Shown here piece after piece: positions 1 to 64,000 of a stretch of 64,000 nucleotides of DNA. Position 1 is the stretch's first letter, and every line of letters begins with the position of its first letter. Position numbers and translations under genes: made by a program. Source of the stretch: Algimonas porphyrae (lineage in GTDB: Bacteria > Pseudomonadota > Alphaproteobacteria > Caulobacterales > Maricaulaceae). The notes below the pieces were generated by a model. That model was not told where the DNA came from and ran no database searches. It worked only from the letters and a program-made list of their open reading frames with translations. The stretch is from positions 1,428,001-1,492,000 of the forward strand of contig NZ_CP163424.1 in the NCBI RefSeq assembly GCF_041429795.1. The letters run 5' to 3'.

Positions 1-557
1 TCAAGACCTGGACCAATCCATGGACCGACGAAGAGCTCGAGGTCATGCATGTCGCCAACGATCCGGTGAACTTCACCAGCTACATGATGGGCCGCGACGG
101 AAGTCCGGGCGCTTTCCGCGGCGACATTTACGGCAATCATTTCCAGATGAATTCGACCTTCCCGCTCTGGTATCCGAACCCGCTGGCGTCCGATTATCAG
201 CCGGAAATCGGTGGCACATATCACGCTACGGAAATGTTCAACTTCCTGGGCCGCGTCGATGAGCTGACAGATCCGTCAACACATACGGCACCGATCGCCG
301 TCGGTTGGGCGCGGATGAGCGACTGGCTGCCATGGATGAAGATGAATGGCCGCGAAGGCATTATCTACATGCATACGGCTGGACTCAAACTCGACAGCTT
401 CGATGATCTGTCGGACACGATGAAGGCCGAAATCGACATGCATTATCCGGACTATGTCGCTCCGCCACCTGTGTCCGATCCGCGTGACAATATGACAAGC
501 TGGAAATATTACAAAGCGGTTCGCGAAGGCGAGGAAACACTGCCTGATCGCGGGTAG
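1..557 (+). CDS. DUF1838-like protein, 3' part only
   Basis: The reading frame is open from the first base (frame starting at base 3) and ends with TAG at 555-557, so the 5' part lies outside the window. The visible roughly 184 residues begin KTWTNPWTDEE and contain VANDPVNFTSY and several Trp/Tyr/Met-rich stretches. The pattern of a TWTNPWT motif followed by HVANDPVN is what I remember from DUF1838 family proteins, whose function is unknown. No membrane segment or known catalytic motif is visible in this part. It converges on nadC; two hairpins lie in the gap. The family assignment is from memory and moderately secure; the existence of the gene is secure because the coding pattern matches its neighbours. 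Confidence 0.55.
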   Translation, partial: KTWTNPWTDEELEVMHVANDPVNFTSYMMGRDGSPGAFRGDIYGNHFQMNSTFPLWYPNPLASDYQPEIGGTYHATEMFNFLGRVDELTDPSTHTAPIAVGWARMSDWLPWMKMNGREGIIYMHTAGLKLDSFDDLSDTMKAEIDMHYPDYVAPPPVSDPRDNMTSWKYYKAVREGEETLPDRG

Positions 558-570
558 AGGAGGTATTGGG

Positions 571-639
571 TGAGCGCTTCGCGCTCATCCGCTCACTGCA
601 TTCGCGGCACAGCCATTGATCGGTCCGCTGGACCGATCA
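571..639. terminator. Pair of hairpins between convergent genes
   Basis: Two perfect inverted repeats sit between the DUF1838-like gene and nadC. TGAGCGC (571-577) pairs with GCGCTCA (581-587) around a TTC loop, and TGATCGGTCC (617-626) pairs with GGACCGATCA (630-639) around GCT. Neither is followed by a clear T-run, so they are hairpins that could end or stabilise transcripts from either side rather than canonical intrinsic terminators. Confidence 0.5.
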
Positions 640-654
640 TCGGGCAAAGGCCGA

Positions 655-1518
655 TCAGGCTGCGTCCATTCCGATATCGAAATTGGGTGCGCTGTGGGTC
701 AGCGCGCCGACACTGATGATGTCGACGCCCGTTTCGGCGATGCCGCGGACCGTATCGAGATTGACGCCCCCTGAAGCCTCGACGGTCAGGCGGTTCGTAT
801 CGAAGCTATGAATGATGTTCTGCGCCTCGCGGAGCGTGACGGGGTCCATATTGTCGAGCAGCACGACGTCCGGCTGATAGGGCAGGACGATTTTCAACTG
901 CGCGATTGTGTCCACTTCCACGCTGACGGTCGTCATATGATCGCGCGCTTCCATGACCGTGCTCAGCGCGGCGTGAATGCCGCCCGCCAGGGCGATATGA
1001 TTATCCTTGATCATGATCGCCGCAGCCAGGCTTTCGCGGTGCGCATAGCCTCCGCCCGCCAGAACGGCCTGCTTTTCCAGCGCGCGCAGCCCGGGCGTCG
1101 TCTTTCGGGTCGCGGCGATGCGCGTGCCTGTCCCGGCCACGGCCTCGACATAGGCGGCGGTCAGGGTCGCGATCCCGCTCATCCGACCGAGGAAATTCAA
1201 CGCCACACGTTCGGCAGACAGGAGCGAGCGGCTCGGCCCCTCGACGCGCGCGACGACCGTTCCCGGTACGACCAGCGTTCCGTCACCGGCCTCGATGATG
1301 AAATCTATGTCAGGGTCGACGCAGCGATAGGTCAGTTGGGCAGCCTGCATTCCGGCGATTACACCGGCGTCGCGGGCCCGCATAAGCAGTGAACCACTGG
1401 CCGACGCCGGGACAAGCAGGTTGGCGGACAGATCACCTGACTGTCCGAAATCCTCTTCCAGCGCTCGCCGGACGATGGGTTCGATGATGACGGAGGGCAG
1501 GGGTGGCAAATGCGACAT
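655..1518 (-). CDS. nadC: Nicotinate-nucleotide pyrophosphorylase (carboxylating)
   Basis: NadC (quinolinate phosphoribosyltransferase) makes nicotinate mononucleotide from quinolinate and PRPP in de novo NAD synthesis in the cytoplasm. The 287-residue product has the usual family length and motifs: ALEEDFGQSGDLSA near the N-terminus, LNFLGRMSGIATLT, the ATRKTTPGLR loop with the Arg/Lys residues that bind the phosphates, GGGYAHRESL, IMIKDNHI, EVDTIAQL, LLDNMDP and EASGGVNLDTVR. It starts 9 bases after the stop of the TetR gene on the same strand, so the two are probably co-transcribed. nadB lies nearby on the same strand but is separated by the opposite-strand DUF5367 gene; no nadA is seen in the window. 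Confidence 0.96.
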   Translation of the reverse strand: MSHLPPLPSVIIEPIVRRALEEDFGQSGDLSANLLVPASASGSLLMRARDAGVIAGMQAAQLTYRCVDPDIDFIIEAGDGTLVVPGTVVARVEGPSRSLLSAERVALNFLGRMSGIATLTAAYVEAVAGTGTRIAATRKTTPGLRALEKQAVLAGGGYAHRESLAAAIMIKDNHIALAGGIHAALSTVMEARDHMTTVSVEVDTIAQLKIVLPYQPDVVLLDNMDPVTLREAQNIIHSFDTNRLTVEASGGVNLDTVRGIAETGVDIISVGALTHSAPNFDIGMDAA

Positions 1519-1527
1519 GGCGCGCTC

Positions 1528-2028
1528 CTATCCGCTCGGAAATGGCACGTCGAGGCCTAGCCCGTTGAGCATGCCCCAGCCTTCTACGGCCGCCAGCAGC
1601 TCTGGGGCCCGTTCGGGCTCTGTCAGGCGCACTCGGGTCCAGTCGAGAAAATGTGTCGCCACGGCATGTCCGATGGACTTGGCACTTTCATCACCGCGCA
1701 GCGCCAAAGCGGCCAATTCGAAAAACACGGCATAGACCGGATCGAATTGACCGGACTGGGCGACCATGCCGAGAACAGCCATCAGATCTTTCGCCGGTAG
1801 AGGCTTCGGCGGCAGGGCGGCTTCCAGGTCCTGCATGTTGCGTGTCGCTATTTCCCTCAGCGCCGCCTCGATCACACCCGCCTTGGACCCGTAATGATAG
1901 ACCAGCATCCGGTCAGACGTTCCCGCCGCTTTCGCCATGGGACGCAGGCTCGCTGCACTGACCCCATGGGCGAGCACAAAGTCGGCCAGCGCGTCCGTAT
2001 ATTTCAGTTTCTCGGTCACTTGACTCAT
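1528..2028 (-). CDS. TetR family transcriptional regulator
   Basis: A 166-residue protein with an N-terminal TetR-type helix-turn-helix (ALADFVLAHGVSAASLRPMAKAAGTSDRMLVYHYGSKAGVIEAAL, broken here only for description by the conserved YHYGSK turn) followed by a helical ligand-binding half. It is slightly short for the family. It is divergent from the DUF5367 membrane gene, with a 50-base intergenic region that holds two palindromic sites, so self-repression and control of the divergent gene are likely. Its own transcript probably continues into nadC. The ligand cannot be told from sequence. Confidence 0.85.
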   Translation of the reverse strand: MSQVTEKLKYTDALADFVLAHGVSAASLRPMAKAAGTSDRMLVYHYGSKAGVIEAALREIATRNMQDLEAALPPKPLPAKDLMAVLGMVAQSGQFDPVYAVFFELAALALRGDESAKSIGHAVATHFLDWTRVRLTEPERAPELLAAVEGWGMLNGLGLDVPFPSG

Positions 2029-2030
2029 TC

Positions 2031-2064
2031 TGTAGCGATCGCTACGCGTGTAGCAACTGCTACA
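2031..2064. promoter_or_regulatory. Twin palindromic operators for the TetR protein
   Basis: Two adjacent 16-base near-identical palindromes fill the intergenic region: TGTAGCGATCGCTACG (2031-2046, with a perfect 14-base core) and TGTAGCAACTGCTACA (2049-2064). Their shared pattern is TGTAGC-N4-GCTACA. They sit between the TetR start (2028) and the GGAGGG ribosome site of the divergent gene (2067-2072), the classical position for a TetR-type repressor controlling both directions. Confidence 0.8.
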
Positions 2065-2078
2065 TTGGAGGGTTGATC

Positions 2079-2465
2079 ATGGATCGCAAGTGGACGTTCA
2101 TTCTTTACGGTATTGTTTTCTGGCTGTTGGGGGTGGTCATGATCCGGGTTCTGCATCCCTACTTTTACGGCGATCTGGGTATGCATGTTCTGTTTCTGTT
2201 GATCGCGATCGCGATCGCGCCGCCGACGCTTTTGATCACAGCCCGGCTGAGCGGCCGGACGAAGCATGAAATGGTCGTGCCAACGGCTTTGATGGCCATG
2301 CCGGCCATGCTGATGGACGGTCTGTCGGTAACTCTGGATGCGATGGGCATAACCCATATCTATGCCGACAACCCGCTGCACAGCGCCTATGCCGGAGGCG
2401 TTTTGCTCGTTGCATTCTGGGCGACCTTGATGTTTGCGCTTCTGTGGCATCGTCAGCCTGGCTAA
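2079..2465 (+). CDS. DUF5367-type small membrane protein
   Basis: A 128-residue protein with four predicted membrane helices (about residues 8-26, 31-52, 66-84 and 105-122) and no signal peptide. It resembles DUF5367 proteins, which often lie next to a TetR regulator; their function is not known to me. The ATG at 2079 is chosen because GGAGGG (2067-2072) is well spaced; a TTG two codons upstream is possible. It is likely controlled by the TetR protein through the twin palindromes. It ends two bases before the convergent nadB stop, so there is no room for a separate terminator. Confidence 0.75.
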   Translation: MDRKWTFILYGIVFWLLGVVMIRVLHPYFYGDLGMHVLFLLIAIAIAPPTLLITARLSGRTKHEMVVPTALMAMPAMLMDGLSVTLDAMGITHIYADNPLHSAYAGGVLLVAFWATLMFALLWHRQPG

Positions 2466-2467
2466 GC

Positions 2468-4000
2468 CTATTCCAGCCGGTCATAGGTCATGAAACTGGA
2501 GCGGCTGGTTTTATCCTGATCCGGGAAGTCTGCGCGGTAATGTCCACCCCGACTTTCCTCCCGGGCGAGGGCTGCCGCCGCAATCATATGGCTGGCGATC
2601 AGCGGGTTGGCGCGCCCGACCCGGGCGATCAGCTCGTCGATAATGTCCAGCAGACGGTTCAGGCCGGCAGCACTGCGCTGAACGCCGCAAAGCTCCGTCA
2701 TGCTGTTACGCAGGGACTGGCTGACATCCGGCCCCATTGAGAGCCAAGGCTGCACGCGAACCCCATCGGCGCGACGTTCGGGAACGGTCATGGCGTTGAT
2801 ATGCTCCGCCGCGCGCCCGCCGAATACGACGGCTTCAAGCAGGCTGTTGGATGCCAGCCGGTTCGCGCCGTGCAGACCTGTCGCAGCGCATTCGCCGATG
2901 GCGTAGAGGCCCGGCAGCGATGTCGCGCCGTGACTGTCGGTGGCCAGCCCGCCCATATGGTAATGTACGGCAGGCGCGACCGGGATCAGATCGCGTCGCG
3001 GGTCGATGTCGGCGCTGATGCAACTTTGAAAGACCGTCGGAAACTCATCCGGGAAATGCGCACCGATGCTTTTGCGGCAGTCCAGGAAAGGTTGTCGACC
3101 CGCCTGGATCTCGGCAAAGATGGCGCGGGCGACATCGTCGCGCGGCGCCAGTTCGCCCTGAGGACTGTAGCGCTGCATGAAGCGGCGACCATTGGCGCTG
3201 ACCAGGGTGGCGCCCTCGCCGCGCAGGGCTTCGGTTGCCAAGGGCGCCGGGTCACGCCCAATATCGATCGCGGTGGGATGGAACTGCACGAATTCCATAT
3301 CGCGCATCACGGCACCGACGACAGCGGCCATGCCCAGCGCGTCACCGCGGGCCGTGCGGGGGTTGGTCGTGACCGAGAACAGCCCACCAACACCGCCCGT
3401 CGCCAGGACGGTCACATCCGCTTCCAGCGCCAATAGCGCCCCGTCGTCGCGGCGGGCCATCGCACCGGCAATGCCGCCCTGACCATCCAGCAGCAGGCTT
3501 TCCGCCCGCCAGCCGATCAGCCCTTCGACGTGATCTGCATCCTGCGCCTGGCGCACCATGACTGTGATGATTTCGCGTCCCGCCGTATCGCCTTTGACCC
3601 GGGCGACACGTGGCATGGAATGGGCCGCTTCGAGCGAGAGATAGAGCTCGCCCTGTTCGTTCCGGTCGAACGGAACGCCGAGCCTGTCAAGATCATGAAC
3701 GCGTTCTGCGCCCTGTTCAGCTACCAGACGGGCGATGACAGGATCGACCAGCCCGTCTCCAGCGGCAATCGTGTCGGATGCATGACTTTCAGCGCTGTCT
3801 TCACTCGACAGGGCAGCGGCGATCCCGCCTTGCGCCCAGGCCGACGCGGCCCCCTTGGACGAGCGGCGCGATGTCAGCACATAGACCGGACGGGGTGCCA
3901 GCTTCAACGCAAGGTAAAGTCCGGCCAGTCCCGCACCGACGACCAGGACGGAACCGGCGGGCAATCGCTTGCGATCCAGTGTGCCAATGGCCGTGTTCAA
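2468..4000 (-). CDS. nadB: L-aspartate oxidase
   Basis: NadB is the flavoprotein that oxidises L-aspartate to iminoaspartate, the first step of bacterial NAD synthesis. Visible features: FAD-binding VLVVGAGLAGLYLA near the N-terminus, SAWAQGGIAAAL, the EFVQFHPTA motif, the covering-loop region, HYHMGGLATD and GECAATGLHGANRLASNSL, which are diagnostic for the succinate dehydrogenase/NadB family and for NadB by length (about 510 residues). No ATG is available near the natural N-terminus; I choose the TTG at 4000 because earlier starts would run into the divergent GST gene at 4081. The start is uncertain by some codons. The quinolinate synthase gene nadA is not in the window. Confidence 0.93.
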   Translation of the reverse strand: MNTAIGTLDRKRLPAGSVLVVGAGLAGLYLALKLAPRPVYVLTSRRSSKGAASAWAQGGIAAALSSEDSAESHASDTIAAGDGLVDPVIARLVAEQGAERVHDLDRLGVPFDRNEQGELYLSLEAAHSMPRVARVKGDTAGREIITVMVRQAQDADHVEGLIGWRAESLLLDGQGGIAGAMARRDDGALLALEADVTVLATGGVGGLFSVTTNPRTARGDALGMAAVVGAVMRDMEFVQFHPTAIDIGRDPAPLATEALRGEGATLVSANGRRFMQRYSPQGELAPRDDVARAIFAEIQAGRQPFLDCRKSIGAHFPDEFPTVFQSCISADIDPRRDLIPVAPAVHYHMGGLATDSHGATSLPGLYAIGECAATGLHGANRLASNSLLEAVVFGGRAAEHINAMTVPERRADGVRVQPWLSMGPDVSQSLRNSMTELCGVQRSAAGLNRLLDIIDELIARVGRANPLIASHMIAAAALAREESRGGHYRADFPDQDKTSRSSFMTYDRLE

Positions 4001-4080
4001 TGGGGGACTCGCAGCGACATAGAGGACGGGCCTAGACGATGGGGACTTGCGAGGGAAGGGCGAGCGACTAAAGAGCGCGC

Positions 4081-4686
4081 ATGCGACTCTATGACTATCT
4101 CCCGTCCGGTAACAGTTACAAGGTCCGGTGGGTCGCCGCACATCTGGGTCTCGACTACACCCATATCGATGTTGATATTCACAAAGGCGACACGCAGACG
4201 GCTGAATTCCTTGCGCTCAATCCTGCGGGTCAGATTCCGCTGCTGGCGCTCGATGATGGGAAGACGTTGGCAGAAAGCAATGCGATCATCTGCTATCTGG
4301 CTGATGGGAGCGATCTTGTCCCGACGGACAGCTATGCCCATGCGAAAATGCTGCAATGGCAATTCTGGGAGCAGTATCGCCACGAACCGGCTATCGCCGT
4401 GGCCCGCTATATCTGCAATTATGACCGTGAGACCAGAGCTGACGAACTGGCGCAACTCATGCCCAAAGGCGACGCCGCACTGGCCATGATGGACGCGCAT
4501 CTGAAAGAGCGTGACTGGTTCGTCGGCGATCGTTGCTCGCTCGCCGATGTGTCGCTTTACGCCTATACTCATGTCGCGGATGAGGGCGGTTTCGATCTGT
4601 CAGCCTATTCATCGGTGCAAGCTTGGCTCACGCGCTTTTCCGCGCAGGACAATCATATTGCCATCACAGACAAACCTGCTGCGTGA
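4081..4686 (+). CDS. Glutathione S-transferase family protein
   Basis: A 201-residue cytosolic protein with a thioredoxin-fold N-terminal half (LYDYLPSGNSYKVRW, then NPAGQIPLL with the cis-Pro, then LAESNAIICYLA, the glutathione-binding E-S pair) and an all-helical C-terminal half (about residues 85-195, including DWFVGDRCSLADVSLYAYTHVA with the N-capping box). The motif SGNSYKVR places a Ser early, as in bacterial beta/theta-like members. Substrate unknown. It is divergent from nadB and followed by a lipoprotein hydrolase 38 bases downstream on the same strand, which may be co-transcribed. Confidence 0.9.
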   Translation: MRLYDYLPSGNSYKVRWVAAHLGLDYTHIDVDIHKGDTQTAEFLALNPAGQIPLLALDDGKTLAESNAIICYLADGSDLVPTDSYAHAKMLQWQFWEQYRHEPAIAVARYICNYDRETRADELAQLMPKGDAALAMMDAHLKERDWFVGDRCSLADVSLYAYTHVADEGGFDLSAYSSVQAWLTRFSAQDNHIAITDKPAA

Positions 4687-4724
4687 ACATAGAACGTTTA
4701 TCCCGGCTCAACCGTAGACACGCC

Positions 4725-5582
4725 ATGACATTCCTTCGCCAATCCTCACTCGCCGGTTTCGTACTTCTTCTCGCGGGGTGCAGCGCGGCTAGCGTGCTGA
4801 ATGGCATCACCCCGTCATCCAGTTTCGATCGGGACAAGGATATTGCGTACGGCGAACTGCCACGACAGACGATGGATATTTACCGCGCTGCAGAGCCTGT
4901 TTCAGACGCGCCTGTGATCATGTTTGTCTATGGCGGCGGTTGGACCCGCGGCAGCAAAGGCATGTACAAGTTCGCCGCGGAAGGGTTCACACAACAAGGC
5001 TATGATGTCGTTGTGCCGGACTACCGGCTATATCCTGACAGTCGCTATCCGGATATGATCACAGACACGGGCGCTGCCGTTCTTGCCGCCGCAGAGCGTT
5101 TCCCCGACAGGGATCTGGTGCTGATCGGACATTCCGCTGGCGGCTATAATGTGCTGATGACGGCCTTGGCTCCGGATCTGTCCGGTGTCGATGCCTGTGA
5201 CAGGATTGCCGGAATCATCAGCCTCGCAGCGCCCACAGGGGCCTATCCGATGACGGATGAACCTTACCTCACCATCTTTCCCGACCATTTTAAGGGAGAC
5301 GATGCGCCGATGGCCCGCACGGTCGATGCGCTACCCCCGGTTATGCTGGTCAATGGGCGTGAGGACGAAACCGTTGGGTACAAAAACGCATCTGCATTGG
5401 GGGAACGCCTCACGGCGCAGGGCTTGGTCGCAGACGTCAGGATTTATGACGACATGAACCATATTGATCCCGTCCGGGTTCTCTCGCGCTACTTTGATGG
5501 CGGCAGCACGCTGAAAGATGACATCGTCACGTTTGTCCAAGGGCTTCCGGACAGGTCTGCGCGTTGCGACGCCAAGCCGTAG
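4725..5582 (+). CDS. Lipoprotein alpha/beta hydrolase (esterase-like)
   Basis: The ATG at 4725 gives a 285-residue protein beginning with a lipoprotein signal, FVLLLAGC, so it is probably anchored at the cell envelope. The hydrolase fold is seen in VYGGGWTRGSK (oxyanion-hole GGGW motif of the hormone-sensitive-lipase/BD-FAE type), GHSAGGYN (nucleophile Ser), NGREDETV (acid residue region) and DDMNHIDP (catalytic His). An upstream in-frame start inside the GST gene is possible but would bury the signal peptide. Probable carboxylesterase; substrate unknown. Confidence 0.85.
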   Translation: MTFLRQSSLAGFVLLLAGCSAASVLNGITPSSSFDRDKDIAYGELPRQTMDIYRAAEPVSDAPVIMFVYGGGWTRGSKGMYKFAAEGFTQQGYDVVVPDYRLYPDSRYPDMITDTGAAVLAAAERFPDRDLVLIGHSAGGYNVLMTALAPDLSGVDACDRIAGIISLAAPTGAYPMTDEPYLTIFPDHFKGDDAPMARTVDALPPVMLVNGREDETVGYKNASALGERLTAQGLVADVRIYDDMNHIDPVRVLSRYFDGGSTLKDDIVTFVQGLPDRSARCDAKP

Positions 5583-5589
5583 ACGCAGG

Positions 5590-5970
5590 CTAGCTGGCAA
5601 TATTGACGGCTCTCATGCGCATGGCGTGCCGTGCCCGTAACATATTCATGGTCATCTGAACCGAACTCCGATTGTCTTCGTCGACATGATGAAAGGCCAT
5701 GGGATGAGCTGGAAAGCTGCGTGTCCGGCATCGCCGCGTCAGCATGATGGCAATGTTGCCGTGACGATGATCCCGGGCAATTCGCGCATAGGTCGCGCGG
5801 ACCGCTGCTTCCGGACCCTCCAGCAACTGCATAACGACGCCGCCATGCATGACGGCAACTCCGGTCACATTGGCCGTGCGATTACGCTGACGCGATCGTT
5901 CAACGATCTGCTGCAGCGCCGACGGCGTCAGACCGGACCGCGCGTCGGACAGGTAAATAAGCTGATACAT
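5590..5970 (-). CDS. BLUF-domain blue-light sensor
   Basis: A 126-residue protein that is almost only a BLUF (FAD-binding blue-light) domain. The start MYQLIYLSDA carries the flavin-proximal Tyr; NVTGVAVMHGGVVMQLLEG carries the conserved Gln and the LEG turn; the Asn expected just before the TG pair lies in NRTANVTG; RDHRHGNIAIML is the conserved late helix. About 30 residues follow the domain and hold no obvious output domain, as in the short BLUF proteins that act through partners. A start 8 codons upstream is possible. It converges on the lipoprotein hydrolase, with 7 bases between stops. It is likely a real photoreceptor since the key residues are present. Confidence 0.87.
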   Translation of the reverse strand: MYQLIYLSDARSGLTPSALQQIVERSRQRNRTANVTGVAVMHGGVVMQLLEGPEAAVRATYARIARDHRHGNIAIMLTRRCRTRSFPAHPMAFHHVDEDNRSSVQMTMNMLRARHAMRMRAVNIAS

Positions 5971-6118
5971 AAGCGACCCGATCTCCCACATCATCCGCTC
6001 TGGTCACTACGGATGTGGTAACATAGGTAAACTTACTGACCGAATGATTGCCAGACAGGGTTAACGCGCATCCGGATTTCATCTGGTCATTTGGGCTTGC
6101 GGTCGGTAGCGCGACGGG

Positions 6119-7231
6119 ATGACAATCGAAGCCCCTCCGCAGACGCGGACGCTATTATCCATACAAGCCTTGCGCGGCGTGGCCGCCTTGCTCGTCGTGC
6201 TGTTCCACAGCGCCGAAATCTGGCGTGACATGTCGGGCGGTGCGGGGCTGGACGGGCTCTGGGATCGCGGCTGGGCCGGGGTTGATCTGTTTTTCGTGAT
6301 CAGTGGTTTCGTCATGGTCTGGGTCGCGGGGGAACGCGCGTCCGGCCTGCGCAGCGCCGGGCGGTTCCTGTTTGATCGCGCCACACGCGTTTATCCGCTC
6401 TGGTGGGTCTTCTGCGCGTTGATGGGGCTTTATTTCTGGGTCACCTACGGACAGCCCGCCACACCGGTGATATATGACGCGCAGACGGCCTGGGGGCAAT
6501 TCTTTGCCTCCATGGCCTTATGGCCGACCGAGGTGCAGCCCGTGCTGACCGTGGGCTGGACGCTGACCTTCGAGCTGGCCTTCTATGCGGTTTTCGCCTT
6601 GCTTTTGCTGCTACCTTCCCGGTTCCGGATGGGGGCGATCCTGATTTGGGGACTGGGCCTTGCGCTGATCTGGCTCTTGCGCCCGGACTCGCCTGCCTTG
6701 CCGGACAGCTGGCTGGGGGTCGTCATGAGCCCGCTCTGCCTCGAATTCGTATTTGGCGCGCTGGTGGCCTGGCTGGTGCAGCGATTTTCGATACCGCGAT
6801 CTGTCGGTCTGACCCTCTTCTATCTCGGGGCAATGGGATTTCTCGGTCTGATGATTGCGGGCGAGACAGTGGGCGGACTACCGGACATTGATAGCCGGGT
6901 CGCGACCTTCGGTCTGGCCGCCGCCGTCCTGCTCTGCGGGGTGGTCACGGTTGAACGCAATGGCGGGATTGTCGTGCTGCCAGCCCTGCGCGCAATCGGG
7001 GATGCGTCCTATACGCTCTATCTCAGCCACTTGCTTGTCATACTCGCCCTCAAGCGTGTCTGTGAGGCTGCTGGCATCCTGACTGCGCCGAGCCTGTCCG
7101 GGATGGCCGTCTTCATGGCGCTGGCGACATCAGCGAGCCTCATCGCGGCTCTGATCCTCTACCGCCTTCTGGAAAAGCCGCTTCTGACACTCAGCCGCGC
7201 ACTCCTGCCAAAGAGAAGGGATATGACATGA
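6119..7231 (+). CDS. OafA/NodX-type membrane acyltransferase
   Basis: A 370-residue polytopic membrane protein of the acyltransferase-3 family. Signs are IQALRGVAALLVVLFHSAEI at the first helix with the conserved R and H, VDLFFVISGFVMVW, RATRVYPLWW, then about ten hydrophobic helices, ending LYLSHLLVILALKR and a basic tail. Such proteins transfer acetyl or other acyl groups to extracytoplasmic sugars. It overlaps the next gene by four bases (ATGA), so the two are translationally coupled. Confidence 0.88.
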   Translation: MTIEAPPQTRTLLSIQALRGVAALLVVLFHSAEIWRDMSGGAGLDGLWDRGWAGVDLFFVISGFVMVWVAGERASGLRSAGRFLFDRATRVYPLWWVFCALMGLYFWVTYGQPATPVIYDAQTAWGQFFASMALWPTEVQPVLTVGWTLTFELAFYAVFALLLLLPSRFRMGAILIWGLGLALIWLLRPDSPALPDSWLGVVMSPLCLEFVFGALVAWLVQRFSIPRSVGLTLFYLGAMGFLGLMIAGETVGGLPDIDSRVATFGLAAAVLLCGVVTVERNGGIVVLPALRAIGDASYTLYLSHLLVILALKRVCEAAGILTAPSLSGMAVFMALATSASLIAALILYRLLEKPLLTLSRALLPKRRDMT

Positions 7232-7788
7232 TGAAACAATATCGGAATAGACGGGCCGCCATCGGGCTGCTCGCGGCCATGGCAATGACGGCTCTGTCGG
7301 CTTGCGCGTCCGTCGCGGCGGACAGACCAGAGCCGGATTCCAAGCTGAGCGCACCCGTCACGATCTTTCTGGTCCGCCACGCCGAGAAGCAGGGCGGCGA
7401 CGATCCGGCACTGACAGAGGGAGGGGCGATCCGGGCCGAAGCGCTGTCCGCTCTGCTCCGCGATGCCAATGTCGCGCATATCCATAGCAGCGACTATCGC
7501 CGCACGCGCGACACGGCGGCGCCACTGGCGGATCGGCTCGGACTGGCCGTGCGGCTCTATGATCCGCGTGACCTGCCCGGCATGGCGGAACGATTGCTTG
7601 CCAGCGAAGGCACGCATCTGGTCGTCGGGCACAGCAATACGACGCCGCAACTGACAGAACTGCTCGGCGGGGAGGGCGGCACGCCGATCGTCGAAGCGAC
7701 GGAATATGACCGTCTCTATCTGGTCAGGCGCGCGCCCGACGGCTCCATCAGCACGGTCTTGCTGCGCTACGGTGCGCCAACAGGCTGA
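7228..7788 (+). CDS. Lipoprotein of the histidine phosphatase (SixA-like) family
   Basis: A 186-residue protein with a lipoprotein signal (MAMTALSACAS) and a histidine-phosphatase core: FLVRHAEK with the phospho-accepting His, SSDYRRTRDTAAPLA with the second Arg, and VVGHSNTTPQL with the second His. It is short, like SixA and small phosphoglycerate-mutase-type proteins. Its envelope location makes a phosphohistidine-protein role in the cytoplasm unlikely; the substrate is unknown. It is translationally coupled to the acyltransferase upstream, so the pair may modify or trim a surface polymer, which is inference. Confidence 0.85.
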   Translation: MMKQYRNRRAAIGLLAAMAMTALSACASVAADRPEPDSKLSAPVTIFLVRHAEKQGGDDPALTEGGAIRAEALSALLRDANVAHIHSSDYRRTRDTAAPLADRLGLAVRLYDPRDLPGMAERLLASEGTHLVVGHSNTTPQLTELLGGEGGTPIVEATEYDRLYLVRRAPDGSISTVLLRYGAPTG

Positions 7789-7825
7789 CGCCCGCCGATC
7801 CGGCTTGCACCAACTCGCCGTTACG

Positions 7826-8057
7826 CGCATAGTCACATTATCCGAGGGGCACCGAAGCGGTCCGGTATCGTCGTCAGACGGGACCGGAGTTTTCGATTAT
7901 CAATCGAAAAGAGCGAAGGTGCCGCGCACGCTTGTGCGCGGGCTCGCGCGCAGCGCGGCCTGATGACACAAGCAAACGCGGCCCCAGACTCCGCCCACGG
8001 TCGAGACGCACCCTTTGAACTTGATCCCCGGCAAGGGGCGGAAGGACGGATTATGCG
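7826..8057 (+). promoter_or_regulatory. TPP (THI-box) riboswitch with long P3 insertion
   Basis: The conserved 3' half is clear: a GAGA turn at 8003-8006, ACCCTTTGAACTTGATC at 8010-8026, P5 as CCCC (8026-8029) and GGGG (8035-8038), and P4 as CTT/AAG, matching the canonical ACCC-GAACCTGATC element before a thiC gene. The 5' half is not adjacent. I find it about 140 bases upstream: AGGGG at 7845-7849 pairing with CCC (8011-8013) as P2, ACCG (7851-7854) pairing with CGGT (7998-8001) as P3, and a nine-base-pair closing helix P1, CGCATAGTC (7826-7834) with GATTATGCG (8049-8057). The P3 arm would then hold three hairpins at about 7861-7888, 7890-7910 and 7921-7959. The J2/3 bases differ from the usual TGC. 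A CCCC-TTT-GGGG hairpin at about 8060-8070 precedes the thiC start. Confidence 0.72.
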
Positions 8058-8089
8058 GCCCCTTTGGGGACGTGTGTCGTCCACACTGA

Positions 8090-9970
<1,881 letters not shown>

Positions 9971-10067
9971 TGTTGAATGAAAAGTTCGTAAATTCAAATT
10001 TCCTAAAGGGCTCATTTAAAGATGTTTTTGGGCTATATGTTTTCACGTACCATCCGGAGAATTCGAA

Positions 10068-11312
10068 ATGACTGTAGGCGCTCTTACTCCTGATGAAGTT
10101 TTTACTCCTAGGTCGGCAGTTGTGAATGACAGGATGTATATTTCACGAGACAAACATGAAAGGGCTCTGGAGCGAGCATTAACAGGCAATAAAAATATAG
10201 TGATATATGGAGCGAGTGGCTGCGGAAAAAGTTGGCTTTGGAAAAGCTTTCTAGGCCAGAGAGAGCATCCATATATGATCGCAAATATGGCGCAAGCTTC
10301 AAACCTTGGCGGAGTTGGAAATGTTTTTGAAAATTGTTTTAATCGAGTAGAGCGTCGAGCGAAAACTGGCTCTTCATTTAGAGCCGGAGGGTCGCTTAAT
10401 CTTGGTCCACTCAAATTAAGCGCTCAATTGATAGACACTGTCAAAGAGTTAGAGGTCGAACCATTTGAACGATGCCTTGCATTAATGAGTTCCTTAGGAA
10501 AATCTCGAAAATCAGTCATTGTGATCGAGAATTTTGAAAGCATTATAGAGGATGAAAGGCATATTAATGATCTAGCCGGTTTAATCACTCTCGTTGATGA
10601 TGATGATTATGCTAGTTATGGGGTTAAATTATTGCTAGTCGGTGTTCCTGACGATATTCAACGTTATTTTTCTAAAACAAAATTTGCACAAACTATATCC
10701 AACAGGCTTGAAGAGATTCCGGAAGTTCAACGCCTTTCTAAGAATGAAGCTGAGCTTCTACTTCGGCAAGGGCTCATAGGTCTTCTAAATCTTAAGATTG
10801 ATCCCGACGTGTCTCTTGAAAGGGTAGCGTTTATTACTGACTATATCCCTCAGCACCTACATGAAATTGGTTTGAAGATAGCATTTAACGCAATTGAATC
10901 TGGAAGTATTACTCATGAGGATTTCATGCAAGCTGCAATCGAATGGATTAAGTCGAGTCACTCTAGTGATTGGGCGGCCATCAGCAAGCGATTGGATTCT
11001 ATAACTACTAAAATTGGCCGGCGAAATCAAACTTTATGGGCAATCGGTAATATTATGAAAACAGACTTTACGTCTGGAGATGTGGAATCTTTGATTAGGC
11101 AAGGTTTCCCGGCTTCGACTAGTGAAATCGCATTAAATGTTTCTGATGTTCTTAAGGAGTTGGCTTCGGGGGACAATCCAATTATTCGTATAGCTCCTAA
11201 TGGAGCTGCATATCGGTTTGTTAGTCCGAAGTATTGTATAGCAATTCGAACAATGATTACGAAAGACGAGGAAATGATTGCGATACAGGAATACGATTAT
11301 TTAGATGATTAA
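10068..11312 (+). CDS. Lone AAA/STAND-like ATPase, AT-rich, probably foreign
   Basis: A 414-residue protein. Residues 44-55 form a Walker A loop (IVIYGASGCGKS). VIVIENFE at about 150-157 is in the Walker B position but carries Glu rather than the usual Asp pair. LLLVGVPDDI at about 188-197 resembles the sensor-1 strand of Orc/TniB/AAA_22-type ATPases, followed by SNRLEEIPEVQRLSKNEAELLL, an arginine-finger-like lid region. The C-terminal third (about 310-400) is helical with a possible winged-helix fold. No membrane segment or nuclease motif is seen. Base use differs sharply from neighbours: three sampled 60-base lines have 28, 24 and 21 G+C. Such orphan ATPases often belong to anti-phage or mobile-element functions, but I do not recognise this family. 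Confidence 0.75.
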   Translation: MTVGALTPDEVFTPRSAVVNDRMYISRDKHERALERALTGNKNIVIYGASGCGKSWLWKSFLGQREHPYMIANMAQASNLGGVGNVFENCFNRVERRAKTGSSFRAGGSLNLGPLKLSAQLIDTVKELEVEPFERCLALMSSLGKSRKSVIVIENFESIIEDERHINDLAGLITLVDDDDYASYGVKLLLVGVPDDIQRYFSKTKFAQTISNRLEEIPEVQRLSKNEAELLLRQGLIGLLNLKIDPDVSLERVAFITDYIPQHLHEIGLKIAFNAIESGSITHEDFMQAAIEWIKSSHSSDWAAISKRLDSITTKIGRRNQTLWAIGNIMKTDFTSGDVESLIRQGFPASTSEIALNVSDVLKELASGDNPIIRIAPNGAAYRFVSPKYCIAIRTMITKDEEMIAIQEYDYLDD

Positions 11313-11491
11313 ATTAGATATGATTATTGTAAATGTGATACAAAACCAGTGTAGACCCAGCTCATTTTAGTTTGCCGCGCCATGATTGTTGAAGTGTGTA
11401 TACTGTGGCTGCCAGATCAAAAGGTTTTTAAGTGGAAGTTGGTTTGGCGTGATCGCGATTTTCAGGAGGTGAACTAAGATCGGTGTTTTCT
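11313..11491. other. AT-rich spacer with an inverted repeat at its end
   Basis: No gene is seen. The first part stays AT-rich like the ATPase gene and returns to high GC at about 11490. GATCGGT (11478-11484) and ACCGATC (11497-11503) form a 7-base inverted repeat at the point where composition changes, next to the stop of the following minus-strand gene. Confidence 0.5.
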
Positions 11492-12040
11492 CTAGTACCG
11501 ATCCCTAAACTCCTCACACCCCTCCGCCTGCACATCGATCCCCGACACGATCCGCCATTCGCTCGCGCCGTCCTCGCCCATGTCCGCCATTGTGAGATGG
11601 TTCACCCCGCATCCCCGCACCACACCATCCACACGGATGACGAACGGAGCCCAGACGCTGGCGAGTTTGCCGGATTGCTTCACCTCCAGGTCGAACAATT
11701 CTTCTTCCGCCTGACCGACGTCGAGCGTCCCGACCCACTCGCGCCAGCTGGAAAGGCCGTTGGGGTCTACGCGTCCATCCCGGCGCAGGCGGATGAGGCG
11801 GGCGTCAGGTGCGAAGATGGCGTCGGCCATGGCTGGGTCGCCACGATACATGGCGATCATGAGGGAATAGGCGGTGGCTTGCGGGGTGGAGCGGTCGAGC
11901 GGCGCGGTGGCGTAATCTGGTGTGGTGTCGTCAGGCGCAGTGAGGGTTGCGGACGGTGTGAGCGGCTGGACCGTGTGCGCGCAGGCAGAGAGAAGACAGC
12001 CCAGAAGGCAGAGTGTGATTGCGGTGTTCGCTTTCATCAT
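11492..12040 (-). CDS. Putative lipoprotein, SnoaL/NTF2-like
   Basis: A 182-residue protein from the ATG at 12040 (an adjacent ATG at 12037 is equally good), with a lipoprotein signal CLLGCLLSACAH. After a Thr/Pro-rich stretch, the region from about residue 55 (TAYSLMIAMYRGDPAMADAIFAPDARLIRLR) resembles NTF2/SnoaL-like domains, and a WRIVSGIDVQ strand closes it. Function unknown. The longer frame starting at 12124 adds a Cys-rich leader that does not look like a natural N-terminus. It lies just outside the AT-rich ATPase block. Confidence 0.65.
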   Translation of the reverse strand: MMKANTAITLCLLGCLLSACAHTVQPLTPSATLTAPDDTTPDYATAPLDRSTPQATAYSLMIAMYRGDPAMADAIFAPDARLIRLRRDGRVDPNGLSSWREWVGTLDVGQAEEELFDLEVKQSGKLASVWAPFVIRVDGVVRGCGVNHLTMADMGEDGASEWRIVSGIDVQAEGCEEFRDRY

Positions 12041-12891
12041 GGGGTCGCTTTCACGGCTTCGGTCTTGCGGACTGGATAGGGTGGATGGCGTGTCACAGCA
12101 AATGGGTGTGCAATGTACCATCAAGGTCCTCCTCCTGTCCGGGCGAGGACGTGCTTTAATCCCTGATTATGCCGTTAAGGACGATTTCGATTTCAGTCGC
12201 TTGCCCACAATCCGACAAACCTAATCCTCCCTATCCGTTTTCCGTGGTTTGTTAGGCTCGTCCGTCACAGACACGAGGTGGGGCATAACCCTCGGTGTGG
12301 CGGGTCGGTGTGAGGGCCGGGATTGGCGTGCAGCGAACGTGCTGCCTTCGGACCTGTCAGGTGATGGCAGGTCGCGCCGGACCCGGTGGGAGGTACGCGG
12401 ATCTATGCAGCCGCGTGCGCCCTTCGATCCCTCCTCCGCCTCTATCGCTGGTCCCTGCGGACCGCGCGTGAGCCAATCATCCGCCCGGAGCCGCGTTCGG
12501 CACCGGGCGGTTAGGCCGCGGACAAGCAGGGATGGGCGACGGGGCCGGATGGGCGGGACGAGCCGATCACCGCGCGCGGACCTGTGTTCGTTGTAAATCG
12601 GTGTGTCTTCTTTCTGTCCGTCAACGGACAGGGGTCCGCGCCTCGTGTCACTTAGTCAAGGGTGGCGTTATCTGGGCCGCGTTGAATTGCGCGGTTGGAC
12701 GATGATGGCTGCCTGCGGTTCAGGCGATCGATCGCGCTGTGTGGCGGTCTGTATGATGATCGCGAAGCGGAAGGGCGACTGGTGTCGCGCGAGGTCTTCA
12801 GCACGAACCGATCGAGCAGGCCGTTTTCCAGTTGCCCGGAGCGGGCCGACGCCTCTAGGATGCAGGTCACATTCAAAGGAGACGGTCGACC
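12041..12891. other. Long non-coding-looking region with several hairpins
   Basis: Open frames here lack the codon pattern of neighbouring genes and I recognise none. Base-paired elements are present: GTCCTC (12126-12131) with GAGGAC (12145-12150); ACAAACC (12215-12221) with GGTTTGT (12246-12252), whose loop holds TCCTCCC; and a compact branched fold at 12317-12386. The region could carry one or more small RNAs or a decayed gene; the far end serves as leader and promoter for the lipoprotein at 12892. Confidence 0.45.
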
Positions 12892-13200
12892 ATGATGAAA
12901 CCAACATTGATAGCCATGGCCTCAGCTTTGCTGCTGAGCGCGTGTGCCAGCGTGGAAACGGCTGAGACGACGCAAACGGTCCAGACGGCTTCCGGCGAGA
13001 CCGTCATCAAGCCGCAGACCTTTTCCTCGACCGTCGTCGATGGTGACGGCGTCATCTGCAAATATCGCGACGTGACGGGGTCCAACTTCCGGCGCAAAAT
13101 GTGCGGCACTGCCGAAGAATGGGCCGCCATCGAGGAAGAGGCCAAAAAGGCCACGGACCGGATTCAGCGTCGCAACCGCGGATTCGAACCCAGCAATTAG
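12892..13200 (+). CDS. Small lipoprotein, tandem copy 1
   Basis: A 102-residue protein with a lipoprotein signal (ALLLSACAS) and a mature part ending in a conserved block: VICKYRDVTGSNFRRKMCGTAEEWAAI, seen in parts as ICKYRD, TGSNFRRKMC and TAEEW. Small alphaproteobacterial proteins with a C-x-TGS-x-C-x-EEW pattern are common, but no function is known to me. The two cysteines could form a disulfide outside the cytoplasm. An AAGGAG site at 12876-12881 supports the start. It is nearly identical to the next gene, so the pair is a recent tandem duplication. A strong hairpin follows it. Confidence 0.82.
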   Translation: MMKPTLIAMASALLLSACASVETAETTQTVQTASGETVIKPQTFSSTVVDGDGVICKYRDVTGSNFRRKMCGTAEEWAAIEEEAKKATDRIQRRNRGFEPSN

Positions 13201-13214
13201 GCGGCGCGCGCAGG

Positions 13215-13251
13215 CCCTATCCGCCCGGTTCACTTGCCCGGGCGGATAGGG
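13215..13251. terminator. Strong hairpin between the duplicated lipoproteins
   Basis: CCCTATCCGCCCGG (13215-13228) pairs perfectly over 14 bases with CCGGGCGGATAGGG (13238-13251) around a 9-base loop. It lies 14 bases after the stop of copy 1. No T-run follows, so it may act as a Rho-dependent or stabilising 3' structure rather than a canonical intrinsic terminator. Confidence 0.6.
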
Positions 13252-13355
13252 GGGCGGGCCTGAGCGGCAGTGGTTTTCCTGGCGTCGTTTCCGAATGGCA
13301 TGAAATGTGCTATTTTCCGCGCGTTGAAATGGACACTTGAAGGAGACGCTGGACC

Positions 13356-13667
13356 ATGCCGAAACATATAATCGCCGCTCTTGGTACGACTTTGCTGCTG
13401 ACCGCCTGTGCCACGGTGGAAACAGCCGAGACGACAGAAACGGTGCAGACGGCGTCTGCGGAAAACGTCGTCAAGCCGCAAACCTTTTCCTCGACCGTGG
13501 TCGATGGGGACGGTGTGATCTGCAAATATCGCGATGTGACGGGGTCCAATTTCCGCCGCAAAATGTGTGGTACCGCCGAGGAATGGGCGGCCATCGAGGA
13601 AGAGGCGCGCAAGGCTGTCGAAAAGGTCCAGCGCCGCAATCGCGGGTTCGAGCCACCCAACCGATAG
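13356..13667 (+). CDS. Small lipoprotein, tandem copy 2
   Basis: A 103-residue paralogue of the gene at 12892. The lipoprotein signal (LLLTACAT), the ETAETTETVQTAS stretch and the block ICKYRD...TGSNFRRKMC...TAEEW are shared almost residue for residue; differences cluster in the first 20 residues and in the last 20. The upstream region also matches in its ribosome site (GAAGGAGACG at 13339-13348), which suggests that promoter and gene were copied together. Function unknown, envelope location expected. Confidence 0.82.
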   Translation: MPKHIIAALGTTLLLTACATVETAETTETVQTASAENVVKPQTFSSTVVDGDGVICKYRDVTGSNFRRKMCGTAEEWAAIEEEARKAVEKVQRRNRGFEPPNR

Positions 13668-13763
13668 ATCTGTGTGCCTCGTCTCGGGCATCTGTCGCCC
13701 GGGGCGTTGACTTGACACCCCTCGCGGCGCGGATCAGGCTCGGGCCTTAACGGGGGAAACATC

Positions 13764-14195
13764 ATGAAGAAAACCATGCTTATCGCGGCGGCTCTGGCGG
13801 CTGGTTTGCCGGGTCAGTCACAGGCCAATCCTTACGAGGACGAAGTTGTCGCGCAGCTGCTCGTCATTCAGGGCGTCGCCCTGACAGAAGGCTATGAACA
13901 ATTTGGCGATGTCGCGATCAACTCGATGAGCAATTCGACCACGGACACATTCGTTCTCAGCCTGGATAAAGGCATGGATTATATCATCGTCGGGGCCTGC
14001 GACTCCGATTGCGGCGACATCGATTTCCGCCTCTACGATGATGATGGCGATCTGATCGAAGACGATGTCAGCGACGACGATGTGCCGGTTGTCGAGTTCT
14101 CGAGCCGACGTTCCGGTGAATATTATCTCGAAATCGAAATGTTCGACTGCACGAATGACCCCTGCACGTATGGGATCATGACGCTGGAACGGTAG
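13764..14195 (+). CDS. Secreted acidic protein, PPC-domain-like
   Basis: A 143-residue protein with a Sec signal peptide (AALAAGLPGQSQA, cut likely before NP). The mature part is strongly acidic, with DIDFRLYDDDGDLIEDD in the middle and a terminal GEYYLEIEMF strand. The order of a GACDSDCGDIDF strand, an Asp-rich turn and a final Y-x-L-x-I strand recalls the bacterial pre-peptidase C-terminal (PPC) beta-sandwich, and the Asp cluster suggests calcium binding. The four cysteines could form two disulfides. It stands alone here, not fused to a peptidase. Function unknown. Confidence 0.7.
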   Translation: MKKTMLIAAALAAGLPGQSQANPYEDEVVAQLLVIQGVALTEGYEQFGDVAINSMSNSTTDTFVLSLDKGMDYIIVGACDSDCGDIDFRLYDDDGDLIEDDVSDDDVPVVEFSSRRSGEYYLEIEMFDCTNDPCTYGIMTLER

Positions 14196-14308
14196 CGCAT
14201 CCGGGCGCGCGTGACGGTCTTGAAGGGCTGCGCGACTGCCGCGTGGTGGAGAGGGTTTATCCGCCACGCAGCGTAACGCGCCGCTCAGCAGGTTAGGAAG
14301 GGGAACGG

Positions 14309-14842
14309 ATGCCAGCCATCAAGGTGATCGCACAGATCTTTCTGATTACGGTACTGGGCCTGATGGCGCATGAGTTGGGGCATCTCGCTGCGGCCAAGGC
14401 GCTTGGCTATGAGGCGGTTCTCAACCTCAATAGCGTTCGCACGATCGGGCTGGACGATCCCGTTCATGGCCTGATCATAACGGGGGCGGGGCCGCTGCTG
14501 ACGATCGGGCAGGGAATGCTCGGCTACTATCTGATCCGCTCGGACGGGCGCGCCATGCTGGGATTGGGCCTGCTGGTCTGTGCGGCGGTGCAGCGACTAT
14601 TTGCGGCGATTCTGAGCCTGATCGCCAATCCGAACGACGAAATGCGCATGAGCGTCGAGCTCGGCCTCGGATCCTGGACGCTCTACGCAGTCATTCTGGC
14701 GGGGCTGTGGTGGCTGGTCTTGCGCGGGGTCAAGCGGGTCAAGCCGGGCTGGTCATATGCCGTCTGGGTCTGGCTGGGCACGAGTCTCGGGCTGACGCTC
14801 ATGATCTTCGGTGAAGGCGTCATGCCTGTCGTGCAATTGTAA
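14309..14842 (+). CDS. Small M50-like membrane metalloprotease
   Basis: A 177-residue membrane protein whose first helix contains MAHELGHLAAAKALGY, an HExxH zinc motif as in site-2-protease (M50) family members. Later hydrophobic helices lie near residues 50-70, 78-102, 115-135 and 148-170. A possible third ligand is in NPNDEMRMS (about residue 108), but the usual NxxPxxxxDG is not clearly matched, so activity is uncertain. It is followed 10 bases later by another small membrane protein and probably shares its transcript. Confidence 0.65.
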   Translation: MPAIKVIAQIFLITVLGLMAHELGHLAAAKALGYEAVLNLNSVRTIGLDDPVHGLIITGAGPLLTIGQGMLGYYLIRSDGRAMLGLGLLVCAAVQRLFAAILSLIANPNDEMRMSVELGLGSWTLYAVILAGLWWLVLRGVKRVKPGWSYAVWVWLGTSLGLTLMIFGEGVMPVVQL

Positions 14843-14852
14843 GGGGGCGAGA

Positions 14853-15311
14853 ATGACCGAATATGAACATGTGCAGCTGTTCTTCCAGATCGTGAATGTC
14901 GCGAACGGGACGATCTCCAACTATATGACGCTGGTTTTCGGCATGCTTGTGACGAGCTATCTGGCGGCGCATCGGCTCGACCGGCTTATGGCGGGGATCG
15001 CGCTGGCGATCTACAGCCTGTTCGCGCTGGGTCTCTGTAACGAAATCTTTCAGGTCTATAGCGATTTTTCGAGGCTAGGCTTGCAGATCGCGGAATTCCG
15101 CGGCGTGCCGGACACGAGCCTTGGCTGGTTCGGTCCTGTAGAATTGGGGCCGGAGGGGTTGACCATGATCCCCTACATTCTCCTGACAGTAACGCTCTCT
15201 GCCTATATTGGATCGATCCTGTTTTTCTTCCGCGCGCGAAAGGCGAACAAATCGAGCGATGTCGGGCCGGTTGAAGCCCTATCCACAGACACGGAGTCCG
15301 GTGCGGCTTGA
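14853..15311 (+). CDS. Small membrane protein of unknown function
   Basis: A 152-residue protein with three hydrophobic segments (about residues 22-38, 44-62 and 100-122) and a charged, acidic tail. The ATG at 14853 is chosen because AAGGGGGCGAG lies directly upstream; the longer frame from 14811 overlaps the previous gene. No family is recognised. The tight spacing with the M50-like gene suggests an operon of two membrane proteins. Confidence 0.65.
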   Translation: MTEYEHVQLFFQIVNVANGTISNYMTLVFGMLVTSYLAAHRLDRLMAGIALAIYSLFALGLCNEIFQVYSDFSRLGLQIAEFRGVPDTSLGWFGPVELGPEGLTMIPYILLTVTLSAYIGSILFFFRARKANKSSDVGPVEALSTDTESGAA

Positions 15312-15399
15312 CGATAACAGGAAATAATTCCTATTGAGGTGTCATCATCCATCCGCTTCGATTGGGCCATTCGGGAGCGTTTCACTGCGAGACCCCTTC

Positions 15400-16527
15400 A
15401 TGGCTCAGCCCAATATCCTGCCTTACAAACAGCCCCGTCGAGAGCTGAATCTTCGTGAAAAGGGGCGTGGTGCGCGCAGCAACGCCACGGGGCGTTATGA
15501 GCCGTTGACGCGCGAACGCACGGACGAGGACTGGGACGCATTGCCGGATGAGGACCGTAAACCTGTCCGCACGACGGTGACGATCGAACGGCCGCGCACG
15601 ATTATCAACAAGGTGGTCAGCCCCTATGTCGGTTTCGACCGGTCGATCAATCCGTACCGGGGCTGCGAACATGGCTGCATCTATTGTTTTGCCCGCCCGA
15701 CCCACGCCTATCACGGCCTGTCGCCCGGGCTGGATTTCGAAACCAAACTCTATGCCAAGCCGGATGGGCCTGACATATTGCGCCGCGAACTATCCAAGCC
15801 GCGCTATCGGGTGCGTCCGATCATGATCGGCACGAATACGGATCCTTATCAGCCGATCGAACGGGATCGAAAGATCATGCGCGGCCTGCTCAAAGTGCTG
15901 GCGGAGTTCCGTCATCCGGTCTCGATTCTGACAAAGTCGGCGCTGATTACGCGCGACCTCGATATTCTCGCGCCCATGGCAGAGCGCGGTATTGCCCGCG
16001 CCATGGTGTCAATCACGACGCAGGACCGAGGGTTGGCTCGGGCGATGGAACCGCGCTGCCCGACGCCGGAACGCCGGTTCGACGCGCTCGGCAAGATCGC
16101 GGCTGCGGGCATTCCGACCGGCATCATGCTCGGGCCGATGATTCCGGGGCTGAATGACAGCGAACTGGAAAGCATCATGGCGCGGGCGGCATCGCTGGGA
16201 GCAAGCTACAGCGCCTATACGGTGCTGCGCCTGCCGCAGGAGGTCAGCCCGATCTTTCAGGAATGGTTGGAAGCCTTTGCGCCGAACCGGTCGAAGCGCA
16301 TCATGAATCACATTCGCACGATCAATGGTGGCAAGGATTACGATCCACACTGGTCGCGCGGCGAAGACAGTGAAGTTAAAACGCCATTTCGTAAGCTGAT
16401 TGCCCAGCGTTACTATCACGCGCAGAAGCGGACAGGCATTATCGCGCGGGATCAGCGCATTCCTCTCGATTGTACGCAGTTCCGCGTCCCGGAAAGCGTG
16501 AGTGGGCAAGGAGACCTGTTCGGATGA
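15400..16527 (+). CDS. PA0069-family radical SAM protein
   Basis: A 375-residue cytosolic protein. The radical SAM cluster motif is CEHGCIYCF (C-x3-C-x2-C) at about residue 90, preceded by SPYVGFDRSINPYRGC and followed by the TNTDPYQPIER and TKSALITRDLDIL stretches and by GIPTGIMLGPMIPGLND. These features are characteristic of the PA0069 family, related to spore-photoproduct-lyase-like proteins; the reaction is not established as far as I know. The internal ATG at 15400 is preferred since the frame from 15334 has an atypical leader. It stands upstream of a small GNAT gene. Confidence 0.88.
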   Translation: MAQPNILPYKQPRRELNLREKGRGARSNATGRYEPLTRERTDEDWDALPDEDRKPVRTTVTIERPRTIINKVVSPYVGFDRSINPYRGCEHGCIYCFARPTHAYHGLSPGLDFETKLYAKPDGPDILRRELSKPRYRVRPIMIGTNTDPYQPIERDRKIMRGLLKVLAEFRHPVSILTKSALITRDLDILAPMAERGIARAMVSITTQDRGLARAMEPRCPTPERRFDALGKIAAAGIPTGIMLGPMIPGLNDSELESIMARAASLGASYSAYTVLRLPQEVSPIFQEWLEAFAPNRSKRIMNHIRTINGGKDYDPHWSRGEDSEVKTPFRKLIAQRYYHAQKRTGIIARDQRIPLDCTQFRVPESVSGQGDLFG

Positions 16528-16566
16528 TAGTTGAGGCGTTATGAGCTGAACTATGAGGAGCCAAAT

Positions 16567-16860
16567 ATGAGCGATATCACCTTTACCGTTGAAGACTCAG
16601 AGACAAAAGGCAGGATTGTTGCGCATGTGCCCGGCTATTCAGACACGGCAGAAATCACCTTCTCGAAGTCGAGCCCAACTCTGGTGATCGTCGATCATAC
16701 GGGTGTGCCAGACAGTCTGTCGGGGCAGGGTGTCGGTCTGGCGCTCTCGGAACGGATGGTCGAGCTTGCCCGGGAGCGCGGGTTCAAGACCGTCCCGCTC
16801 TGCCCATTCTACAAGGCGATGATCGCGCGCCACCCCGACTGGGCCGATGTGGTGGCTTAA
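16567..16860 (+). CDS. Small GNAT-type acetyltransferase (YjdJ-like)
   Basis: A 97-residue protein of the short GNAT class (Acetyltransf_CG type). The acetyl-CoA pyrophosphate loop is in LSGQGVGLALSERMVELARERG and the family signature VPLCPFYKAMIARHP follows. GAGGAGCC upstream supports the start at 16567. Members are single-domain cytosolic proteins with unknown acceptor. It follows the radical SAM gene by 39 bases and is probably on the same transcript. Confidence 0.85.
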   Translation: MSDITFTVEDSETKGRIVAHVPGYSDTAEITFSKSSPTLVIVDHTGVPDSLSGQGVGLALSERMVELARERGFKTVPLCPFYKAMIARHPDWADVVA

Positions 16861-17098
16861 GGAAATCGACGTGAAATCTTCACGCAGTCGTCACTTGCTA
16901 TTCCGGGTCAGGCCCCCCAAATAGTGTCTATCGACCAAAGGGCCAGATTATCGGTCTATCGCGCTCCATGCTTCATCAAGCTCCGGACCGCGCAGAATGC
17001 TTTTCCTACCAGACGTCGAGATTTGCAGGCTGATGATCAGCCTGCGCTCCGTGCGGCATGTTGCTGAACGGGGAACCGACGACTGAAAAGGTTACATT

Positions 17099-17317
17099 AT
17101 GTCGGATATGCAAACAGGTACTGTCAAATTCTTCAATACGACGAAGGGCTTTGGTTTCATCGCTCCTGAAGGTGGTGGCGACGATGTGTTCGTTCACATT
17201 TCTGCGCTCCAGCGCTCCGGTCTGGACAGCATCAATGAAGGCGACAAGGTCCAGTTCAATACAGCTATCAACCAGCGCTCTGGTAAGACAGCTGTCGACT
17301 CGATCACGATGGCGTAA
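17099..17317 (+). CDS. Cold-shock domain protein
   Basis: A 72-residue CspA-type single-stranded nucleic-acid-binding protein with the two RNA-binding motifs KGFGFI and VFVHI and the full beta-barrel length. It presumably acts as an RNA chaperone. The upstream intergenic region is about 240 bases, longer than its neighbours, leaving space for a structured 5' leader of the kind that controls cold-shock genes, though I do not see a recognised cold box. An intrinsic terminator follows. Confidence 0.95.
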   Translation: MSDMQTGTVKFFNTTKGFGFIAPEGGGDDVFVHISALQRSGLDSINEGDKVQFNTAINQRSGKTAVDSITMA

Positions 17318-17345
17318 GGCTTTCGCCTGACACTCTGAATTGAGA

Positions 17346-17370
17346 GGCTCCCGCAAGGGGGCCTTTTTTT
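17346..17370 (+). terminator. Intrinsic terminator of the cold-shock gene
   Basis: GGCTCCC (17346-17352) pairs with GGGGGCC (17357-17363) around GCAA and is followed by seven T (17364-17370). It lies 29 bases after the cold-shock stop and immediately before the convergent TraB-like gene. Confidence 0.9.
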
Positions 17371-17377
17371 GTGTCTG

Positions 17378-18250
17378 CTAATCGCCTGTTTCGGTATCTT
17401 CCGCCATCATGCGCAGAGCAGGAGCGATCCGTACGGCGTGCGACCAGCCGACCGTCGCCATGACGCGCTGCCCATCATCTGTCAGTTCGCAAATAATGTT
17501 CAGCAGATTCTGGTCACGAATATCATTGGCATATTCGAACATGTCATGCAGAAAACCGGGCGCCCCATAAACGCCGCGTAAAGTGTGCCAGCCGGCTTGG
17601 CCCTGAAATTCTGCCTCCCAAGCCGCTTCGAAATCGTCAAGGCTACCGATGACGCCCTCGATACCGGGCCTGCTACGGCGGTCTGCAATGATCTGGCTAA
17701 TCCGCTCCTGACCCGCCGCGCGCGTCGTGTCATCTGAGCCGGAATAGGGCCGAAGCAGCAGAAAGAGCGCCACTTGCCGGTCTGAGAAGCGCTCCGCCAA
17801 CTGTTCAGGCTCGCATGTGCGGCACATTTCCCACGTATAGAGCGCTCGCCCGTCGCGCTTGGCCTTGGCCGCCATCGCGCCGCTTTCACCGAATATTCTT
17901 ATCGGATCCATGACGGAGCCCAGGAGGAATCCCATCCGACCTTCGACCAGGACGACATCGGGGTCAAAGGCGGCGTAGGCCGCATCGAGTGCCGCAAACT
18001 GCGGATGGTCCGGATCGGACCGGTGTTCCGCACCGAAGATCAGGACCGCCCCATCGCCTATGTCGCGCTGATCGATGACGGGCGGCGTGACCGATCTGGC
18101 GACGTTCTGATAGTCGTCCCACGACATCAATGGAAATTCGACGGATGGCGATTCAATTTCGAACACGGGCGGCGATCGCCATGCGGCAATCGCAGCGTAT
18201 CCGATGAGGGCGACAAGCATCGCGAGCAGAGTAATCAGAATACGTTTCAT
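17378..18250 (-). CDS. TraB/GumN-like membrane-anchored protein
   Basis: A 290-residue protein from ATG 18250 with an N-terminal membrane anchor (about residues 5-22) and a periplasmic domain. AVLIFGAEHRSDPDHPQF and the closing VGWSHAVRIAPAL fit the two conserved G-x2-H blocks of the TraB/GumN/PrgY superfamily (metal-dependent, TIKI-like fold), and VLVEGRMGF matches the conserved E-G motif between them. Function in bacteria is unclear. It converges on the cold-shock gene terminator. Confidence 0.65.
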   Translation of the reverse strand: MKRILITLLAMLVALIGYAAIAAWRSPPVFEIESPSVEFPLMSWDDYQNVARSVTPPVIDQRDIGDGAVLIFGAEHRSDPDHPQFAALDAAYAAFDPDVVLVEGRMGFLLGSVMDPIRIFGESGAMAAKAKRDGRALYTWEMCRTCEPEQLAERFSDRQVALFLLLRPYSGSDDTTRAAGQERISQIIADRRSRPGIEGVIGSLDDFEAAWEAEFQGQAGWHTLRGVYGAPGFLHDMFEYANDIRDQNLLNIICELTDDGQRVMATVGWSHAVRIAPALRMMAEDTETGD

Positions 18251-18463
18251 GCGGCTCTCACAGTCTGACGATAGACGTTTCATATCACCGATCGTCTACT
18301 CGACGAAATCGCACGCGCGAGCTTTGATGATGACGCCTGAAGAGCGACGAAAACCTCGTTGCGCCCAGATGTTCATTCATGGCTGGAGATGTTCACTGAC
18401 TGGTTATTTCGGGCCTTGTCTTGATGATACTTTATGAAGCGCTCCTTCAGAAGGAGACGAAGG

Positions 18464-19894
18464 ATGTTACGTAAACTGCTGGCCATTTCGACGGGCCTGA
18501 TCGTTCTGACGGCCTGTCAGCAGGATCAAGGTGAGGTCGATATTGCAATCCGGGATATTGCGATCGTCGATATCGCGACCGGTACGGTGGAGACAGGCCA
18601 GACGGTACTGATTGACGAAGGTCGGATTGTTGCCGTTCAGTCGCGCCGCGACGAACCGAGTTTTGCAGCGGATCAGACCCTGTCCGGCACTGGGGCCTAT
18701 CTGATGCCAGGTCTCTGGGATATGCATGTTCATCTGCATGTCGGCACGCCTGAAGGGCTGGCGATTATCGATCCGGCCCGCTGGCACGTGCCGCTATCCC
18801 TGTCTTACGGCGTGACGGGAATGCGGGATATGGCGTCCCGGATGGACGACATCGTCAATTTGCGAGATCAGCTGGACGCCAAACGCGAAGCCGGGGAGGC
18901 GGCACCGGAACTGGTTATCGCCGGTCCGCTTTTTTCCGGACCACAGCCTTGGGGCGAACCCGATCATGCCGTGCTGCCGGACAGTGTCGACGTGGCGCGG
19001 CGGCAGGTTGGCGAACATATCCGTCGCGGTGTCGATTTTATCAAGGTGCACGATTTCCTGTCACAGGACATTTACAAGGCCATCGTCGACGAAGCGCGGC
19101 AGCGGAATTACCAGGTGGTCGGGCATTTGCGGTCCGATGTCGGGCCGCTGGCTGCAACGGACCTTGGGCAGCGGGACTTCGAACATGTGCCGCCGGAGAT
19201 GCTGTCTTACTGTCGGGCTGACGGTTCTGCGCGTGCGCGAAGTTTTTACGACAATTGGTTCAGGAGCGGGCCAGACTATTTCATGACGGCCATGGTCGGT
19301 CTCTATGATGAACAGGGCTGTCAGGCGCTGTTTGCGGAACTGGCTGAGCGAGACGTGACGATCACGCCGACTCTGACATTGAGAAAACCCGTCAGCGCGC
19401 AGCGATTTGCGCTGTCATCCGACCTTCTACCCGACTCCTATCGGGATCTGTGTGTGCAGACGCGTGACGCTAACGCCGCTTTGTCCGAGGCGGTCTTCGA
19501 TAATTATGACGCAATGATCCGCGAGGTCATCACGTCGCTCTCGTCTGCTGGTGTCACTATTCTCGCCGGAACCGATCGGCAGACCTATGCCTGCGCAGTG
19601 CCGGGCTGGGACCTGATCGAGGAGTTGAAAGCGCTCGTTGACGCCGGGTTGACGCGGCGCGAAGCGCTCGATGCGGCAACAATTTCTGCGGCGCGCAAGG
19701 CAGGCCGGGACTATCCGGGCCAGATCGTGAATGGCGCAGCGGCGGATTTGATTATGCTGAGCGGTAATCCGCTGGAAAATCTCGACGCTTTGAAAGATCC
19801 GGTCGCCGTCATCACTGGACAAACAGTACTGGATACCGACGCGCTCGCTCGCATGCGCGTTGAAGCCAGAGACTATGCCAAGACGATGGAGTGA
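18464..19894 (+). CDS. Amidohydrolase family lipoprotein
   Basis: A 476-residue protein with a lipoprotein signal (GLIVLTACQQ), so an envelope-located metal-dependent hydrolase. Metal-binding features of the amidohydrolase superfamily: LWDMHVHLHVG (H-x-H), GVDFIKVHDF (the Lys that may be carbamylated), YQVVGHLRSD and FEHVPPE (two His), and ILAGTDRQTY (the final Asp). AADLIMLSGNPLENL at the C-terminus is typical of imidazolonepropionase/prolidase-like amidohydrolases. The start at 18464 follows AAGGAG (18451-18456). Substrate unknown. Confidence 0.88.
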   Translation: MLRKLLAISTGLIVLTACQQDQGEVDIAIRDIAIVDIATGTVETGQTVLIDEGRIVAVQSRRDEPSFAADQTLSGTGAYLMPGLWDMHVHLHVGTPEGLAIIDPARWHVPLSLSYGVTGMRDMASRMDDIVNLRDQLDAKREAGEAAPELVIAGPLFSGPQPWGEPDHAVLPDSVDVARRQVGEHIRRGVDFIKVHDFLSQDIYKAIVDEARQRNYQVVGHLRSDVGPLAATDLGQRDFEHVPPEMLSYCRADGSARARSFYDNWFRSGPDYFMTAMVGLYDEQGCQALFAELAERDVTITPTLTLRKPVSAQRFALSSDLLPDSYRDLCVQTRDANAALSEAVFDNYDAMIREVITSLSSAGVTILAGTDRQTYACAVPGWDLIEELKALVDAGLTRREALDAATISAARKAGRDYPGQIVNGAAADLIMLSGNPLENLDALKDPVAVITGQTVLDTDALARMRVEARDYAKTME

Positions 19895-19913
19895 GGTCAA
19901 AACGCCAGGAAAA

Positions 19914-19990
<77 letters not shown>

Positions 19991-20055
19991 TTAAAAGCGT
20001 GAGCGGCCAGATAGGCGAGCGATTACGGGCCGTCAACGCGAAAACAGGAACAATG

Positions 20056-20445
20056 TCAGTCCAAACCAAACTTTTTTCGTGCTGACTTGGTTAGCGCCTG
20101 CACAACGAGATCATAGGAGTCTGCAATTCGGTCTCTAACGTCTTCCGCTTCCAGCTTGTCCAGCAGAAGCATGACCCAGCTGCCACGCGGCATATGGGTA
20201 TGGCGTTGCGCCACGCCGGCAGCGATCAGCATATCCGCCATATCACGACTGGCCGTCTTGACTGTCAGTTGCTGCTTGCCAGGATTGAGAATCGCAAACA
20301 TCTTGAACGTGTCCGTATCGCCGACCTTGTAGACATGGCTTCCCATCCATTGCTCAGTCATGAAAACTGATTTGAGAGTCATGGCGAAGCGATCAATGTC
20401 GGCATCGCTGGCGGGGCAGTCGTCGCTATCTGTGTCGGTGCTCAC
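20056..20445 (-). CDS. MmcQ/YjbR family protein
   Basis: A 129-residue cytosolic protein. The middle and end match the MmcQ/YjbR fold: HVYKVGDTDTFKMFAIL, LTVKTASRDMADMLI, HMPRGSWVMLLLD and a final SYDLVVQALTKSARKKF helix. These proteins have a CyaY-like DNA-binding fold and unknown role. It lies between tRNA-Asp and tRNA-Val on the strand opposite to the latter. Confidence 0.82.
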   Translation of the reverse strand: MSTDTDSDDCPASDADIDRFAMTLKSVFMTEQWMGSHVYKVGDTDTFKMFAILNPGKQQLTVKTASRDMADMLIAAGVAQRHTHMPRGSWVMLLLDKLEAEDVRDRIADSYDLVVQALTKSARKKFGLD

Positions 20446-20509
20446 AAAGGCTGCTTGGCAGAATTGCCATTCCTTGTGAAGCTTGGCATAGGGCGCGGCA
20501 CAATGCGTG

Positions 20510-20585
20510 GGGCGGTTAGCTCAGCTGGCAGAGCATCTCGTTTACACCGAGAGGGTCGGCGGTTCGATCCCGTCACCGCCCACCA
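20510..20585 (+). tRNA. tRNA-Val (TAC)
   Basis: GGGCGGTTAGCTCAGCTGG opens the gene. The anticodon arm TCTCG-TTTACAC-CGAGA gives anticodon TAC. GGTTCGATCC forms the T loop, the acceptor stem GGGCGGT pairs with ACCGCCC, the discriminator is A, and CCA is encoded (20583-20585). Confidence 0.97.
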
Positions 20586-20720
20586 TTTTGTTTACGGGTC
20601 GCCGCCGACGAACCAAGCCGAAGCTTCAGGTTCAGATTCTGGTTCGGGTGATGATCTCGGTCTTCCATCGCTGTTGCGCCCTTCCCAACGCCTGTTCCAG
20701 CCCTTAGGTCACTGCGCGTG

Positions 20721-21722
20721 ATGTCACCGACACCCCATACCCTGCCTGCGGACTATCATATTTCGGTCGCACCGATGATGGACTGGACAGATCGTCATTG
20801 CCGGTTCCTGCATCGACAGCTCTCCCGTCATGTGCGCCTCTATACGGAAATGGTCGTGGCCGATGCGATCATTCACGGTCCGACGCAAAGATTGCTGACC
20901 TTCGACCCGATCGAGCACCCGGTTGCCTTGCAGATTGGCGGTTCCGATCCAGATAAACTGAGCCAGGCTACGCGGACAGGCGTGTCCTATGGCTATGACG
21001 AGGTAAATCTGAATGTGGGTTGCCCGTCGGACCGGGTTCAGTCGGGCCGTTTCGGGGCCTGTTTGATGGCAGAACCCGATCTGGTCGCCGCCTGCTTTAC
21101 GGCGATGAAGGCGGCTGCTGACACGACGGATGTGACCGTAAAATGCCGACTGGGCATCGATGATCAGGATCTGTCCAAGACTTTGCCGAACTTCATTCGG
21201 ACCGTTTCTGCTGCCGGATGCGAGACTTTTATCATTCATGCGCGCAAGGCTTGGCTGCAGGGTCTCTCGCCCAAGGAAAACCGGACCGTTCCGCCGATCG
21301 ATTACGATCTAGTCACGGATATGAAACGGGCGTTCCCGGAGTTGACCATCATTTTGAATGGTCAGGTCGAAACAGTCGCGCATGGGCTGAGCGTTTCGAC
21401 TGGACTGGACGGCTTCATGATGGGGCGGGCAGCCTATCATGATCCGTGGAGCCTGACGGCGGTCGATCCAGTCTTTGGCGAAAGCCCTGCCGCCACGAAC
21501 CGGTTCGATGTCGCGGAAACGATGATCCTCTATCTGGAACGGGTTCAGCAGGAAGACCGGTCAGCCAAAGCGCTTATCCGTCATATTATGGGGCTATTCG
21601 CTGGACGGTCGGGCGCACGCGCCTGGCGGCGATCTCTGTCGGAAGGCTTGTCGGCCAAACAGCGACCATCGGACGTTCTGCGGTCCGCGCTTGCGACGAT
21701 GGAAGCCGGGCAGGCAGCTTGA
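20721..21722 (+). CDS. dusA: tRNA-dihydrouridine(20/20a) synthase
   Basis: DusA reduces uridine 20/20a in the tRNA D-loop with FMN and NADPH. The 333-residue protein has VAPMMDWTDRHCRF at the N-terminus, LNVGCPSDRVQSGRFGACLM with the active-site Cys, VKCRLGID, and IIHARKAWLQGLSPKENR, which is specific for the DusA subfamily. The ATG at 20721 is taken; a GTG lies one codon upstream. Its stop overlaps the TTG start of the next gene (TTGA), so the TauE/SafE-type gene is translationally coupled. Confidence 0.95.
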   Translation: MSPTPHTLPADYHISVAPMMDWTDRHCRFLHRQLSRHVRLYTEMVVADAIIHGPTQRLLTFDPIEHPVALQIGGSDPDKLSQATRTGVSYGYDEVNLNVGCPSDRVQSGRFGACLMAEPDLVAACFTAMKAAADTTDVTVKCRLGIDDQDLSKTLPNFIRTVSAAGCETFIIHARKAWLQGLSPKENRTVPPIDYDLVTDMKRAFPELTIILNGQVETVAHGLSVSTGLDGFMMGRAAYHDPWSLTAVDPVFGESPAATNRFDVAETMILYLERVQQEDRSAKALIRHIMGLFAGRSGARAWRRSLSEGLSAKQRPSDVLRSALATMEAGQAA

Positions 21723-22555
21723 CCGACATCCTGCCACTGATCGCGCTCTTGCTGGGTGTGGGCGCGCTGGCAGGATTTACAGCAGGGCTATTCGGTATTG
21801 GCGGGGGCGCGGTCATGGTTCCGGCGCTGTTCTTCGCATTCGCCGCGATCGGCGTTGATCCCGATGTGCTGATGCACTGCGCTGTCGCGACGAGCGCCTC
21901 AGTCATTATCGTCAATGGTTACCGGTCGACCCGTTCACATCTGGCGCGCGATAGTGTCGCTATGGATCTGCTCTGGCCCTCGCCGTGGTGGCGTAGCTAC
22001 GCGCTGTGGATCGGGCTGGGGGCCTTTATGGGCGCATGGTGGCTCGCACCCCGGCTCGGCTCTGACGGGCTGACATTGGTCTTCGCCTGCGTGGCGATGA
22101 TCGTATCGGCTCAATTCATCTTTGGGCGACCTTCGTTCACGCTGCGAGAGCGGGTTCCGGGCGGAATGGCCCCGCCGCTGGTCGGCGGCTCTGTTGGCGC
22201 GCTGTCGGCCATTATGGGGATTGGCGGGGGATCGTTCAGCGTTCCCTTGCTCACGCTCTGCGGCATGCCGGTGCACCGTGCCATCGGCACGGCGGCGGGG
22301 TTCGGGCTGGCCATCGCCGTTCCCGCCACGATCGGTTTCATTATCTCAGGGTGGGGCGTCGCGGGACGTCCGCCCGGATCGCTCGGCTATGTCAATCTGG
22401 TGGGGTTCGGCATGATTGTCGCCAGCGCCTGGTTCGCGGTTCCGATCGGTACGGCGTCGGCGCACAGGCTCGATGCAACTCTGCTCAGACGTATCTTTGG
22501 CCTGTGTCTAGCGCTGGTGGCGATCAATATGGCGCGCAAGGCGGGCCTGTTCTAG
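21719..22555 (+). CDS. TauE/SafE (TSUP) family membrane transporter
   Basis: A 278-residue membrane protein with about eight helices and the two family repeats: GFTAGLFGIGGGAVMVPALFF near the start and GALSAIMGIGGGSFSVPLL in the second half. TSUP proteins export or import small organosulfur and other anions; the substrate here is unknown. No ATG fits; I choose the TTG at 21719, which overlaps the dusA stop, since the frame upstream of it is merely dusA read in another frame. It converges with the protease gene, overlapping its stop by four bases. Confidence 0.87.
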   Translation: MTDILPLIALLLGVGALAGFTAGLFGIGGGAVMVPALFFAFAAIGVDPDVLMHCAVATSASVIIVNGYRSTRSHLARDSVAMDLLWPSPWWRSYALWIGLGAFMGAWWLAPRLGSDGLTLVFACVAMIVSAQFIFGRPSFTLRERVPGGMAPPLVGGSVGALSAIMGIGGGSFSVPLLTLCGMPVHRAIGTAAGFGLAIAVPATIGFIISGWGVAGRPPGSLGYVNLVGFGMIVASAWFAVPIGTASAHRLDATLLRRIFGLCLALVAINMARKAGLF

Positions 22556-23064
22556 CGTCTGAGAATCAGCTGCGTCGGAGTCGCTTCGACCTTCTGAAGC
22601 TCGCCCAGAAAGGTCATGCCTAGGAGCGAGATATGTAATCCCTCTTTGACCACGAGCGCCTTGACGTCCCGGACGACGATGCCGCCGATCCTGATTTCGT
22701 CGAGTGTGACCGAGGCTGCATAAGTTCGCCCGTTGGCGGTATCGACAGGGCGGTCATAGCTGAGCGACCGGGGGTCGATCCCGACCCTGCGCGCATCGTC
22801 AAGCGTCAGCGCGACGGCAGACGCACCCGTATCGATCAGGAACCGGACGGAACCGCGATTGACGCGACTATGCGTGTAGAACTGGCCGTTCTGTCTGGGA
22901 ATGGACACAACCGACGCGCTTTTCGGCTTCGCTTCAACTGTAACGACAGGATCAGCCGTTTCGTCCATTGCCGATTTTACGGCTGGGTTTTGCGACAGAT
23001 AATAGGTGCCGCCGACAGCGATCGCTGTAAAAAATCCGGCCTGTATGAGGAAAGACGTGCTCAT
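22552..23064 (-). CDS. Retropepsin-like aspartic protease (TIGR02281 type)
   Basis: A 170-residue protein with an N-terminal membrane anchor (about residues 4-24) and a single-domain aspartic-protease fold: RFLIDTGASAVALT carries the D-T-G triad and ISLLGMTFLGEL the later conserved strand. Such proteins work as dimers at the periplasmic side of the inner membrane in alphaproteobacteria; natural substrates are unknown. The ATG at 23064 places the anchor at the N-terminus. Divergent from the CobT-like gene. Confidence 0.87.
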   Translation of the reverse strand: MSTSFLIQAGFFTAIAVGGTYYLSQNPAVKSAMDETADPVVTVEAKPKSASVVSIPRQNGQFYTHSRVNRGSVRFLIDTGASAVALTLDDARRVGIDPRSLSYDRPVDTANGRTYAASVTLDEIRIGGIVVRDVKALVVKEGLHISLLGMTFLGELQKVEATPTQLILRR

Positions 23065-23198
23065 GATTGTTCGCCTTACAGGACTGTCCTGAACAGGCTG
23101 ACAAGGAACAGGCTTAAACAAGTCTTTCGTGCGGATTGTGTGTCAGCAACGCTGATTTTCACGGTGACGCGAACCGCGAACACCTTTATGCCGCGCGC

Positions 23199-24161
23199 AT
23201 GACCGATACCCGGCCTTTCGATGATGTGCGTGCATTGGCGGTTTCAGTACCGCAGCGCGACACCGCTATTTACGAAGGGCTGCTCGACCGCGCCGCCAGC
23301 ATGGGCCGTGATCTGCACCCGCTCGGGACATTAAGCGCTCCGCTAGCGCGGATGGCATCGGTTCAGGGTCATCCCGCCCCGCGCCTCACGCGGCCACTCG
23401 TCGCTGTGTTCACAGCCAGTCACGGCACCTTGCCCGACGCATCGGCTGGCGTCGCCCGCCGCGTGCAAAGCCTGTCGCAGGGCAAGGCCGTCGTTCGCGG
23501 CGCGGCCCAGGCAGTCGGGGCGGCTTTCAAAGTCTATGAGTTCGGCAACGATCACCCGTCAGCCGATTTCCGCAACGGGCCGTCCCTGTCGGAACGCGAT
23601 TGCGCCGGTGCCATCGCTTTTGGGATGGAGGTTGTAGCCGAAGGGGCAGATATTATCGTCTTGGGTAATGCGGGATATGGGGCCGCCACCGGAGCGGCGG
23701 CCATGGCGCGCGGTCTGTATGGAGGCACGTCGGATTACTGGGCCGGCGGTATCGATGAAAACGCCAAATTCAGGCAGGCGGCTGTCGAGCAGGGAGCCAG
23801 CGTCAATTCCGAGCTTCTGTCTGACCCTCTGGACGTTCTGCGTGCCTTTGGCGGGCGCGACCTGGCCGGGACGGTCGGGGCCATTCTGGCCTGCGCGCAT
23901 CAGAAGATACCGGTAATTCTGGACGGCTATGTGGTCTGTGCAGCCGCTGCCATTGTGCACTCGCTCAATCCGGATGCTGTGTCGCACTGCCTGGCGGGCC
24001 ATGTGACGATCGAGCCCGCACACAGGGCGCTGCTCGACCGGATGGATCTCGATCCTGTGCTCGATCTGGGACTGAATATTGGCGATGGAACAGGCGGCAC
24101 TCTGGCGCTGAGCGTGCTGCAAGCAGCGTCGGCAGGTCTGGCAACCCTCTCCGAGGCTTAG
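23199..24161 (+). CDS. CobT-like phosphoribosyltransferase, divergent
   Basis: A 320-residue protein that aligns with CobT, which forms alpha-ribazole phosphate from nicotinate mononucleotide and dimethylbenzimidazole for cobalamin assembly. Matching regions: VFTASHGT, ADIIVLGNAGYGAATGAAAMA, KIPVILDGYVVCAAAA, GHVTIEPAHRALL and LNIGDGTGGTLALSVLQAA. The family normally has GEMGIGNTT and LGEGxGA at the last two signatures; here the first Glu is Asn and the second is Asp. From memory these are the residues E174 and E317 of the Salmonella enzyme, E317 being the proposed base. It may be a CobT with altered activity or another base-activating enzyme. No other cobalamin gene is nearby. Confidence 0.8.
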   Translation: MTDTRPFDDVRALAVSVPQRDTAIYEGLLDRAASMGRDLHPLGTLSAPLARMASVQGHPAPRLTRPLVAVFTASHGTLPDASAGVARRVQSLSQGKAVVRGAAQAVGAAFKVYEFGNDHPSADFRNGPSLSERDCAGAIAFGMEVVAEGADIIVLGNAGYGAATGAAAMARGLYGGTSDYWAGGIDENAKFRQAAVEQGASVNSELLSDPLDVLRAFGGRDLAGTVGAILACAHQKIPVILDGYVVCAAAAIVHSLNPDAVSHCLAGHVTIEPAHRALLDRMDLDPVLDLGLNIGDGTGGTLALSVLQAASAGLATLSEA

Positions 24162-24220
24162 ATCGGGCAAGCTTTTGCGCGAATAATGCGTATGAGAGCG
24201 GCACCAAGGACTGAGCATGG

Positions 24221-25282
24221 ATGATCATGAGCATATTTTCCCATCCTGATTTCGATGGCCACGAAGCCGTACACGCCTTTTGCGATACGGAGTCGGGCCT
24301 CAGAGCCTTTATCGCAGTTCACAATACGAATCGCGGACCGGCCAGTGGCGGGACGCGCTTCTGGACTTACGCCAGCGATGGGGACGCTTTGGCCGACGTC
24401 CTGCGTTTGTCGCGGGCGATGAGTTATAAGAATGCCATGGCGCAGCTGGATATTGGCGGCGGCAAAGCCGTCATCCTGCGTCCGGAGGGTGCGTTTGATC
24501 GCAATGCCCTGTTTGCCGCCTATGGACGTTCGGTCGAGACGATTGGCGGGACCTATATAACGGCGGAAGATGTCGGCGTCAGCCCGGCTGACATGGCCGT
24601 CATCAAGACGCAGACGGATAATGTGGCCGGCCTATCCGAAGGCGATAATGCCTCCGGCGATCCGTCACCTGTTACAGCCGAAGGCGTTTTTAGGGGCATC
24701 CGCGTGGCTGCAGAACGCGCCTACGGCAGTCCGGACCTGAACGGTCGTCGTGTCGCCATTCAGGGTCTTGGAAGCGTTGGCTACGCGCTGGCCGAACATC
24801 TGGCCCACGTCGGCGCGGATTTGCAGGTTGCCGATATTGACACTTCCAGACTGGCCCGGGCCGAAAAAGAACTCGGTGCGACGATCGTCGATACGAACGA
24901 TATTCTATCCGCCGACGTCGATATTCTCGCACCATGCGCACTGGGCGGCGCGATCAATTCCGATAGCTTGCCAGCTATCAGAGCGTCGATCGTTGCAGGT
25001 GCGGCGAACAATCAGCTGCGAACGCCGGATATGGCCGAAGCGCTGACAGCGCGCGGTATTCTCTACGCGCCGGATTACGTCATCAATGCGGGCGGTATCA
25101 TAAATGTCGCAGCGGAAGTCGCAGGTCGCTACGATGTCGCCTGGGTTCAAACCAAGCTCGACCAGCTCGAAGAAACGCTGGGCGAAGTTTTCGATCGGGC
25201 TGCAAGCGAAGGTCGCACGACAGCGAGCATTGCCAACGAAATGGCACAGGAACGCATGGCCGTCATTCGCGACTGGCGTTGA
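24221..25282 (+). CDS. Leu/Phe/Val-type amino acid dehydrogenase
   Basis: A 353-residue NAD-dependent oxidative deaminase of the Glu/Leu/Phe/Val dehydrogenase family, cytosolic. VHNTNRGPASGGTRFWTY and MAQLDIGGGKAVIL (with the catalytic and substrate-binding Lys residues) lie in the N-terminal domain; a Rossmann domain follows with VAIQGLGSVGYALAEHL at about 185. The NGGGIIN-like NAGGIINVAAEV stretch is typical of leucine dehydrogenases. A second ATG two codons downstream (24227) is an equally good start. It converts branched-chain or aromatic amino acids to keto acids. Confidence 0.9.
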   Translation: MIMSIFSHPDFDGHEAVHAFCDTESGLRAFIAVHNTNRGPASGGTRFWTYASDGDALADVLRLSRAMSYKNAMAQLDIGGGKAVILRPEGAFDRNALFAAYGRSVETIGGTYITAEDVGVSPADMAVIKTQTDNVAGLSEGDNASGDPSPVTAEGVFRGIRVAAERAYGSPDLNGRRVAIQGLGSVGYALAEHLAHVGADLQVADIDTSRLARAEKELGATIVDTNDILSADVDILAPCALGGAINSDSLPAIRASIVAGAANNQLRTPDMAEALTARGILYAPDYVINAGGIINVAAEVAGRYDVAWVQTKLDQLEETLGEVFDRAASEGRTTASIANEMAQERMAVIRDWR

Positions 25283-25334
25283 CATTCGTCCCCCGACGGG
25301 CAGGGTCCGCTAAGTCGTTGTCAGGGGAACTTGC

Positions 25335-25754
25335 ATGACCAACGAAGTCTTTATGGCGCCGATGATCGCACTGATCATATGGACGTTGATCGTCTGGGTC
25401 GTCCTGTTCGTCAGGCGGGTTCCAGCCATGAAGGCCGCCCGGATGGACCCGGAGCTGGCCAAATCGCCAACGGGTGAGTGGAAGAATGCCTTGCCGCTCA
25501 AGGCACAGGCCCCGGCGCATAATTACAATCACCTTATGGAACAGCCAACCATCTTCTATGCCTTCATGGTCTGGGCTGTTCTGACGGGGAATATGTCCAC
25601 TCCGATCGCCTATCTGGCCTGGGCCTATGTCGGGCTGCGCATTGTCCATAGTCTGGTGCAGATATCGACGGGGCCGGTGATGACACGGTTCACGCTGTTT
25701 ATCCTCTCGACTTTATGCCTGATCGGGATGATCGTACTCGCCTTGCTGACATGA
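25335..25754 (+). CDS. MAPEG family membrane protein
   Basis: A 139-residue protein with four membrane helices (about residues 5-25, 58-78, 80-100 and 112-135) and the conserved NYNHLMEQPTIFYAF and LRIVHSLVQ segments of the MAPEG family, which in eukaryotes are glutathione-dependent membrane enzymes. The bacterial members' reactions are mostly unknown. Its stop overlaps a possible ATG of the following thioredoxin-like gene, so they may be coupled. Confidence 0.87.
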   Translation: MTNEVFMAPMIALIIWTLIVWVVLFVRRVPAMKAARMDPELAKSPTGEWKNALPLKAQAPAHNYNHLMEQPTIFYAFMVWAVLTGNMSTPIAYLAWAYVGLRIVHSLVQISTGPVMTRFTLFILSTLCLIGMIVLALLT

Positions 25755-25798
25755 CTTTGCCTGTTTCCGGTCTCCGTCGGCTCGTGATAGGTTCACCT

Positions 25799-26287
25799 AT
25801 GCGCTCTCTGTTTATCGGTCTGTCCCTTGCGATTTCGGCTTGCGCTACGCCGGGCCATGCTGAGGCCCCGCACGCTGCATCCCACAGCGAACCTCGGCCG
25901 TTTGAAGCGGACCGAGACGCACATGCTGATGTCGACGCCGCACTCTTGCGCGCAGAGGCGCGCGGAACCAAAGCGTTGATCGTGATGGGTGGAAACTGGT
26001 GTCATGACAGTCGCGGCTTTGCGGCTGTCCTTGAGCGACCGGATACGGCAGCTCTGGTCGCGGAAAATTTCGAACTGGTCTGGGTCAATGTCGGACGCAA
26101 GATTCTCAATCAGGATGTCGCGCAGCGTTTCGGCCTCGACGGCACGCCGGGCACGCCGACCGTTGTCGTGGCAAGGCCCGACGGATCGGTTCTGAACCTG
26201 GAAGATGCGCCGACCTGGCGGAATGCGGCGTCTCGTGACCCGGACGATATTCATCAGTTTTTCGTCGAGATGGCAGCGCAGGACTGA
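25799..26287 (+). CDS. Thioredoxin-like lipoprotein with a single-Cys WCHDS site
   Basis: From ATG 25799 this is a 162-residue protein with a short lipoprotein signal (LSLAISACAT). The thioredoxin fold is seen in KALIVMGGNWCHDSRGFAAVL, where the second active-site Cys is replaced by Ser, and in GTPGTPTVVVARPDG with the cis-Pro. Single-Cys members are not expected to act as normal disulfide reductases and may bind or glutathionylate partners. An alternative ATG at 25751 overlaps the MAPEG stop and would lengthen the signal region. Confidence 0.82.
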   Translation: MRSLFIGLSLAISACATPGHAEAPHAASHSEPRPFEADRDAHADVDAALLRAEARGTKALIVMGGNWCHDSRGFAAVLERPDTAALVAENFELVWVNVGRKILNQDVAQRFGLDGTPGTPTVVVARPDGSVLNLEDAPTWRNAASRDPDDIHQFFVEMAAQD

Positions 26288-26325
26288 GTATCGCGTAAAG
26301 CCATTATCTGGGGAAGGGGAGCCCT

Positions 26326-27018
26326 ATGTTTATCGGTCATTACGGACCCGCCGTCTTCGATGTGCTGCGGTCTGGCAAGGTCAAGCTCTGGCACGCTTTT
26401 CTGGCGGTGCAAGCGATGGATATCGTTTTCTGCATTCTGGCCCTGTTCGGTCTGGAAGGCGCCGCCAGCCTTGTTGACGGCAATCTCGTTTTCGACATTC
26501 CATGGTCGCATAGTTTCGTCGGTGCCATTTTCATCGCCTTTATTGCGGCCTCAATCTACCGCCTGTCCTATCGCGGTGAGCGTGGGTCGATGCGCGGTTT
26601 CTGGATCATCGCGGCGCTGGCTTTTTCTCACTGGGTCCTGGACCTGCTGGTTCACCGTCCTGACCTGCCATTCTATCCGGGTAGTACCTTCATGATGGGC
26701 TTTGGTTTGTGGGATTATGCCTGGGCGAGCTATATTGTCGAAGTGCTTTTGCTTGGCACGGCGATCGCCTGGTGGCTGGCCAAGACGACGGGACCCCGCT
26801 GGACGACGGTCGCGGCGTGGCTGTTCGTAACTGTGCTCTGCGTACTGCAGTTCTTCTCCATTACGAAGACGACGCTGGATCAGCAGGCCGGAACGCTCGA
26901 CCTCGCCGCACTGCCGAGCGGTGTTCCATTTGCCGTGTCAGGCCTGATCTTCTTCGTCGGCGCGGCAGCCCTGATTGGCTGGCTGGAGGGCAAGCGCGCT
27001 ATAGCTGATCGTCCCTGA
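26326..27018 (+). CDS. Membrane protein resembling metal-dependent hydrolases (YdjM-like)
   Basis: A 230-residue polytopic protein (about six helices). FIGHYGPAVFDVL at the start and FSHWVLDLLVHRPDLPFYPG in the middle carry His/Asp residues in the pattern of the inner-membrane hydrolase family YdjM/DUF457, though the family assignment is weak. No function can be given. Its 3' end overlaps the convergent dinB stop by 20 bases. Confidence 0.68.
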   Translation: MFIGHYGPAVFDVLRSGKVKLWHAFLAVQAMDIVFCILALFGLEGAASLVDGNLVFDIPWSHSFVGAIFIAFIAASIYRLSYRGERGSMRGFWIIAALAFSHWVLDLLVHRPDLPFYPGSTFMMGFGLWDYAWASYIVEVLLLGTAIAWWLAKTTGPRWTTVAAWLFVTVLCVLQFFSITKTTLDQQAGTLDLAALPSGVPFAVSGLIFFVGAAALIGWLEGKRAIADRP

Positions 27019-28342
27019 TCTTGCCGGGCAGGGATGTCGCCTCGCTTTTGCCTTTATCCTCTCTCGCCTTCGCCAGACGCAGCCCGCGACCTGTCAGGAT
27101 GGCGTCCGCCCCGAATTTGGCGCGGGCAATGTCGGAGGCGCGTTCCGCCTTGCCGCGTTTTGCCGCTTTGGCGTCGAGCAGGTCGGCTGTATCGCCGATC
27201 GGTGGGCTGAGGGCGCTGATACCGGCGCCGATCAGGCGGTAGGAGCGCCCTTTGGCTTCGCTTTCCAGCAAGGGTTCCAGCGCATGAAACAGCGCGTCGG
27301 CGAGCTGTATAGGCTGATCGAGGGTCCGGCGTCGTGTGATAGATTTGAAATTGGCCGTCTTGAGTTTCAGGGTTACGACCGACCCGGCCATATCCTTGGC
27401 CTTGCTGCGGTCGGCTGTTTTCAGGCAGACCTGCCAGAGCTTGTCCTTGAGCGCTTCCAGATCGCTGATGTCATCCGAAAAGGTCGTTTCCGCGCTGATG
27501 GATTTGCGTTCGTGGCGCGGATTGACCCGGCGAAAATCCTCCCCGCGGGAGAGGCGCGCGAGTCTCAGCCCGTGATCACCGAACTTCTCGGCCAGTCGCT
27601 TGTCATCCCATTTTCGCACGTCTGCGATGGTCTGCAGCCCTGCGGCCTGTAGTCGAGAGGCAAAGGCCGGCCCGATCCCATAGATAAAGCTGACAGGTTG
27701 CTTCGCGAGAAAGGCTTGCGCATCATCGCGACCCAGAACCGCAAAGCCATTGGGCTTGTCGAGATCGGACGCGGTCTTTGCCAGAAATTTGTTGTAGGAG
27801 AGACCCACAGAGACAGTCACGCCGACTTCGTCCAATATGCGCGTTTGCAACCGGATCAGGCTTTGCGCCGGGCTGCGACCATGCAGGCGCTGTGTTCCTG
27901 ACAGGTCGAGAAAGGCTTCGTCGATGGAGAGCGGTTCGACCAGTGGCGTCAACTCCGTCATCAGCATCCGGATACGGCGACCTTCAAACGCATACTTGTC
28001 CATGCTGCCTCTGACGACGACGGCGTCGGGGCAGAGTTTCAGCGCCTTGAACATAGGCATGGCTGAATGGACGCCGTAGACGCGCGCGTGATAGCAGGCA
28101 GCCGAGACCACGCCGCGCCGCCCGCCGCCGACAATGACGGGCTTGTCGCGCAAGGACGGATCATCGCGTTTTTCGACCGAAGCGTAAAAGGCATCGCAAT
28201 CGACATGAGCGATCGAGAGCGTCATCAACTCCGGGTGGGACAGGCGCCGCGTTCCGCCGCAGACCCCACAGAACGGGCTATTCAGCGACAGAATCGCGCC
28301 GCAATCCTGGCATAAGGCGGGGGTCTCGATGCTGTCAGGCAT
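26999..28342 (-). CDS. dinB: DNA polymerase IV
   Basis: A 447-residue Y-family translesion polymerase. It begins with a zinc-ribbon-like head (CQDCG then CGVCGG), which is common in alphaproteobacterial DinB, then IAHVDCDAFYASVE and PLSIDEAFLDLSG holding the catalytic acidic residues, helix-hairpin-helix and little-finger domains, and a Lys-rich tail. A canonical LexA box lies just upstream, so SOS induction is expected. ATG 28342 is preferred over the GTG at 28351. The C-terminal end has no clear beta-clamp motif that I can name. Confidence 0.94.
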   Translation of the reverse strand: MPDSIETPALCQDCGAILSLNSPFCGVCGGTRRLSHPELMTLSIAHVDCDAFYASVEKRDDPSLRDKPVIVGGGRRGVVSAACYHARVYGVHSAMPMFKALKLCPDAVVVRGSMDKYAFEGRRIRMLMTELTPLVEPLSIDEAFLDLSGTQRLHGRSPAQSLIRLQTRILDEVGVTVSVGLSYNKFLAKTASDLDKPNGFAVLGRDDAQAFLAKQPVSFIYGIGPAFASRLQAAGLQTIADVRKWDDKRLAEKFGDHGLRLARLSRGEDFRRVNPRHERKSISAETTFSDDISDLEALKDKLWQVCLKTADRSKAKDMAGSVVTLKLKTANFKSITRRRTLDQPIQLADALFHALEPLLESEAKGRSYRLIGAGISALSPPIGDTADLLDAKAAKRGKAERASDIARAKFGADAILTGRGLRLAKAREDKGKSEATSLPGKIRDDQL

Positions 28343-28373
28343 ACTGAGCACGGCTTAGTGACTCCTTAATGAT

Positions 28374-28388
28374 GTTCTGTGTATGTTC
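28374..28388. promoter_or_regulatory. LexA (SOS) box before dinB
   Basis: GTTCTGTGTATGTTC is an exact match to the alphaproteobacterial LexA operator GTTC-N7-GTTC. It lies 32 bases upstream of the dinB start, where a repressor would cover the promoter. Confidence 0.8.
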
Positions 28389-28559
28389 TCATGTGGCTGA
28401 GCCATCATGGTTAAGTCAAGCTGAAGGCCGGTTCCACGCTTCTTTAAGGATGGTCTGGCAGGAAGCAGGCTAGGAAACAAGACGCCGGTCCGCCACGCTT
28501 TGCCGACAAAGCGGGTGAGAGGCCAGCGCCACAGGTGATGGGAAGCAATGCTGCAAGTG

Positions 28560-28931
28560 ATGCCGAAGAAGATCCTCATCGTTGAAGACAATGAGCTGAA
28601 CATGAAACTGTTCAGCGATCTGCTCGACGCGCATGGATATGATGTCCGCCAGACTCGCGAAGGTCTAAAAGCCATTTCGATCGCCAAGGAATTCGAACCC
28701 GATCTGATCCTCATGGATATACAATTACCGGAAGTCTCTGGTCTGGAAGTCACGAAGTGGCTGAAGGATGACCAGACACTGTCTGGCATTCCTGTCGTCG
28801 CCGTCACGGCCTTCGCCATGAAAGGTGATGAGAAGCGCATCCGCGATGGCGGCTGCGTCGGATACATTGCCAAACCGATCACCGTCAGCAGCTTTCTCGC
28901 CACGGTCCGGAAGTTCAGCCAGGCTGCGTAA
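28560..28931 (+). CDS. divK: Single-domain response regulator DivK
   Basis: A 123-residue receiver domain with nothing else: [16 protein letters not shown] with the acidic pair, [13 protein letters not shown] with the phospho-accepting Asp, [16 protein letters not shown] with the switch Thr, and GYIAKPI with the Lys. Length, sequence and its place directly before pleD identify DivK, which carries phosphate between the PleC and DivJ kinases and controls polar development and CtrA activity. ATG 28560 is favoured over 28548. 17 bases separate it from pleD, so they form an operon. Confidence 0.95.
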
Positions 28932-28948
28932 GGCAGAGGGAGGCTAAC

Positions 28949-30319
28949 ATGTCCGCCCGCATTCTCGTCGTCGATGACCTCGCGCCCAACAGGAACCTGT
29001 TGGACGTCAAATTGTCGGCAGATTATTATGATGTGCTGACCGCCGAAAGCGGTGAGGAAGCGCTCGAGATTGCTTCCAAGGAACGGCTTGATCTCATTTT
29101 GATGGATGCGATAATGCCCGGTGGCATGGATGGTTTCGAAGCCTGCCGACGGCTCAAGGCCGACCCGGCGCTTTACCATATCCCGGTTATCATGGTCACG
29201 GCGCTGGAAGAAACGGCTGACCGGATCCGCGGACTGGAAGCGGGCGCCGATGATTTCATCACCAAGCCGATTGACGACTTCAACCTGACAGCGCGCGTTC
29301 GCTCGCTGTTGCGTCTGAAAATGACGACCGATCAGCTCATGTCCCATACGGGTCATAGTGCCGAGAATTGCCGTCCCATGCTGGACCAGATACAAGGTCG
29401 TCCGGGACGCCTGCTGCTGATCGGCGACGAGGGCGGCCAGCCCGCCAAGATCGACCGCACACTTGGCCAGACGCATGAGACTACGATCGTGACAGATCCC
29501 GTCGAGGCCATCCGGCGCGCCAAGGCGGGCATCGATCTGGTCATCGTCAGCCTCGTGGCGCGTAGTTTTGACGGCTTGCGCGTCTGTGCGTCGCTGCGTT
29601 TCAACAATGACACGGCCGATATCCCTATTCTTGCAATCGGCGATCCGGACGACCAGCCCTGCTTCATCCGGGCATTCGATATCGGCGTGAATGACTCTGT
29701 TATGCGCCCGGTTGAAAGTCAGGAACTCAGCGCGCGTGTCAATACGCTGCTGCGCCGGAAATTCTATGCCGATAGTCTGCGCGAGAACTTCAACGAAGAC
29801 CTCGAAATGGTCGTCTCCGATCCGCTGACAGGGCTGGGCAACCGCCGTTTCTTCGAACGTCAGGTGGAACCGCTGTTCGACACGCTCAACTTGGACGGAA
29901 CGCCTTTCTCCATTCTTGTATTCGACATCGACCATTTCAAACGGGTCAATGATATTCTTGGCCACGATATGGGGGATCAGATCCTCAAGGAAGTGGCCGC
30001 CCGGATCGTGACCAATATGCGCGCCATCGATATTGTGTCGCGCTATGGCGGCGAAGAATTCATGATCGCCATGCCTGGCACGTCTGAGGCCGAAGCCTTT
30101 CAGGCCGCAGACCGTGTGCGTAGCTTCATCGCCGGCACCCCGATCTTCGTCGAGGGGCAGGCCCTGTCCATCACGATCAGCGCCGGCGTCGCGCAAGTCG
30201 AGCAGAATGAGCAGCTTCGCGGCGTCTTCCGTCGCGCGGACAGCGCGCTCTATCAGGCCAAACGCGAAGGCCGGAACCAGGTAGCCGCAGCCGCCTCACA
30301 GACTGTCGCAGCAGCCTGA
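28949..30319 (+). CDS. pleD: Response regulator diguanylate cyclase PleD
   Basis: A 456-residue protein with two receiver domains and a GGEEF domain. Receiver 1 carries LILMDAIMPGGMDG with the phosphorylated Asp; receiver 2 (about residues 150-275) is degenerate and likely a dimerisation adaptor, as in Caulobacter PleD. DPLTGLGNRRFFE and RYGGEEFMIAM form the active site for making cyclic di-GMP from GTP. The RAID just before the GGEEF motif fits the inhibitory I-site (RxxD), so product inhibition is expected. It is co-transcribed with divK. Confidence 0.96.
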   Translation: MSARILVVDDLAPNRNLLDVKLSADYYDVLTAESGEEALEIASKERLDLILMDAIMPGGMDGFEACRRLKADPALYHIPVIMVTALEETADRIRGLEAGADDFITKPIDDFNLTARVRSLLRLKMTTDQLMSHTGHSAENCRPMLDQIQGRPGRLLLIGDEGGQPAKIDRTLGQTHETTIVTDPVEAIRRAKAGIDLVIVSLVARSFDGLRVCASLRFNNDTADIPILAIGDPDDQPCFIRAFDIGVNDSVMRPVESQELSARVNTLLRRKFYADSLRENFNEDLEMVVSDPLTGLGNRRFFERQVEPLFDTLNLDGTPFSILVFDIDHFKRVNDILGHDMGDQILKEVAARIVTNMRAIDIVSRYGGEEFMIAMPGTSEAEAFQAADRVRSFIAGTPIFVEGQALSITISAGVAQVEQNEQLRGVFRRADSALYQAKREGRNQVAAAASQTVAAA

Positions 30320-30327
30320 CCCGCATG

Positions 30328-30351
30328 AAAAAGCCGCCCGGAAAAGGCGGC
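30328..30351 (-). terminator. Intrinsic terminator of rpmG
   Basis: GCCGCC (30333-30338) and GGCGGC (30346-30351) form a hairpin; on the minus strand it is followed by a run of T, given by the A run at 30328-30332. It lies 32 bases after the rpmG stop and also 14 bases after the pleD stop, so it may serve both. Confidence 0.8.
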
Positions 30352-30382
30352 TCATCATTTCTGTAAAAAGCCTGATCAGGAT

Positions 30383-30550
30383 TTACTTGATCTTGCCTTC
30401 CTTGAACTCGACATGCTTGCGCGCGACGGGATCGTACTTCCGCTTGACCATTTTTTCGGTCATCGTGCGGGAGTTCTTCTTCGTGACATAGAAAAAGCCT
30501 GTGCCAGCCGTGCTGTTCAGGCGGATTTTGATTGTGGTAGGCTTCGCCAT
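30383..30550 (-). CDS. rpmG: 50S ribosomal protein L33
   Basis: A 55-residue basic protein beginning [20 protein letters not shown] and with the [18 protein letters not shown] and final [12 protein letters not shown] segments of the Cys-free L33 subgroup. The ATG at 30550 is preceded by a weak purine-rich site; the longer frame to 30616 has no family match. It sits alone with its own terminator. Confidence 0.97.
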
Positions 30551-30612
30551 GGGACTCGTCCAGTAAGGGTGATAATTCGAAGCGCGGCGGATAGGGCCGT
30601 GCCGGACGCAAG

Positions 30613-31242
30613 TCAAGCGCGCGCGACATTCCGACCTGTCGCTAAAAGAACGCAGCGACCCCCAACATCAGAGTCATTGGGAACGAACGTAATGTCGGCA
30701 AATCCGTGTCGACCTAATATGTTATGATAGCCCTTCTGCGAGAGGCTTCCATGATAAACGGCTTCGCCATTGACCCACCCATCTGTTTCGCCTTCGTCGG
30801 ACCCAACAGTCATGAGAAGCGCGCCGCCGGGACGAACCGTCTGACACAGGTCAGGCATGACTGCGCGTTGTTCATCTGGGGAGAGATGAAAAAATGCATC
30901 CCAACTCATGATGCCATGGAAGCTGCCGAGGTCGGGCAGATCTCGCATGTCGGCGACGTGCCAGTCTCCGGATGGGGCTGCTGTTCTGGCCAGATGGATC
31001 ATGCTCGGGGACGCATCGACGCCGACAACAGAAAAGCCGCATGAACTGAGATAATGGCTGAGCGGATCACCCGTCCCACAACCCAGATCAAGGATGCGGG
31101 CTTGATCAGGCAGCTGTTCTACAAAACGGTCAATCCATTTGGTTTCGCGCAGCGATCGATCGCGATTGACATGCCACCAGTCCGCTTGACGCCGATAGAT
31201 ACGGGCCATTCCGGCCTTGGCGGACTGAAGTGTTCGGTTCAC
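30613..31242 (-). CDS. Class I SAM-dependent methyltransferase
   Basis: A 209-residue protein with a Rossmann-type methyltransferase core: [17 protein letters not shown] (SAM-binding loop), [15 protein letters not shown] and a later [17 protein letters not shown] strand. The C-terminal part has an HGFADITFV close. Substrate unknown; no extra domain is visible. A later ATG at 31209 is a possible start. It overlaps the NUDIX gene stop by four bases, so the two are coupled. Confidence 0.85.
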
Positions 31243-32033
31243 GGAAAGCTCTCCTGCCGGAAGGTTCCGTGCAGGGCGCGGGAATAGAAAATGTCGGCTT
31301 TCGCGCCCGCCCGGCTATTGGCGCGGCGCAGATAGTCCTTGAACACGCTCATCATCATCACGGTCGCCCGCTGAAGCTTCAATTCTTCGATCGCGTCGAG
31401 CGTAAACCAGCCAACATTCAGCAGCTCATGACTGTCGGCGACCTCCGGCGGCGCGACATCACCCAGATGCCGATGGAAGAACCAGGCGTCGAACCGCTTG
31501 TGACGATGCGGGGGCGTGATGGCCCGACCGAACACTTCCAGACCGTCGAGATCAGGCAACTGCCCCGCCTTGCGAAAGGCGTCATAAGTCGGATGTTTCA
31601 TATTCCGGCTTTGCGGTTTTGCCGGCGCGCCGATCATCAGCCCCGTCTCCTCATAGGTCTCCCGGATGCAGGACAGGGCGATGGCGCGGGCCTTGCGCGG
31701 CGGAACAGCGGCCTCCAGCACCCGTTCCGTGCGCGGCGACAAATCGCCGGCATAGGGCGCATAGCTGTCGATCCGGTCGACCCGTCCGCCTGGGAAAACA
31801 TAGACGCTGGGCATGAAATCATGCCGTGAACTGCGTTGCCCCATCAGAATTTTCGGATCCTGCGGATCGCCGATCGTCAGGACGACCGTCGCGGCGATCC
31901 GCGGTCGCGGCGCCTTGTCCAGCTGCTTGCGGGCCGAGCGTTCCGTATCGGTCAGATGCATGCCGGAGACTTTGGACGGCTTGAGGGGGTCGGACGGCTT
32001 TAGAGGATCAGACGGGATGAGGGGCTCGCTCAC
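31239..32033 (-). CDS. NUDIX hydrolase
   Basis: A 264-residue protein with a NUDIX core starting about residue 45. The NUDIX box is recognisable in ALSCIRETYEETGLMIG (REx2EEx G), preceded by FPGGRVDRID but with a longer than usual spacer between, so it is of the extended type. Residues 8-20 carry a doubled SDPLKP repeat (encoded by different codons, so not a simple recent slippage). Likely hydrolyses a nucleotide- or CoA-linked diphosphate; substrate unknown. It is co-transcribed with the methyltransferase and lies 3 bases after rnr on the same strand. Confidence 0.85.
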   Translation of the reverse strand: MSEPLIPSDPLKPSDPLKPSKVSGMHLTDTERSARKQLDKAPRPRIAATVVLTIGDPQDPKILMGQRSSRHDFMPSVYVFPGGRVDRIDSYAPYAGDLSPRTERVLEAAVPPRKARAIALSCIRETYEETGLMIGAPAKPQSRNMKHPTYDAFRKAGQLPDLDGLEVFGRAITPPHRHKRFDAWFFHRHLGDVAPPEVADSHELLNVGWFTLDAIEELKLQRATVMMMSVFKDYLRRANSRAGAKADIFYSRALHGTFRQESFP

Positions 32034-32036
32034 AGC

Positions 32037-34292
32037 CTAACTCCGCCGTTTTCGCTTATGCTTTGCGCCGCGTGAGCCCTGCTTGCCGGATCGGCTGCCC
32101 GCGCGTCCGCGATTGCCGCCCTTGGGCGGTTTGCCCGGTTCGCCCTTGCTGACCATGTCGAAGATCAGACCGCCCGTAATCGGGGTCGCTTCCTTCAGTT
32201 TGACCTCGACCTGACGTCCGAATTTGAAGGTCGTGCCGGATTCAACACCGATGACGGACTTCGTACGCTCATCGAGTGCGAAATATTCCCGGCCCAGTTC
32301 GCTGATCGGAATGAGGCCATCCGCGCCCGTCTCACTTAACGTCACGAACAGGCCGAATTTCGTTACGCCTGTGATTCGTGCCTTGAAGGTCGCGCCGACC
32401 CGGTCCTTCAGATAGGCGGCGATATAGCGATCGACGGCGTCGCGCTCGGCCACCATGGCACGGCGTTCCGTCGTACTGATATGCTCGGCCGTCTCGGTCA
32501 GCCGGGCTTCTTCTTCCTTCGTCGTGCCGCCATCGCCCAGCTTGAACGCCTTGATGAGGGCGCGGTGCACGACAAGATCGGCATAACGTCGGATCGGGCT
32601 CGTAAAATGGGCATAATGGGTCAGATTCAGACCGAAATGACCCATTTTTTCTGCGGAATAGATCGCCTGCGCCTGCGTTCGCAGAACGGCCATGCCGACC
32701 GTTTCGGACAAATCCTTAAGCGCCGCCTGTTCGAGCAATCTGTTGAACCGTCCGGGCGTGATGCGATCCCCGGCGGAAAATTTCAGTTTCAGCGCGGGCA
32801 GGAAATCGGACAGGTCGGAGACGCGCTGGCGTTCCGGCGCGTCGTGGAAGCGCATCAGCGTGCGCACGCCCTTTTTTGACAGAGCTTCTGACGCGGCGAC
32901 ATTGGCCTGCACCATGAATTCCTCAACCAGCTTGTGCGCGTCAAACCGGTCTCGTACCTCGATGCTTGCAACCTTGCCCGTCTTGTCCACCTTGACGCGC
33001 CGTTCGGGCAGGTCGATCTCCAGCGGCTGGCGTTGGCCCCGTGCATTTCGCAGCGCCTTGTAGCAGGAGTAGAGATTGGACAGTTCTGACAGCACGTCAT
33101 GAGACTCGGGCCCGTTCTGACCCTCGAAAGCATCCTGTGCCTGTCGATAGGTCAGGCGTGCGCGTGAGCGGATAATACCGCGGTGGAATTTATGGCCGGT
33201 TTTGTTGCCGCCACTGTCGAACGTCATATTCACCAGCATCGACGCCCGGTCTTCGTCGGGTCGCAGCGAGCAGAGATCGCTGGACAATTCATGTGGCAGC
33301 ATCGGCTCGACGCGGTCGGGCAGATAGACGGAATTACCCTTTTCCCAGGCTGCGTTGTCCAGGGCAGAACCCGGCGTCACGAATGCAGCGACGTCCGCGA
33401 TTGCGACCCAGACGGACCAGCCGCCGGGATTTTTCGGGTTATCATCCGGTTCGGCCAGAATGGCATCGTCGAAATCCTTGGCATCGACCGGATCGATGGT
33501 CAGGAGCGCCAGGTGACGCAAATCCGCATGACCCATTTCGCCGATGGCCGGCATGGTGGCCTTCTCGGCCTGTTCGATCGCGGCCGGCGGAAAGCCGAGA
33601 GGAATGTCATTCTCGTGCAGGGAGATGAGGGACGCCGCGCGCTCATCCTTGATATTGCCGATGGTCTCGCGCACTTCGGCGAGACGGAGCTGCCCGCGAT
33701 TTTTGCGGGTCGAGCGGAACATGACGATAGCGCCATCCTCCAGCGTATCGGGGACGTCATCGACGCCGTAATCATGGCGGGCCTTCTTCGAGACGGGCTG
33801 GATGCGCCAGCCGGTTTTCCCGTCCTTCGTCCCGGTCTTGTGCAGTACGCCCATATGCGTCTGTGCGCCTTTGCCCAGACGCTTCATCACCATCCCGACG
33901 GCGGTTCCGTCCTCGCGCTCCTTGATCCGGACGAGCGCGCGATGCCCGATGCTCAGCGCGCCGCCATCATCGCGCGTTCTGTTCGTATCGCGGATCAGGA
34001 TGGACCGTTGCACACCGCCCTTCAGTTCCCGCTCCGGATCGGCCCACATGTCGCCATCCTCGTCGATATGGACGATGTTGACGACCATCACGCCGGGCAG
34101 GGCGTCGGCCAGACGATAGGTTTTCTCAGGCGTGTAGACGAGCGCGCCATCATCGACGAGCCGTCGCAATGTCTGTCGCAGGTCGCGACGGTCGTCGCCT
34201 TTGACACCGAGATGCCGGGCCAGCCGTTTTCGGTCGTAATGATCGGGACGCGCGCGCACGGCGTCGAGAATAGAATCGCGGGATAATGTCAT
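32037..34292 (-). CDS. rnr: Ribonuclease R
   Basis: A 751-residue 3'-5' exoribonuclease of the RNB family. It has an N-terminal winged helix (SILDAVRARPDHYDRKRLA), cold-shock-like domains, the RNB catalytic centre around DPVDAKDFDDAILAEPD and DAAWEKGNSVYLPDR-type stretches, the late HYAHFTSPIRRYADL motif, an S1 domain (TGVTKFGLFVTLSETGADG) and a Lys/Arg-rich tail. The ATG at 34292 gives the normal length. It heads a probable rnr-NUDIX-methyltransferase run. Confidence 0.95.
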   Translation of the reverse strand: MTLSRDSILDAVRARPDHYDRKRLARHLGVKGDDRRDLRQTLRRLVDDGALVYTPEKTYRLADALPGVMVVNIVHIDEDGDMWADPERELKGGVQRSILIRDTNRTRDDGGALSIGHRALVRIKEREDGTAVGMVMKRLGKGAQTHMGVLHKTGTKDGKTGWRIQPVSKKARHDYGVDDVPDTLEDGAIVMFRSTRKNRGQLRLAEVRETIGNIKDERAASLISLHENDIPLGFPPAAIEQAEKATMPAIGEMGHADLRHLALLTIDPVDAKDFDDAILAEPDDNPKNPGGWSVWVAIADVAAFVTPGSALDNAAWEKGNSVYLPDRVEPMLPHELSSDLCSLRPDEDRASMLVNMTFDSGGNKTGHKFHRGIIRSRARLTYRQAQDAFEGQNGPESHDVLSELSNLYSCYKALRNARGQRQPLEIDLPERRVKVDKTGKVASIEVRDRFDAHKLVEEFMVQANVAASEALSKKGVRTLMRFHDAPERQRVSDLSDFLPALKLKFSAGDRITPGRFNRLLEQAALKDLSETVGMAVLRTQAQAIYSAEKMGHFGLNLTHYAHFTSPIRRYADLVVHRALIKAFKLGDGGTTKEEEARLTETAEHISTTERRAMVAERDAVDRYIAAYLKDRVGATFKARITGVTKFGLFVTLSETGADGLIPISELGREYFALDERTKSVIGVESGTTFKFGRQVEVKLKEATPITGGLIFDMVSKGEPGKPPKGGNRGRAGSRSGKQGSRGAKHKRKRRS

Positions 34293-34997
34293 GTCGTTCA
34301 AACTATAAAGGGTTTCGATGAATATTGCCCGTTGCAATGCGTGAGCGCGGGAAAGGTTGGAAATCGGGCAGGCAGACAGGTTCGGTCAGCCATCGGGGAC
34401 TGACAAAGGGCGGCTTTCGCTTGGAAAGTGACATGGGGCGCGGGGTCCGATCCATTGAAGGATACGGAAGAAGACACACCTATTGACACCGGGGGAAACC
34501 CCGCGCGCCTGAATGAGCGCACCCGGTCGTCAGCGCCGTGGCCCCGAGGGGCCGCCATGGCCTCACCCCGGAAAGAGATAGACGAAGGCTGAGGCTTTCG
34601 GCCTCGACTTGTCATCCCGTTCTTGGCGGGAGGGCGCATCCGAGGTCCGTCCTATCAGGGACAACACCCGGGACTCGTATCTCGCCCCCGCCTCACCATC
34701 GATCGCTTCGCCGGGTGGAGCCGTGTGTGCTGCGTAACCTCACACGCCGCCCCGCCCACGGAGCGTCTTTGATCGGCCGTCCAGTGGACGGACGATAGCG
34801 CAGTGCCGAACGGCTATGCCGTTCGGTTCCTGGCAATTTGATTCACCGGATCAAATTGGCTGCGTCACCCCGCCACGAAACAGAGCAACGCACTCTCCCA
34901 TGCCCGTGACGAGTGGGGTGAGTATGGAGCAAGGATTTTAGGGGTGGACTGAGTTTGTTTTAGGCGGGGATTGAATGCCGCCTGTCACGCAGCCGCC
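34293..34997. other. Long intergenic region with hairpins, no gene seen
   Basis: About 700 bases between rnr and def (both minus strand). No open frame has convincing coding signs. GAGGC/GCCTC around TTTCG (34591-34605), CCGAACGGC/GCCGTTCGG around TAT (34806-34826) and CAATTTGAT/ATCAAATTG (34834-34842 with 34850-34858) are perfect inverted repeats. The two nearest def could end its transcript; the rest may hold an unrecognised RNA. Confidence 0.45.
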
Positions 34998-35528
34998 CTA
35001 AGCGCTGGCTTTGAGCTTCTCGGCTTTCATCACCTTCTTGATCGCGCGATCGCGTTTCAGGCGGGAGAGATGGTCGAGGAAGACGATGCCTTCGAGATGA
35101 TCCATTTCGTGCTGGATACAGACGGCGTAGAGTCCTTCGCAATCCTCGGTCACGCGCTTGCCGTCATAATCCAGATAGGTCACGCGGCAGGTCTCGGGCC
35201 GGTCGACATCGTCGAAAATGTCGGGAACGGACAGGCATCCTTCCTGATAGGGGACGGTTGTCTCAGCCGGATCCAGAATTTCCGGATTGACGAAAAATTT
35301 GGGCTGCGGGTCTTCGCCCTCCCTGGCCAGATCCATGACGATCACCCGTTTGGGCACACCGATCTGGATCGCGGCCAGGCCGATGCCCGGCGCATCATAC
35401 ATGGTAGCGAGCATGTCATCCATCAGCGCGCGCGTCTCGTCCGTCACGGCGTCGACGGGTGCGCTCACCTGCTTCAGCACCGGGTGAGGCACGGTCAGAA
35501 TCGGGCGGATTTGTCCCTGAGTGGTCAT
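34998..35528 (-). CDS. def: Peptide deformylase
   Basis: A 176-residue metalloenzyme that removes the formyl group from nascent proteins. All three motifs are present: [18 protein letters not shown] (metal-binding Cys) and [12 protein letters not shown] (HExxH). [12 protein letters not shown] is near the start. Sequence length is standard. The FMN-type glutamate synthase-like gene precedes it, 35 bases upstream on the same strand. Confidence 0.97.
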
Positions 35529-35563
35529 GCAGCAGAGATAGGTAAGGGGGTGATCAAGGTCAA

Positions 35564-37090
35564 CTAATGCCGCTCATGCAGAGGTTTGCTGGACAGGTAG
35601 CGCTGCGGGTCCCAGGCCTTGTTGAAGGGGCGCGTCCGGCCCGAGGCCTGCACGACGAGCAGATGATCACGGGTCAGGTCGCGCGGGCAGTCGACGCCGC
35701 AGGCATGGGCGATGATCTCGACCTCTTCATTGAGTGTCTTGACGTAATTGCGCACACGCACGGCCTTGTTGGACGGGTCGAGGCCTTGCTGCAGGCGGGG
35801 ATTATGCGTCGTGATGCCGGTCGGGCAGGTGTTGCGGTCGCATTTCAGCGCCTGAATGCAGCCGAGCGCGAACATGAAACCGCGCGCATTATTGACCATG
35901 TCGGCCCCGACGCAGAACGCCCACGCGACATCGGCGGAGGTAATCAACTTGCCTGCTGCGATGATTTTGATCCGGTCGCGCAAATCGGCCGCGACCAGCA
36001 TGTCGTGCAGCAGCGGCAGGCTGTCTTCGATCAGCATGCCGGTACTGTCGATCAGGGGCATGGGCGCGGCCCCGGTCCCGCCGTCGCCGCTGTCGAGCGC
36101 GATATAGTCGGGCGCGGATGCGGTGCCCCGTTTCAGGATCGTATCGATCAGGTCCTGGATCGGGGCCACCTGACCCATGCAGAATTTGATCCCGGTCGGA
36201 CGACCGGAGACACGCCGCACCTGATCGATCAGATCGAGCAATTCATCGGCATTGCCGGCATCGACATGGCGGTTGGGCGAGAGTGCGGCTTCGCCTTCGG
36301 GGATACCACGGATTTCAGCGATTTCGGCACTGACCTTGGCGGCGGGCAGGATCCCGCCCTTGCCGGGTTTGGCACCTTGACTCAGCTTGATCTCGACCAT
36401 CTTGATGTTCGGGTTTTCACAGACCTTGGCCAGCTTTTCTTCGTTCAGGGTCGCATCATCATTACGGGCGCCGAACTTGGCCGTGCCGAGCTGAAAGACG
36501 ATGTCGCAGCCGCCTTCAAGATGATAGGGCGAGACGCCGCCTTCGCCCGTATTGAGGTAGCAGCCCGCCATCTGCGCGCCGTGGCTGAGCGCCTGAATGG
36601 CAGGTTTGGACAGCGAGCCGTAGCTCATCGCCGAAATGTTGAAAAAACTGGTCGGCTTGTAGGGATGAGGCGTGCCCGGTCCGATGATGAAGGGTGGCTT
36701 GAACCGGTCTTCCTCATCGAGCTTGGGAAACAGCCCGTTGGCGAAGATCGGCATGCCGGGCTGGAACAGTTTGGTCGAACCGAACGGCACCACATCCTTG
36801 CCCTTCTTGCAGACATGTTTGACCCAGTCGCGCTCTGCCCGGTTGAACGGCATTTCTTCACGATCCATAGCGAAAAAATATTGCCGGAAGAACTCGCCCA
36901 GCGTTTCGAACAGATTGCGGAAATGGCCGACCACCGGATAGTTGCGCCAGATCGTGTTCTTGCGCTGCGTCTTGTCGTGAATGAAGAGAATGACCGCGCA
37001 GACGGCCAGCGCGGCAACGACGAACAGAAATATCGAGCCCAGCAGCTCCAGCCCGCGCATCGCGAAATCGGCAAATGATCCAATGTCCAT
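35564..37090 (-). CDS. FMN-binding glutamate synthase-like membrane protein
   Basis: A 508-residue protein with one N-terminal membrane helix (about residues 12-35) and a glutamate synthase central/FMN domain: [65 protein letters not shown] (given as [10 protein letters not shown]), [23 protein letters not shown] and CPTGITTH. It lacks the amidotransferase domain of full glutamate synthase. The Cys residues near NTCPTG could hold an Fe-S cluster. Proteins of this class are often annotated as FMN-binding glutamate synthase family with unknown substrate. Confidence 0.88.
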
Positions 37091-37145
37091 GAAAGCTGAA
37101 TAGGCGACGTTGCGGCTCTGCGCCAGTCAGCTTTGTTGACGCCCG

Positions 37146-37910
37146 TTAAACCTCGGCCCCTATGGCGTGCAATTCCTGACCGTGCCGGTTCAGCCAGCGC
37201 TTGGCCATCTTCGTTTCCGGGAACAGCCGTTCGCAGAGGGCCCAGAAGGCGGGGCTGTGATTGGCCTCGATCAGATGAGCGCATTCGTGGGCGCAGACAT
37301 ATTCCAGAATGTCCGGCGGCGCGCAGATCAGACGCCAGCTATAGGAGATATGACCTTCGCCCTTGCGCGTGATGGCGCTGCCCCAGCGCGATGACTGATC
37401 GCGGACGCTGACCTTGCCGACGCGTTTCCCAAGCTCACCCGCATAATGATGCGTTGCCGCTTCCAGTTCAGCCCGAGCCTCGCGGATCAGCAGTCGGCGG
37501 ACGCGGCTGGGAAAGCTGTCGGGATCGGGTGAGGGAACGATGATCCGCCGTCCGGCGCGGTCGACCCTGGGGCGGGCTTTGCCCGGCGGGCTAACCAGCC
37601 GGTAGAGATCGCCCTGAAACAGGATGTCCTGTCCCGGCACGAAGGGCATGGGCGGGGGCAGCCCTTCCAGTTGCACATCGATCCAGCTGCGCTGCTCTGC
37701 GGCAAAGCGGCGCGCCTGCGCGAATGACCGCAGCCCGGGGACAATGACATGGACCTGGCGCTCGGCAGCCTTGACCTTGAGCGAGACGCGCCGGGCCCGG
37801 TCGGACAACACATAGAGTACACGCGGATCGTCGGGATCGCGTAACGGGAATTGCGTCTTGTCAGGCAGGGCCGGGCCGCTACTGTTACGTTTCAAACGTG
37901 CCAAACTCAT
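37146..37910 (-). CDS. YgjP/DUF45-type metallopeptidase
   Basis: A 254-residue cytosolic protein of the YgjP-like (M48-related, WLM-like) zinc-peptidase family. The zinc motif is HECAHLIEANHSPAFWAL (HExxH and the following H), preceded by SRWGSAITRKGEGHISYSWRL, a family hallmark (RWGS). A DDPRVLYVLSDRARRVSLKVKA N-terminal beta region is also typical. Only 18 bases separate its start from the divergent lipoprotein gene, so both promoters must lie in the neighbouring coding regions or overlap, or one start is further downstream. Confidence 0.86.
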   Translation of the reverse strand: MSLARLKRNSSGPALPDKTQFPLRDPDDPRVLYVLSDRARRVSLKVKAAERQVHVIVPGLRSFAQARRFAAEQRSWIDVQLEGLPPPMPFVPGQDILFQGDLYRLVSPPGKARPRVDRAGRRIIVPSPDPDSFPSRVRRLLIREARAELEAATHHYAGELGKRVGKVSVRDQSSRWGSAITRKGEGHISYSWRLICAPPDILEYVCAHECAHLIEANHSPAFWALCERLFPETKMAKRWLNRHGQELHAIGAEV

Positions 37911-37928
37911 CCCGAACGGATTTCCAAC

Positions 37929-39668
37929 ATGGTCAAATCTTCGCGCTCCCTACGCCATTATCTCATGGCAGGCCTCTGTGGCTCGGCTCTCTTGATGGGG
38001 GCGTGTTCCGGCGGGGACAAGACCCCGGCGGAGGAAATCACAGTCGATGCGGCGTCGCTCGAACTCAGCCAGGCCGATGCGACAGCCCTGTCGCGCTATT
38101 TTCAGGTGGCCCCGCGCAGTGGCGATGAAGCCACAACACTGCAACGGCTCGACAGTCTGGAGCTGAGCGCCAGCGAGGATATGTCCGCCGGTCGTGTCAT
38201 TGACGGCTCCACGGTCAGTTTTACGGACTGGCGGACGACGTCGGAAGACGGGACCTACACAGCCGATAGTGTCACGCTGATCGGCCTGCACGAAGAGGAC
38301 GGGCAGACGACCTTCGACAAGATGATCGTCAATAATTTCGCGGCCCTGACCTATGAGGGTGAGGGCGATGCGCGCACCCAGACCGCCAATGTCAATGTCG
38401 AAGAACTGACCGTCGTGTCACCGACGCCGGATCTGGCTTTGGCGCTGGCACGGATGATTCGTGGCGCTGACGGTGCGGATGTTCTGGACGGCGACGCTGC
38501 CAATGAATTGTCTGACACCGCGTCTTTCAAGGCGCTGCATCTAAAGGCCATGACGCTCGACGCCGCCGAGGGCGGCGATATCGCAAAAGCGCGAGTCGGA
38601 CAGATTGTCGTCGGGAATGATGCAGACGCAGAAGAGGCCGACCTGATCGTGGAATCGATCGATTTCGATTTCAGGTCTGACGACGATGCGGCAGACGTCT
38701 TTGCGCTGAAAATGGACGGGATGACCGCGCTGGGCCTCGATACGTCGACGACGCAGTCGGCCATGCAGGGCACTCCGTTGGCCGGTGGCCTGTTTGAGAA
38801 CCTGTTATCGCCATCTGGCAAGCTGCCCTATCGTCAAATCGATCTGGGAACGGTCGATTTCCGGTCTGCCATGTTCGATCTGGTCATGGACGGGTTCGAA
38901 GCCGATAGCGACGTCGATGGTGTCGTAACGACGTTGCGGTCCGTGCTTTCGCCGATGACTGTGACGATCAAGGACGCGGCGAACACGCCCGTCGCCCCCT
39001 ATATGGAGGTGTTGCGCAATAACGGCCTTGATGTGATCACGCTGAAAGGGTCGCAGACCATGACGATGAATAGCCGGACCGACCGGATGGCTGTCAGCGA
39101 TGCACGTATCGAGATTGATGAAGGCCTGCGGACGCGTTGCGACTATACGCTGGACGGCATCAATGCCGCGGCGGCTGCGATGAAAGCAACCGGATTGACC
39201 CCGCCAGAACTCTTCATCACGACCGAGGGGGACACGACGCAAGAGGAGCGCGAAGCGCAGGTCGCCGATTATATCGCGGCGATGGAGGCCTATAATGCAG
39301 CTCAGGCCGAGGCGAATTCCAAAATCCGGATCGTCGGCCTGAATTGCGATGTTCAGGACGTGCCGGGCAACAGTCTGGTCGAGCGCGGATATGCCGTTGC
39401 ATCAGAAATTACAGGCAGCCCGGTCGCGGTCCTGAAAGGCAGCGCCAAGACGGCGATCGCGCTGGGGTCGATGATGGCGCCGAGCGAGTTCGAACGCGAT
39501 CTGATGGATACAGTCGGATCGGGTCTGATCGACTTTATCGATACGCCGGGTCAGACCATGCGTATTACCATGGCCCCGGAAAACCCTGTCCCGATCACGT
39601 CGCTGACCGGTCAAGCCGGTGAGGAACCGACGATCAAGCCGCTCGGGTTGAGCGTCGAGGTCAAATAG
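37929..39668 (+). CDS. Large acidic lipoprotein of unknown function
   Basis: A 579-residue protein from ATG 37929 with a lipoprotein signal (GSALLMGACSGG). The mature part is rich in Asp, Glu, Ala and Thr, poor in aromatic residues, and made of repeated short strand-like segments (DSVTLIGL, DKMIVNNF, KALHLKAMTL, QIDLGTVDFR). It shows no catalytic motif. A helical segment near residues 440-475 (QEEREAQVADYIAAMEAYNAAQ) might be coiled coil. No family is recognised; possibly a lineage-specific envelope protein. The next gene follows 4 bases after its stop. Confidence 0.75.
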   Translation: MVKSSRSLRHYLMAGLCGSALLMGACSGGDKTPAEEITVDAASLELSQADATALSRYFQVAPRSGDEATTLQRLDSLELSASEDMSAGRVIDGSTVSFTDWRTTSEDGTYTADSVTLIGLHEEDGQTTFDKMIVNNFAALTYEGEGDARTQTANVNVEELTVVSPTPDLALALARMIRGADGADVLDGDAANELSDTASFKALHLKAMTLDAAEGGDIAKARVGQIVVGNDADAEEADLIVESIDFDFRSDDDAADVFALKMDGMTALGLDTSTTQSAMQGTPLAGGLFENLLSPSGKLPYRQIDLGTVDFRSAMFDLVMDGFEADSDVDGVVTTLRSVLSPMTVTIKDAANTPVAPYMEVLRNNGLDVITLKGSQTMTMNSRTDRMAVSDARIEIDEGLRTRCDYTLDGINAAAAAMKATGLTPPELFITTEGDTTQEEREAQVADYIAAMEAYNAAQAEANSKIRIVGLNCDVQDVPGNSLVERGYAVASEITGSPVAVLKGSAKTAIALGSMMAPSEFERDLMDTVGSGLIDFIDTPGQTMRITMAPENPVPITSLTGQAGEEPTIKPLGLSVEVK

Positions 39669-39672
39669 TTTC

Positions 39673-40410
39673 ATGTTGCGCGATGCGGTCGGGCAACATC
39701 TGGACCATGAACCGCATTTTCGCTGGCGTGGCGAATCGGTCACGCGGATCGAAAACCTGTCGGATATCGCCTTCGCACTGGCGCTCGGCATGTTGATCAG
39801 CGGGATCGATGCGCCGACGACCTATCCGGAGCTCATCCGTTTTCTCGTTTTCATCATTCCCGCTGCGGCAGGATTCGCAGTCCTGCTCAGCGTCTGGAGC
39901 GCGCATTACACCTTTTTCAGGCGCTATGGCCTGACCGATAAACGAGTAATTTTCTACAATGCCGTTCTGATTTTTCTTGTCCTCTACATGGCTTACCCAC
40001 TCCGGTTCGCCTTCGATTCCTTCTTTGCCTTCGTCATTGGTGTCTCCACGGGCGATGTATCGCGGAACCTGGAAATCGGCGTTTCCAGCTTTGAAATCTC
40101 GGGCCGTATCATCGCTATATTCGGCGTCATATATGGCATGCTGTTCAGCGTGATCAGCCTCATGTATGTTCATGCGTTGCGACAGGCGGAGGTATTGCAG
40201 CTCAACGCGTATGAGCTGGCGATGACCCAGCGGGCCTGCTTTGCCCGCGGGTTCGAAGCTTGCTTGGCATTCGGCGTGGCCGCGCTTGCCTGGTTCACCA
40301 ATCTGAACGGCTTTGCCGGCGGACTGCTCTTTTTTACGTGGGTTCCCTACGTATGGGGTCGCAAAATCTTCCCGGTGCAGGCGGACGACAGTCAAGAGAG
40401 CCCGGCCTGA
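39673..40410 (+). CDS. TMEM175-like (DUF1211-type) membrane protein
   Basis: A 245-residue membrane protein with about six helices. The first helix, RIENLSDIAFALALGMLI, fits the RxxxFSDxVFAIA signature of TMEM175-type potassium channels, with Leu instead of Phe before SD. Bacterial TMEM175 members form tetrameric K+ channels from one repeat per subunit; this one is long enough for one repeat. The ion selectivity is not deducible. It follows the large lipoprotein by 4 bases, so they are probably co-transcribed. Confidence 0.72.
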   Translation: MLRDAVGQHLDHEPHFRWRGESVTRIENLSDIAFALALGMLISGIDAPTTYPELIRFLVFIIPAAAGFAVLLSVWSAHYTFFRRYGLTDKRVIFYNAVLIFLVLYMAYPLRFAFDSFFAFVIGVSTGDVSRNLEIGVSSFEISGRIIAIFGVIYGMLFSVISLMYVHALRQAEVLQLNAYELAMTQRACFARGFEACLAFGVAALAWFTNLNGFAGGLLFFTWVPYVWGRKIFPVQADDSQESPA

Positions 40411-40565
40411 TAGCCCTTGTTGATAGCCCTTATTCGAGGGGATTGCGGTGCGCGGATTAGAAACATACGCCTAAGGATCGCCCCTGTGCGGGAATGTCGC
40501 TTGAAAGTGCGGCCCGCCTTTCGCATATGATCGCCAAATTCACCTTTTCGAACCGTGGAGACCCC

Positions 40566-41315
40566 ATGAAAGTTCTCGTCCCGGTCAAGCGCGTGCTTGA
40601 CTACAACGTCAAAGCCCGAGTCAAACCTGATCAGTCAGGTGTCGATCTGTCCAACGTCAAGATGAGCATGAACCCGTTCGACGAGATTGCTGTCGAAGAA
40701 GCGGTACGCATGCAGGAAGCCGGCACGGCGACCGAAACGATTGCTGTCTCTATCGGCCCGGCCAAAGCGCAGGAAACCATTCGGACGGCTCTGGCCATGG
40801 GAATGGATCGGGGCGTTCACGTCACAACCGATGACGATCTGGAACCCCTCGCTGTCGCCAAGATCCTGAAATCGGTGGCCGAGGCCGAGGGCGCTGACCT
40901 TGTCATCATGGGCAAGCAGGCGATCGATAATGATTATGGGGCGACAGGCGGCATGCTGGCTGCGCTTCTGGACTGGCCGATTGGTCAATATGCCAACACG
41001 GTTTCGGCTGGCGATGGCAAGATCGAAGTGAAACGGGAAATCGACGGCGGTCTGCAAACCGTCAATCTGCGGCTCCCGGCTGTTGTCACGACCGATCTGC
41101 GTCTGAACGAGCCCCGCTATGCGTCGCTGCCCAACATCATGAAAGCCAAACGCAAGCCGATCGAAGCCAAGACGCCCGACGATTTCGGCGTCGACACGAC
41201 GCCGCGTCTGAGCGTCGTGAAAGTGACGGAACCAAAAGCGCGCGAAGCCGGCATAAAGGTCGAAGACGTCGCGACGCTGGTCGATAAACTCAAGAATGAA
41301 GCGGGAGTTCTCTAA
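40566..41315 (+). CDS. etfB: Electron transfer flavoprotein beta subunit
   Basis: A 249-residue subunit of ETF, which carries electrons from acyl-CoA dehydrogenases to ETF-ubiquinone oxidoreductase. Features: [60 protein letters not shown], the beta-subunit signature. ATG 40566 follows a GTGGAGA site. The etfA ATG overlaps the stop (TAATG), so the two subunits are translationally coupled for equimolar synthesis. Confidence 0.97.
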
Positions 41316-42253
41316 TGGCGACTCTGGTTGTAGCCGAACATAATAACGCGTCCTTGGCCGACGCCACATCCAAGACCGTCTCTGCCGCTGCCATGCTGGG
41401 TGGGGATATCGATATTCTGGTGGCCGGGCAGGGCTCCTCTGCTGCCGCCGATGCCGCGAAGACGATCGACGGTGTGCGTGCGATCATTCACGTCGAACAT
41501 GCGCTGCTGGAAAAGCAGATGCCCGAAGCGATGGAAGCGACGATCGTCGCGCTGATGGACGGCTATGATACCGTCATGGCGCCGGATACGACGACGCATA
41601 AGGCCTATATGCCGCGTGTCGCCGCAAAGCTCGACACGCAGCAGATCAGCTCGATCACAGGTATTGAGGACGGGGCGTTCGAACGTCCCATTTATGCAGG
41701 CAATGCCGTCGCCTATGTCACATCGGCAGACCCGAAAAAGGTCGTGACAGTTCGCACGACGGCCTTCCCGGCTGCGGGTGAAGGCGGCTCGGCTTCGGTC
41801 GATGCGCAATCCGCCGAAATCGGTGATACGGGCTCTGAATTCGTGTCCGAAGAGCTGACTAAGTCCGACCGTCCGGAGCTGACCGGTGCGAAGATCGTCA
41901 TTTCCGGTGGCCGCGGGATGGGGTCGGGCGAAAACTTCGCCCTGATCGACAGCATTGCCGACAAGCTCGGCGCGGCTGTCGGGGCCTCTCGCGCCGCAGT
42001 CGATGCGGGCTACGTCCCGAACGACTATCAGGTCGGTCAGACCGGCAAGGCCGTTGCGCCGGATCTCTATATCGCTGTCGGTATTTCCGGAGCCATTCAG
42101 CACCTGGCTGGCATGAAGGACTCCAAGGTCATCGCTGCCATTAATAAGGACGAAGAGGCGCCGATCTTCCAGGTTGCCGATTACGGCCTTGTGGCAGACC
42201 TGTTCAAGGCGCTGCCTGAGCTCGAAGCCGAGCTGGAAAAGATCGGTTACTAA
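41315..42253 (+). CDS. etfA: Electron transfer flavoprotein alpha subunit
   Basis: A 312-residue alpha subunit that holds the FAD. The C-terminal FAD-binding half is plain: KIVISGGRGMGSGENFALI, GAAVGASRAAVDAGYVPNDYQVGQTGKAVAP and GISGAIQHLAGMKDSKVIAAINKDEEAPIFQVADYGLV, of which GASRAAVDAG and QHLAGM are diagnostic. The start overlaps etfB by one base, and an intrinsic terminator follows. Confidence 0.97.
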   Translation: MATLVVAEHNNASLADATSKTVSAAAMLGGDIDILVAGQGSSAAADAAKTIDGVRAIIHVEHALLEKQMPEAMEATIVALMDGYDTVMAPDTTTHKAYMPRVAAKLDTQQISSITGIEDGAFERPIYAGNAVAYVTSADPKKVVTVRTTAFPAAGEGGSASVDAQSAEIGDTGSEFVSEELTKSDRPELTGAKIVISGGRGMGSGENFALIDSIADKLGAAVGASRAAVDAGYVPNDYQVGQTGKAVAPDLYIAVGISGAIQHLAGMKDSKVIAAINKDEEAPIFQVADYGLVADLFKALPELEAELEKIGY

Positions 42254-42278
42254 GCCCATCGCAATCCAGACATGATGA

Positions 42279-42306
42279 AGCCCGCCCTTTCAGGCGGGCT
42301 TTTTTC
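42279..42306 (+). terminator. Intrinsic terminator of the etfBA operon
   Basis: AGCCCGCC (42279-42286) pairs with GGCGGGCT (42293-42300) around CTTTCA and is followed by a T run. It lies 25 bases after the etfA stop and before the convergent hybrid kinase gene. Confidence 0.9.
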
Positions 42307-42324
42307 ATGGCGAACAAGTTGTGA

Positions 42325-45198
42325 TCAAGCGGCGCGTGTCTCGGAGCTGTCGACCGCACGTCCCGAATAGCGTTCCAGCACTTCGAGCAACTGGTTCTGT
42401 TTCACTGGCTTGGTCAGATAATGGGTCATGCCGGCGTCCAGACAGTCCTGTCGGTCATTCTTCAGCGCATGACCGGTCAGGGCAATGATCGGAACGGGGC
42501 GTTGCGCGCCTGTTTCCGCCTCGAAAGCACGGATCGTGCGCGTCGCTTCATAACCGTCCATGATCGGCATGGAGACGTCCATCAAGATCAGCGGAAAGCG
42601 ATGCGCTTCCTGCATGAACATGTCGGATGCGATCTTACCGTTTTCAGCGAAGACCGGTTCGAAGGCCGTGTCGACCAGCATGAGCCGGACCACGTCGCGA
42701 TTGAGCGGAAAATCCTCGGCGACGAGAATTTCCTGCTTGGCAGGCGCGGCGTCGGGAGATTTGACGGCGTCTGGGGCCGGGTTCTTGGCAAGGGCTGGGG
42801 CTGGAGCTAGGGCCGGGTCCGGGGCAGCGGCCGGGTCTGGCGCAGCCGGCGCGACAACCTCTTCCAGAGCCATATCCGGGAATCCAGGCGCTACAGGTTG
42901 TGGCTGGGTGCGATGATCAGTCGCTGCAGGCTGGACCGCAGGGGGCATTTGGGTTGCCGCTTGGGCCTGGATTGCTGGCATTGCCTGCACCTGCGTGGCT
43001 GTCTCTTGCGGCGCTATATCTATCGGTGCGGACAGCAGACCTGTCTTCAGGAAATCGACCGGGTCATCCAGCGGGCTATCGTCGGCGATTTTGTCGAAGC
43101 CCGACAGGTCGAACAATGTGTTCACGGATGGCTCTATCTCAACTGCCTCTGGTGCTGTCACTGCAGGCGCGGCAACCTCGACTGGAGGTGTTGTCACGGG
43201 CTCAGCCTGGACGGCTTTTCGCGCGAGAACGCGACCCAGCGTATCGAAGAGCCGCCGTTCGCGGACCGGCTTGACCAGGTAGGACGCAATGCCGATCTCG
43301 GCGAGTTCCTGGCTGGATACGGACTGATCACAGGAAGACAGCATGACCATCTTGGGAACAGGAAGCTGGTCTTGCTTGGTCAGGATCGAGGCCAGTTCGC
43401 GACCATTTACGCCCGGCATCAGATAATCGAGCAGGATCACATCGAAGTTCCGTGTCGTCGGGTCCGACGCATTGGCCTTTATTCGCTCGACCGCTTCGAC
43501 GCCGTGGCTGGCCGTTTCGCTGGTCATGCCCCAGCCTTCCAGCTGTTTTGTCAATATGGTGCGGTTGACGTCGATATCGTCGACAATCAGGGCGTGTTTG
43601 CCTCGTAGAGCTTCGATATCGAACGTTTCGACGACCGCATTATGATCGCGTTGCAGCGGGATGCGCACGCCGAAGGTGGAGCCCACGCCGACTTCGGAGG
43701 TGACTTCGATCTGTCCGCCCATCATCTCGGAAATCCGCTTTGTGATGGCCAGGCCCAGCCCGGTGCCGCCATAGACGCGGGTGGTCGATCCATCCGCCTG
43801 CGTGAACTTGTCGAAAATGGCTTGCAGCTTGTCTGCAGGAATGCCGATCCCGGTATCCTTGACGTCCAGGGCCACGACTGGGCACTCGGGGTCGCCCGCC
43901 TCATTGTCGATCCGAACTTCGATCTGGACGTAGCCTTCGGATGTGAACTTGATTGCATTGCCGACCAGATTGGTGAGGATCTGCCGGATCCGTCCGGCGT
44001 CGCCGATAAAGTGGCGCGGCAGCTCCGACGGATAGTCGATGATCAGTTCCAGATCCTTGTCCTGCGCGGTAGCTGTCAGCAATGAAGTCACATCGTTGAC
44101 CGATGATTTGAGGTCGAACGGGGTCGGGTCGAGTTCGAGCGCGCCGGCTTCGATCTTCGAGAAATCCAGGATATCGTTGATGATTGCCAGTAATGCGGTC
44201 GCGGAACTGGTGATGACATTGACATATTCGCGCTGCCGGTCATCAATGTCGGAGCCTGAAAGCAGCTCGGCCATTCCCAATATGCCATTCATCGGCGTCC
44301 GGATTTCGTGGCTCATATTGGCGAGAAATTCCGACTTGGCCTTGCTGGCATGAACGGCTTCGTCGCGCATACGCTCCAGCTCCGCTTCATGACGGCGCTC
44401 ATTCTCGATGTCGCGGACGAAACCGCGGATTTTTTGCGGGTGGCCATGCACGTCGAACAGGATTTCCGCGCTTGTCCGCGTCCAGCGATATTCATCTTTC
44501 GCAACCAGAGTCCGCATGTCCAGCTCGACGCGACGATTGTCACGCGACAGCTTCGACATTGCGTCCTGCGCGCCGGGTCGGTCCTCGGGATGTATCATCT
44601 GGAAAATGTTCTTCTTGCGAACACTGGCGTCGCCGTCTTCCGACAGCATGTTGCGAAGGGACTCTGAGAGCGTATATTCCTTCGACTTCACATCGTAGAT
44701 CCAGAAGGCCGCTTTTCCCATGCGCAACGCGGCATTGAGGAGATTGGTCATCTCCAGCAGTTCCGTCACATCGTTGGACACGGAAATCGTATAGCCATTA
44801 TCCAGCACCTGACGGCAGAAGCGGTGCGTCGTGCCATCGCCCATCTTGACGAGGCGAGAGGTGACGCCCCGGCCTTCGGCCACATTCTTTCGCTGTTCGC
44901 TGGCCGATAGCGCATTCTCGGCCATGATTTCCGGCGTCAGCATGCCGTTTTTCATCATGACGTCATGCATCTTGGACAACGGATCGCCGATCGCAATATC
45001 ATCCGGACCTATTCTGAGCTGTCGCCGGACAGCATTGGACATCATCCGGTAGCGCAGATCCTGATCGAGAATGGCCACACCGAAATCAATGTTGCGCAGC
45101 AGCATGTCGAGAAAGTCCCGCTCCATGCCGCTATCGACGAGAGTCGAGACTGTGACATCCTGCTCGTCGATAAAGGCGCTGCCCGTAATGTCGTTCAT
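42325..45198 (-). CDS. Hybrid histidine kinase with two PAS and two receiver domains
   Basis: A 957-residue cytosolic sensor kinase. In order: PAS-type region 1 (about 25-150), PAS region 2 (about 165-275, [12 protein letters not shown]), HisKA with [13 protein letters not shown] (His near 305), ATPase domain with [21 protein letters not shown] and [11 protein letters not shown], receiver 1 ([10 protein letters not shown], about 555-670), a Pro/Ala-rich linker of about 150 residues with long runs of PAPA-like sequence, and receiver 2 ([13 protein letters not shown]). No Hpt domain is present, so a separate phosphotransfer protein is expected. No membrane helix is seen. The ATG at 45198 is favoured over the longer frame. 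Confidence 0.9.
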
Positions 45199-45266
45199 GC
45201 CAATTCCACCTGCAAGTCTTGGGCGTTTCAAGTCAGGTCTGGTCGAAAGGAGTTAAGATTTTGCGC

Positions 45267-45420
45267 AAAAAAAAGCCGGACACTTGCAAATTGCAAGGTC
45301 CGGCTAAAGTCTTCGCAATTCAGTCGGGGAGAGTGAGTTGCGGCAAAAAAACACAGCAGCGGCAAAAGGGGAGGACGTCGCCGTGTGTTGAGTGTCATTT
45401 AGGGAGGTTCAAACTCATTC
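45267..45420 (-). ncRNA. Candidate sRNA with C-rich loops (cuckoo/alpha-r14-like)
   Basis: In the gap downstream of the LysR gene the minus strand forms a row of hairpins. The loops carry CCUCCC (stem GAGT/ACTC, 45390-45416), CCUCCCC (stem AACACA-CGGC/GCCG-TGTGTT, 45350-45389, followed by T) and CUCUCCCC (stem CGCAA/TTGCG, 45314-45342). A strong intrinsic terminator ends it: AGCCGGAC/GTCCGGCT with eight T (45267-45305). Repeated anti-Shine-Dalgarno loops are the mark of alphaproteobacterial CcsR/cuckoo and alpha-r14 sRNAs. It may be an independent RNA or come from the LysR 3' end. Promoter not identified. Confidence 0.55.
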
Positions 45421-45492
45421 AGAACCGATAGGGACGCAAGTTTGCTATGCATTTCTGCATAACAAAGCACAGAAACCGCCAGAAAATTGTCG

Positions 45493-46407
45493 TCAGCTAA
45501 TGAATGATGGCGATGTGCGTGTCGCGCGCTGCAGAAATTCCCGGAATACCTTAGCCTTGGCCGAGCCGCGTAGCTCAGTCGGGTAGACGAAGTAGAGTTC
45601 GAAGCTTTCACCTCGCACATCCGGTAGAATCCGGACAAGTCGCCGCGTCGCAGCCGTCATGTAATCCGGCAGACCCGCGACACCGACACCGGATTCGGCG
45701 GCGCGCATGATCCCGTGCAGGTTGTTTATGCTCATGACGGGCTTGCGCGGCTCGGCGCCTTCGTCCCGACCGGCTGTCAGCGCCCAGTTCGAGCTTTGCA
45801 ATTTTGACGGAAGCAAGTCGCCGAAAGCGACAATCGCGTGATCGTCGAGATCCTGCGCGGATGCTGGCGCACCATATTCCGACAGATAGGCCGGGGAGGC
45901 ATAGAGCGACTGCGTGATCTGTCCGAGTTTGCGCTCGATCAGGTCGCCTTGCGTCGATGGCCAAGGGCGAAGGGCGCAGTCCACGTCGAAACTCATCAGA
46001 TCATGTTCGCTGTCTTCCAGCAGCAGCTGAACTTCGATGTCGGGATAGGTCTTGATGAATTCGGGCAGGACGGTCGTCAGCCAGTTGGAGCCCAAAGAGA
46101 TGGGAGAACTGACGCGCAGAACGCCTTGTGGCAGCTGGCGGACATTCTGGACGGTTGCCAGGCTCATGGCGATCTTGCCGTGTACTTCGTCTGCGGTCTT
46201 GAACAGAACCTGTCCTTCTTCCGTCAGGGTCAATCCGCGCGCATGGCGATGGAAGAGGGGCATGTTCATGCGATCTTCCAGCGCCGCAATCTGTCGCGAT
46301 ACGGCTGATTGTGAAATGCCGAGATCCTCAGCTGCGCCCGTCAGCGATCCCGTCCGCGCCGCCGCGTGAAACGTCTTGAGTTTGTCCCAGTCGATCGAGT
46401 CCGGCAT
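45493..46407 (-). CDS. LysR family transcriptional regulator
   Basis: A 304-residue regulator with an N-terminal winged helix (FHAAARTGSLTGAAEDLGISQSAVSRQIAALE) and a periplasmic-binding-type effector domain with GVLRVSSPISLGSNWL and LRPWPSTQGDLIERKLGQI. GVGVAGLPDYM is the usual C-terminal motif. The ATG at 46407 is preferred over 46434. Targets unknown. It stands with the convergent-looking sRNA region downstream and an alpha/beta hydrolase gene upstream on the same strand. Confidence 0.9.
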   Translation of the reverse strand: MPDSIDWDKLKTFHAAARTGSLTGAAEDLGISQSAVSRQIAALEDRMNMPLFHRHARGLTLTEEGQVLFKTADEVHGKIAMSLATVQNVRQLPQGVLRVSSPISLGSNWLTTVLPEFIKTYPDIEVQLLLEDSEHDLMSFDVDCALRPWPSTQGDLIERKLGQITQSLYASPAYLSEYGAPASAQDLDDHAIVAFGDLLPSKLQSSNWALTAGRDEGAEPRKPVMSINNLHGIMRAAESGVGVAGLPDYMTAATRRLVRILPDVRGESFELYFVYPTELRGSAKAKVFREFLQRATRTSPSFIS

Positions 46408-46535
46408 GAGGGCGCTCCTAAAGGGGATTGGCACACGTGCAAAGTGGCAAAGCGTGGGCGACGCATATCGCTAGCAACGAGTCTGGCTGGACTGCCGCCT
46501 GCATGAAGGCGACCGTAATCCTTTCAATGTCCGGG

Positions 46536-48371
46536 CTAGTCGTCCGTCAATGCGCGGAAAAGATCTGGATGAAAGCGGCTGACCGTGCTGAGTGATGCGT
46601 CGCAGGGTCCGGATGCGAGCAGACCCAGATGCTGAGCGCCATCAAGCAAGACGGTCTGAAGATTGTCCTCGCCGATCGTGTCCTTCAGGCGACTTATGGC
46701 CCGATCCGTTGGAGTCGAGTCGTCATGCTCGCTGAAGATGAATGTCATCTGTCCTAAATAATCCGCCCAGACAGTGATCGGGTCGAATTCCAACGACAGG
46801 GTGGTGAACCAATTATCACCATCCAGATCGACGGATTCCGCGTCGGGAAAGAGCCAGTCTCGAATTGTCTCATCAGCGGATGCTTGTTCTGTCACGGCCT
46901 GCAGAGTATCTGACATAGCGGGATTAGCCACAAAGTCGAAGAATGCATTCTGCTGTCGTAATGCCAGATCAATCGACGTCTCATCAATTCCAGAACAACC
47001 CATGCGAATGCGCGTATTATAGATATTCTGCTCTCTGACGCTGATTGCGGCTCCTGCCGCACCGAGCAGCACGATCTGTTTCGCCTGCCCGCCACGTTCG
47101 ATGGCTGTGGCCGCGACCCATCCGGCCTGGCTGGACCCCGCATAGATTACAGGTCTGTCCGATAAGGCTTCGTCGGCCAAAAGCGCTTTTTCTGCAGCAA
47201 TGACATCTTCGGCAAGCCTGTCGAAGCCCGCCCGACTCCAATCTCCCTCGGAACTGCCGGTTCCTCTCTTGTCGAAGACAATGACGGCATGGCCATTGGC
47301 CGCAAATTCATCGGCTATAACGGCAATGATCGACGCATATCCGTTGCGGTCCTGTGGTCCAGAGCCATGAATGAGCACAACCGATGCCTTAGTTGAGGGT
47401 TCGACCGGGCGATAAATCAATCCGGAGAGGGACGTATCGTCAGAGGATTGGAAGCTGATTTCATCTTTAGTGTAAGCAGTATTACGCTTCGCTGATACGG
47501 TTTGACCATTCTGCGTCATCGTTAATGTCTGGCTGTCGGAAGTTGTCGGCTCATCGAATTTGAACGTCGTTGTAACATTGCTTGACAGGACAGTTTCACC
47601 ACCCGTCCATTCCAATCCGGACACGCGGTTCAGGCCCTGCCAGACCTCCGTGCAACCATCCCTGACGAAAAGGCGATAGGCTGACTGGGTTACGATAATG
47701 TCGCAACCGTCAGGACGCTGATAGCGACCCGTCAATCGACGATAATAGGCAGGATCGAGCTGTTCGGAATCAGCATCGAAAAGAACCGGGCCTGGTAAAG
47801 CTTCGAACGCGTCACGTGTCGCATCGGTCGCTCGGTCAAAGGTGAACATTGCCGAGGCGCCGTTCTGTATCACCCGCTCGACTTCGAAATACCCATAGGA
47901 TGCAGCGCCACTGGCAAACCTCAACCGATAGACACCCCGATCGCGAAGGTTTTCGCCTTCGGGCGCGGAACTTTCAATTCTGAAATTAAGATCGATCTGT
48001 TCCTGCGTTCCAATTTGTGAAAAGAAGTCGGAAAATGATGCTTCAATATCCTCACGGCCTACGTGGCGTGTTCGGTCCGAACCATAAGCATATTCAATGA
48101 TGGCGTCATCAGTGTAAGCGTTGGCAGCGACGCTTGCATTCTGTATCCTGTAAGCTTCGCGCAACATACCGTATGCCCGATAATCGTCAGTTGGGGATGC
48201 CGGCGGCTCTAGTATCGACATTTGCGAAGTCTGTAAATCTTGGGCCTCAGACTGGACTGTTGGAATCTGGGTGCCTTGTAACTCGGTCGTGTACGATGGC
48301 GTGCATGCAGCTTGGAAAAGAATGGCGACAAGCCACGCAGGCGTAAGCCGATAGACACGGTTTAATTGCAT
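46536..48371 (-). CDS. Envelope alpha/beta hydrolase with N-terminal domain
   Basis: A 611-residue protein with a signal-like start (AWLVAILFQAACTPS, a possible lipobox at Cys 23). The first half (about 60-300) includes an NTF2/SnoaL-like stretch and beta-rich segments; the second half is an alpha/beta hydrolase (VVLIHGSGPQDRNG with oxyanion HGSG, VIFDKRGTGSSEGDW, YAGSSQAGWVAATAIE with nucleophile Ser, and a final HLGLL His). It resembles dienelactone-hydrolase/X-Pro-type esterases. Substrate unknown. GC is lower than in its neighbours, as in many recently acquired or rapidly evolving genes, but not markedly. Confidence 0.82.
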   Translation of the reverse strand: MQLNRVYRLTPAWLVAILFQAACTPSYTTELQGTQIPTVQSEAQDLQTSQMSILEPPASPTDDYRAYGMLREAYRIQNASVAANAYTDDAIIEYAYGSDRTRHVGREDIEASFSDFFSQIGTQEQIDLNFRIESSAPEGENLRDRGVYRLRFASGAASYGYFEVERVIQNGASAMFTFDRATDATRDAFEALPGPVLFDADSEQLDPAYYRRLTGRYQRPDGCDIIVTQSAYRLFVRDGCTEVWQGLNRVSGLEWTGGETVLSSNVTTTFKFDEPTTSDSQTLTMTQNGQTVSAKRNTAYTKDEISFQSSDDTSLSGLIYRPVEPSTKASVVLIHGSGPQDRNGYASIIAVIADEFAANGHAVIVFDKRGTGSSEGDWSRAGFDRLAEDVIAAEKALLADEALSDRPVIYAGSSQAGWVAATAIERGGQAKQIVLLGAAGAAISVREQNIYNTRIRMGCSGIDETSIDLALRQQNAFFDFVANPAMSDTLQAVTEQASADETIRDWLFPDAESVDLDGDNWFTTLSLEFDPITVWADYLGQMTFIFSEHDDSTPTDRAISRLKDTIGEDNLQTVLLDGAQHLGLLASGPCDASLSTVSRFHPDLFRALTDD

Positions 48372-48435
48372 CGTAATTCAATATGCCGCTCTGAAAGAAA
48401 GCGCAACCACGGCCGAGCGGGCCGGTCGGATCGAT

Positions 48436-49491
48436 TTATTCTGCTGCGTCAACGGCTCCGCTGAGCTGATCGATATCCACCGACTTGGCAGCGAGATCGT
48501 CGGACAGTTCGGTCACGACACTATGTGTTCCGGCCTGTTCGCCGAGCGCGTCGCGCGCAGCGAGCCACTTCTCCGCCTCCAGCGCGGCCATGCAGCCAAG
48601 TCCTGCTGCTGTCACCGCCTGACGGTAGGTTTCGTCGGACACGTCCCCGGCGGCGAACACGCCCGGAATGTTGGTGCGCGTACTGTCGGGTGCGGTGATG
48701 ATGTAATTGCCTTCATTCATCTCGACATGACCCTGAAATATCTCGGTGGCGGGTTTATGTCCGATGGCGATGAAGACGCCGTGGGTCGGCAGGATGCGTT
48801 CCTCGCCCGTCTTGGCGTGCTTGATCCGTGCGCCCGTTACATTCGGCATGGGCGTCGTTTCGCCGACGATCTCTTCCAGCGTATGATCCCAGAGAATTTC
48901 GACATTATCCTTGGCGAATAGGCGTTCCTGGAGGATTTTCTCGGCCCGAAGTTCGTCGCGGCGGTGGATGAGTGTGACCTTGCTGGCGAGACCCGAGAGA
49001 TAAAGCGCTTCTTCTACAGCCGTATTGCCGCCGCCGACGACGACGACATCCTTGCCACGATAGAAAAACCCGTCGCATGTGGCGCAGGCCGAGACACCGA
49101 AACCGCCAAATGTCTCTTCCGATTCGAGGCCGAGCCACTTGGCCTGCGCGCCTGTGGCGATGATGATGGAATCTGCCGTATAGACCATGCCGCCATCGCC
49201 GATCGCCTTGAATGGATGGACGGTGAAATCGACGTCGACAATCATGTCCTCATAGAATTCCGTGCCGAATTTCAGCGCATGTTCCTTGAACTTTTCCATC
49301 AATTCCGGGCCCATGATTTCCGGGAATCCGGGATAATTCTCGACATCGGTGGTAATGGTCAACTGCCCGCCCGGTTGTAGCCCCGCCACAATGGCGGGTT
49401 TGAGCAGCGCCCGTGCCGCATAGACGGCAGCCGTATAGCCAGCAGGGCCGGAGCCGATGATCAGAACAGGATGATGAACGGTGTCGCTCAT
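48436..49491 (-). CDS. trxB: Thioredoxin reductase
   Basis: A 351-residue flavoprotein disulfide reductase. Features: VLIIGSGPAGYTAAVYAARA (FAD), VENYPGFPE, VSACATCDGFFYRGK (the redox CATC), VVVGGGNTAVEEALYL (NADPH), HTLEEIVGE, AIGHKPATEIF and GVFAAGDVSDETYRQAVTAAGLGC. The ATG at 49491 gives the normal N-terminus. About 30 residues follow the usual end, an acidic tail of unknown role (TELSDDLAAKSVDIDQL). It keeps thioredoxin reduced in the cytoplasm. Confidence 0.96.
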   Translation of the reverse strand: MSDTVHHPVLIIGSGPAGYTAAVYAARALLKPAIVAGLQPGGQLTITTDVENYPGFPEIMGPELMEKFKEHALKFGTEFYEDMIVDVDFTVHPFKAIGDGGMVYTADSIIIATGAQAKWLGLESEETFGGFGVSACATCDGFFYRGKDVVVVGGGNTAVEEALYLSGLASKVTLIHRRDELRAEKILQERLFAKDNVEILWDHTLEEIVGETTPMPNVTGARIKHAKTGEERILPTHGVFIAIGHKPATEIFQGHVEMNEGNYIITAPDSTRTNIPGVFAAGDVSDETYRQAVTAAGLGCMAALEAEKWLAARDALGEQAGTHSVVTELSDDLAAKSVDIDQLSGAVDAAE

Positions 49492-49584
49492 GGAAGAAGG
49501 CCTTTCAGGGTGTAACGTGAAAATAGGTGCACGCCCGCCGCCCCGCAAGCGCCTGCCTGTCGCATTCCTGTGAACGATACTGCG

Positions 49585-50532
49585 CTAGCGGCGGGACGGG
49601 AGGCGATCCCATATGATTTTGGCCACTCGCGCCGTTTCGTTCAGCGGGTCATAGGGGGCTGTCCGTTGCGTTCCGTCCCAGCGTTTAAGGCCGCAGCGTT
49701 GCTCCAGCGCGTCATAGAGCTGCTGAAATTTTCCCGGCTGGCCGCTCATCGGCAGACGGTAGACGGGTTTGCCAGTCGCGCAGCTCTCCGTCAGCATATT
49801 AGTGCTGTCTTCAGTCACGAGGATAAGGTCGGCTGCGCCCAGAAAGGCGAAATAGGGGTTGTCGTCGTCACTATCCGGCGTGTGCAACCAGATTGCGCCG
49901 GCTTGTGCGGCCAGCTCTTCCCATTGGGACTGAACCACGTCCGGCGTCCGGCGCGATGTGGTGACCAGCAGACTGTGCCCCTCGTCCAGGAGTTGCCGTG
50001 CGGCGTTCAGATGAAAGGCTGCGTCGGCGTCACTGATCGCGTGCGTCCGGCTGGGGCCGCCGATGGCCAGCATGGCGCGCGGTGCGGGCAGGCGGTTGAT
50101 CCGGTCCGACAGGCGCAGCAGGTCCGTTACGATCCGGTCACGGCTGACACGGTTCGGCGAGCCGATCATGCTGACCACATTCGGGCCGGACAGGCCGTCA
50201 TGCGTCGGCGCGACCACCAGGTCGAACCGTGACGGATCGAGCCGGGGGTCCTGGACATAGCAGGTAAAGGCCGATCCGCTCCGGCGCATCGCGATGAGGG
50301 GGGCAATCGCCTGTCGCCCGCATCCGATTACAAGATCGGCGCGCGGCAGGCCGAAATCGCGCCGTCCGATCAGCTGCAGGGATGGCGGCAGGGCCGCAAA
50401 AGCCGAGCGCGGCGTCAGCCGGTGGGTCAGGATTTCGCAGGCCGTTGCTGATTGTCCGGCCACCGCTTCGGCCAGTCCCAAGGCTTGGTTTTCGATTCCA
50501 CGTCGACCGTCAGAGACGACGAGGATCCGCAT
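49585..50532 (-). CDS. ELM1-like (DUF1022) protein
   Basis: A 315-residue protein of the mitochondrial fission ELM1/DUF1022 family, found in alphaproteobacteria and plants. MRILVVSDGRRGIENQALGLAEAVAG at the start, SGSAFTCYVQDPRLDP, RAMLAIGGPSRTH, SLLVTTSRRTPDVV, LILVTEDSTNMLTESCATGKPVYRLPM and the C-terminal KIIWDRLPSRR are as in the family; the fold resembles GT-B-type nucleotide-sugar enzymes. Its enzyme role is unknown. It follows greA by 3 bases, so they form an operon. Confidence 0.88.
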   Translation of the reverse strand: MRILVVSDGRRGIENQALGLAEAVAGQSATACEILTHRLTPRSAFAALPPSLQLIGRRDFGLPRADLVIGCGRQAIAPLIAMRRSGSAFTCYVQDPRLDPSRFDLVVAPTHDGLSGPNVVSMIGSPNRVSRDRIVTDLLRLSDRINRLPAPRAMLAIGGPSRTHAISDADAAFHLNAARQLLDEGHSLLVTTSRRTPDVVQSQWEELAAQAGAIWLHTPDSDDDNPYFAFLGAADLILVTEDSTNMLTESCATGKPVYRLPMSGQPGKFQQLYDALEQRCGLKRWDGTQRTAPYDPLNETARVAKIIWDRLPSRR

Positions 50533-50535
50533 CGG

Positions 50536-51009
50536 CTACTTATATCCGATTTCGAGGATTTCGTAGCCCTTGGCGCCGCCCGGTGCGATGACTTCGAAGA
50601 CGTCGCCGACTTCCTTGCCCATCATGGCCCGTGCGATCGGGCTGGTATTGGAGATCTTGCCGTCGCGCACATCGGCTTCGTCTTCACCGACGATCTGGTA
50701 CTCGGATTCCTCGTCCGTATCTTCATTGACGATCTTCACATTGGCCCCAAACGTGACCTTATCGCCCCGCAGGTTGGATGTATCTATCACTTGCGCCAGG
50801 GACAGTTTCGATTCCAGCTCCTGAATCCGGCCCTCGATAAAGCCCTGTTTTTCCTTGGCTGCGTGATATTCGGCATTCTCCGACAGATCGCCATGGTCAC
50901 GCGCAACGGAAATGGCCTGGATAATTTCAGGGCGTTCTGTCGTCTTCAGATGCTTCAGCTCTGTTTCGAGCGCGGCATGGCCTTCCGGGGTCATGGGAAA
51001 TTTCTGCAT
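50536..51009 (-). CDS. greA: Transcription elongation factor GreA
   Basis: A 157-residue Gre[45 protein letters not shown] (coiled-coil with the catalytic acidic tip), a globular C-terminal half with [23 protein letters not shown] and EILEI. It stimulates transcript cleavage in backtracked RNA polymerase. Start at 51009 gives the exact family length; the longer open frame is not coding. It leads the greA-ELM1 pair. Confidence 0.97.
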
Positions 51010-51180
51010 GGATATCGATCTCGTCGCGCGTCGGAATGGTCGTGCTTTCAGCAAAACCGGCATCAGGCCAGTCTGCAAGCCGGAAACATTTAGAAGGTTT
51101 GGAAGGTAAATCAAGAGTTTGCCGTGCAAATCCCGGATGCACGGCCAAACATTATCGATTTTCAATAAAAATATTCTTGT

Positions 51181-51192
51181 CTACATTTGTAG
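51181..51192. promoter_or_regulatory. CopY/BlaI-like operator upstream of the UrcA gene
   Basis: CTACATTTGTAG contains TACA-N2-TGTA (51182-51191), the consensus core of BlaI/MecI/CopY-type repressor operators. It overlaps a plausible promoter (TTGTCT at 51178-51183 and TAGATG at 51200-51205, 16 bases apart). No BlaI-type gene is in the window. Position is suggestive but the site is short. Confidence 0.45.
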
Positions 51193-51267
51193 TCGAAGCT
51201 AGATGTTAAATCAAGGTCGTCCTTCCGGTGCCACGGAGCCGACCTTTACACACTAAAGGAGACTATC

Positions 51268-51618
51268 ATGACAATGACCACGAAACCTTTCGCCCGCACC
51301 GCTCTGCTGGCAGGCGCCTTGATGATGACGGCGCTGCCCGCTGCGGCGCAGGTGGCAGCCAAGGTCGAAATCAGCGCCAAGTCCAACGGGGAGCGCATCA
51401 CCGTCGCCGTGCCGACGTCACTGATGACATCCGACGACGGTATGGAGAAGCTGTATACAGCGCTGCAGCGCAAGGCGGAGAAATCCTGCAAGGTGACGAT
51501 TCCGATGCGGATCGGCAGTTCCGTGACAGTCGGACGCTGCACACGCAAGCTGATGAATGGATTTGTCGCCGATCTGGATCATTCCGGCATGGCTGCGCTG
51601 CATGCGCAGCGCTCGTAA
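51268..51618 (+). CDS. UrcA-family secreted protein
   Basis: A 116-residue protein with a Sec signal peptide (MMTALPAAAQ, cut likely before VAAK) and a small domain ending in a cysteine pair (SCKVTIPM...VGRCTRKL), matching the UrcA family found in Caulobacterales and Sphingomonadales. UrcA genes in this group have been described as regulated; the function is unknown. It has an own promoter region and a downstream hairpin, GAAGCGGCGGG (51649-51659) with CCCGCCGCTTC (51668-51678). Confidence 0.8.
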   Translation: MTMTTKPFARTALLAGALMMTALPAAAQVAAKVEISAKSNGERITVAVPTSLMTSDDGMEKLYTALQRKAEKSCKVTIPMRIGSSVTVGRCTRKLMNGFVADLDHSGMAALHAQRS

Positions 51619-51648
51619 GGAGACGTCGACAGGCTTTGGGCAAAAAGC

Positions 51649-51678
51649 GAAGCGGCGGGAGTGCCACCCCGCCGCTTC
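51649..51678. terminator. Hairpin downstream of the UrcA gene
   Basis: GAAGCGGCGGG (51649-51659) pairs perfectly with CCCGCCGCTTC (51668-51678), loop of 8 bases, 30 bases past the UrcA stop. No T run follows on the plus strand; the A run at 51642-51646 would give a T run for transcripts on the minus strand. Confidence 0.55.
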
Positions 51679-51808
51679 ATGTCCGATTCCATTCTTCGAA
51701 AGGAGACGAGAAAAAGAGACGAACTTCATATATCTGTGAAGTTGGCCGCCAAGAGTCAAGCTCTCGCCCCGCGTTGCCACGTCGCGTGCGACCGCATAGG
51801 ACCCCGAC

Positions 51809-52768
51809 ATGGCTGATGGTTCATCCGAATTTCTTCCCTTTTCCAATCTGCGAATCGGACATGCGCATGACATGCGTGTCAGGACGGGCGTTACCGTCAT
51901 CCTCCCCGACCGTGCCAGCCTGTGCGCGGTCGATGTCCGCGGTGGCGCACCCGGCACGCGTGAAACCGATACGCTGGCCCCCGGCGGGCTGGTTGACCGC
52001 GTCCACGCCATCGTCCTGGCCGGTGGATCGGTCTACGGGCTGGGAGCTGCCGATGCGGTCTGCCGCGAATTGGGTGCACAGGGCATCGGCTTTGTCGCCG
52101 GACGTCCACCCATTCCGGTCTCTCCCATCGTGCCGTCGGCCATCCTGTTCGATAATGCCAATGGCGGCGACAAGGATTGGGGAACATCGCCGCCTTATCA
52201 ACGCCTCGGTAGCGAAGCGTTCGCAGCTGCCAGTGGCGAAACGGGCGAAGGCGCCATCGGTGCGGGCTACGGGGCGACGGCCGGTATCTATCCCGGCGGT
52301 TTCGGTATGGCCACGGAAACGGTCGGTGAGGCAACGGTCTGCGCCCTGATTGCGGCCAATCCCGTCGGGTCGCCTTTTCTGCCGGGAACGGCTGTTCCCC
52401 ATGCCTGGATCTATGAACGGGACGGGGAATTCGGTCGGCTTACCCCGCCTGCCGATTATCGATGGTCGCCGCCCATGGACACCAAACTCTCCTTCTTGGC
52501 CCAGGCTGGGCAGAATACGGTGATCGGTGCGGTCGTGACGGATGCGGCGCTGTCGACGTCCGATCTGAATCGGCTGGCGATCATGGCGCAGGACGGGCTC
52601 GCACTGTCCGTGCAGCCGTCCCACACGCCGCTGGACGGCGACACGATCTTTGCCCTGTCGATCGGAGAGATGGAACTGTCCGGTCCGGGGGAGCTGTCGC
52701 AGCTCGGTTCTGCAGCCGCGCGCGCCGTCGCCCGGGCGCTGACGCGCGGCGTTCTGGCGGCTCGCTAG
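51809..52768 (+). CDS. P1 family (DmpA-like) peptidase
   Basis: A 319-residue protein of the N-terminal-nucleophile-like P1/S58 aminopeptidase family. TGVTVILPDRASLCAVDVRGGAPGTRETD near the start, IVLAGGSVYGLGAADAV, IGAGYGATAGIYPGGFG and VVTDAALSTSDLNRLAIMAQDGLA are the family blocks, the last containing the likely self-cleavage and nucleophile region. These enzymes release N-terminal residues from small or beta-amino peptides. Cytosolic, as no signal peptide is visible. Confidence 0.88.
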   Translation: MADGSSEFLPFSNLRIGHAHDMRVRTGVTVILPDRASLCAVDVRGGAPGTRETDTLAPGGLVDRVHAIVLAGGSVYGLGAADAVCRELGAQGIGFVAGRPPIPVSPIVPSAILFDNANGGDKDWGTSPPYQRLGSEAFAAASGETGEGAIGAGYGATAGIYPGGFGMATETVGEATVCALIAANPVGSPFLPGTAVPHAWIYERDGEFGRLTPPADYRWSPPMDTKLSFLAQAGQNTVIGAVVTDAALSTSDLNRLAIMAQDGLALSVQPSHTPLDGDTIFALSIGEMELSGPGELSQLGSAAARAVARALTRGVLAAR

Positions 52769-52820
52769 GACAAACAATATGAGGGCGACGACATGAAGAC
52801 GCCGAAATGACACAGGCCCG

Positions 52821-53309
52821 ATGACAAGAAAGGACATGACTCCGGACGCGATTGCCCCGTCGCATCATGCCGCGATCCTGCGCAATAATGCTCATTATGT
52901 GCATTGGCTGTCGCCCCTGAGCGAGCAGGAGCTCGACGATCTGTTGCGAGTATCCGATTATGCGCGTCAGCTGCAAGGCGGAGAGGCCGTCCTGATCGGC
53001 TATTCAGGCATGGGCGACTACCGACACAAACATGTCGACTGGCTCGGTGACCGCCTGACAAATTTCTTCTATATTGATCGCATCATTATCCGTGAAGAGA
53101 TGCAGCAACAGGGAGCCGGACGCATCCTATACGACGATGTCGCCCATTATGCGCGACAACAAGGTCATGCGGCGCTGGCATGCGAGGTCAATAGCGTGCC
53201 TGACAATCCGGCCAGTCATGCCTTTCATATCACCCTGGGATTCGTACCAGTGGGCGATGCGGAGGATCCGGACGGCAAAGCCGTGCGTTACTATGTGCGA
53301 AAGCTGTAA
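52821..53309 (+). CDS. GNAT family N-acetyltransferase
   Basis: A 162-residue cytosolic protein. FYIDRIIIREEMQQQGAGRILYDDVAHYARQQG forms the acetyl-CoA binding helix with the Q-x-x-G-x-G/A loop (QQQGAGR), and CEVNSVPDNPASHAFHITLGF is the later conserved part. Acceptor unknown. It lies between the P1 peptidase gene and tRNA-Arg, just outside the island. Confidence 0.86.
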   Translation: MTRKDMTPDAIAPSHHAAILRNNAHYVHWLSPLSEQELDDLLRVSDYARQLQGGEAVLIGYSGMGDYRHKHVDWLGDRLTNFFYIDRIIIREEMQQQGAGRILYDDVAHYARQQGHAALACEVNSVPDNPASHAFHITLGFVPVGDAEDPDGKAVRYYVRKL

Positions 53310-53369
53310 ATCAGCCTCATAAACCCCTTGCGGCTCCGCGCCTGCCCGACTAAAGCCCGCCGCCTAGAC

Positions 53370-53446
53370 GCACCGGTAGCTCAGCTGGATAGAGCACCAG
53401 ACTACGAATCTGGGGGTCGGGGGTTCGAATCCTCCCCGGTGCGCCA
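53370..53446 (+). tRNA. tRNA-Arg (ACG)
   Basis: GCACCGGTAGCTCAGCTGG opens the gene. CCAGA-CTACGAA-TCTGG gives anticodon ACG. GGTTCGAATCC forms the T loop, GCACCGG pairs with CCGGTGC, the discriminator is G, and CCA is encoded (53444-53446). The 3' end is likely the attachment site of the following integrase. Confidence 0.97.
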
Positions 53447-53533
53447 TTATCCGCAAGTTTGTTAATGCTAAGTCACTGGAAAACTTATGTTTTCCTGCGG
53501 CTTCCTGCAACCGCCTGCCGTTTCCCGCCACTT

Positions 53534-53572
53534 CTGGGTAACATTTTGGGCAACAGACTGGGTAACATTTTG
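53534..53572 (+). repeat. Two 15-base direct repeats before the integrase
   Basis: CTGGGTAACATTTTG occurs at 53534-53548 and again at 53558-53572, a 24-base period, ending two bases before the integrase ATG. A partial third copy, TTGGGTAACAATTC, starts at about 53779 inside the gene. These resemble arm-type integrase binding or autoregulation sites. Confidence 0.7.
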
Positions 53573-53574
53573 CC

Positions 53575-54912
53575 ATGGGAACGACCCGAAACCGATACCT
53601 CGTCCGGCGTGGAGAACGCTGGTATTACTTCCGCCGCATACCCAAGCGTTATGCCGAGGTGGACGACCGCACCTACAGCAAAGCCTCGCTTAACACGGAC
53701 TCCCTTACCGTAGCGCGCGAGCGACGTGACGCGATGGCGGATGCCGATGAGCAGCAGTGGGAATCCATGCTCGCCGAGTTGGGTAACAATTCAACTCCGG
53801 AGGTCGCAAAGGTCTGTCGATATCGATCAGCGCAGCGTCGAGCGCGCGCCATGGGCGTACTGTTCCAGCCGGTCGAAACGCTTGCCGCAAAGGCGAGCGT
53901 CGAGGAGCTTGTCCAACGGGTCAAGGTCGCCACCGGACCACATGCAACAGAAGCGATTGCCGACGCGGTTCTCGGCGCAGCGCCCGAGCCGACAGTGACT
54001 GTTCGAGATGCGTTGGCGCTCTACTTCGACAAGCTCGCCGTCAACGACCTACGCACAAAATCACCAGCCCAAGCCGCCAAGTGGCGACTGCCGAAGGAGC
54101 GCGCTATCGAGAACTTTGTTGCGCTCTGCGGAAACCTGCCGATGAACGCTATCGATAGGAGCCACGGTCGCGCCTTCTATGAGTGGTGGGGAGAGCGTCT
54201 GCATCCGTCCGATGGCTCAAAGGGCATGAAGCCGAACAGTGCCAACCGAGACCTTGGAAATCTGCGAAAGCTGTTTCGGGAATACTGGACTTACGAAGGC
54301 CAGGAAGATCGGCAGAACCCATTCCGAAACCTGCGATACAGCGACACCGTAACGACGAGCCGTCCTGCATTTTCAGACCAATGGGTCACGGGACGCATCC
54401 TTGCGCCCGGAGCATTAGACGGCTTGAACGAGGAGGCTCGACTTATCGTGCGCGCACTGGTCGAGACAGGCTGTCGTCCGAGCGAGATTGCTAATCTTGA
54501 GGCCGAGGACATTCGCCTCGACTGCAATGTGCCCCACATCTTGATCCGCCCGAAGGCAGGGCGCCAACTGAAGTCGCGGGCGTCGCAAAGAGAGATTCCT
54601 CTAATTGGAGTTTCGCTTGAAGCGCTTCGTCAAGCACCAGAGGGCTTTCCGCATTACCGCGACAAAAGTTCATTATTGTCGAATAGCTTGATGAAGTTCT
54701 TTCGCAATAACGGTCTCTTGGAGACGCCGGAGCACACCATTTACTCATTCCGTCATGCGTTTGAAAAACGCATGCTTGAAGGAGGCTTGGATTACGGACT
54801 GCGGTGTACTCTCATGGGGCACAAGAATAGCAGGCCCCAATATGGCGACGGTGGTTCGCTCGATTTCAGACAGCGACAGCTAGAGTCAATCAAGCATTCC
54901 ACGACACAATGA
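53575..54912 (+). CDS. Tyrosine recombinase (island integrase)
   Basis: A 445-residue integrase with an N-terminal DUF6538-like head (TRNRYLVRRGERWYYFRRIPKRYAE), a core-binding domain and a catalytic domain. Catalytic residues: Arg in ALVETGCRPSEIANLE, the Lys/Arg-rich middle, SFRHAFEKRM with the His-Arg pair, LMGHKN and a terminal Tyr in RPQYGDGG. It starts 129 bases past the tRNA-Arg gene in the same direction, as in islands that integrate at tRNA 3' ends. It presumably excises and inserts the downstream region. Confidence 0.93.
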   Translation: MGTTRNRYLVRRGERWYYFRRIPKRYAEVDDRTYSKASLNTDSLTVARERRDAMADADEQQWESMLAELGNNSTPEVAKVCRYRSAQRRARAMGVLFQPVETLAAKASVEELVQRVKVATGPHATEAIADAVLGAAPEPTVTVRDALALYFDKLAVNDLRTKSPAQAAKWRLPKERAIENFVALCGNLPMNAIDRSHGRAFYEWWGERLHPSDGSKGMKPNSANRDLGNLRKLFREYWTYEGQEDRQNPFRNLRYSDTVTTSRPAFSDQWVTGRILAPGALDGLNEEARLIVRALVETGCRPSEIANLEAEDIRLDCNVPHILIRPKAGRQLKSRASQREIPLIGVSLEALRQAPEGFPHYRDKSSLLSNSLMKFFRNNGLLETPEHTIYSFRHAFEKRMLEGGLDYGLRCTLMGHKNSRPQYGDGGSLDFRQRQLESIKHSTTQ

Positions 54913-55044
54913 GCCGGTCACGGGACACGCGCTGAAACCGACATTTTGCGATCCCCAAAAGCAGAGGCAAAGTCACAAGCTGCATCGCGAATGAACCGGC
55001 AAATGATGGAGCAAATTAAGACCGCCCTAGCTCGCGCCCCTGTA

Positions 55045-56091
55045 TTAGCTAATTCTTCGTTTGAGTCTCAGGGAAGGCTTCTCGATCAGATGCCAGGACA
55101 GTCCTGCCACCAGAACAAATAACGGAGTCGAAATCACCATAATCTGAATAGGGCCAAGGTCGGGAATGAAAAATAGGACGGCCTGGATAAGAGGGTAATG
55201 CCAGATGTAAATGCCATAGGAGTAGTCTGGAAGTCTAAGCAGAGGATCGAACGTCTGATCCGGTAGACCCAGTCGTAGCATCAAGCCTGTCAGGCTGAGT
55301 GTTGCGAGAAACTCTCCAATCGGTCCGGCTCCGAAAGCCAGAAATAATCCAAAGACCATTGCAATAGACCACCACGGCGGGCGACGTGCTGCAGGCCAAT
55401 GCCACAATACCATACCCAGCAAGAAACATGAGGACAGGCGGAAGAAAGGCAGGATCGATGCGGGCAATGAAGATGTATCAATGATATGCGGTAGCAATAG
55501 ATAGATCGCCGTTGCGCCAGTCCACATCATGAGTGTCGTCGAAAGACGCTTTGCCAACCCAATCGTGAAGGCGACAGCGGCGAGGATGTATGCCGCCATT
55601 TCATAGCGTATCGTCCAGAGCGGACCGTTAAAATCCTCTTCGAGATTTCCGGCGAATATGCTGCCTGGCGCGCCTTGAGGGTCACCCATAACGAGAACTC
55701 GCAAGACATAACTCCATGTCTCGGCCGAAACGAGATTTGGCAGACCGCCCGGCCTTGAGAATATGGGCGCAAAAATCAACCCGAACGCCAACATGATAAC
55801 GATGAGCGCTGGGAAAATGCGAAGGAGCCGCGAGGCGGTGTAGGATTTCAGATCATTGCGCGTGGCCAAGCTCTTCATGATCAAGAGTCCCGAAAGAACG
55901 AAGAATCCATTCACGGCCATGTAACCGCCCGTCCATTGATGGATTCGGAAAGGCTCATAGCCTGTGGTCGTCAGCCAGAAATGACCGAGTGCGACGAACC
56001 CCGCGAGCACCCAACGTATCAAGGTGAAGTGATTCTTCCCGAATAGCGGGTCTGCCTTGGTCAGAGGTTCCGTTGCGAGCGTCGATACCAT
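55045..56091 (-). CDS. Membrane acyltransferase, distal gene of the efflux operon
   Basis: A 348-residue polytopic acyltransferase-3 protein: RWVLAGFVALGHFWLTTTG, GYMAVNGFFVLSGLLI, ASRLLRIFPALIV, about nine further helices and YGIYIWHYPLIQAVL, with a LIEKPSLRLKRR end. The ATG at 56091 overlaps the stop of the PepSY gene (TGATG) and a strong AAGGAGG site lies in that gene's end, so the two are coupled. Such enzymes acylate surface sugars; why one follows a metal pump is unclear. The longer frame to 56259 lies within the PepSY gene. Confidence 0.83.
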   Translation of the reverse strand: MVSTLATEPLTKADPLFGKNHFTLIRWVLAGFVALGHFWLTTTGYEPFRIHQWTGGYMAVNGFFVLSGLLIMKSLATRNDLKSYTASRLLRIFPALIVIMLAFGLIFAPIFSRPGGLPNLVSAETWSYVLRVLVMGDPQGAPGSIFAGNLEEDFNGPLWTIRYEMAAYILAAVAFTIGLAKRLSTTLMMWTGATAIYLLLPHIIDTSSLPASILPFFRLSSCFLLGMVLWHWPAARRPPWWSIAMVFGLFLAFGAGPIGEFLATLSLTGLMLRLGLPDQTFDPLLRLPDYSYGIYIWHYPLIQAVLFFIPDLGPIQIMVISTPLFVLVAGLSWHLIEKPSLRLKRRIS

Positions 56092-56819
56092 CACCCCGCC
56101 TCCTTCATTTTCCGGCGGCGGTTCAGCGCCGTTCTCAAACGCAAGATGATGAGACAAAGACCAGAGATGAAAAACACGACCGTGACGGTGGCTGTGGCTT
56201 TGATCCACCAGCTGTTGAAGTTCTCTCGTGATGACCAGTCCATGATATGCAGGCCCCACATGAGGTCGAAAACACGCCAGAGACCCGTGCGCACGGCCTT
56301 CACCTCGCCAGTCGTGGCGTCCACATAGAAGCTGGCCGAATCCGGTTTATCGAATTCAATTCGCCAAACGGGTCCCGCGCGGCCGTATTCGCGCGGCGGA
56401 TCTGTCTTATAAAGGACAGCCTTTCCCAGTGATCCGTTACCAGCATAGCTGAGACGAGCGATCTGTTCTGCCTGATTGCGCGATAGTGGGCCGACTGTAT
56501 CCCCTGTCATGGCGCTCCGCACAAAGGTCTCACCCCCGGACTGTATGCGATAGACCAATTGGTCTCCCATGCTCTGCAGCATAATCGTTTCCGCCGTCGG
56601 CACGCGCTGCAGCATGTCGGATGGCGAGAGCAGCGCATCATCGATTTGCAAGGCCGTCGGCGTAATTTCCGCTCGCAGATGCGCGCCGCGCACGGTGTCT
56701 ATCGGGAACAGGGTCATGAAGAGGCCCGAGACGAGCCACAGACCCAGCTGGACACCGATAGCGATCCCCAGCCAGAGATGCAGCTTTCGCACAAACCTGT
56801 TCAGCAAAGCCGACGTCAT
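56091..56819 (-). CDS. PepSY-associated membrane protein
   Basis: A 242-residue protein with an N-terminal membrane helix (LHLWLGIAIGVQLGLWLVSGLF), a periplasmic domain of about 150 residues with PepSY-like strands (TPTALQIDDALL, SASFYVDATTGEVKAVRTG) and a C-terminal helix (TVTVVFFISGLCLIILRL). The conserved RKLHLWLG and WGLHIMD segments are as in PepSY transmembrane proteins often linked to iron or copper handling. Function unknown. It lies 50 bases after the CusF-like gene in the same direction. Confidence 0.82.
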   Translation of the reverse strand: MTSALLNRFVRKLHLWLGIAIGVQLGLWLVSGLFMTLFPIDTVRGAHLRAEITPTALQIDDALLSPSDMLQRVPTAETIMLQSMGDQLVYRIQSGGETFVRSAMTGDTVGPLSRNQAEQIARLSYAGNGSLGKAVLYKTDPPREYGRAGPVWRIEFDKPDSASFYVDATTGEVKAVRTGLWRVFDLMWGLHIMDWSSRENFNSWWIKATATVTVVFFISGLCLIILRLRTALNRRRKMKEAG

Positions 56820-56869
56820 GATCCTGTCTCCCCTAGAACCGCGAGGCGTGTCCGCCGCGGACCCGTGGC

Positions 56870-57283
56870 CTAGTTCAGGCAGCTCATATCCGTGCCTGTC
56901 GTCTCGCAGATTGCGGTGATGCGGTAGGATCCGTCGCGGCCTTTCTTGACGGCAAAGGCGACGCGGTCACCCAACTCGTAATCCGACAGATCGACGCTGC
57001 TCATGATGTCGAAACCCATGGTCATGGCATCCATGCCGACGCCTTCGATGCGCTCATGGGCAATCGTGAGGAAATCGCCATTTTCCCCGACCGAGCGGAT
57101 CGTGCCCGTCGTCATGCCGGTGTCACCCGATGCGGGGGACGTCATGTCCATGCCGGAATGGTCCATGGTGCTGTGGTCCATATCGTCCATTGCGTCGGGC
57201 GAACCCGATTTGCCGCAGGCGGCCAGGGTCAGTGCAAGGGCCAGAGGAATGGCCAGGGTCGCGATCGCGTTACGTAACTTCAT
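56870..57283 (-). CDS. CusF-like periplasmic metal-binding lipoprotein
   Basis: A 137-residue protein with a lipoprotein signal (ALALTLAACGKSG), then a Met/His/Asp-rich stretch (DDMDHSTMDHSGMDM) and a CusF domain: TIAHERIEGVGMDAMTMGFDI. In E. coli CusF copper is bound by His36, Met47 and Met49 and capped by Trp44; here the His and the two Met of the MTM motif are present but the Trp position holds Met. It should deliver Cu(I)/Ag(I) to the pump. It overlaps the cusA-like gene by 14 bases. Confidence 0.88.
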   Translation of the reverse strand: MKLRNAIATLAIPLALALTLAACGKSGSPDAMDDMDHSTMDHSGMDMTSPASGDTGMTTGTIRSVGENGDFLTIAHERIEGVGMDAMTMGFDIMSSVDLSDYELGDRVAFAVKKGRDGSYRITAICETTGTDMSCLN

Positions 57284-60200
57284 GGGAGTCTCCTTGGGGT
57301 TGGGGTTGGTGAGTGAACTTGCGTCCGATGTAGATCAGATAGAGCGCGGGCACGACAAAAAGCACGAGCACCAAGGTCGAGGCCATGCCGCCGACCATGG
57401 GCAGGGCGATGCGGCGCATGACATCCGCGCCCAGACCGTCCGTGAAGAAGACTGGCGCGAGCCCGGCAAAGATGGTCAGCACGGTCATCAGCTTCGGCCG
57501 AAGGCGCTGTACGGCACCCCCCACGACGGCGTCGCGCAGTTCGCCTCGGTCGCGCGGCTGTCGCGCGCGGACTTCGGCATCGATATACAGCAGCATGATG
57601 ACGGCCGTTTCCACCGCGATGCCGCCCAATGCGATGAAGCCGATAGCTACCGCGACGGAGAGGTTGTAGCCCGCCAGCCACACCGCCCACAGCCCGCCGA
57701 CCAGACCGAACGGCATGGACAGCATGACGAGCAGGGTCCGGTCGAGCCGACCGAAATGCAGCATGAGCAGCAGGAACACGGACAGGATGGCCGCCGGAAT
57801 GGCGATGCGCAGGCGCGCCTCCGCCTCTTCGAGCTGTTCGTACTGGCCGGAAATGCCCACCGCATAGCCGGGCGGCAAGGCAAGGCCGTCCGCCAGGGTC
57901 CGGCGCAGTTCGCCGACATAGCTACCGAGGTCGCGGTCTTCGATGTCCACGAAAACCCAACCCGTCAGGCGCGCATTTTCCGAGCGGATCATGGGTGGCC
58001 CCTCCGCGAAGCGGATTTTCGAGACCTCCGAAAGTGTCACGACCGCGCCGCCGGGCGCGGGCACGATCGCCTCGCCAATAGCCTCGGGGCTGTCGCGATA
58101 TTCAGGCGCATAGCGCAGGAGTATGTCGTAGCGCTCACGGCCTTGCACGCTCTGGGACAGGACTTCCCCGCCAATGGCCGTGCGCACGACGGATTGGAAG
58201 GCTGCCATGGAAATGCCGCGCCGCGCGAGCGCTTCGCGGTTTGGGATAATCTCCAGATATTTGCCGCCGAGAACGCGGTCAGCAAAGGCGGAGCGCGTGC
58301 CGGGAATGTCCGTGATCAAGCCTTCTGCCTCGCGCGCGAGCCGTTCCAGTTCATCCAGGTCTTCGCCCGTGATCTTCACGCCGATCGGTGTCCGCACGCC
58401 CGTGCTCACCATGTCCATGCGTATCTTGATGGGATAGCCCCAGCTATTGACGAGACCAGGAATGGCCAGCCGCTGATCGAGTTCGGCAATGATGTCCTGC
58501 GCGTTCAGACCCGGACGCCATTCGCTCTTGGGCTTCAGCTGAATCCACGTCTCGATCATGGATAGGGGCGCGGGGTCGGTTGCGGTGTCCGCGCGGCCGG
58601 CCTTGCCGAAGACGCGCTCCACCTCCGGCACGGTTGCGATCAGGCGGTTCGTCTGGCCAAGTAACTCGCGCATCTTGGTCTCGGATACACCCGGAAGCGT
58701 CGTCGGCATGTAGAGCAGCTCGCCCTCGTAGAGGGCGGGCATGAACTCCGAGCCCAGATTGCGCGCGGGGATGATAAGGCTCGCAGTCGCGAGAACGGCG
58801 AGGGCGACAACACCCCAGCGCAGGCTCAGCGCCCCACGCAGGAGCGGCGTGTAGAGCCAGATGAGCACGCGCATGAGCGGATGGCGGCGTTCGGCGATGA
58901 AACGCCCGCGCAGCAACAGCACCACTAGAACCGGCACGAGCGTCACCGAGAGCAGGGCGGCGAATGCCATGGCATAGGTCTTGGTGAAGGCTAGCGGGCT
59001 GAACAGGCGGTAGCTTTCACCCGTGAGCGCAAAGACTGGAAGAAAGCTCACCGTGATGATCAGCAGCGAGAAGAAAATGCCGGGCCCGACTTCGCGCGCA
59101 CTTTCGAGGATGATGCGCTTGCGCTCCTCGCCCACGACCTTGTGGCCCGCATCGGACAGCTTGCGGGCGGCATTCTCGACCAGCACGATCGAGGCGTCCA
59201 CCATGGCCCCGATGGCGATGGCGATGCCGCCCAGAGACATGATGTTTGCCGTCACGCCCTGGATGTTCATGATCAGGAATGCGCCGACTACGCCCAGGGG
59301 AAGCGTAATGACGGCGATCAGGGAGGCGCGGATGTGCAGAAGGAATAGCAGGACAACCAGCGCCACGATCGCCCCTTCCTTGATCAGGGTCTTTCGCAAG
59401 TAATCGACTGAACCCTCGATCAGCGGCGCGCGGTCATAGACGGTGACGATTTCCACGCCGTCCGGCAAGCCGCGCGCGACGTCGGCAAGGCGGGCCTTGA
59501 CCCGGTCGATGACGTCCAACGCATTCTCACCGTCGCGCATTACGACGATACCCGCCACTGTTTCGCCCTCACCGTTCAGTTCCACGACCCCGCGGCGCAG
59601 GGCTGGACCTTCGACCACGCGCGCCACGTCTCGCAGGCGAACGGGCGCGCCTTGTCGCGCGAAGATCACGGTCGATGCGAGATCATCCACGCCTCTGACA
59701 TAGCCGTCTGTGCGCAGGACATATTCGGTCTCGCCGCGCTCGATGACACGCCCGCCCACTTCGATCGACGATGTGCGGATAGTTTCCGCGACCTCCGTCA
59801 TGGAGAGGCCGAGCGCCCTGAGCCGATTGGGATCGACGAGAACCTGATATTCGCGTTCGAACCCGCCCACGCTTGCGACCTCGGCGACCCCCGCGACGCT
59901 GGAGAGTTCCAGCTTGACGAAGAAATCCTGCAGGGCGCGCAGCTCGGCCAGGTCGGTGCGGCCCGAGCGGTCCACCAACCCGTATTGGTAGACCCAGCCC
60001 ACCCCTGTCGCGTCAGGCCCGATCTCCGGCACGGCGCCTTGCGGCAGGCTTGCGCCAAGTCTTGAGAGCAACTCTAGGACGCGAGAGCGCGCCCAGTATA
60101 GATCCACGCCGTCCTCGAACACGACTGTGACGAAGCTCGTGCCGAACATGGAGCTGGCGCGCACGTCTTCCGTGCCGGGCAGGCCGAGGAGTGCGGACGA

Positions 60201-60455
60201 AAGCGGGTAGGTCACGAGATCTTCAACAACCTGCGGGCTTTGTCCGGGGAAGTCGGTGCGAATGATGACTTGCGTGTCGGTCAGGTCCGGCACGGCGTCG
60301 AGCGGCGTCGCCTCGGTCGCGAGCCATCCCGCGACCGCCAGCGCCAGCGCCACCACGATGACGATCAGAGGATTGGCGACCGACCAGCCAATCACTTTCG
60401 CCACAGAGGAGTCGGACGGATCGCGACCGGCTATGTCGTGATTGGCACTCATCAC
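57270..60455 (-). CDS. CusA/CzcA-type heavy-metal RND transporter
   Basis: A 1061-residue HME-RND pump with the usual 12 helices and two large periplasmic loops. Recognised parts: VPDLTDTQVIIRTDFPGQSPQVVEDLVTYPL at the first loop, VEDVRASSMFGTSFVTVVFEDGVDLYWARSRV, GGIAIAIGAMVDASIVLVENAARK (TM4 region with the proton-relay acid), FGKAGRADTATDPAPLSMIETWIQLKP and GFIALGGIAVETAVIMLLYI. The CusA metal-path Met residues are matched at SMIET and MDMVSTG, but the third site reads RRGISMA where CusA has Met two residues earlier, so metal choice is not certain; the CusF-like partner argues for Cu/Ag. Confidence 0.93.
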   Translation of the reverse strand: MMSANHDIAGRDPSDSSVAKVIGWSVANPLIVIVVALALAVAGWLATEATPLDAVPDLTDTQVIIRTDFPGQSPQVVEDLVTYPLSSALLGLPGTEDVRASSMFGTSFVTVVFEDGVDLYWARSRVLELLSRLGASLPQGAVPEIGPDATGVGWVYQYGLVDRSGRTDLAELRALQDFFVKLELSSVAGVAEVASVGGFEREYQVLVDPNRLRALGLSMTEVAETIRTSSIEVGGRVIERGETEYVLRTDGYVRGVDDLASTVIFARQGAPVRLRDVARVVEGPALRRGVVELNGEGETVAGIVVMRDGENALDVIDRVKARLADVARGLPDGVEIVTVYDRAPLIEGSVDYLRKTLIKEGAIVALVVLLFLLHIRASLIAVITLPLGVVGAFLIMNIQGVTANIMSLGGIAIAIGAMVDASIVLVENAARKLSDAGHKVVGEERKRIILESAREVGPGIFFSLLIITVSFLPVFALTGESYRLFSPLAFTKTYAMAFAALLSVTLVPVLVVLLLRGRFIAERRHPLMRVLIWLYTPLLRGALSLRWGVVALAVLATASLIIPARNLGSEFMPALYEGELLYMPTTLPGVSETKMRELLGQTNRLIATVPEVERVFGKAGRADTATDPAPLSMIETWIQLKPKSEWRPGLNAQDIIAELDQRLAIPGLVNSWGYPIKIRMDMVSTGVRTPIGVKITGEDLDELERLAREAEGLITDIPGTRSAFADRVLGGKYLEIIPNREALARRGISMAAFQSVVRTAIGGEVLSQSVQGRERYDILLRYAPEYRDSPEAIGEAIVPAPGGAVVTLSEVSKIRFAEGPPMIRSENARLTGWVFVDIEDRDLGSYVGELRRTLADGLALPPGYAVGISGQYEQLEEAEARLRIAIPAAILSVFLLLMLHFGRLDRTLLVMLSMPFGLVGGLWAVWLAGYNLSVAVAIGFIALGGIAVETAVIMLLYIDAEVRARQPRDRGELRDAVVGGAVQRLRPKLMTVLTIFAGLAPVFFTDGLGADVMRRIALPMVGGMASTLVLVLFVVPALYLIYIGRKFTHQPQPQGDSHEVT

Positions 60456-62170
60456 TGATGCCCGGCATGGGTGTCGATGTCGCGCGACGGCATTGCCGTA
60501 CCCTCCATCGGGCCCTCCATCGGATCAGGCCATGGGACAAGGATCGAACCGCCATCGCCGTATGGGTTGCGGGCGGGTCGCGCGTCCTGCAGCCAGCGGC
60601 GACCGGACCCTGTGTCCTCGAACATGATCACGCCGCGCGCCGCATAGCTCGACGGCGCTCCCTCCAGCAACCAAGGCTCCAGCGCCCACATCAGCCCGGC
60701 GAGAGCAGTGCGGAGGTCTTCCGGAGTGTCCGAGCTTTTGGCCTGCAAGAGCGCGGCTTCTGCTTGGGTCAGGACATCGTTCAGAGCAGTCGCGCCAAAA
60801 CGTGACCGCAGCGGATCGACAAGCGCCAGGGCTGGATCGACGAAATAGGGATCGATCGCATAGCCGTCGGTCAGCGCTTCGTGGAAATACAGAGCCTGAT
60901 CCGTGAAGTGGTCGATCTGCGCCAGCGTCGTAGCATCGATCGGCAGTTCGGACAGAGGCGTATCGGCCCCGAACGCGACACCTTGCGAGCGTTGCGCGAA
61001 ACCGCCTCGCAGATTGGCCTCACTGCCCAGCATGAACTGTCCGCTCACCACGACAAATTCGCCCGCGCTCAGGCCCGACAGAATGGCCGTCCGGTCCCCC
61101 GCCGTCTCGCCGATCGTGACCCCACGCGCGATAAACCGGCCTTCGCCCAGTGCGGCGATGACATAGGCTCCCTTGCTGTCCCGCAAGACGGCCTCGGCCG
61201 GTACGGACAGGCGCTCGTCGCGCGACAGATTGAAATCGATATCGGCATAGGCTCCGGGACGCAGCCTTCCGTCTGTATTGGGTAGGCTGATGCGCAGCTG
61301 GGCCGTTCGGGTCGCCGGGTCGATGGTGGGGTAGATGTAGTCGACCAGACCCTCGCCATTCGCATCGGGCGCGCTCGGAAATTTAAGCGTGAGGGGCAGG
61401 CCTTCACGCACCAGCGGAAGTTCGCCTTCCGGAATACGCGCAATCACCCAAACCTCACCATAGTCCTGCAGGCGCAAGACTGGCGTGCCGGGGCGGACAT
61501 ATTCGCCGTCGGCCACCATGATTTCGGCAATCGAGCCGGAACTCTCCGCATAGATCGGCACGCGCTCTACCAATTCCCCAGTTTCCACGACGCGGTCGAT
61601 GGTCCCGGTCTGCATGCCGAGCGAGGCAAGGCGCTGGCGCACGGAGGCGATCCGGCGCGGATTGCCGATCCGCAGGCTGTTGAGCAGGTCTTTCTGCGCC
61701 CCGATCAGCTCGGCACTGTAGATGCGGTAGAGGAGTTGGCCGCGCCGCACGGTGTCTCCCTCGGCCCGCACGCGAAGGTCCGATATCCAGCCTTCCAGTC
61801 GCGAGGTTTCCGAGGCCTGCAGGCTCTCATTTGCCTCGACCGTGCCGAAGGCGCGAAGCTCTCGGGAAAAGTCCGTCACGCGCGCGGGCTCGGTCCGCAC
61901 GCCCAATGTCTGAATAATCTCCGGCGAAACCGCCACGCTGCCATCACCCAGCACGCCGTCGCTGGCTTGCGCAGGCACCAGGTCCATGCCGCAGATCGGG
62001 CAGGAGCCGTTAGGATCCTCGCTGATGTAATGCGGATGCATGGGGCAGGTGTAGAGCTGTGCCTCACCCGTTTGAGCCTCGACGGTTTCGACTGCGCTCG
62101 GCTTGTCACCGGTGGAGGGTTGTCCGCAGGATGCGAGGGCCACGGCGCTAAGAAGAAGAAAACGTCTCAT
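60452..62170 (-). CDS. CusB-like RND periplasmic adaptor
   Basis: A 572-residue membrane-fusion protein with a lipoprotein-type signal (SAVALASCGQ) and a heavy-metal-binding domain near residue 40 (YTCPMHPHYI then CPICGMDLVP). The adaptor core follows with VSPEIIQTLGVRTEPA, SGSIAEIMVADGEYVRPGTP, AQLRISLPNTDGRLRPGAYADI and SGQFMLGSEANLRGG, and a C-terminal extension of about 150 residues. It overlaps both neighbouring genes by four bases, so pump, adaptor and channel are translated in fixed ratio. Confidence 0.92.
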   Translation of the reverse strand: MRRFLLLSAVALASCGQPSTGDKPSAVETVEAQTGEAQLYTCPMHPHYISEDPNGSCPICGMDLVPAQASDGVLGDGSVAVSPEIIQTLGVRTEPARVTDFSRELRAFGTVEANESLQASETSRLEGWISDLRVRAEGDTVRRGQLLYRIYSAELIGAQKDLLNSLRIGNPRRIASVRQRLASLGMQTGTIDRVVETGELVERVPIYAESSGSIAEIMVADGEYVRPGTPVLRLQDYGEVWVIARIPEGELPLVREGLPLTLKFPSAPDANGEGLVDYIYPTIDPATRTAQLRISLPNTDGRLRPGAYADIDFNLSRDERLSVPAEAVLRDSKGAYVIAALGEGRFIARGVTIGETAGDRTAILSGLSAGEFVVVSGQFMLGSEANLRGGFAQRSQGVAFGADTPLSELPIDATTLAQIDHFTDQALYFHEALTDGYAIDPYFVDPALALVDPLRSRFGATALNDVLTQAEAALLQAKSSDTPEDLRTALAGLMWALEPWLLEGAPSSYAARGVIMFEDTGSGRRWLQDARPARNPYGDGGSILVPWPDPMEGPMEGTAMPSRDIDTHAGHQ

Positions 62171-63438
62171 GGCTGGACCTCCCCGCCATCGAAGCCGCCG
62201 ACCTGAAGGCCGTTCATTCTGATAATTGCGACGTCTTCGCGCGCGCGTTCGACCACGATGTCTCCCCGCAAGGCCAGCACGGCAATTTCACCGTCGAGGA
62301 TAGGGGCGTAGCCACCCAGTCCGGATTCATAGACAACCATCCGGTCGGCCAGAGCCTGCCCCACGGCGGCGATCTTGGTTTCGATGACACGCACGGCGTC
62401 GCGCGCGGCCAGGCGCTCCGCATCGAGCGCCTCATAGCGCGACAGGGCGGCACGCGCCGCTGTCTGCACATCGGCCATGGCGGCGGAGCGATCGGCCTGG
62501 GCCGCACGGAGCTGTGGGTCGAGTTTCTGCTTCTTCCAGAGCGGCACGCTCACCGTCACGCCGATGCTGACCCAGTCGTCGCCATCGAAATTACGCCCGT
62601 TTTCACGCTGCTGATAGGTCGCTTGAACACCCCAATCGGGTTTGTAGTCGGCTCGTGCGGCATCGATCCGACTGGAAAAAATACCAATCGTCTCCTGCGC
62701 GACCCGCACGGCGTGAAAGGCGGAAGCCTGTGCATTCCACTCGCGCAAAGAGGGATCTATGTTGATCCCAACAGGGACAATTTCCACCAGCTCGCGCAGT
62801 CGCGCCTCGGCTTGACGTTGTTCGGCCCGCAACGCGACGCGGCTGCGTCCGACTTCGGCCCGCTCGCCCTCGATTTCAGCCAAGCGGAAGAGCGACGGCT
62901 GGCCCGCATCGACCTCTGCCAGGACGATCTCATCGAGCTCGGCATATTTTGCGAGACGGGCGTCGAGCAGGACGAGCTGGTCCTGCAGCCGCTGCAGGGT
63001 GACCAGCTGCACACGCAGATCCGCGCGGAGTTCCGCCAGCCGCGCCGCACGCGCGGCGTCGAGGCGGCTTGCGCGGGCAAAGGCCTCGTCCCGGACAGCG
63101 TCGCGACGGTCTCCATTGGGAAAGCGCTGGCGCAGGCCGATCGACTTGTTGGTCGGCAGATATTCAGTGAAGGAGGGGTCAAATAGCGGGAAATTGTTCA
63201 ATCCCATCGTGATTTCGGGATCGGGCAGCGCAGTCGCAGCCGACCCGCGCTCTCGCTCCGCGTCCGCCCGCAGGTTGAAGGCATCGAGCTGCGGATAGGC
63301 GCGCAGCCGCGCATCCAGCTCTGACAAGCTGACCTGAGACAAGTTTGTCTGGGGCGAGCTTGCCTGCGCGAAAGAGGGCGCAGGGATTGTGAGAAGAACG
63401 GCAAAGCCTGCGAATGTTTTGTAAATGAACGGGCGCAT
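62167..63438 (-). CDS. TolC-type outer-membrane channel (CusC/CzcC-like)
   Basis: From ATG 63438 this is a 423-residue outer-membrane efflux protein with a Sec signal (AVLLTIPAPSFA) and two long helical repeats rich in Ala, Arg, Leu and Glu (ARAARLAELRADLRVQLVTLQRL; AAQADRSAAMADVQTAARAALSRYEALDAERL). LPDPEITMGLNNFPLFDP and VSIGVTVSVPLW are typical of the OEP family. The longer frame to 63756 runs through the adjacent small gene. It completes the tripartite pump. Confidence 0.9.
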   Translation of the reverse strand: MRPFIYKTFAGFAVLLTIPAPSFAQASSPQTNLSQVSLSELDARLRAYPQLDAFNLRADAERERGSAATALPDPEITMGLNNFPLFDPSFTEYLPTNKSIGLRQRFPNGDRRDAVRDEAFARASRLDAARAARLAELRADLRVQLVTLQRLQDQLVLLDARLAKYAELDEIVLAEVDAGQPSLFRLAEIEGERAEVGRSRVALRAEQRQAEARLRELVEIVPVGINIDPSLREWNAQASAFHAVRVAQETIGIFSSRIDAARADYKPDWGVQATYQQRENGRNFDGDDWVSIGVTVSVPLWKKQKLDPQLRAAQADRSAAMADVQTAARAALSRYEALDAERLAARDAVRVIETKIAAVGQALADRMVVYESGLGGYAPILDGEIAVLALRGDIVVERAREDVAIIRMNGLQVGGFDGGEVQP

Positions 63439-63506
63439 GGGGCGCTCCAATGATCGGAAGACACGGGTGAACAATCCGGCACGAAAGGCCGGGGTGAACC
63501 CGAAGT

Positions 63507-63869
63507 CTAGATCAGAAGGCGCTGGGAGCTGGCGGGATGGCCGGTCCGGCTCGCGGGACTTCGCGGCGGTGGCCCTGTGGCCGGCGGAGTAACCCGGACC
63601 GGAAGGCGAGCCGCAGCCGGCACGATGGCTGAATGCCCTATCGTGTCCGATTTCACCGTTTGAAGCGATGTCGCGGCCTGCTCGATGACGGGTTCGTCGG
63701 CGCAGTCTGCACAATCGTCGTGGTCGCTGAGCGGAGCCGCAGGCACATCGTGGCATGATGGTGCGGTCTGAACGGCAGCCGCGTCACCGGTCAGGCAACA
63801 TGCCATGACCGGGTGGGCCAGCGCCAGCACAGCCATGAAGGCCGTCAGGATATGGGCAAACGCGCGCAT
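63507..63869 (-). CDS. Small secreted Cys/His-rich protein, first gene of the operon
   Basis: A 120-residue protein with a signal peptide (AFMAVLALAHPVMA) and a mature part starting CCLTGD with CHD, DDCADCADE and several His and Asp, followed by a Pro-rich tail. It does not match a family I know, but short Cys-rich secreted proteins commonly open metal-efflux operons; metal binding is plausible. 68 bases separate it from cusC in the same direction. Confidence 0.65.
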   Translation of the reverse strand: MRAFAHILTAFMAVLALAHPVMACCLTGDAAAVQTAPSCHDVPAAPLSDHDDCADCADEPVIEQAATSLQTVKSDTIGHSAIVPAAARLPVRVTPPATGPPPRSPASRTGHPASSQRLLI

Positions 63870-63952
63870 TATGCGAGATCTACCACAGTCGTATCAATTT
63901 TTCCAAACACGCTCATCGGAACCAGTTTAGGGCTTTTCTGTTATATGGGCAA

Positions 63953-63971
63953 GATACCTGTTAGGGGTATC
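63953..63971. promoter_or_regulatory. Inverted repeat in the operon promoter region
   Basis: GATACC (63953-63958) and GGTATC (63966-63971) form a perfect 6-base inverted repeat around TGTTAGG. It sits between the minus-strand efflux operon (start 63869) and a likely plus-strand gene: AT at 63999-64000 after a GGAGAG purine run at 63988-63993 would be a start codon. The spacing and GC-box-like core are reminiscent of CsoR- or MerR-type metal-sensor operators. Confidence 0.4.
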
Positions 63972-64000
63972 AACGAGATCGTGATCCGGAGAGAGTCCAT

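Follow-up and report, generated by a model that had tools for sequence, protein, structure and literature searches.

The leader of thiC in Algimonas porphyrae raises the question of whether two pieces of TPP riboswitch sequence that lie about 150 nt apart form a single aptamer and, if so, what the sequence between them is. The window that we analysed is a 64,000 nt stretch of the A. porphyrae genome (contig NZ_CP163424.1, positions 1,428,001 to 1,492,000). An acyltransferase gene (6119-7231; Pfam) and a histidine-phosphatase gene (7228-7788; PF00300) lie upstream of the leader, and the thiC ORF occupies 8102-9970 on the plus strand (PF01964, E 9.1e-184); thiC relatives are present in 34 of the 40 genomes searched. 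Between the phosphatase gene and thiC, in the 5' leader directly before this thiamine gene, the aptamer stands in two pieces, ATCCGAGGGGCACCG (7840-7854) and CGGTCGAGACGCACCCTTTGAACTTGATCCCCGGCAAGGGGCGGAAGGACGGAT (7998-8051). Both halves described by the original prediction are present, the 3' half at 8003-8051, with a sequence conserved in relatives, and the 5' half at 7840-7854. We conclude that 7840-8051 is very probably the aptamer of a TPP riboswitch before thiC, with a P3 arm that hosts an inserted, dispersed, REP-like four-stem element of ~95-110 nt, most likely tolerated. Binding of TPP and control of thiC by this switch are predictions from its sequence.

The helices of the aptamer, all on the plus strand, can be placed as follows. 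P1 pairs ATCCG (7840-7844) with CGGAT (8047-8051). The 5' strand of P2 (7845-7850) contributes A7845-G7848 and C7850, which pair with 8011-8014 and 8008 of the 3' strand (8008-8014). P3 starts with ACCG (7851-7854) opposite CGGT (7998-8001) and continues with GCGG (7857-7860) opposite CCGC (7991-7994), its 3' strand covering 7991-8001. P4 (8020-8022/8042-8044) and P5 (8026-8029/8035-8038) lie at 8020-8044, placed from the conserved 3' half and the fold. The unconstrained minimum free energy (MFE) structure of 7840-8051 contains every pair of P1 (5/5), P2 (5/5), P3 (4/4), P4 (3/3) and P5 (4/4), which is the canonical connectivity, with mean pair probabilities for P1-P5 that are modest, at 0.28-0.71 (0.37 for P2 and 0.28 for P3). 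The pairing of P2 and P3 across the gap is thus seen in the fold, as had been proposed. J3-2 (8002-8006) reads CGAGA, opening with C where the Rfam consensus, UGAGA, has U.

The standard model does not see this switch. A search with RF00059 gave no TPP match at the gathering cut-off in the window, and none in 7700-8150 at E values up to 10. Our own model of the TPP 3' half, R2, was built from 14 sequences, the window sequence among them, and scores the 3' half of the window switch, itself one of those builders, at 69.4 bits. A compact TPP fold elsewhere in the genome, which the original prediction had named as evidence against an expanded switch, was not found: in the 3,169,281 bases of the window genome (G000; one contig), RF00059 has a single match, away from thiC, at 18.1 bits (E 0.70), and R2 finds one place only. 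Among 137 family genomes, RF00059 has matches in 115 (81 above the cut-off), and the matches listed span 88-132 nt; R2 has matches in 116, gaining G000, G006 and G017, which Rfam misses, and missing G137 and G141, which Rfam finds. The compact switches of G003, G015 and G007 score 50.9, 48.3 and 49.3 bits with RF00059, for which the cut-off is 54.3. A match to RF00059 is a detection criterion that is defeated by the 151-nt P3, not a biological feature.

Relatives carry both forms of the switch. G003, G015 and G007 have a compact switch with the same core directly before thiC, and in G003 and G007 the same phosphatase gene end, read by eye, lies upstream of it. Expanded switches, with the element at the same point, occur in five species of two genera, namely G000, G017 and G006, and G050 and G052 from another genus. 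When window positions 7800-8110 were used as a DNA query against 18 genus genomes, G017 matched at 80% over query positions 41-252, and G006 matched in two pieces, 5-126 at 69% and 198-251 at 91%. In G050 and G052 the insert is at the same point of a TPP switch of the thiC operon; there an acyltransferase gene comes first, and two genes separate the riboswitch from thiC. Of these two in G050, one is of metallo-beta-lactamase type and the other has no Pfam family. The five expanded switches have P3 arms of 151, 147, 113, 108 and 108 nt, as against 8-42 nt (30 leaders of a first set) or 14-30 nt (five further leaders) in the 35 other parsed relatives. The first set comprised 35 leaders, all parsed, from a list that we chose among the 116 genomes with an R2 match; for the second, 57 loci were tried and 29 parsed, giving five new leaders, with G050 and G052 outside the parsed 29. 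Because compact versions stand at the same place in relatives and four more species have the expanded form, the proposal of a TPP riboswitch with a long P3 insertion is supported.

Gene content around the leader varies. By eye, the window, G003 and G007 have the phosphatase gene ahead of the riboswitch, G006 has it behind, and in G017 a different frame follows the riboswitch. A 24-codon frame (8053-8127) begins one base after P1 in the window and overlaps the thiC start, and longer frames in G006 and G017 seem, again by eye, to begin at the corresponding place. The thiC leader of G012 has a P3 arm of only 8 nt (GGGGCACCTAGGTTGAGA), too short for a normal hairpin, and still scores 40.4 bits with RF00059.

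We considered whether the insertion might have broken the switch, such that the riboswitch is decaying and thiC has escaped control by TPP. The genome has no other TPP match above 18.1 bits, J3-2 deviates from the consensus, and the aptamer is not the free MFE structure in G050 and G052: the free MFE structures hold 17/17 aptamer pairs in G000 and G017, 16/17 in G006, 9/17 in G050 and 4/17 in G052. However, conservation of the core extends over five species and two genera, with the P1-P4 pairs kept (P5 lies outside that count) and four of the five P1 pairs identical across the five switches. The C that opens J3-2 is found in compact relatives too, and G006, G050 and G052 have UGAGA. Moreover, P3 across the insert is ACCG/CGGU in G000, G017, G006 and G050, and ACCA/UGGU in G052, a compensatory G-C to A-U change on both sides of the arm, albeit of one pair in one species. 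Decay is therefore quite improbable.

The closing helix differs from the one first proposed. A promoter-like pattern, TTGCAC-N17-CATAGT, spans 7805-7833 on the plus strand, its -35 box TTGCAC (7805-7810) lying 17 nt before a -10 box CATAGT (7828-7833). The corresponding pattern TTG-N16..18-[CT]A occurs in 30 of 40 parsed leaders (30/35 in the first set and 0/5 in the further ones), including 17/17 genus leaders and 5/5 of g19; the ten leaders without it belong to g23, g7 and g4. In the 30 leaders that have it, the pattern ends 4-10 nt before the conserved core. From this we infer a transcription start near 7840. The original prediction closed the whole region with a nine-pair helix between 7826-7834 (CGCATAGTC) and 8049-8057. 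These letters do pair, and only 1% of 200 flank shuffles do as well; when 7820-8101 is folded, on the premise of a transcript that starts upstream, the helix is present and is preferred to canonical P1. Nonetheless, CGCATAGTC covers the -10 box of a pattern common to all 17 genus leaders parsed and so is probably not transcribed. The 3' strand of the helix also runs into canonical P1, and in G017 and G006 the same flanks give at most four contiguous pairs, reached by 98% and 95% of shuffles. We set this helix aside as probably wrong; the likely closing helix is canonical P1, ATCCG/CGGAT (7840-7844/8047-8051). Loss of the distal pairing in relatives had been put forward as evidence against an expanded riboswitch. 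Such loss did occur, in G017 and G006, but it counts against the distal helix alone.

The promoter pattern also bears on the idea of two unrelated things, a remnant of a TPP switch and hairpins that are its neighbours by chance, with some other transcript running between the two halves. Rfam fails at this locus and the halves lie ~150 nt apart, as such a reading would have it, but each of the five expanded loci has the pattern upstream of the 5' half, relatives have compact switches at this very place, and P3 bounds the insert in five species. We consider this reading extremely improbable.

What, then, is the insert? Judged by its sequence, it belongs to a structured repeat that is dispersed in the genome, which was not seen in the earlier reading. 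We built a four-stem model, R1, of 96 positions from six chosen copies, excluding the window insert, and R1 finds a copy inside P3 at 7850-7958 on the plus strand (58.6 bits, E 6.5e-12 for the window). The closing helix of the element, H0, pairs GCACC (7849-7853) with GGTGC (7918-7922), and its 5' strand is shared with P2 and P3, such that the pairings are mutually exclusive. R1 places hairpins H1 (TCCGGT/ACCGGA) at 7861-7888 and H4 (CGCGC/GCGCG) at 7945-7957. H2, at 7890-7910, is the perfect nine-pair hairpin already noted in the original prediction, and has changes on both sides among copies. H3, at 7922-7941, is placed by the model, and a longer hairpin takes its place in the MFE structure of this copy. 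The rest of the P3 insert, 7959-7990, falls outside the assigned extent of the element. A second copy, at 571-664 on the minus strand (60.4 bits, E 2.5e-12), lies at the stop codon of nadC (655-1518, minus strand; Pfam QRPTase). Elsewhere in the window are two direct repeats of 265 nt each, 12926-13190 and 13390-13654, that are 83% identical.

Searched with a two-hairpin pattern, 7 of the 18 genus genomes yielded 14 rows between them, of which some list one place twice and some are probably due to chance (the reversed control gave 2). With R1, the window genome has 14 places at E <= 1, 12 of them at E <= 1.6e-5, and there are 12 places at E <= 1 in G006, 11 in G017, 14 in G007 and 5 in G012. 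Matches occur in 11 of 18 genus genomes; with stricter filters, they occur in 15 of 137 family genomes at E <= 0.01 and in 13 of 398 genomes drawn from the order at E <= 1e-4. The stems covary. In the six-copy alignment, 14 pairs are changed on both sides, versus 6.4 in shuffled alignments and at most 4 in slid ones. A 41-copy alignment, in which matches at E <= 0.001 from 32 sources of our choosing, the six builders included, were fitted to R1 and which leans towards the model, has 28 of 30 pairs altered in both bases, versus 19.9 for shuffled and 7-17 for slid alignments, and a covariation score of 0.511 (0.163 shuffled, 0.047-0.080 slid). An Rfam scan of ten loci with copies placed no family on the element; only a tRNA passed the threshold, with weak matches off the element, and for these ten loci we rejected a known RNA family.

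The dispersed copies often abut the ends of genes. For 19 of 30 copies (what is left of the 41 once the five in riboswitches, another five in tandem and a weak overlapping one are taken out), a same-strand ORF of at least 100 codons has its stop at +4 to +12 of the element, in every case at +6 to +10; the same holds for 1.7% of random positions drawn from these loci. The other 11 copies have no such ORF. No element follows nadC in the 11 other genus members with a readable nadC end, and the last nadC codons are alike in 11 genus members, so the coding end is native. H0 pairs the 5' flank of the element with a stretch inside it: the longest helix in any register, a measure that ignores the relatedness of the copies, averages 5.25 pairs for 32 copies versus 4.18 (sd 0.17) with shuffled partners, and 10 of the 32 copies reach 7 pairs versus 5.3% of cross pairs. 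Individual copies (e.g., L250:603-691 and L242:760-858) tend to have a closing helix that is complementary to the 5' flank of that same copy, often the last codons of the host gene. The window genome also has a tandem array of four copies (C1:3135848-3136269) with a period of ~109 nt.

In being dispersed hairpin repeats that form tandem clusters and overlap stop codons, these elements resemble REP elements, whose GTAG and CGTC superfamilies are described, in the available part of the source, as palindromes of 20-40 bp tagged with GTAG or CGTC (PMC3733652). By contrast, our element has four stems in ~95 nt; GTAG falls within the first 14 nt in 5 of 41 copies, and none of the 41 has CGTC there. 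At E <= 0.001, none of the 18 genus genomes has a match to the Y1 transposase family (PF01797), while 5 of 14 control genomes match; with GTAG as rare as this, we rejected a REP of RAYT type. Caulobacter intergenic repeats (CIR) are likewise alphaproteobacterial, structured and ~110 bp long, and carry GANTC and two long arms according to the portion of a review available to us (PMC2229807). On that description they are set apart from our element, which has four stems; GANTC occurs in only 4 of 41 copies, and on this ground we rejected identity with CIR.

The history of the insertion may have taken more than one path. In a thiC tree of 24 rows, G000, G017 and G006 form a group with support of 91/94, which falls short of what the tool takes as a firm branch; next to it stand the compact G007 and G012 (98/93), and all five are joined at 100/98. 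G050 and G052 (100/98) are placed elsewhere, near the compact G022, G001 and G004. Among the matches listed (the best eight per copy, the window-G052 pair not among them), the riboswitch copies are 0.66-0.86 identical to one another and 0.64-0.76 identical to dispersed copies, so that the ranges overlap. On these data, the element may have been inserted twice, or once long ago and later lost in some lineages, or it may have been transferred. It is rather unlikely that a dispersed element was captured at the same P3 point in two separate lineages and there added a folding-control domain, competing through its closing helix for the 5' strand.

It is fairly unlikely that the insert is a recruited regulatory domain, in which GCACC/GGTGC would form first during transcription and tie up the 5' strands of both P2 and P3, delaying or gating the folding of the aptamer. 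H0 is found in all five species and uses the riboswitch's own GCACC, and the one changed 5' base of G052 pairs in both P3 and H0. Folds forced to contain H0 lie only 3.1 (G000), 2.1 (G050) and 0.2 kcal/mol (G052) above aptamer-forced folds, and the nascent fold of G000 holds four of the five H0 pairs. On the other hand, the corresponding differences are 12.0 kcal/mol in G017 and 8.9 kcal/mol in G006, and the nascent MFE structures of the other four expanded species hold 0/5 H0 pairs; we thus rejected H0 as a general kinetic trap, since the nascent fold has it in G000 only. In the free MFE structure of the window switch, 0/5 H0 pairs are present and their mean pair probability is 0.22. The five core pairs of H0 are invariant in the five species, so there is no covariation, and dispersed copies have an H0 of their own, such that H0 may be merely inherited.

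We propose that the element most likely is a tolerated insertion, and we favour tolerance over tuning, although tuning through competition of the element's closing helix with P3 is possible. The element would sit on the distal side of P3, where length varies freely, and would keep its own fold. A candidate expression platform lies at 8078-8095 (plus strand), where an anti-SD GTCC (8079-8082) pairs with GGAC (8092-8095); alternatively, CGTCC (8078-8082) can take GGACG (8044-8048). Local folds in which GGACGG pairs with TCGTCC, or GTCC with the SD GGAC, correspond to a translational OFF design. The three whole-leader folds that we tried lie within 4.3 kcal/mol of one another, and two states do not show by themselves: without constraints, 7840-8110 folds with P1 absent and with SD and anti-SD already paired to each other, and forcing the alternative helix moves the SD into pairing with 7860-7863 and does not free it. 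The switching step is therefore drawn from proteobacterial thiC switches as they are generally known. Under the proposed scheme, transcription would start near 7840, TPP binding would let P1 form, and GTCC (8079-8082) would then pair with the SD GGAC (8092-8095), turning thiC translation off; without TPP, GGACG (8044-8048) would take the anti-SD instead.

The window switch shares P1-P5, the GAGA of J3-2 and the thiC context with the TPP (THI-element) riboswitch of RF00059, and differs from it in a 151-nt P3 that is mostly dispersed repeat, in the C at the start of J3-2, and in going undetected by RF00059. Longer P3 arms beside a conserved binding core have been described for the thiC switch of Klebsiella pneumoniae, where the extension is 24 nt (PMC12632268), and for eukaryotic TPP switches (PMC6414600); the available parts of these papers make no mention of a repeat origin, whereas the window P3 is mostly repeat. 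In a search of literature titles and abstracts, with subscription journals mostly outside its scope, we found no report of a dispersed repeat inside a TPP riboswitch. The element family, with four covarying stems in register with stop codons, deserves separate study. Given that the standard model loses expanded switches, three family genomes being regained with R2, catalogues may under-count expanded aptamers. A riboswitch arm that very probably has taken up a genomic repeat, with the ligand core conserved across several species, would be a natural expansion of a bacterial aptamer.
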